DNA of 26,843 bases from a virus, in IMG/VR virus record IMGVR_UViG_3300032516_007631, positions 1 to 26,843 of that record; one strand, given 5' to 3'. Below are positions 1 to 26,843 of this stretch, piece after piece. The notes below the pieces were generated by a model. The model had not been told where the DNA came from and did no database searches. It saw only the letters and a program-made list of their open reading frames with translations. A program made the translations under genes and the position numbers. Within the stretch, counting starts at the first letter, position 1. Every line of letters starts with the position of its first letter.

Positions 1-1035
1 TCACCTGGATGGAGGTCTGGGGCCAGGTCCGTTGATCTCGCGCTCAAGATCAGCCAGTCTGTGAATTATGTCATCGAATGTTGGGGGAGCACCGAAGAAC
101 ATCGCCTGCATGGCGTCGTGGTCCCGACGAAGGTCGGGCAGACGTTCGTTGCGGGGTAGTAGGTGGAAGCGGCCCGGCTTGGCTTCCATGTACTTGGCCC
201 ACGCACAGTGGTAGAAGCGGTCTTTGTGGAGCACCACTTTCCGGAGCAGGTTGAGATCGGCCAGGGCCTCATCTTTCACCGAAGCTTGAGCCATCATGGC
301 CACATCCGCGTAGTGGCGGGAGTATCTCGACGGCATCGGCTTGTCCAGCGGCCGGTGGTATTCGGCGTGCAGAATGGTCGCCTTCTCCCAGAACGTTCTA
401 CGGGCAACCACGGTTGTGATGGAGCAGGCCGGCTCGTGAAAGACATCCGGAAAGTGCTCGGCTGCGAAAGGCCGAACGGGGAAATCAGCGTGGGGGATCG
501 GCTCGGCATGCGTGCCAAGTTCGAGCACGACACGCGGGCGGATGTAGTCGAGACGGGATTTGAGGGCTGCAGGGTACTCAAACTCGACGGTGTTGGGGTC
601 CTTGGGGCTGATTCCAAGCCCCCGGCCATCGTTACCCAGCACCCCGGCGATTCGCGCCCCAAGTGCCGACACGAACGGGCCGGCGACGTACTCGCGGCAG
701 GCATTAAGCATATCCTCCAGCAGCGGTTGGCGTTTCGTGTGGGACAGATCGGCGCGCCGAGGATCCCTGTCGCCAGCGAATCCCAGCCGTTCAAAATCGA
801 CAGCCAGGTCGATGTCCTCTGAAAACCGCTGGATGAGGTTGAAGCACTTGGACAGACTGGTGCCGCCTTTGAACGTGAGCCAGCCATCGAGTTCGGGAAT
901 GGCAAACAACTGCTTAAGGAGCCAGCAGACCCAGAAGTCTTTCTCGATGATGACCTCATGCACCCCCATGCGCTCGGACGTCTCGTTAAACAGGTCGGCG
1001 CGGTCGCGGGGCGGCATCCTAGCGACGCTGTCCAT
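1..1035 (-). CDS. AbiEii-type nucleotidyltransferase toxin
   Basis: This 344-aa protein matches the AbiEii/AbiGii toxin family (PF08843), minimal nucleotidyltransferases that arrest growth, known from abortive-infection type IV toxin-antitoxin systems. The nucleotidyltransferase signature KGGTSLSK is at about residues 56-63, followed by FSEDIDL at 71-77, which carries the metal-binding acidic residues. Length fits the family and the gene appears intact, ending exactly at the window edge. It starts three bases after the antitoxin stop, so the two are co-transcribed in the usual antitoxin-then-toxin order. The family call is secure from motifs. Whether it protects this element from competing phages is inferred from the family. 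Confidence 0.9.
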   Translation of the reverse strand: MDSVARMPPRDRADLFNETSERMGVHEVIIEKDFWVCWLLKQLFAIPELDGWLTFKGGTSLSKCFNLIQRFSEDIDLAVDFERLGFAGDRDPRRADLSHTKRQPLLEDMLNACREYVAGPFVSALGARIAGVLGNDGRGLGISPKDPNTVEFEYPAALKSRLDYIRPRVVLELGTHAEPIPHADFPVRPFAAEHFPDVFHEPACSITTVVARRTFWEKATILHAEYHRPLDKPMPSRYSRHYADVAMMAQASVKDEALADLNLLRKVVLHKDRFYHCAWAKYMEAKPGRFHLLPRNERLPDLRRDHDAMQAMFFGAPPTFDDIIHRLADLEREINGPGPRPPSR

Positions 1036-1038
1036 GAG

Positions 1039-1644
1039 TCAGTCGTCCTTGGCGACTTGCTTGGCGACCTCGTGAATCCAATCCGTGCCATATCGTGTGT
1101 CATCCGCCAGTTGTCTGCGTTCACGCGGCGAGAGGGCATGGCGCAAGTGTTGGACCACGTTCTGATCCACGGCGTCGCGGCCGAGATGCCGCAGGGCTTG
1201 GACGACAGTCGCAGAAAGCACGCTGTTCGCTCTGAGGTCCTTGGGGCGTGCGTGTTGGAACTGGATCGTGCGGTTGCCGACGCGGATGCGCTTGGTGGGG
1301 CCGTCGGAGAGATAGGCATACCGTGCCGGCACCTGCTGGTCTAGGCCGAGCCGGTTGGCGGCGAGAGCACCTTGCGGCGCGACCGTCCAACGGAACTTCC
1401 GTGACAACGCCTGTGCGACTTGGTCGATGTCTGGACTTAGCCGGCCGCCCAGCCTCTCGTTGAGGCGGGGGTAGTCGAAGAGGCCTGGCGCCAGTCGGCG
1501 AATGGTTCCATCCTGAGCCATGCGGGCCAGAACGCGGCCGAGCGTGCCCGTGCTCGCCAGGTCACGCAGGTCCTTTCGCGTGAAGGCATATCCCCGGCCG
1601 TGTTTCCGCAGCAGGCGTTCGATTGACTGGCGTAGAGAGTCCAT
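1039..1644 (-). CDS. AbiEi-like antitoxin (DUF6088 family)
   Basis: This protein of about 201 aa pairs with the AbiEii toxin immediately downstream. The N-terminal half has a winged-helix look (around residues 10-60, with KHGRGYAFTRKDL and LARMAQDGTIRRLAPGLF), as in DUF6088/AbiEi antitoxins that bind their own promoter. The C-terminal half would neutralise the toxin by family precedent. I chose the ATG at 1644 because GGAGG lies five bases upstream (1650-1654). In-frame starts at 1656 and at a GTG at 1665 are possible but lack such a site, and the GTG would overlap the putative operator. Confidence 0.82.
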   Translation of the reverse strand: MDSLRQSIERLLRKHGRGYAFTRKDLRDLASTGTLGRVLARMAQDGTIRRLAPGLFDYPRLNERLGGRLSPDIDQVAQALSRKFRWTVAPQGALAANRLGLDQQVPARYAYLSDGPTKRIRVGNRTIQFQHARPKDLRANSVLSATVVQALRHLGRDAVDQNVVQHLRHALSPRERRQLADDTRYGTDWIHEVAKQVAKDD

Positions 1645-1660
1645 AACGGCCTCCATCGGC

Positions 1661-1689
1661 GTCACAAAAAATACCCTACTTCTTGTGAC
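1661..1689 (-). promoter_or_regulatory. Palindromic operator of the AbiE pair
   Basis: GTCACAA at 1661-1667 and TTGTGAC at 1683-1689 form a perfect 7-bp inverted repeat with a 15-bp AT-rich centre, about 17-45 bases upstream of the antitoxin start. AbiEi-type antitoxins are known to repress their own promoters through inverted repeats, so this is the expected operator. Its location in the short gap after the HTH gene gives the toxin-antitoxin pair a promoter separate from the recombinase operon. The binding role is inferred. Confidence 0.55.
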
Positions 1690-1692
1690 ACT

Positions 1693-2136
1693 TCAAGGGG
1701 AAACTACCAGTTGGCCTCTGAGCTTCTGCCACAGATGCCGCTGTCTGCGCCAGTCGGACATGGCCGCGACGGGGCGAATCTGACGCTCGGAGATGGGGTC
1801 GCGGCCCGATGCGGTGCGCGGCAGGAACAGGATTTCCTCTTGGGTGTCCGGCGCCAGGTTCAGCAGGTTCATGATCTGCGTCACGCGGGCCCGCGTCACG
1901 TGGCCGAGGCGGGCCAGGTCGGCGTAGTCGCGGACTGCGCCCTTGCGGATGAGGCCGTCGAAGTGGATGGCCAGAGCCATCAGACGCGCGAGGCGCGGCA
2001 CGCGGCCGGGTTCGACCGCGGGCGGCACGGGGGCCTCGCCCTGGCGCAATCGCCTGCGCCCTTGGGCGCCGGGCTTGAAATGCACCTTGCAGGCGACCGT
2101 GATGCCGGCCCCGGTTTCACTCGCGCTCAGGTTCAT
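1693..2136 (-). CDS. HTH protein of the recombinase operon (KorB-like)
   Basis: This 147-aa protein overlaps the recombinase stop by four bases (ATGA), so it is translationally coupled. Around residues 63-106 there is a helix-turn-helix of the KorB/ParB type, with the run DYADLARLGHVTRARVTQIM. Small proteins of this kind commonly follow large serine recombinases next to DUF2924 genes. A DNA-binding accessory or regulatory role is inferred; no catalytic motif is seen. The basic N-terminal segment (FKPGAQGRRRLRQGE) is typical of this partner family as I remember it. Confidence 0.75.
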   Translation of the reverse strand: MNLSASETGAGITVACKVHFKPGAQGRRRLRQGEAPVPPAVEPGRVPRLARLMALAIHFDGLIRKGAVRDYADLARLGHVTRARVTQIMNLLNLAPDTQEEILFLPRTASGRDPISERQIRPVAAMSDWRRQRHLWQKLRGQLVVSP

Positions 2137-3689
2137 GCTTCCACCTCCTCGCGGCTCACCAATTCGGCGGCCAGGGTCTTGATGCCCGTCGGTCGGAAGG
2201 TCACCGATATCTGGCCATCCCGGCCGTCGTAGGCCACGCGTTCGACCAGGAGTTGCAGCACCCGCGCCTGCTCGCGCGGCGCGAGCGAATCCCACACGGG
2301 GTCGAACAGCGACAGGGCCGTGGCCAGGTCGCTCTCGTCGACCTGCTCGCGGTCCAGGGCCGCCATCTCCTGGCGGACCTCCATTGCCCGCTGCTCGCCC
2401 TTGCGGATGCGGTCCTGAAGGTCGGCCAGCCTGCCCCGGGCGGTCTCGTCCCGGGCGGCAGCGTCGAGCGCCAGGCGGACACTGTCGTTGAGCTGCGCGA
2501 GTTCGCGGTCCAGGCCGCGGCGTTCCGCTTCGAGCCGCCGCAGGTCTTCCGCCCGTTGGCGGCGGGCGTGCCGTAACGTCTCGGCCACCAGACCGGGGTC
2601 GCGGCCGACGGCGCGTATCTGGTCGACCACGAACCGCTCGATCTCCGCCGCCGGCACCGATTTCGTCGGGCAGGTGTCCCAGCCCCGCTTCTGGGCGTGG
2701 ACGCAGACGTAGTAGCGGTAGCGCTTGTTGCCCCTGGCCGTGAACGCGTGGGCCATGGCGCAGCCGCAAGGGGCGCACTGGAGCAGGCCCTTGAGGATGG
2801 CCCCGTGCTTGTTCCGGTCGTGCTTGCCGCGGCTGGCGCCGTTGCGGCGGAGGCGCCCGTGCACCTCGCGCCAGAGTTCCTCGCCCACGATGGCCTCGTG
2901 TTCGGCGTCGTACATCTGGCCGTGGTAATTGACCTTCCCTCGGTAGGCGACGTTCGAGAGGAGCCGGAGGAGGCTGCTCTTGTCGAAGGGCTGCCCCCCG
3001 CGTTCGCGGCCCTTGCGGGTGACCCACCGCTTGTTCGTCCAGCCACGGCGCGCCAGTTCCTGAACCGTCGGTATCAGGGCCTGGTGCTCCAGGTACAACT
3101 CAAAGATGGCCCGGACCCGCTGGGCCTCGTCCTCGTTGACCACCAGTCTGCCGCCCTCGGGGGCAAGGTCGTAGCCGAGGATCGGCATGCCGCCCGTCCA
3201 CTTGCCCTTGCGCCGGGCGGCCGACATCTTGTCGCGCGTGCGCTCGGCGATGATCTCCCGCTCGAACTGGGCGAAGGATAGCAGGACGTTCAGCACCAGC
3301 CGGCCCATTGAAGTGGCGGTGTTGAACTGCTGGGTGACGCTGACGAACGAGACGTTGTACCGGTCGAGCGTCTCGATGATCCGCGCGAAGTCGAGGAGCG
3401 ACCGGCTCAGGCGGTCCACCTTGTAGACGACGATGCAGGCGACCTTCCCGGCCTCGACGTCGGCCAGAAGGCGTTTCACCGCCGGGCGGTCCATGTCGCC
3501 GCCGCTGTAGCCGCCGTCGTCGTAGCGGTCCTTGAGGCAGACCCAGCCCTCGTTCTTCTGGCTGGCGATGTACGCCTCGGCCGATTCGCGCTGGGCGTCG
3601 AGGGAGTTGAAGTCGCGGTCCAGCCCCTCGTCGGTGGATTTACGGGTGTAGATGGCACAGCGTATCGTCCTGGTGGCCGGTTTGATCAT
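2133..3689 (-). CDS. Large serine recombinase
   Basis: This 518-aa site-specific recombinase has the three usual parts. The N-terminal resolvase domain holds the catalytic serine (Ser18 in IYTRKS) and DRLSRSLLDFARI. The recombinase domain spans about residues 180-290, and a zinc beta-ribbon is around 300-350 (CAPCG and later YVCVHA..CP cysteines). A C-terminal coiled-coil region runs from about 370 to 450. It would cut and rejoin attachment sites through a Ser-DNA intermediate, so it is the best candidate integrase for this element. The start at 3689 is fixed by the ATGA overlap with the DUF2924 stop and by homology beginning at MIKPATRTIRCAIYTRKS; an upstream in-frame extension is not homologous. 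I could not identify attachment sites. Confidence 0.93.
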   Translation of the reverse strand: MIKPATRTIRCAIYTRKSTDEGLDRDFNSLDAQRESAEAYIASQKNEGWVCLKDRYDDGGYSGGDMDRPAVKRLLADVEAGKVACIVVYKVDRLSRSLLDFARIIETLDRYNVSFVSVTQQFNTATSMGRLVLNVLLSFAQFEREIIAERTRDKMSAARRKGKWTGGMPILGYDLAPEGGRLVVNEDEAQRVRAIFELYLEHQALIPTVQELARRGWTNKRWVTRKGRERGGQPFDKSSLLRLLSNVAYRGKVNYHGQMYDAEHEAIVGEELWREVHGRLRRNGASRGKHDRNKHGAILKGLLQCAPCGCAMAHAFTARGNKRYRYYVCVHAQKRGWDTCPTKSVPAAEIERFVVDQIRAVGRDPGLVAETLRHARRQRAEDLRRLEAERRGLDRELAQLNDSVRLALDAAARDETARGRLADLQDRIRKGEQRAMEVRQEMAALDREQVDESDLATALSLFDPVWDSLAPREQARVLQLLVERVAYDGRDGQISVTFRPTGIKTLAAELVSREEVEA

Positions 3690-4180
3690 GCCTTCTTCCC
3701 TTCCTTCCCCGCCATGCCGAAGAACAGCATCCCGTTCCAGTGGGCGCCGGTGACCTGCTGGGCCACGGCACTCAGGGACCGGTAGACCTCGCCACCGCAC
3801 TCGAAGCCATCGTCCAAGACCGTCACGCGGATGGCCCGGCCCTTGTACTCACGCACCATGACCGTCCCCGGCACCGGCAGGCGGCCGTCCGTCGGCGCGG
3901 CAATCCTGCCGACCGCGAGGGGACCTGCGCCCGCCGCAGTGACCTTGGGGGCATAGATGCGCAGGTCCGCATCGTTGGCCAGTTCTTCGGCTCGCCGCCG
4001 GGCGGGGTCGGACAGGCCGCCCTCTGCGTTCGCCTGCATCCGCCAGATGATGCGTTTCCACAGGAGTGCCTTGTGGTGCGACCGGCACTCCTCGCCGAAG
4101 ACCTCGGCGTACCGTGCCCTGAGTTCCGGCACGGTCATCGCCTTGAGGGCGGCGACCTCCTTCTCGACGTTCATGCCCAT
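3686..4180 (-). CDS. DUF2924 domain protein
   Basis: This 164-aa protein matches DUF2924 (PF11149). It has an N-terminal helical part and a C-terminal signature with PGTVMVREYKGRAIRVTVL and YRSLSAVAQQVTGAHWNG. Its function is unknown, but members sit directly upstream of large serine recombinases, as here, where the ATGA overlap couples it to the recombinase. AGGAGG lies six bases before the first ATG, supporting the start at 4180; the ATG two codons later is an alternative. A two-part motif shared with the accessory cluster 17 kb away lies 45 bases upstream of this start. Confidence 0.88.
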   Translation of the reverse strand: MGMNVEKEVAALKAMTVPELRARYAEVFGEECRSHHKALLWKRIIWRMQANAEGGLSDPARRRAEELANDADLRIYAPKVTAAGAGPLAVGRIAAPTDGRLPVPGTVMVREYKGRAIRVTVLDDGFECGGEVYRSLSAVAQQVTGAHWNGMLFFGMAGKEGKKA

Positions 4181-4225
4181 GCCAAGCCTCCTATCTTGCG
4201 CTCTCGATACTCGTTAACCACTGCT

Positions 4226-4278
4226 TGGATCAGGGCGTGAGCGCGCGAAGGCATCCAGTCAATTCCGGGGAATTCCGG
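4226..4278 (-). promoter_or_regulatory. Two-part motif, copy A, upstream of DUF2924
   Basis: On the plus strand TGGATCAGGGC (4226-4236) is followed 25 bases later by two ATTCCGG copies exactly 10 bp apart (4262-4268, 4272-4278). The same arrangement occurs at 21209-21262, and a one-box version at 22868-22932. Each time the motif lies about 37-45 bases before the start codon of a minus-strand gene. I read it as a shared promoter or operator; the function is inferred. It overlaps the 3' end of the preceding small gene. Confidence 0.4.
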
Positions 4279-4453
4279 CAGCCCTTTCCGGCCCGGCATG
4301 GGTGGCCACAGGGGGGTCAGGCGAGTCCGGTGGCATTTCAGGGACGTACCCGCGTCGGCACCTCGCCCGCAGGAATCCAGCGGCGAGGATGGCGGCCACC
4401 TCGTCCAGCCGCTCATCGGCGGTCATGCTGTCGCGGTTCAGCGAGTTGGTCAT
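4259..4453 (-). CDS. Small conserved protein upstream of DUF2924
   Basis: This 64-aa protein begins MTNSLNRDSMTADERLDEVA and continues with AAILAAGFLRARCRR. I recognise this start from small ORFs that precede DUF2924/recombinase pairs; I know no function for it. The start at 4453 is supported by GGAGG six bases upstream. An ATG two codons earlier would abut the ribosome-binding site and is less likely. It is the first gene of the recombinase operon. The C-terminal third (PPDSPDPPVATHAGPERAAG) is proline-rich and probably disordered. Confidence 0.65.
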   Translation of the reverse strand: MTNSLNRDSMTADERLDEVAAILAAGFLRARCRRGYVPEMPPDSPDPPVATHAGPERAAGIPRN

Positions 4454-4530
4454 CGGCATCCTCCGGCATACTGGCTGGGGGCTGCGGCGCTCCCATACTG
4501 TGTATTTACCGGAGCCACGCGTGATGTGAC

Positions 4531-4551
4531 GAGGCCCCACGAATGGGGCTC
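4531..4551. repeat. Hairpin in the divergent intergenic region
   Basis: GAGGCCCCA and TGGGGCTC flank a CGAA loop, giving an 8-9 bp stem with one bulge, between the divergent 4453 and 4675 genes. No T-run follows on either strand, so a terminator is unlikely. It could be an operator or lie in the leader of the recombinase operon. Function is unknown. Confidence 0.35.
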
Positions 4552-4604
4552 GATAGTGGGGTACGCCAAGCGGGTAGTAGCGGCAGAAGGGGGTGCATTT
4601 CCTC

Positions 4605-4633
4605 TTGCGTGAAGGACCGCTTTCGAGTACAGT
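4605..4633 (+). promoter_or_regulatory. Candidate sigma-70-type promoter of the 4675 module
   Basis: TTGCGT (4605-4610) and TACAGT (4628-4633) are separated by 17 bases and lie about 40 bases before the start of the 4675 gene. Each box has four or fewer mismatches to consensus, so this is a plausible but unproven promoter for the two-gene module. Confidence 0.3.
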
Positions 4634-4674
4634 TAGGCTCATGTTAGGGGGGCGGGACCGAAAGGACGCATGGC

Positions 4675-5853
4675 ATGGCAACGTACAATCTCCGTCACTT
4701 CTCACACGCTGAAGCCCTGAAGCACATTGCCCGGGAGCATCTCATTGCGCTTCTCGCGCCGCATGCGGGTTTTTTCTCAGGTCGGGGCGTGGCGATCCCT
4801 TCCGCGGCGAGCAGGCAGAGCATTGACTACGAGGGCCTGGTCAAGACTCTCATGACGCCCGACATCGACACGCCGAAGGACTTGGCCGACGCACTGTTCT
4901 TCATTAACGAGATGGCCACGACCGAAGGGATGGCGTGCCTGCTTGAAGAGGCGGAGCGCCTCAAGATCGACATCATTGGGGCGCCGGCGCCTACGCCTGC
5001 CGATGTAGCCTTGCAGATGTGGCTTAAGAATCGCGATGTGCTGGAACGGAAACACGCCGAGCAGTTCCTGACCAATCTGAGGTCGTTTGAGTCCTACCAG
5101 ACCACGCTGTCACCGGTCCCACCCTTCACGTTGCCCTCTGCCGCCACGCTCAAGGCTCTCGAGGGAGACCTGAACGGATGGTTCGAACAGAAGAATCGCG
5201 GCCGCAATTCCCGCGTGTTCGTCTTCCCACGAGGGAGCGCGGTGTTGTTTCTTGTTCGCCACGGCGACCCTTACAAGCGCGAGGGGACCATTGCCGAGGG
5301 CGGTGAATCCTCCAGCGTCTATTACTGGCCCGAGAAGTTCGACGTGCTGGTTTGTGTGCCCGCAGAGGGGGAGATTCGCGTGCATGCCGGCAGCAAAGGC
5401 GAGAGAACGCTCTGCCGCACGGTGTTTGGGCGGCACCTGTTCGGCAGCGACGACTTTTTCGCAAGCGACCGCCGGTACACCCTGGAACCCCTGAGGGAAA
5501 AGGGAGAAGCAGCCCTGGCGTGCGGCGACGTTGACGGCATGGAGTCCGTAGTCCTGACCGAGGTGCAGTTCTTCTGGGGCGGGGAGCAGAAGGAGAAGGA
5601 GGTCCGGAAGGCCGAGAACATCTTTGCGGCCTATGCGGCCCGTGAGGCCCACATGCCCACCAAGGCGCCGATCATCAAGGCGAGTTTCCGCGTCGTTTTC
5701 TCCGACTCCAAGACGGCGAGGACCGTTACCATCCGCACGCCGAACGTCGCCCAGTATACGCGCGATAGTGACAGCGGAATCATCGAGAAATGGCTGGCTC
5801 TTCGCGGATTTGTCGTGCAGCAGAAAGCACAGGCCCATGAAGATGCCGCTTAA
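4675..5853 (+). CDS. Unrecognised protein, first gene of a two-gene module
   Basis: I do not recognise a named family in this 392-aa protein. It is soluble-looking, with no signal peptide or membrane segment. Residues 1-170 are mainly helical. The central part has a beta-rich stretch with VRHGDPYKREG and YYWPEKFDVLVCVPAEGEI (about 200-245), and the C-terminal portion (about 345-385) is another beta-rich unit ending in IIEKWLALRGFVV. It is transcribed away from the recombinase operon and overlaps the start of the next gene by 11-17 bases, so the pair is probably translated together. The ATG at 4675 is used; ATGGCATGGCA offers one earlier weak option. A defence or regulatory role is possible from position, but nothing in the sequence proves it. 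Confidence 0.7.
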   Translation: MATYNLRHFSHAEALKHIAREHLIALLAPHAGFFSGRGVAIPSAASRQSIDYEGLVKTLMTPDIDTPKDLADALFFINEMATTEGMACLLEEAERLKIDIIGAPAPTPADVALQMWLKNRDVLERKHAEQFLTNLRSFESYQTTLSPVPPFTLPSAATLKALEGDLNGWFEQKNRGRNSRVFVFPRGSAVLFLVRHGDPYKREGTIAEGGESSSVYYWPEKFDVLVCVPAEGEIRVHAGSKGERTLCRTVFGRHLFGSDDFFASDRRYTLEPLREKGEAALACGDVDGMESVVLTEVQFFWGGEQKEKEVRKAENIFAAYAAREAHMPTKAPIIKASFRVVFSDSKTARTVTIRTPNVAQYTRDSDSGIIEKWLALRGFVVQQKAQAHEDAA

Positions 5854-6706
5854 GGAGTTCTGGCAGACGCTGGAGTCCCTGCCCGGCCTGGCGGCGATTG
5901 CCGCAGAGTGGCAAGCTCTGCTCGGAACGGAGTACGATGCCGTGCGGGGCTTTCTGCAGCCCACCAGCCGGGAGGCGACGGCCTACCGGTCGCCGCAACC
6001 TGGCCGATACTGCGTCCACAAGGTGGTGAAGCACGGGCCGGGCGACTACACCGGCGTTTGCCCGGAAGGATGCGGCCCCATCTCGTTGTCGAAGTCCGAT
6101 GTGATTGTCTATGAACTGGACACCGCCGCTCTAGGCCGAGCAGTCGCTCAGGCTCTGAGCATCGAGCATACACAGTCGCCTGTGGCAAGCCTGCCTAAGA
6201 CCGCGCGAATTGGCACCTATGCACCCTATGCGGGGTTCCGGTTCCCTGTCTACTTGACCATCCGCACGGAGCCGGACGACTTCGGACAAGCGGTACATGG
6301 TCTCATGGCAAGTACTGACGGCCCCTTCATTCTTCTGGCTCCAACGCGAGAACTGTGCATCCCTGCCTCCGAGGAACTGTTGAAGCGCCAGAAGGCTTCT
6401 TTGCTGCCGCTCTCTGAGATTCTGGCGCTGGACCGACGGGGGAGGTTCGTTCTCGCCGACGGGCTGACCATCGACACCATCCTGGCCGACTTCCGCTCGG
6501 CCGTCTTGCCCCCTGTGAATGACCAGTCCGGGATGGTCTTCTTCCCCACGCCGCCGGACGCTCGGTGGGAGGACGTCACCATCCGCTTCCGCGACGACCA
6601 TACGGTGTCTGTCAACGTTAGCGGCGTGTCGCAGGTCTGCCACTACGCGAAGATGGGCATGGCCGCCGGCGCAACAGCAATCCCACGAAGCAGTGGGAAC
6701 TGCTGA
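5837..6706 (+). CDS. Unrecognised protein, second gene of the module, apparently frameshifted
   Basis: This frame gives 289 aa starting MKMPLKEFWQTLESLPGLAA; an ATG two codons later (5843) is equally possible. The fold is mixed alpha/beta and no catalytic motif is recognised. Two features point to a frameshift near 6660. The last dozen residues (MAAGATAIPRSSGNC) look out of frame, and the -1 frame immediately continues as a plausible winged-helix domain to a TAG at 6888. Read without the shift the protein would be about 350 aa with a C-terminal DNA-binding domain. The defect could be a true one-base deletion, a sequencing error or programmed frameshifting. The overlap with the preceding gene indicates shared function. 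Confidence 0.6.
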   Translation: MKMPLKEFWQTLESLPGLAAIAAEWQALLGTEYDAVRGFLQPTSREATAYRSPQPGRYCVHKVVKHGPGDYTGVCPEGCGPISLSKSDVIVYELDTAALGRAVAQALSIEHTQSPVASLPKTARIGTYAPYAGFRFPVYLTIRTEPDDFGQAVHGLMASTDGPFILLAPTRELCIPASEELLKRQKASLLPLSEILALDRRGRFVLADGLTIDTILADFRSAVLPPVNDQSGMVFFPTPPDARWEDVTIRFRDDHTVSVNVSGVSQVCHYAKMGMAAGATAIPRSSGNC

Positions 6707-6888
6707 GGGACTTCGCCGAGGCCCAGGGCCACTTTGATTGGAGTAGCCGCAAGGCCGACCGCAAGAAGCAGAAACGGCGCGAGGACCTGGCTAAGGACCT
6801 GCGCCGGTTCTTCCGTATTGAGGGCGATCCGTTCGTCGCGGAAGGGACCGGCTGGCGCGCCCGTTTTGCGGTCTCCTCCAGCGAGTAG
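6664..6888 (+). pseudogene. Out-of-frame C-terminal winged-helix part of the 5837 gene
   Basis: In the -1 frame relative to the 5837 gene this stretch encodes about 74 residues, including NPTKQWELLRDFAEAQGHFD, then WSSRKADRKKQKRRE and LAKDLRRFFRIEGDPF. This resembles winged-helix C-terminal domains that usually follow a tyrosine-rich CHYAKMGM-like segment, which is exactly where the upstream frame ends. There is no start codon of its own with a ribosome-binding site, so it is best read as the severed end of the upstream protein. Confidence 0.6.
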
Positions 6889-7232
6889 CCCCTTCCTCAG
6901 CGAGTTTTCGCTGACCGCTTTTCCGGAATCCCGAAGATTTCTGCCGCGGTAGTTCCCCGCTAAGTCCATCTTTCTGCCGCACTTACCGCGCCACCGCTGC
7001 GCGCCCGCCACACCCTTCTTAGTCTCCCTGCGAAATCTCGCCAGCCGCGAGTGGCGGGTCCGGCACGACCACGTATCTGACACCCGCCCCGCGGCGACGC
7101 CCCCAGCCGGACCTGTCCCGCGGGGCCAAGACAGCGGCGCTGGGAGGTCCGGCATGCATCCGACGGCGGCACATGCACACCGGCTGCTTGGGGCTGTAGC
7201 GCGAGTCTCTCCGCGCCCGCGGGGAGACCCAA
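6889..7232. other. Gene-poor gap before the sigma factor gene
   Basis: In these 344 bases I see no convincing gene on either strand; open frames here lack ribosome-binding sites and recognisable products. CAGCGA (6898-6903) and TCGCTG (6908-6913) form a 6-bp stem with a GTTT loop just after the frameshifted gene, a possible weak terminator since a short T-run follows (6920-6923). A second, stronger hairpin at the right end carries the sigma gene ribosome-binding site. The gap separates the left module from the phage early genes, so an attachment site or major promoter could lie here, but I cannot identify one. Confidence 0.5.
7205..7228 (+). promoter_or_regulatory. Hairpin enclosing the sigma-factor ribosome-binding site
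   Basis: GTCTCTCCGCG (7205-7215) pairs with CGCGGGGAGAC (7218-7228), leaving at least ten pairs with one G-U and a four-base loop. The Shine-Dalgarno GGGGAG (7221-7226), seven bases before the GTG start at 7233, lies in the 3' arm. When folded, the stem would hide the site from ribosomes. Translational control of the sigma factor is inferred. Confidence 0.45.
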
Positions 7233-7796
7233 GTGCAGAAGCAAGGCCTCGACCGGTTCGCAGCATGGTTCGTCCACCACAAGGCAAAGCAGCTCATCGG
7301 GATGGCCGGGTTCACCAAGGATGACCTGGAGGACCTGAAGCAGGACCTGACGCTTGACCTGCTCCAGCGGCTCGAGCAGTTCGACGCCGGGCGCGCCCAG
7401 CGTCACACGTTCGTGGTAATGGTCGTCGAGCACCGCATCGCGGCCATCCTGGAGCACCGCACAGCGGCCATGCGGGACACTCGGCGGGAACAGTGTTCCC
7501 TCAACGATCCCGTCTCGGACCACGAGGGCAAGACGGTCCAGAGGCACGAGACCCTCGACGCCGGTTTCCTCGGGCGCGGCGACGCGAAGCCCGGCGACTT
7601 GGCCGTCGACATCCAGGCAGTCATTGCGGGGCTGCCTCGCCGCCTTCAGGTGCTATGCGTCCACCTTCAGACGAAGACCCCGGCGGAGGTCGCGCGCGAA
7701 CTGGGCATGCCGCGGATGACGCTCTACGGTGACATCAAGCGGCTGAAGGCGGCGTTCGAGCGGGCCAGCCTAGGCGATTACCTGCCCGGAAAATGA
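7233..7796 (+). CDS. Sigma-70-family RNA polymerase sigma factor, phage type
   Basis: This 187-aa protein has the two-domain layout of small sigma factors. A region 2-like helical part is at about residues 5-80 (FAAWFVHHKAKQLIGMAGFT, DLEDLKQDLTLDLLQRL). A region 4-like HTH is at about 128-175 (IAGLPRRLQVLCVHLQTKTP, AEVARELGMPRMTLYGDIK). Such proteins occur at the head of early or regulatory modules in phages of this kind and would redirect host RNA polymerase. The GTG start is chosen because GGGGAG sits seven bases upstream, although inside a hairpin. It stands alone, with gaps on both sides. The target promoters are unknown; the repeated motif near 4226, 21209 and 22868 is a candidate. Confidence 0.8.
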   Translation: MQKQGLDRFAAWFVHHKAKQLIGMAGFTKDDLEDLKQDLTLDLLQRLEQFDAGRAQRHTFVVMVVEHRIAAILEHRTAAMRDTRREQCSLNDPVSDHEGKTVQRHETLDAGFLGRGDAKPGDLAVDIQAVIAGLPRRLQVLCVHLQTKTPAEVARELGMPRMTLYGDIKRLKAAFERASLGDYLPGK

Positions 7797-7869
7797 TCGT
7801 GTTCGCGCCGTCACTTCCTGCGCGGCTCCGGTAGGTACTCAGTATCGGCCCAATCGGAACGCGAAGCCT

Positions 7870-8202
7870 ATGGACAACACCGACATAGTAACGGCCGTCA
7901 CGGCAACCTGCGAAGAAGTCAAGCGGGTTCTCCTCGAAAAGAACAGGGCCTATGGCAATTCAGCCCTTGATCCTGTGCGCATCTTCAGCCGCGGCGACAC
8001 GGTGGAACAACTCAACGTCCGCATCGACGACAAGATCTCCCGCATCGCCCGCGGCAGCGAATACGCCGGCGACGACACGGAACTGGACCTGATCGGCTAC
8101 CTGGTGCTGCGCCGCGTGGCGCGGGCGCTCAAGAAGCCCGCCGAGACGCCGCTGGTGCGCCTCGGCCCGGGCGGCCAGTTCACGCGAGAGATTCATGGCT
8201 GA
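7870..8202 (+). CDS. DUF1599 / nucleotide-modification-associated domain 1 protein
   Basis: This 110-aa protein matches the DUF1599 family (PF07659, also called nucleotide modification associated domain 1). It shows the conserved run KNRAYGNSA, then FSRGDTVEQLNVRIDDKISR and a C-terminal DLIGYLVLRR. The family is common in phages, and comparative genomics has linked it to modified-nucleotide pathways; its reaction is not established to my knowledge. It overlaps the SEC-C gene start by eight bases. The start at 7870 has only a weak purine stretch upstream. With the methyltransferase and Mom-like enzyme further right, it is a third possible DNA-modification gene. Confidence 0.82.
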   Translation: MDNTDIVTAVTATCEEVKRVLLEKNRAYGNSALDPVRIFSRGDTVEQLNVRIDDKISRIARGSEYAGDDTELDLIGYLVLRRVARALKKPAETPLVRLGPGGQFTREIHG

Positions 8203-8449
8203 CCCGCTCACTGGCCTTCGAAATATCCGCACGCGGATGCTGCTGCCCGGTGCCGCCGAAAAGGGGGCGGCCCCCCGGCCGCCGGACATCGAGGAGCGCG
8301 TGGCCGCCCACGAGCGCCACATACACAACCATCCGTGCCCCTGCGGCAGCGGCAAGCGGTACGTGGACTGCTGCATCGACCGGCCGAACCAAGAGCACCT
8401 CGAACTTCGGCACCGCCGTCGAATGGGGCTGCGAGATGAGGACTTGTGA
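8195..8449 (+). CDS. SEC-C motif small protein
   Basis: This 84-aa protein has a C-terminal SEC-C zinc motif, PCPCGSGKRYVDCC at residues 47-60, with Cys48, Cys50, Cys59 and Cys60 as likely zinc ligands. SEC-C motifs occur at the tail of SecA and in many unrelated proteins as a binding module, so no specific reaction can be assigned. The N-terminal half is probably flexible. It overlaps the preceding gene by eight bases and the next by 14, so it is part of a tightly coupled run. Confidence 0.72.
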   Translation: MADPLTGLRNIRTRMLLPGAAEKGAAPRPPDIEERVAAHERHIHNHPCPCGSGKRYVDCCIDRPNQEHLELRHRRRMGLRDEDL

Positions 8450-8630
8450 GGCATGCGGACGCGACTTTGTGTGGCATCGGGGCCGGTCGATGACATGCCC
8501 GTATTGCGGGTACGACACAAACCCCCGGAGCCATACGCCGCGAAGCCCTGCGTCTATCGAGCGGCTCGACCAGGAGCGGCGCGAGCGCGAGGAAGAACTG
8601 CGTGAGTACTTCGACCTTGAGCCGGACTGA
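8436..8630 (+). CDS. Small zinc-ribbon protein
   Basis: This 64-aa protein begins MRTCEACGRDFVWHRGRSMT and then CPYCGYD, giving two CxxC pairs (Cys4/Cys7 and Cys21/Cys24) that form a zinc ribbon. It ends in a charged helix (ERLDQERREREEELREYF) suited to a coiled coil. The ATG at 8436 is chosen because the zinc ribbon begins there; upstream residues in the frame are low-complexity and overlap the SEC-C gene. The function is unknown; nucleic-acid or protein binding is the usual role. Confidence 0.6.
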   Translation: MRTCEACGRDFVWHRGRSMTCPYCGYDTNPRSHTPRSPASIERLDQERREREEELREYFDLEPD

Positions 8631-8714
8631 CGGCACCAAGACGGTTCGGGGCGCCGTGCCACGGCGTCGCGGCGGCAGACCAAGTGACTCACCTACGAAT
8701 TGGAGGCATCAACC

Positions 8715-9668
8715 ATGACCTCGGTACAGTTCACACCAGCCACGAAGGCCCAGGCGAAACTCAGGGCGGCGCTGACCGGCCCGGCCGGCAGCGGCAAGAC
8801 CTGTTCCGCCCTGCGGATGGCCAGCGGCATCGGCGGCCGCATCGCCGTCATCGACACCGAGCGCGGAAGCGCCTCGAAGTACGCCGACCGCTTCACGTTC
8901 GACACGTGCCAGCTCCTGGACCGCACCATCGAAGGTTACCTCGCTGCGCTCGATGCAGCGGCGAAGGGCGGATACGACGTCCTCGTCATCGACTCGCTCT
9001 CGCACGGCTGGCAGGAACTCCTCCAAGAGGTGGACCGCCTCGCCAAGGCCCGCTTCTGCGGCAATACCTGGGCCGCCTGGTCCGAGGGGACGCCGAAGCA
9101 GCGGCGGCTGATCGACGCGCTGCTGGACTTCCCCGGCCACGTCATCGCCACCATCCGCTCGAAGACGGAATGGAACCAGCAGACGGACGAAAAGACCGGC
9201 CGCCTGCGGCCGGTGCGGATCGGCCTGGCGCCCGAGCAGGGCAAGGGCATCGAGTACGAGTTCGACCTTCTCGTGGAACTCTCGGCCGACCACGTGGCCA
9301 CGGTTATCAAGGACCGGACGGGCAAGTTCCAGGACCGCGTCATCGAGAAGCCGGACGAGGCGTTCGGCCGGGCGCTGGCGGCGTGGCTCGCCGAAGGAGC
9401 ACCGGCCAAGCCGCCGGCGCCGGCTGCGCCCGCGCCGGAAGCACCGCGGCAACCGGTGCCCGAAGCGCCGAAGCCGCCGGTGCCCGCGCAGCCCGCCGGC
9501 CCGAACTTGTCGCGCCTCCAGGCGCTCATCGCCGAGCACAACCTCACCGACCAGCAGCAGGCGGCCTGGTGCAGCCACTTCAAGGCTGACCGTCTCGAAG
9601 AACTCACCCAACAGCAGGTCGACGCCATCGTCGCCAAGATCGAGCGCAGCGTCAGGAAAGGGGCATGA
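8715..9668 (+). CDS. Sak4-like RecA-fold ATPase (AAA_24)
   Basis: This 317-aa phage ATPase matches the AAA_24 family (PF13479), which includes the Sak4 single-strand annealing recombinases. Walker A is GPAGSGKT at residues 22-29 and Walker B is VLVID at 89-93. Residues about 228-262 form a proline/alanine-rich linker, followed by a helical tail of about 55 residues that may bind partners. TGGAGG eight bases before 8715 fixes the start; an upstream TTG in frame is inside that site. An SSB-like gene follows three bases later, matching the known functional link between Sak4 proteins and a phage SSB. It would anneal or pair DNA during recombination-dependent replication. Confidence 0.8.
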   Translation: MTSVQFTPATKAQAKLRAALTGPAGSGKTCSALRMASGIGGRIAVIDTERGSASKYADRFTFDTCQLLDRTIEGYLAALDAAAKGGYDVLVIDSLSHGWQELLQEVDRLAKARFCGNTWAAWSEGTPKQRRLIDALLDFPGHVIATIRSKTEWNQQTDEKTGRLRPVRIGLAPEQGKGIEYEFDLLVELSADHVATVIKDRTGKFQDRVIEKPDEAFGRALAAWLAEGAPAKPPAPAAPAPEAPRQPVPEAPKPPVPAQPAGPNLSRLQALIAEHNLTDQQQAAWCSHFKADRLEELTQQQVDAIVAKIERSVRKGA

Positions 9669-9671
9669 CCT

Positions 9672-10163
9672 ATGGCTTACGACTGGGAGAAGGCATCCAC
9701 GCAAGCAGCGAGCGGCAACTATGCCGAGCGGATTCCAGCCGGCGTCCACGACGTGGCCATCAAGCGGCTGCTCTCCGGCTCGAAGAAGGGCGGCGCGTTC
9801 CGCAGCCGCGACGGCGACCCGCAGATCATGCTCATCTTCGCTGATGGTGAGGGCCGCGAGGCCTCGCAGATGGTCACCCTGTCGGAGAAGGCAGGCTGGG
9901 TGCTGGCGCGGCTTCTGTCGGCCGCCGGCGCCGACATGGCCCGCATGAAGGCCGACGGCGTCCTGCCGCACGACTTTGCGAACCAGGAGTTCGCCCGGGC
10001 CAACCTCGTGGGCCGGCGTCTGCGGGTGGACCTCAGGTACAAGGCGGGCAACGACGGCAAGGAGTATGCCGACGTGACGCCCGTCCGCACGCGGCTTGCC
10101 GCCGCGACCGCGCAGCCCCCTGCGCCGGAAGACGACCTGGACCCCAACGCCGTTCCGTTCTGA
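9672..10163 (+). CDS. SSB-like single-stranded DNA-binding protein
   Basis: I identify this 163-aa protein mainly by layout. It has a beta-rich body (about residues 20-130, including LVGRRLRVDLRYKAGNDGKE) and a short acidic tail ending DDLDPNAVPF. That matches the acidic C-terminal tip of SSB proteins, which recruits replication and repair partners. Position directly after the Sak4-like ATPase supports this. It could also be called a DUF669-like phage protein, a family with the same tail. The stop overlaps the start of the next gene by one base. Confidence 0.65.
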   Translation: MAYDWEKASTQAASGNYAERIPAGVHDVAIKRLLSGSKKGGAFRSRDGDPQIMLIFADGEGREASQMVTLSEKAGWVLARLLSAAGADMARMKADGVLPHDFANQEFARANLVGRRLRVDLRYKAGNDGKEYADVTPVRTRLAAATAQPPAPEDDLDPNAVPF

Positions 10164-10378
10164 TGGGACCGCCCATGCCCCGAACGCTGCCGGAGGCCCA
10201 AGCCGCGCTCGACCTACGGGTGCTGCGAGCCATTGAGCAGGTCGGCATCCTGGCGGCCGACCTTCGGGCAGCGGGCCGACTGGCCGAGGCGGCGACGGCC
10301 CAGGCGTTCGAGGACCAGATGGAACAGTCCCACGCACGGGGGATGCGGCGACGGATGGCACACACGCTCACCTCATAA
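10163..10378 (+). CDS. Small helical protein of unknown function
   Basis: This 71-aa protein is predicted all-helical, with LRVLRAIEQVGILAADLRAA followed by EAATAQAFEDQM. No family is recognised. The ATG overlaps the SSB-like gene stop (TGATG), which argues for coupled translation. A second in-frame ATG four codons later (10175) is also possible. GGAGG in the gap after its stop serves the ParB-like gene. Confidence 0.55.
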   Translation: MGPPMPRTLPEAQAALDLRVLRAIEQVGILAADLRAAGRLAEAATAQAFEDQMEQSHARGMRRRMAHTLTS

Positions 10379-10392
10379 GGAGGCTCGATCCG

Positions 10393-11370
10393 ATGGCTGC
10401 CAAGACACCGGAACCGTTCCCGACGCTCAAGGACCTGCCGCTGGACGCCATTCGCCTCGACGGCGGCACGCAGCCGCGGGCCGCCATCGACCCTGAGACG
10501 GTGCGCGAGTACGCCGAGCGGATGTGCGCGGGCGACCGCTTCCCACCGGTGCAGGTGTACTCCGACGGCACCGACCACTGGCTCTCCGATGGTTTCCACC
10601 GTGTCAAGGCGGCCATCGAAGCCGGGCAGACGACCATCCAGGCCGAGGTGTGGGAAGGCACGCGCGACGGCGCATTCTGGATGTCGCTCGGGGCCAACAA
10701 GACACATGGGTTGCCGCGGTCCAACGCCGATAAGGAGCGGGCTGTCAAGGCCGCACTCCGGACCAGGCCAGGCAAGAGCAACCGCGAGATCGCCGAGCAC
10801 GTCGGCGTCGTCGAGGGGACCGTCCGTAAGTACCGGGATGCACTGGAGGCGACTGCGCAACTTGCGCAGTCGCCCATGCGTGCTGGTCGTGACGGCCGGA
10901 CGATCAACACCGCCAACATCGGCAAGACGGCCGGCGCGGGGGCCGAGTCGCCGGCCGTGCCCAACCCCGACGACATCCCGCTGGATCTTCCGGGTGCGCC
11001 AGCGGACACCATGCCCGCAAGCCAGGGCCCGCCGACCGCCGAGGTCGTCACGGACCAGGTCGGCCATGCCGTCGAGGGCAAGGTCGCCGATGCCTTCCGT
11101 CGGCGGCACGAGATGCAGGCGCTCGTGCTGGCCGTCATGAAGGTCAGGTCGACCGTCCTCAAGGCCGTCGAGGCGAAAGACTCGCTCTACACCGACATCC
11201 TGCCCACGCAGTTCCAGGCCGACTGCGGCAACGCCATCAGGCAACTGAAGGCCGCGATGCCGCACGCTGCGTGTCCCTACTGCCGCGCCGCCGGGTGCAA
11301 GGCCTGCCACGGCCGTGGCTGGATCGGCAAACTCGCCTGGGACGCGGCACCGCGGGAACTCAAATCGTGA
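10393..11370 (+). CDS. ParB-like domain, HTH and zinc-finger protein
   Basis: This 325-aa protein has three parts. A ParB/Srx-type domain covers about residues 15-105 and contains DGFHR at 66-70, the conserved ParB loop. An HTH lies at about 126-150 (SNREIAEHVGVVEGTVRKYR). A C-terminal zinc finger, CPYCRAAGCKACHGRGW, has Cys294, Cys297, Cys302 and Cys305 in a DnaJ-like spacing. AAGGAGG ten bases before the ATG fixes the start. It overlaps the helicase start (GTGA). A role in DNA binding at the replication module is likely; whether it binds CTP or acts in segregation is not shown. A perfect 27-bp palindrome lies inside the gene just after the HTH. Confidence 0.8.
   Translation: MAAKTPEPFPTLKDLPLDAIRLDGGTQPRAAIDPETVREYAERMCAGDRFPPVQVYSDGTDHWLSDGFHRVKAAIEAGQTTIQAEVWEGTRDGAFWMSLGANKTHGLPRSNADKERAVKAALRTRPGKSNREIAEHVGVVEGTVRKYRDALEATAQLAQSPMRAGRDGRTINTANIGKTAGAGAESPAVPNPDDIPLDLPGAPADTMPASQGPPTAEVVTDQVGHAVEGKVADAFRRRHEMQALVLAVMKVRSTVLKAVEAKDSLYTDILPTQFQADCGNAIRQLKAAMPHAACPYCRAAGCKACHGRGWIGKLAWDAAPRELKS
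10848..10874. repeat. Perfect 27-bp palindrome inside the ParB-like gene
   Basis: GGCGACTGCGCAA (10848-10860) and TTGCGCAGTCGCC (10862-10874) are exact reverse complements around a single C. The palindrome lies within coding sequence just downstream of the HTH codons. ParB proteins bind short palindromes and some phage proteins bind sites inside their own genes, so it may be a binding site; an mRNA hairpin is the alternative. Confidence 0.55.
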
Positions 11371-13784
11371 AACTCCGTTCCTATCAAGAGGCCGCCGTGG
11401 ACGGCATCTTCGAGGCGTGGCGCTCGGCGCGGTCGACGTTGCTCGTCCAGCCGACAGGCACGGGCAAGACGGTGACGTTCGCTCACGTCATCAACCGGAT
11501 GCCCATGGGCCGGGCGCTCGTCCTCGCACACCGCGAGGAGCTCATCTTCCAGGCGGCCGACAAGATCGCCCGCGTCACCGGCGCCAAGCCCGACACCGAG
11601 ATGGCCGAAATGCGGGCCGACCACGGGATGTTCGGCAAGGCCCGCGTCGTCGTCTCGTCCATCCAGACCCAGTGCGCCGGACGCAACGGCGACACCCGGA
11701 TGAAGCGGTTCGACCCGCAGGAGTTCGGCCTGCTCGTGGTCGATGAAGCGCATCATGCGACTGCGCCCACGTACCGCCGCGTGCTTGAGCACTACGGCCA
11801 GAACCAGGACCTCAAGATCCTCGGCGTCACGGCCACGCCCGATCGCCACGACGAAGAGGCTCTCGGCCAGGTCTTCGACTCTGTGGCGTTCGACTACGAA
11901 CTCCTCGACGCTATCCGGGACGGCTGGCTCGTGCCCATCCACCAGCGGAGCGTTGTGGTGGACGGCCTCGATTACTCCGGCGTGCGGACCACGGCGGGGG
12001 ACCTTAACGGGGCCGACCTGGCGCGGGTGATGGAGTACGAGGAGACCCTGCACGGCATCGCCCACCCGACCGTCGAACTGGCCGCCGGCCGCAAGGCCCT
12101 CGTCTTCGCCGCGTCGGTGGCCCATGCGGAGCGCCTGTGCGAAATCTTCAACCGCCACAGCACCGGGTGCGCCCGATTCGTGACCGGCACCACCCCCAAG
12201 GACGAACGCCGCGGGATGCTGGCCGACTATGCCGCCGGCAAGTTCCAGATGCTCGTCAACGTTGGTGTGGCCACCGAGGGATTCGACGAGCCGGGCATCC
12301 AGGTGGTCGTCATGGCCCGGCCCACGAAGAGCCGGGCTCTGTACGCGCAGATGGCCGGGCGGGGCACACGGGCGCTGCCGGGCCTGGTGGACGCCCACGA
12401 GGCCGCTGACGCTCGTCGCGCCGCGATTGCTGCCAGCGCCAAGCCCGCCTGTATCGCCGAGGGGCAACGGGTTCTTACCGACAGAGGGCTTGTTCCTATA
12501 GAGAACGTTACGACAGAGATGCTGGTTTGGGATGGCATAGCCTTTGTGTCTCACGACGGAGCCACATGCCAGGGAGAACGGGAGGTTATCCACTATGCAG
12601 GACTTATTGCCACCGCCGACCATCGCGTCTGGACGGAAGAGGGCTGGAAGACCTTTGGGCAGTGTGCCGCCGAACAAGTTGCCATCGGTGTTGCCGGGGC
12701 TGGTCGGACGACGATTCGGGAGGTTGACGGTCGTTTCAGGAGAGGTAGTTCGGGTGAAGGGAAGGCCGCGCCTGTTGGTGGAATGCTCAATATGTGGTCA
12801 GCAGTCGCTGAAAGATTACGGCAGTCTGATGCAGAAAAAGGCGGGGTGTCGCCGGTGCGGGCAGCCGCAGCACGCGCCGCTTTGGCTTGTCAAACGATGC
12901 ATTCTGGCCAAGTCCAGATGCACCAATCCGCGCGACAACCGCTTTCCGGACTATGGCGGACGAGGGATCGAGTTTCGGTTTGCCAAGCCCTTGGTGATGG
13001 CTATATGGATACAAGCGAATTTAGGGCTACATCCAGAACTGACCATAGACCGCATCAACAACGACGGCCACTACGAACCGGGAAACCTGCGGTGGGCCAG
13101 TCGTTCGGTCCAACAGTTGAATCAACGTCGACACTATCTCGCGTCTGGGACATCCTCAACGCTGGCCCCCACCACCGCTTCACGGTAGAGGGGTTGTTAG
13201 TCTCAAATTGCCACATCATCGATTTCGTGGGCAATTCCGGCCGCCACAAGCTCATCACCACCGCCGACATCCTCGGAGGCAACTACTCCGACGAGGTGGT
13301 CGATCGCGCCCGGAAAGCAGCCGAGATAGCCGACGGCGCCGCCGTGGACATGGCGGAGCTCCTCGCGGACGCCGAGAAGGATCTCGCCGAAGAGCGTGAG
13401 CGGGCCCGCCGGGCGGCCCTGCGGGTGAAGGCGCGGTACACGAGCCAGGTGGTCGACCCGTTCGACGTCCTGCACATCGAGCCGTGGCGGGAGCGCGGAT
13501 GGGATACGGGGCGCCAGCCCAGCGAGAAGATGCTCGCGCTCCTGGACCGCAACGGCATCGACACCAAGGGCCTCACCTTCACGCAGGCCAAGCAACTCGT
13601 CGGCGAGATCATCCATCGTTACGAGGAGAAGCAGTGCAGCTTCAAGCAGGCCCGGCTCCTCAGTCGGTATGGCTACCCCACGGACGTCCCGTTCGCCGAG
13701 GCGAGCCGCCTCATTGACGCGCTGGCAAAGAACAACTGGCAGCGGCCCGTGGACACTCCGGCCGCCCCGGTGGAGGTGTACTGA
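11367..13784 (+). CDS. DEAH-box superfamily 2 helicase precursor with an intein
   Basis: The 805-aa precursor contains a 552-aa helicase interrupted by a 253-aa intein. Motifs in order are PTGTGKT (Walker A, residues 29-35), DEAH (126-129), TATP (155-158), VNVGVATEGFDEP (motif V, about 297-309) and QMAGRGTR (motif VI, 328-335). The intein spans residues 362-614, after SAKPA, and the helicase resumes at Cys615 with CHIIDFVGNSGRHKL. After splicing it would unwind DNA or remodel nucleoprotein in phage replication. The GTG start at 11367 overlaps the ParB-like gene stop, and homology begins at MKLRSYQEAAV. The stop overlaps the primase start (TGATG). The frame is open throughout even where another frame encodes the endonuclease. 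Confidence 0.9.
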   Translation: MKLRSYQEAAVDGIFEAWRSARSTLLVQPTGTGKTVTFAHVINRMPMGRALVLAHREELIFQAADKIARVTGAKPDTEMAEMRADHGMFGKARVVVSSIQTQCAGRNGDTRMKRFDPQEFGLLVVDEAHHATAPTYRRVLEHYGQNQDLKILGVTATPDRHDEEALGQVFDSVAFDYELLDAIRDGWLVPIHQRSVVVDGLDYSGVRTTAGDLNGADLARVMEYEETLHGIAHPTVELAAGRKALVFAASVAHAERLCEIFNRHSTGCARFVTGTTPKDERRGMLADYAAGKFQMLVNVGVATEGFDEPGIQVVVMARPTKSRALYAQMAGRGTRALPGLVDAHEAADARRAAIAASAKPACIAEGQRVLTDRGLVPIENVTTEMLVWDGIAFVSHDGATCQGEREVIHYAGLIATADHRVWTEEGWKTFGQCAAEQVAIGVAGAGRTTIREVDGRFRRGSSGEGKAAPVGGMLNMWSAVAERLRQSDAEKGGVSPVRAAAARAALACQTMHSGQVQMHQSARQPLSGLWRTRDRVSVCQALGDGYMDTSEFRATSRTDHRPHQQRRPLRTGKPAVGQSFGPTVESTSTLSRVWDILNAGPHHRFTVEGLLVSNCHIIDFVGNSGRHKLITTADILGGNYSDEVVDRARKAAEIADGAAVDMAELLADAEKDLAEERERARRAALRVKARYTSQVVDPFDVLHIEPWRERGWDTGRQPSEKMLALLDRNGIDTKGLTFTQAKQLVGEIIHRYEEKQCSFKQARLLSRYGYPTDVPFAEASRLIDALAKNNWQRPVDTPAAPVEVY
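12580..12585 (+). promoter_or_regulatory. Ribosome-binding site of the nested endonuclease
   Basis: GGGAGG lies nine bases before the ATG at 12595, inside the Hint-N coding region. It provides an independent translation start for the endonuclease frame and is the main reason for choosing this start rather than the in-frame TTG at 12544. Confidence 0.55.
12595..13188 (+). CDS. HNH homing endonuclease nested out of frame in the intein
   Basis: This 197-aa protein is encoded wholly within the intein but in the +1 frame relative to the helicase. It matches free-standing phage HNH endonucleases along its length. The N-terminal signature is LVGRRFGRLTVV (residues 36-47). A zinc ribbon has CSIC (64-67) and CRRC (85-88). 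CTNPRDNRFPDYGGRGIEF is at 109-127, and the HNH core LTIDRINNDGHYEPGNLRWA is at 149-168. The last segment is SVQQLNQRR. The ATG at 12595 has GGGAGG nine bases upstream; the first 35 residues overlap Hint-N codons and may be a linker. It would cut intein-less helicase alleles to drive homing. The alternative is that two compensating frameshifts moved a once-fused endonuclease out of frame. Confidence 0.85.
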   Translation: MQDLLPPPTIASGRKRAGRPLGSVPPNKLPSVLPGLVGRRFGRLTVVSGEVVRVKGRPRLLVECSICGQQSLKDYGSLMQKKAGCRRCGQPQHAPLWLVKRCILAKSRCTNPRDNRFPDYGGRGIEFRFAKPLVMAIWIQANLGLHPELTIDRINNDGHYEPGNLRWASRSVQQLNQRRHYLASGTSSTLAPTTASR

Positions 13785-14623
13785 TGCCCACCTGCACCGC
13801 CGCCACGAGGTGGATAAGGGTCACCCGGCACGAGCCGTGCGCGATCTGCGGCCATGTGGATTGGTGTGGCCTCAGCGAAGACCGCACCGTGGCCGTCTGC
13901 ATGCGCGTCAAGTCGGATCGCCCGGTCCGCAACGGCGGGTGGCTCCACCGCCTCGCCGCCGCCTCGCCGCCCCGCCCGCCGCGCCGAGTGTACGTGCCCG
14001 CCAGTCCGGAACCCGAACGGGACTGGCGTGCGTTGCTTGAGCGTTGGGCCAGGCGCACCGCGCCGGTTGACCATGCCCGCCTCGCGCACCTCCTGGGCAT
14101 CTCGGTCGCCAGCCTGCGGCGGCTCGGCGCCGCCCTCTCGAACCGGCCCGGCGTGTGGGCGTTCCCGATGTTCGACGCCCGTCGGGAGACGATCGGCGTG
14201 CGCCTGCGGGCCGAAGACGGCCGCAAGTGGGCCGTCGCCGGCAGCCACAACGGCCTGTTCTGGCCTGACGACCTCCGTGCCGAGGGCCCGCTCCTCGTCT
14301 GCGAAGGGCCGACCGACACCGTAGCGATGCTGGACCTCGGGTACGACGCCATCGGCCGCCCGTCCTGTACAGGCGCCGTGGAGATGGTCATCGAGGTCGT
14401 CCGCCGCCTGCGCCGCCGCGACGTGGTGATCATGGCCGACGCTGACGGGCCGGGCATCGGCGGCGCCGATCATCTCGCCCGGGCGCTCACCGAGGCGGGC
14501 CGGCGGCCCAAGGTGATCCGCCCGCTGAAGGGCAAGGACGCCCGGGCCTGGGTGCGAGCCGGGGCCACGCGGGCGGTGGTCGACTGCGCGATCGCCAACG
14601 CGCAGCACTGGAGGGCCGGATAG
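13784..14623 (+). CDS. Zinc-ribbon/TOPRIM primase-like protein
   Basis: This 279-aa protein has an N-terminal zinc ribbon (Cys19, Cys22, Cys28, Cys39). After a middle part with a possible HTH (about residues 100-118), it has a TOPRIM domain with LLVCEGPTDT (Glu174 catalytic) and VVIMADADGPG (Asp219, Asp221, Asp-Gly). This is the layout of phage DnaG-type primases or primase-like proteins, though it is short and I see no separate helicase domain; the DEAH helicase encoded just upstream may fill that role. The ATG overlaps the helicase stop. It would prime DNA synthesis at the phage origin. Confidence 0.82.
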   Translation: MPTCTAATRWIRVTRHEPCAICGHVDWCGLSEDRTVAVCMRVKSDRPVRNGGWLHRLAAASPPRPPRRVYVPASPEPERDWRALLERWARRTAPVDHARLAHLLGISVASLRRLGAALSNRPGVWAFPMFDARRETIGVRLRAEDGRKWAVAGSHNGLFWPDDLRAEGPLLVCEGPTDTVAMLDLGYDAIGRPSCTGAVEMVIEVVRRLRRRDVVIMADADGPGIGGADHLARALTEAGRRPKVIRPLKGKDARAWVRAGATRAVVDCAIANAQHWRAG

Positions 14624-15012
14624 TGGCAGTGCCGTGGATCAAAGTGCGCACGAACGTCCGCGACCAGCGCGAGGTCTTCGTCACGGCGCGGCAGTTGGGT
14701 CTCGCACGCGACCACGTCGTGGGCCTCTGCGTCCGCTTCTGGGCGTGGGCCGACGGCCAGACGACTGACGGCAGCATCGATGGCATCCGGCCGGTGGACA
14801 TCGACGCCGTGGTCGAGCACGAGGGTTTCGCGGCCGCGCTGGCCGAGGCCGGGTGGCTGCTGGTGGACGAACGCGGCATCATCATCCCGAACTTCGACCG
14901 GCATAACGGCGAGTCGGCGAAGAAGCGCGTTCTGGCGACAGAGCGGAAGCGCAGGCAACGGGACGACGAGCAACCTGACCACGGTCACGCTCTTGTCACG
15001 CCGGAAACGTGA
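14623..15012 (+). CDS. Phage replication protein, DnaD/replisome-organiser-like
   Basis: This 129-aa protein begins MAVPWIKVRTNVRDQREVFV and contains VVGLCVRFWAWADGQTTDGS, DIDAVVEHEGFAAALAEAGW and IIPNFDRHNGESAKKR. It is a winged-helix unit typical of the N-terminus of phage replication initiators, followed by a basic tail. The GTG start overlaps the primase stop (TAGTG). Its 3' end carries the first two iterons of a candidate origin, as in lambda-type phages where the origin lies in the initiator gene. It is shorter than many initiators and lacks a separate C-terminal domain. Confidence 0.7.
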   Translation: MAVPWIKVRTNVRDQREVFVTARQLGLARDHVVGLCVRFWAWADGQTTDGSIDGIRPVDIDAVVEHEGFAAALAEAGWLLVDERGIIIPNFDRHNGESAKKRVLATERKRRQRDDEQPDHGHALVTPET

Positions 15013-15145
15013 CATGCGTCACGCTTCGGTCACGCCGGTTGTGTGACATTCGCGTGACCAGAGAAGAGAAGAGGAGAGAAGAAGAACAGCGTTATCAGGA
15101 AGAAGAGTAATAGGAAATAGGAATTAGGAAATGGTAATTCGATGT
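14983..15145. other. Candidate phage replication origin
   Basis: Four direct GTCACGC copies start at 14984, 14995, 15018 and 15029 (steps of 11, 23 and 11 bases). GTGAC copies in the other orientation are at 15010, 15043 and 15054. Next comes a purine-only tract (about 15060-15086), then an AT-rich stretch with three tandem heptamers TAGGAAA, TAGGAAT and TAGGAAA (15111-15131). Helically phased iterons beside an easily melted tract, at the end of the initiator gene, is the standard form of a phage origin. There is no gene in 15013-15170. Confidence 0.6.
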
Positions 15146-15170
15146 TAGGGGCAAGCCAGGGGGAGTTGCG

Positions 15171-15533
15171 ATGGAGTCGTTGAGGGTCATCGTGCTGCCG
15201 TTGCCGCCGCGGGAGTTGTCGCCCAACGCCCGTCCGCACTGGGCCGCCAAAGCCAGGGCGGTCAAGCGGTACAGGCAGACTGCCTGGCTGTGCGCTCTGG
15301 CGGTGCGGCCCAGCCAACCCATACAGACGGCGCGGGTGACGTCGCGGTTCTTCTTCCGCAACCGCCGGCGCCGCGACCGCGACAACCTGCTGGCGTCGCT
15401 GAAGCCCGCGTTCGATGGCATCGCCGACGCGCGGGTGGTCACCAACGACTCGGGCATGATTCACATGCCCGTCGAGCAGTACGTGGACAGGCCAGACCCT
15501 CGCGTCGAGATCGTGGTGGAGGCCATGGCGTGA
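15171..15533 (+). CDS. rusA: RusA-family Holliday junction resolvase
   Basis: This 120-aa protein matches the RusA family of phage crossover-junction endonucleases. It has the early LPLPPRELSPNARPHWAAKA and the catalytic acidic cluster RDRDNLLASLKPAFDGIADA followed by NDSGM. RusA proteins act as dimers and cut Holliday junctions symmetrically with metal ions. GGGGGAG six bases before the ATG fixes the start. It follows the candidate origin, and its stop overlaps the next GTG (GTGA). Together with the Sak4-like ATPase and SSB it completes a recombination set. Confidence 0.85.
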   Translation: MESLRVIVLPLPPRELSPNARPHWAAKARAVKRYRQTAWLCALAVRPSQPIQTARVTSRFFFRNRRRRDRDNLLASLKPAFDGIADARVVTNDSGMIHMPVEQYVDRPDPRVEIVVEAMA

Positions 15534-15769
15534 TCAACATCGACGCCATCCCGCTCGACCTGCCCCCGCAGCCAGTGCTGCGGCCGGTCATCACGCTTTA
15601 CGAGGCGACGGTTGTGTCGATGCCCAACGGGTCGGTGCGGCTGTTGCCACACCACAAAGGCGTCTTCAGGCCGTGGGCCAGGAAGGCCAACGACGGGGCG
15701 GCGCCGGCGGCCCACGTTCGCCCACGGGCCGCGGGCGTGGCGGCGGGCGAGAAAGGGGCCAACGGATGA
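15530..15769 (+). CDS. Small protein of unknown function
   Basis: This 79-aa protein begins MINIDAIPLDLPPQPVLRPV with a compact beta-like centre (ITLYEATVVSMPNGSVRLLP) and a basic, alanine-rich tail. No family is recognised. The GTG start overlaps the RusA stop by four bases and its own stop overlaps the next ATG (ATGA), so coupling supports it being real. Confidence 0.5.
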   Translation: MINIDAIPLDLPPQPVLRPVITLYEATVVSMPNGSVRLLPHHKGVFRPWARKANDGAAPAAHVRPRAAGVAAGEKGANG

Positions 15770-15972
15770 AGGGGGCGGCGACGGGGGCCAATGTGGCGCG
15801 TCGGGGCGTGGACTTCACGAAGGTCCATAGGTACTTCCAGGCCCAACGACGCGACGGTGGGTACGCGAATCGGTCGCGTGCCAGGTTTGAGTTTGTTGCC
15901 GACGTGAAAAACTGCCCCGTCGGCCGCGTGGGCTACCCGGGGCGACGCTGGTGGCCGGCCCGCATGGCATAG
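15766..15972 (+). CDS. Small basic protein of unknown function
   Basis: This 68-aa protein, rich in Arg and Gly (FTKVHRYFQAQRRDGGYANR, VGRVGYPGRRWWPARMA), has no recognised family. Its main support is the ATGA overlap with the preceding gene. No ribosome-binding site other than coupling is evident. It could be a chance open frame, but the 54-base gap to the methyltransferase start fits a real gene end. Confidence 0.4.
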   Translation: MKGAATGANVARRGVDFTKVHRYFQAQRRDGGYANRSRARFEFVADVKNCPVGRVGYPGRRWWPARMA

Positions 15973-16026
15973 CGTTACCGGGATTCTGAACGACGGAAGG
16001 TGCAAAGTCAAGCAAAGGAGGCGAAC

Positions 16027-17349
16027 GTGAAGGTTGAACTGCGAGACATCCAGACCATCCGGCCGTACGAGAGCAACCCGCGGCTGAATGACCAAGCCGT
16101 CGAGGCCGTTGCCAAGAGCCTGCGGGAGTTCGGGTTCCGCCAGCCCATCGTGGTCGATGGCGAGGGCATAATCGTCTGCGGCCACACCCGGTACAAGGCC
16201 GCTCAGAAGCTCGGCCTGAAGCAGATTCCGGTCCACGTCGCGACCGACCTGACGCCCGCCCAGGTCAAGGCCTACCGCATCGCCGACAACCAGACGGCCA
16301 CGCTGGCGGAATGGAACTACGACCTGCTGCCGCTGGAACTGAAGGACCTCCAGGGCATGAGCTTCGACCTGGACCTCCTGGGGTTCTCGGCGGAGGATCT
16401 GGGCGCCCTCCTGGCCCCGCCCGGCAACGAGGGCCTGACCGACCCCAACGCCGTGCCGTTGCCGGGCGACGAGGCCATCACGAAGCCCGGCGACATCTGG
16501 ATTCTCGGCAACCACCGCCTGCTGTGCGGCGACAGCAGCAAGGCCGAGGACGTGGACCGCCTCCTGGCGGGGGCCCCCGTCCACCTGGTCAACACCGACC
16601 CGCCGTACAACGTCAAGGTCGAGCCGCGGTCGAACAACGCCATCGCGGCCGGCCTCTCATCGTTCCCCGCCGCCGAGTCGTCGCACGGCGGCCTGACGCA
16701 TCACCAGTCGTTCGACGTGGCCCGCCAGGGCGCCAAGAGTGCCACCACCGAGAAGTTGCGGCCGAAGGACCGCCCCCTGGCCAACGACTTTGTCTCGGAC
16801 GAGGCTTTCGACGAGATGCTCCTGGCGTGGTTCGGGAACATCGCCAGGGTGCTGGTGCCCGGCCGCTGCTTCTATATCTGGGGAGGGTATGCAAATCTCG
16901 GCAACTACCCGCCGGTGCTCAAGGCATGCGAACTCTACTTCTCGCAGGGCATCGTCTGGGACAAGGAGCATCCGGTTCTGACGCGCAAGGACTTCATGGG
17001 GGCGTTCGAGATCTGCTTCTACGGGTGGCGCGAGGGCGCCGGCCACAAGTACTTCGGCCCGAACAACGCGACCGACCTCTGGCACATCAAGAAGGTGAAC
17101 CCGGCCAGCATGATTCACCTGACCGAGAAGCCCGTCGAACTGGCGATGCGGGCCATCGAGTACTCGTCGCGTCCGGGCGAGAACGTCCTGGACCTCTTCG
17201 GCGGGTCTGGCAGCACCCTCATCGCGTGCGAGAAAACCGGCCGGCGGGCGTACCTCATGGAACTCGACGCCTTGTACTCGGACGTCATCGTCCAGCGCTG
17301 GGAACAGTTCACGGGCAGGAAGGCCGAGCGACAAGGAGGCGAAGCATGA
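16027..17349 (+). CDS. ParB-domain DNA methyltransferase
   Basis: This 440-aa fusion has a ParB-like N-terminal domain (about residues 3-90, CGHTRYKAA at 51-59) followed by an N6-adenine/N4-cytosine methyltransferase. DPPY is at 191-194 and FGGSGST at 391-397, so the catalytic motif precedes the AdoMet motif with the target-recognition region between them (beta-class order). Such fusions are frequent in phages and methylate phage DNA, often against host restriction. AAAGGAGG five bases before the GTG at 16027 fixes the start over an upstream in-frame GTG at 16000. The opposite-strand Fic gene converges on it 11 bases later. The recognised sequence cannot be read from the protein. Confidence 0.88.
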   Translation: MKVELRDIQTIRPYESNPRLNDQAVEAVAKSLREFGFRQPIVVDGEGIIVCGHTRYKAAQKLGLKQIPVHVATDLTPAQVKAYRIADNQTATLAEWNYDLLPLELKDLQGMSFDLDLLGFSAEDLGALLAPPGNEGLTDPNAVPLPGDEAITKPGDIWILGNHRLLCGDSSKAEDVDRLLAGAPVHLVNTDPPYNVKVEPRSNNAIAAGLSSFPAAESSHGGLTHHQSFDVARQGAKSATTEKLRPKDRPLANDFVSDEAFDEMLLAWFGNIARVLVPGRCFYIWGGYANLGNYPPVLKACELYFSQGIVWDKEHPVLTRKDFMGAFEICFYGWREGAGHKYFGPNNATDLWHIKKVNPASMIHLTEKPVELAMRAIEYSSRPGENVLDLFGGSGSTLIACEKTGRRAYLMELDALYSDVIVQRWEQFTGRKAERQGGEA

Positions 17350-17360
17350 GGCGTTCCTGC

Positions 17361-18629
17361 TCACTTGCCCGCATCGCCCTCTGCCAAGCGGCACCTATCG
17401 TCGCCAAAGCGCTCATGCACGCGGCGCAGGGCCTCGCCGGAACGCTCCTCGCGCTGGGCCGGCCGCGCGGGCATGTCGGTGTCTTCGGCCAGGATGCCCA
17501 GGTACTTCCGGTAGGCGTACACGCGATCGCGCCGCTTGCCGGTGACCTCCCGGAGGATTCCCGCCCGGCCCAGGGCGTCAATTGCCTTGGCCGCAGTCGG
17601 TTTGGATGTGCCGAGCATCTCCATCGCGGTGGGCACTGTCACCACGGGATGCTCCGGCAGCAAATCGAACAGTCGGACGGCCGGCAGCGTGGTCGCGGCA
17701 TGGCCCATGAGGATGCGGCGATCCTCGCCGAGGCACGCGAACAGACGCCGCGCGGCCTCCACGCCGTCCTCGGCCGCCTCGCGGACGCACGCCAGGAAGA
17801 AGGCCGTCCATCCTTCCCAGTCGCCTTCGGTGCGCACGGCCGACAGGCGGCGGTAGTACTCGGGCCTGTGCCGCTTGAAGGCCACGCTGAGGTACAGCAG
17901 CGGCGCCGGCAGCAAGCCCCAGTGCTCCACCAGCAGCGCGATGAGCAGGCGCCCCACGCGGCCGTTCCCGTCCAAGAACGGGTGGATGGTTTCGAACTGT
18001 ACGTGCGCGAGCCCCGCGCGTACCAGCGGCGGCAGCGGATCGGGTTTGTGAATCCATCGCTCAAGGGCGCCTATTGCCTCCGGCACGGCATCGGGCGGCG
18101 GCGGGACGAAGCGGGCGTTGCCCGGCCGGTCGCCGCCGATCCAATTCTGCGAGGTGCGGACCGTTCCCGGCCGCTTCTCGGCACCGCGAACGCCACGCAT
18201 CAGCCGCGCATGGGCCGCCGAGAGCAGTCGCATGCACAAAGGCAGCCCCCTGGGCTTGGCGACCTCAGCACGGGTGTAGGTGAGCGCCTCGACGTAGTTG
18301 CAGACCTCCTCAACGTCGGCCGGGCGCTCGGCCCGGTGCGTGGCCTCGTAGGTCAGGACGTCTTCCAGCGTGGCCTGAGTGCCCTCGATCTGCGACGTAA
18401 GGACGGCCTCCTTGCGGACGAAGCCGTAGAGGAACCAGTTGGCGCTGGGCACCATCGCCCCGGCCACGGCCAGACGGCCGAGGGCGGCCAGGGCCTGGCC
18501 GTGCGCGGCCTCCAGCGGTCCCTCGATGCCGAGCGGCGGATTGCGCGGCGGGAGCGGCCCCGGCAGGAAGGCCCGTACCGTCTCGCCCCCGACGGTGATG
18601 CTTCGGTAAGAGCCGGTTGTACGCGACAT
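17361..18629 (-). CDS. fic: Fic-family AMP-transferase with N-terminal inhibitory motif
   Basis: This 422-aa protein has a Fic N-terminal domain (PF13784-like) with the inhibitory motif TSQIEG at about residues 78-83. The core HPFLDGNGRVGR (216-227) holds the catalytic histidine and phosphate-binding residues. A C-terminal winged helix (about 330-385) contains TSKPTAAKAIDALGRAGIL. All key residues are present, so it should transfer AMP or a related group to protein hydroxyls once inhibition is relieved. The inhibitory helix lies N-terminal to the core (class II). It is the only minus-strand gene between the methyltransferase and the Mom-like gene, with its own promoter and operator, so it looks like a cargo gene. 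GGAGG lies 11 bases upstream, rather far, but homology begins near this start. Confidence 0.92.
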   Translation of the reverse strand: MSRTTGSYRSITVGGETVRAFLPGPLPPRNPPLGIEGPLEAAHGQALAALGRLAVAGAMVPSANWFLYGFVRKEAVLTSQIEGTQATLEDVLTYEATHRAERPADVEEVCNYVEALTYTRAEVAKPRGLPLCMRLLSAAHARLMRGVRGAEKRPGTVRTSQNWIGGDRPGNARFVPPPPDAVPEAIGALERWIHKPDPLPPLVRAGLAHVQFETIHPFLDGNGRVGRLLIALLVEHWGLLPAPLLYLSVAFKRHRPEYYRRLSAVRTEGDWEGWTAFFLACVREAAEDGVEAARRLFACLGEDRRILMGHAATTLPAVRLFDLLPEHPVVTVPTAMEMLGTSKPTAAKAIDALGRAGILREVTGKRRDRVYAYRKYLGILAEDTDMPARPAQREERSGEALRRVHERFGDDRCRLAEGDAGK

Positions 18630-18661
18630 GGCTGGTCAAGCCTCCTTTCCTTGCCCTATCG

Positions 18662-18716
18662 GCTAGTAAAGGAATCTTACCTAGCGATTCCCGCTAGTCA
18701 AGAACTCTTTACTAGC
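18662..18716 (-). promoter_or_regulatory. Promoter and four-box operator of the Fic gene
   Basis: Four copies of a GCTAGTAAAG-like box lie at 18662-18671 (+), 18676-18685 (-), 18693-18702 (+) and 18707-18716 (-), all symmetric about 18689; the outer pair is a perfect inverted repeat. On the minus strand TTGACT (18701-18696) and TAAGAT (18679-18674) spaced by 16 bases form a good promoter inside the dyad, 44 bases before the Fic start. The Fic winged helix could be the repressor; this is inference. The Mom-like gene starts 29 bases beyond on the other strand and might share the control. Confidence 0.65.
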
Positions 18717-18745
18717 ATCGGGCCGGCCGGCCGCCAGGAGGCAGC

Positions 18746-19552
18746 GTGAACGCCTACCACGTCCAGCCGGTTCCGCGAAGCCCTATGGCCGCGTTCGTGG
18801 CGGCTCACCACTACGCGGTGCGCGTGCCGCCGCACTGCCTGCTGTCGCTTGGGTGCTTTGCGGGCCAAGACCTCGTGGGCGTTGCGTCTTGGGGGTATGG
18901 CGTCCGGCCCCGGCACACTATCCAGCGGCTGTTTCCGAGCCTGACGACGTCGGACTACTACGAGTTGAACCGGTTGTGCATGCTTGATTCGGAACCCAGG
19001 AACGGCGAAAGCCACTTCCTGCGCCTCTGCCGGGAGTACATCCGTGCGCGGGAGCCCGGCCGCGTGGTCCTTTTCTCGTGGGCTGACGGCATGCGAGGCA
19101 AGCCCGGCTTCGTCTACCAGGCCGACAACTGGCTCTACGGCGGCTTCATCCGCACAGAGTTCTACGTCACGCCACAGAACGAGGTCGTGCATCCGCGGCA
19201 GGTGACGACGCGGTGCGGTCGGCGCGACGCGGCATTGACCCGGAGCTTGGGCCTGCGGCGAGTGCGGGGCCGCCAGTTCCGGTACTGCCATTTCCTGTGC
19301 AATCACGCGATCCGCAAGCGCCTCCTGCGGGAGTCGCCCATTCCGTGGTCGCGCCACTACCCGAAGAAGGACGACTGCGTGTGGACGTTTGAGGGGACGG
19401 CAGATGGGGATGCGGCGGAGGGCTCAAGGGAGAGCCGGGAACCGCCCAGGTTCCAGGGGTCGGGTCAGTTCCGACACGCCGCTCCACTTTTCGCACAGGC
19501 CGAAGTCACGCCCGAGCGTGTGGCGCCCGGGCGTGAGGAGGAAGAATGCTGA
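18746..19552 (+). CDS. Mom-like DNA adenine modification enzyme
   Basis: This 268-aa protein matches the phage Mu Mom family, GNAT-fold enzymes that convert adenine in phage DNA to a carbamoylmethyl form resistant to many restriction enzymes. It shows YYELNRLCMLDSEPRNGESH at about 71-90 and FSWADGMRGKPGFVYQADNW at 110-129, followed by LYGGF, which are the conserved acyl-transferase segments. AGGAGG four bases before the GTG supports the start. Residues after about 215 are a low-complexity tail ending GREEEEC. In Mu, mom is controlled by methylation and by the zinc-finger protein Com; here no com gene is adjacent, though small zinc ribbons are encoded elsewhere. It converges with the minus-strand cluster five bases away. 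Confidence 0.82.
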   Translation: MNAYHVQPVPRSPMAAFVAAHHYAVRVPPHCLLSLGCFAGQDLVGVASWGYGVRPRHTIQRLFPSLTTSDYYELNRLCMLDSEPRNGESHFLRLCREYIRAREPGRVVLFSWADGMRGKPGFVYQADNWLYGGFIRTEFYVTPQNEVVHPRQVTTRCGRRDAALTRSLGLRRVRGRQFRYCHFLCNHAIRKRLLRESPIPWSRHYPKKDDCVWTFEGTADGDAAEGSRESREPPRFQGSGQFRHAAPLFAQAEVTPERVAPGREEEEC

Positions 19553-19557
19553 TGCTA

Positions 19558-20253
19558 CTACTTCTTGCCTGCGTGCTCGTCGGCCAGTGCGAAGTAGCCG
19601 CGCAGGGTGACGGCCTTGCCGTCCTTCGTCTCCTTGACTTCGGCGCGGCGGAACCGAGCCTTCGCGCCCTTGGCGGCTACCTCTCGAATGATGGCGGCGT
19701 AAAGCGTGGCCGCAGGCGTCGCGCCCTTCGTCTGCCAGTAGCCCTTATCGAGCGCGACCTTGACGATGTCGCCGCACTGGAGGGGCTTGCCGGCCTCCTG
19801 AAGGACGCGGGCGGCGGCGTCGAGGCAGCCCGGCTTCCGCTCGCCCTTCGGCTTCGCGGCCCTGGCCTTCTTCACCTGGCGGGTCTCCTTGGCGGCCTTG
19901 ACCGCGGCGTCGTGCTCCGCGTCGGGCGTGGCGACCTTGCCGGCGACCTCCTTACGCCATGCCGCCACCCGGGCGGCCTTCGTTTCGCCCGCCGCGGTGG
20001 GCGTGGCCCCCTCGCCAACGTCGGCGGCCGGGGCGGCCTCCGGCGTGGTCTTCGCGGGCGCCTTGCCGCCGGTGGGCTTCTTCCACTCGCCACGCAGTCG
20101 CTGGGCGCTCTTGATACGCACCTTCTTGCCCGTCGCCTCATTGACCGCGTCCCAGCCGCCGTGGCCGCTCGTGCCCGTGATCCGCACCGGGACGACCTTG
20201 TCCGACACCTTCGCGCCATAGACGCCGCCCACCTTGACCTCGTTCTTCTTCAT
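19558..20253 (-). CDS. HARE-HTH domain protein
   Basis: In this 231-aa protein the N-terminal 58 residues form a small beta domain ([20 protein letters not shown]). Then comes an Ala/Pro/Lys-rich linker, and residues about 143-222 match the HARE-HTH domain (PF05066; [40 protein letters not shown]). HARE-HTH occurs in RNA polymerase delta subunits, restriction-linked proteins and chromatin factors and is thought to sense modified DNA. I start at 20253 because AGGAG lies eight bases upstream and the N-terminal domain begins there. The frame is open back to ATGs at 20379 and 20385, also with AGGAG, so a 273-275 aa form is possible. It ends in tandem TAG TAG. Confidence 0.7.
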
Positions 20254-20388
20254 GACATCGCTCCTTGCCTCGCGTGCTTCACCTTGCCCCAGGGCCGCCG
20301 ACCGGATGGCCATGTGCGTCGCCGCGATCCTCGCGACGCGCCTGGCGGCCCGTTCTTGTCTTTGCTTGAGGGTAAGCATGTCCATCTC

Positions 20389-20736
20389 CTACTTCGTGGG
20401 CGGCGCGTACTGCTTGCCGCAGGTGGTGCACTTGACCGTCTCGTCGTCCTGCCAGACCAGGTTGTCGGTGTTCCGCTCGCCGCAGCCGGGGCAAGCGTCG
20501 GCCTCGGCCACCAGGTCGTCAACCTGGGCGTTGATGGCGTCGCGGACGTAGTCCACGTCGATGGACTCGGGGTCGTCCAGGCCCGCCGCCATGTCCTGGA
20601 CGATGCCCTCCAGGCCGTCGAGGTCGCGGCCCAGGGCCCGTTCGACCTCGCGGCACTTCGCCCAGACGTCGTGGAGGGCCGCGACGGCGGCCCGCATCGT
20701 CGGGAGGATCGTCTCGGCCTGCTTCGTGGTGATCAT
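20389..20736 (-). CDS. Helical protein with C-terminal zinc ribbon
   Basis: This 115-aa protein has a helical N-terminal part (about residues 1-75) and a C-terminal zinc ribbon with Cys82/Cys85 (CPGCG) and Cys103/Cys106 (CTTCG). No named family is recognised. AGGAG eight bases before the ATG supports the start. It ends with TAG, and TAGGAG also supplies a ribosome-binding site for the downstream open frame. It shares reading frame with all its minus-strand neighbours. Confidence 0.68.
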   Translation of the reverse strand: MITTKQAETILPTMRAAVAALHDVWAKCREVERALGRDLDGLEGIVQDMAAGLDDPESIDVDYVRDAINAQVDDLVAEADACPGCGERNTDNLVWQDDETVKCTTCGKQYAPPTK

Positions 20737-20760
20737 GACCGTGCTCCTCTCTGTGGGCGG

Positions 20761-21168
20761 CTACAGATGCCGCTCGATGTCCGCAATCTCGACGCCCCGC
20801 AGGCCCGCGAGGACCTCGAGGAGGCCGGAGCGGACGCGGTACAGGTCGTCCGCCCGACCGCAGTCCTTGGGATCGGCCTTGGCCGCCTTCTGGTGCTGGG
20901 CCAGGGCCTGCCCGAGCCACTCGAGCAGGCGGTCGATGTCGCGCCGCCGCTCGGCGTACATCTCGGCGGCCGTCTGCCCGTCCTTCGTGGGGGCGGCCTC
21001 GCCCGCATCGAGGAAGGCAAGCCACGCCTCGCGCGTCATCGGCTCGTGGGCCTGAACGCTGCCGGGCCGCTGGACCTGCCACAGCCGCCCGTCTTCCGGG
21101 TCCACCGTCACCCGCGCCCGGCCCCGCGCCAGGCGGTTTGCTTCTCGAATCGTGAGGACCTTTGCCAT
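20761..21168 (-). CDS. Unrecognised 135-aa accessory protein
   Basis: The protein starts MAKVLTIREANRLARGRARV and has a small beta segment (VTVDPEDGRLWQVQRPG) followed by helices through to the C-terminus (ERRRDIDRLLEWLGQALAQH). No family is recognised. GGAG seven bases before the ATG at 21168 supports this start over an in-frame TTG at 21240. Copy B of the two-part motif lies 40 bases upstream, so transcription may begin here. It ends with TAG. Confidence 0.62.
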   Translation of the reverse strand: MAKVLTIREANRLARGRARVTVDPEDGRLWQVQRPGSVQAHEPMTREAWLAFLDAGEAAPTKDGQTAAEMYAERRRDIDRLLEWLGQALAQHQKAAKADPKDCGRADDLYRVRSGLLEVLAGLRGVEIADIERHL

Positions 21169-21208
21169 CGTCGTCTCCTTTCGTGGTTCGCATGCCCATT
21201 CGTCTATG

Positions 21209-21262
21209 TGGATCAGGGCATGAAAACCGCCCCCATGCAAGGTGGATTCCGGAATATTCCGG
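21209..21262 (-). promoter_or_regulatory. Two-part motif, copy B
   Basis: TGGATCAGGGC (21209-21219, plus strand) with two ATTCCGG copies 10 bp apart (21246-21252, 21256-21262). The layout is the same as copy A at 4226-4278 within one base of spacing. On the minus strand TTGCAT lies 17 bases before CCTGAT, which may act as promoter boxes. The gene start is 40 bases downstream. Confidence 0.42.
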
Positions 21263-21270
21263 CTGACGCC

Positions 21271-21504
21271 CTACCGGCCCAGGGGCGTGACCTCGAAGTC
21301 CCAGAACCAGTACTCGCCCTCCTGATTCCGGGCGATTGCCGGCGCCGTGCCGCTCGTCGGCTTGACCCGGTAGAGCCAACCAGCGTCGTACTCGCCCTTG
21401 GTGATGACGCCGTCGAACTCCTCGGCGAAGTGGTCGCTCTTGACGTGGACCCGCGTGCCGTTCGGCAGCCGGGCCAGGCGTTTCTGCTGCTTCGTGGGCA
21501 TCAT
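21271..21504 (-). CDS. Unrecognised 77-aa beta-rich protein
   Basis: This small protein reads like an SH3-like barrel, with LPNGTRVHVKSDHFAEEFDG, VITKGEYDAGWLYRVKP and EYWFWDFEVTPLG. No named family is assigned. AAGGAG is four bases before the first ATG and seven before the second, so the start could be 21504 or 21501. One copy of the duplicated 65-bp spacer lies directly upstream. It ends with TAG. Confidence 0.62.
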   Translation of the reverse strand: MMPTKQQKRLARLPNGTRVHVKSDHFAEEFDGVITKGEYDAGWLYRVKPTSGTAPAIARNQEGEYWFWDFEVTPLGR

Positions 21505-21510
21505 GTTTCT

Positions 21511-21575
21511 CCTTGCGGCGGAATTGCCGGGCTGGGGGCCGCCCGCGGGCGGCCCGTCGCCGGGCAGCTCCTACC
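21511..21575 (-). repeat. Duplicated spacer, copy 1
   Basis: These 65 bases match 21844-21908 at 61 positions. Copy 1 holds the perfect 20-bp palindrome GGGCCGCCCGCGGGCGGCCC (21536-21555), able to form a strong hairpin. Each copy begins at the TAG of the preceding minus-strand gene and ends at the ribosome-binding site of the next. No T-run follows, so it is not a standard terminator. Confidence 0.8.
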
Positions 21576-21834
21576 CCTTCGCGTCGGTGGCCCCCGGCGC
21601 AGCCGCGGGGCCCTGGGTTGCCGGGCCCGCCGGGCCCTCCTTCACGAACGTGGCCCCCTCGTAGAGGTCCAGATACTCCTCGATCGCCACACGGCAGATT
21701 TCGGCCGGCGAGACACGCGTCTCGGTGTCGGTCGTCTCCTTGGCGGCCCGCTTCAGCAGCCGCGTATGCAGCGACCGCGGCATCACAAAACTGAAGGGTA
21801 CGGTTGGTTCGCCCTTCTTGAGTCGCTTCGCCAT
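21571..21834 (-). CDS. Ribbon-helix-helix-like small protein
   Basis: This 87-aa protein has VPFSFVMPRSLHTRLLKRAA followed by RVSPAEICRVAIEEYLDLY, a strand-helix-helix pattern like ribbon-helix-helix DNA-binding proteins, and a Pro/Ala-rich tail. It could be the regulator of this cluster; that is inference. The ATG at 21834 follows AAGGAGGAAG. The second duplicated spacer lies upstream and the first begins at its TAG stop, so it is flanked by the repeat. Confidence 0.66.
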   Translation of the reverse strand: MAKRLKKGEPTVPFSFVMPRSLHTRLLKRAAKETTDTETRVSPAEICRVAIEEYLDLYEGATFVKEGPAGPATQGPAAAPGATDAKG

Positions 21835-21843
21835 GACCTTCCT

Positions 21844-21908
21844 CCTTCCGGCGGAATTGCCGGGCTGGGGGCCGTCGGCGGGCGGCCCGTCGCCGGGCAC
21901 CTCCTACC
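21844..21908 (-). repeat. Duplicated spacer, copy 2
   Basis: This is the second copy of the 65-bp spacer (four differences from copy 1). Its palindrome is partly degenerate: GGGCCG and CGGCCC flank CCCGCCGA. It sits between the TAG of the 21904 gene and the start of the ribbon-helix-helix-like gene. The pair encloses exactly one gene, as expected if that gene was inserted or duplicated by recombination between the copies. Confidence 0.8.
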
Positions 21909-22332
21909 TGCCTGTCCGCTCGATGAGGACGCCACCGTCGATGAGGTTCCAGCCCCACGCCTCGCCCCAGGCGGCCGGCGGGTGGATGGTCGCCAGCACC
22001 TCGTCGGTGCCGGTCTGGCGGAGTTCCACCTTGCGGCCAACCTGCGTCGCGTACCACGCGGGGGCGTCGGTGCGGCAGACCAGGCGGCGGGGCCTGGGGT
22101 TGACCACCCGCATCCAGGGGATGTCGTCGCGCTGGGCGGTGTCGAAGTTGTTGTTGAAGAATTGGGGGTCCGGCCCGTTGCCCGACCAGTGGCACGTGCA
22201 GCAGTAGCGCGGGAAGTCCGGCTCGAAGGCGATGCGGTCGATGACCCATTCGTACCCGCCGCGGATCACTACGTCGCCCACCCGCAGGTCCTTGCCCATC
22301 ACGTTCTCGGTCTTGCGTGCTGCCGTTTTCAC
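21904..22332 (-). CDS. Unrecognised 142-aa protein
   Basis: This is a beta-rich soluble protein with LRVGDVVIRGGYEWVIDRI, a CCTCHW cysteine cluster, NNNFDTAQRDDIPWMRVV and a C-terminal NLIDGGVLIERTGR. No family is recognised. The GTG at 22332 has AGGAG seven bases upstream; an ATG eleven codons later (22299) is an alternative. It ends in TAG, which overlaps the AGGAGG-like start of the duplicated spacer. Confidence 0.62.
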   Translation of the reverse strand: MKTAARKTENVMGKDLRVGDVVIRGGYEWVIDRIAFEPDFPRYCCTCHWSGNGPDPQFFNNNFDTAQRDDIPWMRVVNPRPRRLVCRTDAPAWYATQVGRKVELRQTGTDEVLATIHPPAAWGEAWGWNLIDGGVLIERTGR

Positions 22333-22356
22333 GGTCTGCTCCTTGTTCTGGTCGCC

Positions 22357-22611
22357 TCACTCGGCGAAATTCTGGATGGCCCGCAGGTAGTCGGCCACGT
22401 CGCCGGCGGTGCCGTGGTAACCGTCGAGTTCCCGCTGGAGGCGGGCGGCGGCGTACTGCTGGCTGCGTTCGTCGCGGGTATCGACGTTCAGGTCAAAGAT
22501 GCCCGCCGCCCCGTCGCCGCGGATGCCGATGACCACCTTGCCCGCCACCTCGCGGCGGGCGATGTTCGCCCAGCCCTTCGTGCTCTCCACCGTCATGTGC
22601 GTGATCTTCAT
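22357..22611 (-). CDS. Unrecognised 84-aa protein
   Basis: This is a small alpha/beta protein, with VVIGIRGDGAAGIFDLNVDT and a C-terminal helix DVADYLRAIQNFAE. No family is recognised. AGGAGG seven bases before the ATG strongly supports the start. It ends in TGA, unlike the downstream genes, and an in-frame TGA in the short gap before its start closes the frame from the gene upstream. Confidence 0.62.
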   Translation of the reverse strand: MKITHMTVESTKGWANIARREVAGKVVIGIRGDGAAGIFDLNVDTRDERSQQYAAARLQRELDGYHGTAGDVADYLRAIQNFAE

Positions 22612-22629
22612 GGTTCATCCTCCTGTGCG

Positions 22630-22830
22630 TTACTTGGACATCCGCTCGATGCGGACGTTGATGTCGTTGCCGTAGCGGCGGCCGGCGATGCGCCAGGCCC
22701 GCTCGCGTGCTTCCTCGATCCGGTCGGCGCTGAAGGTGAAGCGGCCGACCCGCTCGTGGCTGACGGTGTCGGTCACGGTCGCCCGGTAGACCGTCGCCCC
22801 TTCGCGGTGGTCTTCGCGTCGTCGCTTCAT
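22630..22830 (-). CDS. Unrecognised 66-aa protein, first gene of the minus cluster
   Basis: This small protein has ATVYRATVTDTVSHERVGRF then a helix IEEARERAWRIAGRRYGN and a final strand INVRIERMSK, a compact beta-alpha-beta shape. No family is recognised. AAGGAG six bases before the ATG at 22830 supports the start. Copy C of the two-part motif is 37 bases upstream, so the cluster promoter probably lies between this gene and the divergent 22943 gene. Confidence 0.62.
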   Translation of the reverse strand: MKRRREDHREGATVYRATVTDTVSHERVGRFTFSADRIEEARERAWRIAGRRYGNDINVRIERMSK

Positions 22831-22867
22831 CGCAGGCTCCTTCGCCGTTCGTGTTCGTCCCCGCCAG

Positions 22868-22932
22868 TGGATCAGGGCTTGCTTTCGGCGACGAATCAAG
22901 GCGAAAAGATGGACGTGCATCAATAATTCCGG
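22868..22932 (-). promoter_or_regulatory. Two-part motif, copy C
   Basis: TGGATCAGGGC (22868-22878, plus strand) with one ATTCCGG (22926-22932), 54 bases apart rather than 42-43 as in the other copies. On the minus strand TTGATT lies 17 bases before CCTGAT, a possible promoter for the eight-gene cluster. It occupies the divergent gap before the packaging genes. Confidence 0.38.
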
Positions 22933-22942
22933 GAGACCGGCC

Positions 22943-23143
22943 GTGGCCGAACAGAACCTGACTTCAACCGAACGCGTGAACCCGGCGGCCCTGGCCGTCG
23001 AGGATGCGGCGCGGGCCCTGGGCCTGCCCGTGGACGCCATCCGGCAGGACATCGCGGAAGGCGCCCCAAGCAATGCCGACGGGACGGTGAACCTGGTGCA
23101 CTACGCCGCGTGGCTCAATGGGAAACTGGCCGATGGCGATTGA
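22943..23143 (+). CDS. Small HTH-like protein before the terminase
   Basis: This 66-aa protein contains VEDAARALGLPVDAIRQDIA followed by NADGTVNLVHYAAWLNGK, a helix-turn-helix-like unit. Its position just before the large terminase suggests a small-terminase or DNA-recognition role, but it is shorter than usual small subunits. The GTG at 22943 has GGGAG seven bases upstream. It overlaps the terminase start by 11 bases. Its C-terminal segment resembles the N-terminal segment of the terminase (GDGTRIHFVKYVRWLV). Confidence 0.6.
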   Translation: MAEQNLTSTERVNPAALAVEDAARALGLPVDAIRQDIAEGAPSNADGTVNLVHYAAWLNGKLADGD

Positions 23144-25415
23144 CCTCACGAACCTGACCCAAACGGAACTCCTTCAGCTCGTGAACGCCACGCCGCTGGG
23201 GACGGTCCTGACGCGCTCGCGCTTACGCCGGCAGATGGACGCCGCGGCGTTCCGCTTCGGCGACGGCACGCGCATCCACTTCGTCAAGTACGTGCGGTGG
23301 CTGGTCACGGAACATGACCGTCCCCGGTCCAAGCCCATCGACTACATGGAGGCCCGAAAACGCCAGGCCGACCGCAACCGCGCCGCCACGAAGGCCTCGC
23401 AGGACATCCACCCGATTCCGGAGATCGTTGATTACGACCGCCGCAAGGCCGCCGGCCAGTCCTTCCACCGCTTTTGCATGACCTACTTTCCCGGGGTGTT
23501 CTGGCGACCGTGGTCCGAAGACCATCTGCGGGTGATCGGCAAGATCGAGAAGGCCGTCCGCGAAGACGGCCTCTTCGCCTTCGCCATGCCGCGCGGGTCG
23601 GGCAAGACCGCCCTGGCGCGCTGTGCGGCTCTCTGGGCCATCCTCTACGGCTACCGCCCCTATGTCTGCATGATCGCCGGCAGCCAGGACAACGCGCGGG
23701 AACTCCTGAGGCCCGTCTGCACGTTCATCCTGGAAGAGCCGCTCCTCCTGGATGACTTCCCCGAGGCGGTGTACCCGCTGCGGTGCCTGGAGAACTCCTC
23801 GAAGCGGCAGCTTCAGCAGCACATCCAGGGCCGTCTGACGCACGTCCACTGGGGCCTCGACAAGATGGTCTTCCCGTCCGTCGAGGGCGAGTACCTGCCC
23901 AGGGCGCTGCGTGACGACGGCGGGGAGGTCTCGCCCTCGGCCGGGTCGATCATCACGACCACCAGCCTGGACTCCAATCTTCGCGGCCAGCAGCACACCC
24001 GCCCCGACCGGACCATCATCCGGCCGTCGCTGGTGCTCCTCGATGACCCGCAGACGCGGGAATCGGCCCGCTCGGTCGAGCAGACCAAGAAGCGCCTGGA
24101 CCTCCTGCACGGCGACGTGATGGGCATGGCCGGGCCTGGGGAGACGATCTCGGCGCTCCTCACGTGCACGGTGATGTACGAGGGCGACCTGGCGGACACG
24201 CTGCTGGATAAGGAGAAGTCGCCGGAGTGGGACTCGGAGCGCACGCGCCTGGTCTACGCCTTCCCCTCGAACGAGAAACTCTGGCAGGAGTACGCCGAGG
24301 TTCGCCGCACCCAGGGCAAGACGGCCGCGACGGAGTTCTACCGGCAGCACCAGGCAGCGATGGACGCAGGCGCGAAGGTCGCGTGGCCGGCGCGATTCGA
24401 TGGGAAGAAGGGCGAGGCGAGCGCCGTCCAGCACGCGATGAACCTGCGCCTGAGGATGGGGCCGGATGCCTTCTCGGCGGAGTGCCAGAACGAGCCGATG
24501 CAGGAACAGTTGCACGACCAGGTCCTGACCCCCGAGCAGGTGTGCGAGAAGATAAGCGGCCGGCCCCGCGGCGAGGTGCCGCTGGCGTGCACCAAGGTCA
24601 CCACGTTCATCGATGTGCACGACCGCCTGCTCTACTGGTGCGTGTGCGCGTGGCAGGAAGACTTCACGGGGTCTATCCTTGATTACGGCACATTCCCGGA
24701 CCAGAAGCGCGGCTACTTCACGATGGCCGACGCCACGCGGACGTTGGGGCGGGCCTTCCCCGGCATGGGGACCGACGGCGCCATCCAGGCGGGCCTCGAG
24801 CGGCTGGTTTTGGACTACCTCGCGAGAGACTGGAAGCGCACGGGGGGCGGCCTGATGAAGATCGACCGGCTCCTCGTGGACTCCGGCTTCAAGCCAGGCA
24901 TCGTGGCGGGGGTCAAGCACAAGGTGGGCGGCGCGGCGATGATGCTCTCGAAGGGCGTGGGCATCCGGGCGGGCCGAAAGCCCATGTCGAGTTACGCCCG
25001 CCGCCCCGGCGAACAGCATGGCCACTTCTGGTACGTCCCGAACGTAAAGAAGACGGCCGAGTTCCCGCACGTGCAGGTGGATGTGAATTACTGGAAGACG
25101 TTCGTGCATGCCGGCCTCGCGACAGCCGCCGGCGACCGGGGCTCCATCTCCCTCTTCGGCAGGAAGCCGAAGGACCACGAACTGTTCGCCGAGCATATTG
25201 CCCACGCCGAAACGTGGGTCGAGACACAGGGCCACGGTCGCGTGGTCCACGAGTGGTCCCCGAGACCCTCACGCCCCGACAACCATTGGTTTGACTGCCT
25301 CGTCGGCTGCGCAGCAGCCGCCTCGATGTGCGGCGTGAAGGTGCCGGGCGAAGACGCCAAGCCCGCCCGCCAGCGAAAACGGTACACGCAGGAAGACCTG
25401 AGGAGAAAACCATGA
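23133..25415 (+). CDS. terL: Phage terminase large subunit (GpA type)
   Basis: This 760-aa packaging motor has an N-terminal accessory segment (residues 1-65) that looks like the preceding small protein. The ATPase has Walker A PRGSGKT (153-159) and Walker B LVLLDDPQ (300-307). The C-terminal nuclease has TFIDVHD at about 491-497 (Asp494, Asp497) and a late acidic/histidine segment near PDNHWFDCLVG. It would cut concatemeric DNA and pump it into proheads through the portal. I start at 23133 (MAIDLTNL); an ATG five codons earlier is possible. The stop overlaps the next gene (ATGA). Confidence 0.9.
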   Translation: MAIDLTNLTQTELLQLVNATPLGTVLTRSRLRRQMDAAAFRFGDGTRIHFVKYVRWLVTEHDRPRSKPIDYMEARKRQADRNRAATKASQDIHPIPEIVDYDRRKAAGQSFHRFCMTYFPGVFWRPWSEDHLRVIGKIEKAVREDGLFAFAMPRGSGKTALARCAALWAILYGYRPYVCMIAGSQDNARELLRPVCTFILEEPLLLDDFPEAVYPLRCLENSSKRQLQQHIQGRLTHVHWGLDKMVFPSVEGEYLPRALRDDGGEVSPSAGSIITTTSLDSNLRGQQHTRPDRTIIRPSLVLLDDPQTRESARSVEQTKKRLDLLHGDVMGMAGPGETISALLTCTVMYEGDLADTLLDKEKSPEWDSERTRLVYAFPSNEKLWQEYAEVRRTQGKTAATEFYRQHQAAMDAGAKVAWPARFDGKKGEASAVQHAMNLRLRMGPDAFSAECQNEPMQEQLHDQVLTPEQVCEKISGRPRGEVPLACTKVTTFIDVHDRLLYWCVCAWQEDFTGSILDYGTFPDQKRGYFTMADATRTLGRAFPGMGTDGAIQAGLERLVLDYLARDWKRTGGGLMKIDRLLVDSGFKPGIVAGVKHKVGGAAMMLSKGVGIRAGRKPMSSYARRPGEQHGHFWYVPNVKKTAEFPHVQVDVNYWKTFVHAGLATAAGDRGSISLFGRKPKDHELFAEHIAHAETWVETQGHGRVVHEWSPRPSRPDNHWFDCLVGCAAAASMCGVKVPGEDAKPARQRKRYTQEDLRRKP

Positions 25416-25624
25416 CGACCACGAAAACCCGTCCGCTCGCCAAGCACGTTGCTGTGCCACCGGCAGCGCCGTGCCCCACACCGCCGCGGGGTCTGGAATG
25501 CCGGGGTTGCGGATGCCGGGACCTGCGGGTGCTCTACACCCGGTACCGTGCCGGCTCCATCGTGCGGGTGCGGGCGTGCCGGCACTGCGGTCGGCGTCTG
25601 GTTACCCGCGAGACGGCCGGGTAG
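25412..25624 (+). CDS. Small zinc-ribbon protein after the terminase
   Basis: This 70-aa protein has CRGC (Cys30, Cys33) and CRHC (Cys56, Cys59) around RVLYTRYRAGSIVRVRA, resembling the zinc ribbon of NrdR and of phage Com-like regulators. The ATG overlaps the terminase stop, and GAGGAG is seven bases upstream. It could bind DNA or mRNA; a Com-like role towards the Mom-like gene is conceivable but unsupported by position. It ends in TAG. Confidence 0.65.
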   Translation: MTTTKTRPLAKHVAVPPAAPCPTPPRGLECRGCGCRDLRVLYTRYRAGSIVRVRACRHCGRRLVTRETAG

Positions 25625-25676
25625 GTGAGAAAAGTACGCTAATGTACGAATCTTGCCACCGGGCACCCGGAGAGAT

Positions 25677-25705
25677 TTGCGTGGGCACTGACAACATGGT
25701 TAGAT
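25677..25705 (+). promoter_or_regulatory. Candidate promoter between terminase and portal
   Basis: TTGCGT (25677-25682) and TTAGAT (25700-25705) are spaced by 17 bases in a 227-base gap with no gene. Transcription would begin near 25712 and run towards the hairpin at 25775. It may also serve the head genes if the hairpin is leaky. Confidence 0.35.
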
Positions 25706-25774
25706 CATAGGCGATAGACTGACCGGGCGACCGTTCGGCGGCTGATCACTGCCGGGCGGATGCCGAGAAGATTT

Positions 25775-25815
25775 GAGGCCATGCGGGGCCGCAAACCTGC
25801 GTGGCCTCTTCTTTT
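25775..25815 (+). terminator. Rho-independent-like terminator before the head genes
   Basis: GAGGCCATGC (25775-25784) pairs with GCGTGGCCTC (25799-25808) over ten positions with one G-U, and TTCTTTT follows at once. The shape is a standard intrinsic terminator. Its position between the packaging genes and the head genes is unusual and suggests regulated read-through or a short separate RNA. Confidence 0.55.
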
Positions 25816-25851
25816 CGGCCTGCCCGGTCGGTTGCGGCGGAGGGCATGACA

Positions 25852-26049
25852 GTGGCGGATGACCTTGAGGACGCGATTCGCACCAGCGCCGAGGGGCCGA
25901 AGTCGGCCTCCGGCGATTCGGGGAGCATGCAGCAGCATCCGCTCCCAGACCAGATTGCGGCGGACAAGTACCTGGCATCCAAGGGCGCGATGGCCAGGAA
26001 GGGACTGGGCCTTACGCGGGTGAAGATTGTCCCGCCGGGGACGGTGTGA
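25852..26049 (+). CDS. Small head-region protein before the portal
   Basis: This 65-aa protein begins MADDLEDAIRTSAEGPKSAS and continues with QIAADKYLASKGAMARKGLG. Proteins of this size between terminase and portal in lambda-like phages are head-tail joining or completion proteins (gpW position), so that role is inferred from place and shape; I see no proof of the gpW family. The GTG at 25852 is preferred because GGAGGG lies seven bases upstream; the ATG two codons earlier would be too close to it. The portal start follows two bases after the stop. Confidence 0.6.
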   Translation: MADDLEDAIRTSAEGPKSASGDSGSMQQHPLPDQIAADKYLASKGAMARKGLGLTRVKIVPPGTV

Positions 26050-26051
26050 CG

Positions 26052-26843
26052 ATGGGCTGGTGGCCTTGGGCAAAACGGGTGCGGTCGGCCGTGCGGTTCA
26101 TCCGCGCGAAGTTCGACTCCGCCCAGACCACGCCCGAGAACCGTCGCCACTGGGCCAATGCCGATGGCTTGGCGGCCAACGCGGCGGCCAACCCGGAAGT
26201 CCGCCGGACCCTTCGGAGCCGTGCCCGCTACGAGGTGGCCAATAACTCCTACGCCCGCGGGATCGTCCTGACTCTGGCCAATGATGTGATCGGCACGGGG
26301 CCGCGGCTCCAGATGCTCCTCGCGAACGGCGCCGACGCCGGCGCTAACCAGACTATCGAGCGTGAGTTTGCGGCGTGGGCCAAGGCCGTCGATCTCGCCG
26401 GCGAACTTCGCACGATGCGGATGGCTCGCGCACAGGACGGCGAGACATTCGCTCTGCTCGTCACCAACGACGCCCTGGCCTCACCCGTCAAACTCGACCT
26501 GCGGCTCGTCGAGGCCGACCAGGTGGCGACCACGGACCCTATGCCGGGTGTCACCAAGCGGAATGCGGTCGATGGCATCGTCTTCGACGAGTTCGGCAAC
26601 CCGCTCGAGTATCACATTCTCAAGGCGCATCCCGGCAGTGGCAAGGCGGTGGCCGGCCAAGAGTACGACCGCGTGCCGGCGGAGTCCGTCATCCACTGGT
26701 TCCGCCAGGACAGGCCGGGCCAGTCGCGGGGGCTGCCGGACATCCTCCCTGCCCTGTCCCTCTTTGCCCAGCTTCGGCGGTACACGCTCGCGGTGATCGC
26801 GGCGGCAGAGTCGGCGGCAAACATCGCCATCTTTATGAAGACC
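26052..26843 (+). CDS. Phage portal protein, lambda family (partial)
   Basis: This is 264 codons of a portal protein, open to the window end. It matches lambda-type portals (PF05136), with ARYEVANNSYARGIVLTLAN then DVIGTGPRL, RMARAQDGETFALLV, LDLRLVEADQVAT, GIVFDEFGNPLEYHI and HWFRQDRPGQSRGLPDI. Portals form the dodecameric DNA gate at the capsid vertex and dock the terminase. The ATG at 26052 begins MGWWPWAKRVRSAVRFIRA. Perhaps half the gene lies beyond the window. Confidence 0.9.
   Translation, partial: MGWWPWAKRVRSAVRFIRAKFDSAQTTPENRRHWANADGLAANAAANPEVRRTLRSRARYEVANNSYARGIVLTLANDVIGTGPRLQMLLANGADAGANQTIEREFAAWAKAVDLAGELRTMRMARAQDGETFALLVTNDALASPVKLDLRLVEADQVATTDPMPGVTKRNAVDGIVFDEFGNPLEYHILKAHPGSGKAVAGQEYDRVPAESVIHWFRQDRPGQSRGLPDILPALSLFAQLRRYTLAVIAAAESAANIAIFMKT

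Follow-up and report, generated by a model that had tools for sequence, protein, structure and literature searches.

The helicase gene and its intein

The stretch of DNA analyzed here (the window) is a virus record of 26.8 kb. The helicase gene at 11367–13784 is stop-free throughout and encodes a precursor of 805 aa, in which an intein occupies residues 362–614 (Table 1). The intein starts with Cys1 at 12450 and ends with Asn253 at 13208, and it is followed by a +1 Cys; its penultimate residue is Ser instead of His. The G+C content of the intein is 57%, versus 68% for the helicase exteins. A related helicase (L240), which is 89% identical in amino acid sequence over residues 3–552, lacks the intein, and its junction, SAKPAC-EIVDFVGN, is that of the window exteins joined together. 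Compared with this continuous gene, the window intein is a precise in-frame insertion.

Table 1. Features of the helicase locus and of the two coding layers of its intein
Feature	Position	Strand	Basis
N-extein, phage SF2 DNA helicase (ResIII/Helicase_C; PHROG 16)	11367..12449	+	Pfam ResIII 2.2e-28, Helicase_C 1.5e-14; PHROG 16 DNA helicase 1.3e-79
Intein, 253 aa in the helicase frame, between KPA and Cys	12450..13208	+	Invariant residues; empty site in L240
Hint N-terminal part (blocks A, B), predicted	12450..12740	+	AlphaFold pLDDT 94–98 for residues 1–90
Shine-Dalgarno GGGAGG, putative, within Arg-Glu-Val in the intein frame	12580..12585	+	Sequence; enrichment of SD + start in relatives
HNH endonuclease gene (by sequence), +1 frame, ATG 12595 to TAG 13186–13188, 197 aa, wholly within the intein	12595..13188	+	PHROG 374 E 3.9e-25; PHROG 3377 E 4.7e-19; AlphaFold; BFVD
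Intein middle, helicase frame: stop-free linker, predicted unstructured (the HNH gene in the wrong frame)	12747..13130	+	pLDDT <50 for most of residues 102–211; amino acid identities
Four-cysteine zinc-knuckle-like motif of the HNH protein (C64, C67, C85, C88)	12784..12858	+	Invariant in 56–58 relatives
HNH core DRINNDGHYEPGN (D152, R153, Y160, N164 invariant)	13048..13086	+	Alignment of relatives; PacI structural match
Hint C-terminal part (blocks F, G, VWDILNAGPHHRFTVEGLLVSN), predicted	13131..13208	+	pLDDT 96–98 for residues 231–253; motif aligned in relatives
C-extein of the helicase, first residue = +1 Cys	13209..13784	+	Sequence; L240 comparison

The class 1 Hint signature is complete in the window, comprising Cys1, the block B motif T55-x-x-H58, the terminal Asn253, and the +1 Cys. 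Cys1, T10, T55xxH58, D234, G239, and N253 are invariant in the alignments of 59–62 relatives, and the first residue is Cys in 123 of the 126 representative inteins described below. A Pfam search of the helicase left the intein part unrecognized. Structural evidence comes from an AlphaFold model, which was built from an alignment of 59 relatives; the alignments for structure models contained the window and the sequences of fetched loci, and rows from phage records were removed. The whole predicted Hint domain had its best structural match in the splicing domain of the Mtu RecA intein (Z 17.4, 123 residues aligned, rmsd 1.8), and the PDB matches listed for the intein model were nearly all inteins or other Hint domains. 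The window intein is class-1-like with a predicted Hint fold, and the helicase frame is predicted to encode two good Hint halves with a disordered stretch between them.

An HNH gene in the +1 frame of the intein

The disordered stretch coincides with an open reading frame in the +1 frame. Across 12595–13185, neither the HNH frame nor the helicase frame has a stop, and the third frame has 10. All 56 aligned members of the HNH set match PHROG 374, 3377, and 2081. The AlphaFold model of the HNH protein has a mean pLDDT of 89, and BFVD models of phage HNH proteins match it with E values of about 1e-11. Among solved structures, the best VIA match was the HNH enzyme PacI, a weak match to residues 95–180 of the model (Z 5.1 over 72 residues); a PDB sequence search with the HNH profile returned nothing credible, and a Foldseek search of the model against PDB gave no significant match. 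The usual first His of HNH is replaced by the invariant Arg153, and D152, Y160, and N164 are invariant as well. By its sequence, the +1-frame product is an HNH-family endonuclease, which would be expected to cut DNA.

The initial annotation, made from the letters alone, had proposed an intein at 12450–13208, Hint halves in the helicase frame, an HNH ORF at 12595–13188 in the +1 frame wholly inside the intein, and a spliced helicase of 552 aa. Its boundaries agree with the Cys1, Asn253, and +1 Cys positions, the Hint halves are borne out by the catalytic residues and the predicted fold, and the ORF is upheld by the PHROG 374 and 3377 matches and the stop counts. The arithmetic also agrees (805 − 253 = 552 aa) for a helicase that would result from splicing.

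The two-frame layout across relatives

More than 300 loci were collected by searching viral contigs, and prokaryote genomes at one per species, for the HNH and by an additional Hint-first scan. Among the HNH-selected loci, in which a contig may occur twice, the HNH lay at +1 in 174 Hint inteins and at +2 in 5, and was fused in frame with both Hint halves in 0; in about 76 HNH-selected loci it was free-standing or of unclear placement. Because of the possible duplicates, representatives that are less than 80% identical (n = 126) were used. The HNH stop could not be placed within the intein in 22 of the 126, and the C-terminal boundary is uncertain in some of these. The Hint-first sample (n = 80), for which HNH was not a criterion, comprised 71 inteins with the HNH at +1 and 7 mini-inteins of 122–150 aa; of the two remaining contigs, one was truncated and the other had a frameshift. 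The two-frame inteins occupy several insertion sites in SF2 helicases and in the DNA polymerase I of phages. More than 100 distinct relatives, located in helicase and DNA polymerase genes of phages, keep the double-coded layout, which appears to be the rule, or the main form, in one phage intein family with these two hosts.

The initial annotation had pointed to homologues with the same two-frame layout as the check on its reading, and to relatives with an in-frame endonuclease as the case against it. Many of the former were found, as counted above, and examination for the latter yielded no intact in-frame fusion. These counts bear on the explanation that the window copy is of the ordinary kind, with the endonuclease in frame, and looks different because of two compensating indels or sequencing errors. 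The frameshift contig (L272, which is the same as L032) speaks for it to the extent that most of its HNH is joined to the host frame, but this contig has lost the C-terminal Hint motif. Against it stand the +1 layout of more than 100 diverged inteins from independent assemblies, the complete lack of intact in-frame fusions, and the conserved Shine-Dalgarno (SD) sequence and start codon and the wobble selection described below. Given the 174 HNHs at +1 and the 71 of 80 in the Hint-first sample, we regard compensating indels or sequencing error as ruled out for practical purposes.

Selection on both reading frames

None of the 126 representative inteins has a host-frame stop within the HNH gene. 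When the synonymous codons of each HNH were shuffled, a mean of 9.2 host-frame stops arose, and the frame stayed open in 0.9% of the shuffles (mean P(open) 0.009); the third frame of the same inteins has 12 stops per gene and is open in none. An open host frame in all of these diverged relatives excludes chance. The host frame trails the HNH frame by one base, so that a stop arises in it only where an HNH codon ends in T and the next one begins with AA, AG, or GA. T occupies the wobble before these dinucleotides in 0 of 7343 cases, versus 23.6% elsewhere.

The HNH frame is the more constrained of the two. In 76 pairs, amino acid identity over the same DNA is 0.68 in the HNH frame versus 0.44 in the intein (host) frame, and the differences per HNH codon position are 0.253, 0.218, and 0.485 for positions 1, 2, and 3. 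Over the first 40 intein codons, differences in the intein frame are distributed in the normal way (0.247, 0.144, and 0.555). The constraint on the HNH frame, set against the weak identity in the intein frame, indicates that the middle of the intein codes for HNH and that an open intein frame is maintained there only to provide a linker.

The choice of frame may follow from the same arithmetic. A change from NNT to NNC is always silent in the HNH frame, so that the +1 layout can stay open at no cost. Among 121 HNH genes, the used frame has 0 unavoidable stops, and the other frame has at least one in 98. That always-avoidable stops caused the bias toward +1 is consistent with the bias observed.

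Proposed initiation of HNH translation

In the window, an SD sequence precedes the HNH start codon at 12595 by 9 nt (GGGAGG-N9-ATG); the SD sequence and start codon sit in Hint-region codons just ahead of block B. A +1-frame start codon is found at the column of Hint Tyr49 in 75 of 118 aligned inteins, 55 of which also have an SD sequence. We scanned intein codons 35–66 for an SD sequence of at least 4 bases with ATG or GTG: the combination is present in the HNH frame in 82 of 117 relatives, where synonymous recoding based on the codon usage of the exteins predicts 19.5; in the third frame, 5 have it. About 30% of the relatives have no clear SD + ATG/GTG within the scanned stretch, and initiation in these may occur elsewhere or differently. 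The separate translation start that the initial annotation had called for is supported by the embedded SD + ATG and by this enrichment, and together with the purifying selection on the HNH frame, the enrichment suggests that the HNH would be translated internally.

Alternatively, HNH might be made as a fusion through programmed ribosomal frameshifting from the helicase frame, without internal initiation. The two frames share a strand, and in the window some codons 5' of the ATG are also open in the HNH frame. However, among the 85 relatives with an SD-preceded start, the nearest upstream HNH-frame stop lies within 5 codons in 42 and within 48 codons in 81, which leaves little or no room for a shift, and the SD spacing is conserved. 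We consider frameshifting very unlikely; the close upstream stops and the conserved SD and start codon favor internal initiation.

Probable mobility, decay, and origins

Several pairs of inteins are more alike than the genes that carry them. Identities of HNH, Hint, and exteins are 0.64, 0.78, and 0.36 for L157/L164, 0.59, 0.68, and 0.35 for L178/L193, and 0.57, 0.62, and 0.30 for L169/L181, where the extein figure compares different flanks for those pairs that occupy different insertion sites. Together with the presence or absence of the intein at an exact site, this greater likeness points to homing. A different possibility is that HNH is a passenger with another role, such as the exclusion of competing phages or regulation, and that the intein spread otherwise. 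Related HNHs do exist free-standing in phages. Nevertheless, the HNH of the inteins is at the usual place of a homing endonuclease, between Hint blocks B and F; the exact-site presence/absence and the intein–extein contrast in several pairs argue against a mere passenger, as do remnants and mini-inteins like those of a homing cycle. A passenger HNH thus seems unlikely to us, and we favor an HNH that would serve homing.

The remnants in question are short inteins that keep Hint and bear only traces of HNH (L253, L254, L316, and Javan422); in another intein (L118), HNH is split by a stop. These forms and the mini-inteins suggest decay of HNH with Hint retained. Plasmids were considered as homes for the element and rejected: the HNH matches in plasmids are partial, none covering 80% of the query, and a search of plasmids with the intein DNA gave no match.

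In a quickly built tree, whose basal forks are weak, four of the five +2 HNHs form a branch of their own (SH-aLRT 96), and a single clade for all +1 HNHs has a p-AU of 0.039. On these two grounds, more than one origin of the out-of-frame HNH layout is likely, though not firm.

Occurrence in named phages

The layout is present in phages that have names and records. In APSE-1 (AF157835), P46, an annotated CDS nested in P45, lies in the +1 HNH frame of the P45 intein. Streptococcus phages Javan255 and Javan113 and Gardnerella phage vB_Gva_AB1 have the layout in polymerase CDSs, and Caulobacter phages GB2A and RW and Shewanella phage SFCi1 carry it unannotated. In the Salmonella Jersey-type phages, HNH is at +2, in contrast to the +1 of the window, and this DNA occurs in 163 phage records. 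Both frames are open in Ent1, PIZ, and Pubbukkers, and the changes among them are mostly at HNH third positions; in the record for vB_SenS-Ent1 gp37, the annotation mentions an intein 'encoding splicing domains'. APSE-1 P45/P46 and the Jersey-type polymerase inteins appear to be of the same kind as the window intein, with HNH unnamed or missed in the records viewed. Mini-inteins at the polymerase site, for example in Ruminococcus phage NatCom_23091, belong to the same Hint family (insertion site KVAELA/CGYGG); unlike the two-frame inteins, the mini-inteins, that of this phage included, have no detected HNH and are about 122–150 aa long.

Comparison with described elements

In canonical large inteins, such as PI-SceI and PI-PfuI, splicing releases an endonuclease that is part of the same reading frame, and large inteins are described as one polypeptide with splicing and homing activities. 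The window intein shares with them the Hint fold and the position of the endonuclease between blocks B and F. It differs in that HNH has a frame and a probable start of its own and would lie outside the spliced polypeptide. All intein endonuclease domains are reported to be located at one conserved site (PMC6801210). With group I introns that carry a homing endonuclease ORF, the window element would share self-removal and an independently translated HNH ORF; in contrast to them, it would be removed at the protein level by Hint and must stay open in the host frame.

The closest described cases are the ShiLan domain and Pacc40 gp60, out-of-frame HNH insertions in phage methylases (Arsenault, Gosselin, and Gogarten 2025, PMC11855218). 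According to these authors, they have no Hint, intron, or RBS, and the insertion remains in the host protein. For overlapping reading frames, PMC11855218 cites a 2025 preprint (10.1101/2025.01.02.630785) and Gorbalenya 1998 (PMC147447). ShiLan and Pacc40 share with the window a stop-free insertion in the host frame of a phage gene that carries HNH in another frame, and the Pacc40 HNH is of a related kind, with 84% DNA identity to the window across 56 bp. The window differs in having Hint and an SD sequence conserved in relatives, and the Pacc40 HNH is in the +2 frame. We also considered a missed Hint at the hidden HNH of Pacc40; Hint profiles found none at the HNH insertion, and the Hint N match at residue 932 belongs to another insertion. 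The preprint, from the group that described ShiLan and Pacc40, reportedly treats a 'non-canonical architecture' of actinobacteriophage inteins, and the Gorbalenya paper is said to deal with 'Non-canonical inteins'. Both were outside the reach of our literature search, which found no out-of-frame endonuclease in a Hint intein. The suggestion of the initial annotation that no example may have been described needs qualifying, since Hint-less, non-splicing insertions with an out-of-frame HNH were described in 2025 (PMC11855218).

The likeness to ShiLan and Pacc40, whose insertions also carry HNH out of frame (PMC11855218), is what would favor a non-splicing insertion of that type, or a group I intron, over an intein in the window. 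Neither accounts for the Hint catalytic residues, the predicted fold, and a reading frame open throughout, and an Rfam scan of the window at the gathering threshold gave no group I or II intron match, on which ground we rejected a group I intron. An origin of either type is highly improbable, and we retain the intein.

Proposed mechanism and implications

With a probability of roughly 0.86, we propose that the window holds a two-frame mobile intein, which would yield a spliced helicase and an independently translated, free HNH for homing. The helicase precursor would be translated straight through the whole intein, and the two Hint halves, joined by the unstructured linker, would fold and excise themselves to leave an intact helicase; the conserved catalytic residues, the predicted fold, and the exact empty site point to such splicing. 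Within the same mRNA, ribosomes would start at GGGAGG-N9-ATG and produce the free +1-frame endonuclease. Helicase genes that lack the intein would then be cut by HNH at the insertion site or close to it, and repair would copy the whole intein in. The overlap would tie the endonuclease to the host gene, because a frameshift in HNH would destroy the host protein. Decay would consequently be limited to substitutions and in-frame deletions, and the observed remnants and mini-inteins suggest this.

We think it likely that these loci represent a previously unrecognized and widespread intein architecture, in which an out-of-frame homing endonuclease overlies the gene of the splicing domain, with an internal ribosome-binding site and in a frame whose stops are avoidable. 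In one phage intein family, whose hosts are the genes for SF2 helicase and DNA polymerase I, it would be the predominant form, and it probably has more than one origin (+1 and +2 versions). Pfam recognizes almost nothing of either half, Hint or HNH, which helps explain the oversight. Many phage inteins that resemble endonuclease-less inteins with a long spacer may hide an endonuclease gene. The two-frame intein would be a natural counterpart of engineered sequence entanglement (PMC12455656). Cultured phages of laboratory strains, such as Caulobacter phages RW and GB2A, carry the layout, which makes it directly testable. Here, one and the same DNA segment would be translated into two separate products, one for splicing and one for homing. 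The overlap would lock the endonuclease to a replication gene, and the decay that homing genes usually undergo should consequently be slower; sequences alone are enough to test this prediction.

The HNH reading frame in two-frame inteins

In two-frame inteins, in which the HNH endonuclease gene overlaps the Hint-coding host frame, the position of the HNH stop codon recurred among the 126 representatives (inteins kept at <80% identity). The stop lay exactly 8 nt short of the intein end, within block G, in 57 of these, while in 14 it was placed 31 nt beyond the intein end, in the C-extein, by the coordinates assigned in our analysis.

Damaged HNH copies were also found among the relatives. In L118 (3929-4810), a stop codon splits the HNH gene and the polymerase frame is still open, which looks like a decayed endonuclease in a retained intein. 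In L032 and L272, which are the same contig, a frameshift within the HNH part brings most of the HNH into the host frame, and the C-terminal Hint is lost; this would be either a sequencing error or a dead copy.

Host genes with multiple insertions

The two inteins in the single DNA polymerase gene of L037 differ in HNH frame, one being +1 and the other +2 relative to the host gene. Two further polymerase genes (L044, 633-2924; L215, 3547-6528) each contain, within one ORF, a pair of inteins or of nested HNH matches. In two helicase genes (L048, 1856; L058, 2849), the P-loop, which precedes the two-frame intein, holds an additional site that resembles the start of a Hint domain, MAPTGAGK/CLGKGTPVL. 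The phage methylase Pacc40 gp60 (L242) has, in addition to its out-of-frame hidden HNH, a second insertion from residue 932 with a Hint N match, CLARGSLVLTKGGYKPI. In APSE-1 (L228), a C4 antisense RNA, its a1/b1 target and isrK were detected by Rfam 3' of the polymerase (4209-4413).

Left edge of the window

An abortive-infection pair, AbiEii/AbiEi (1-1665, minus strand), occupies one end of the phage record and adjoins a recombinase-like ORF. Because this ORF resembles a large serine recombinase, the window is suggested to be a temperate phage or an integrated element.

Coordinates of the polymerase inteins and left-edge genes
Feature	Locus	Position	Strand	Remark
DNA polymerase intein	L037	4482-5234
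DNA polymerase intein	L037	5590-6363
AbiEii nucleotidyltransferase toxin	window	1-1035	-	PADLOC E 1.7e-100
AbiEi antitoxin	window	1039-1665	-	PADLOC E 1.5e-58
Large serine recombinase-like ORF	window	2133-3800	-	contains MIKPATRTIRCAIYTRKSTDEG
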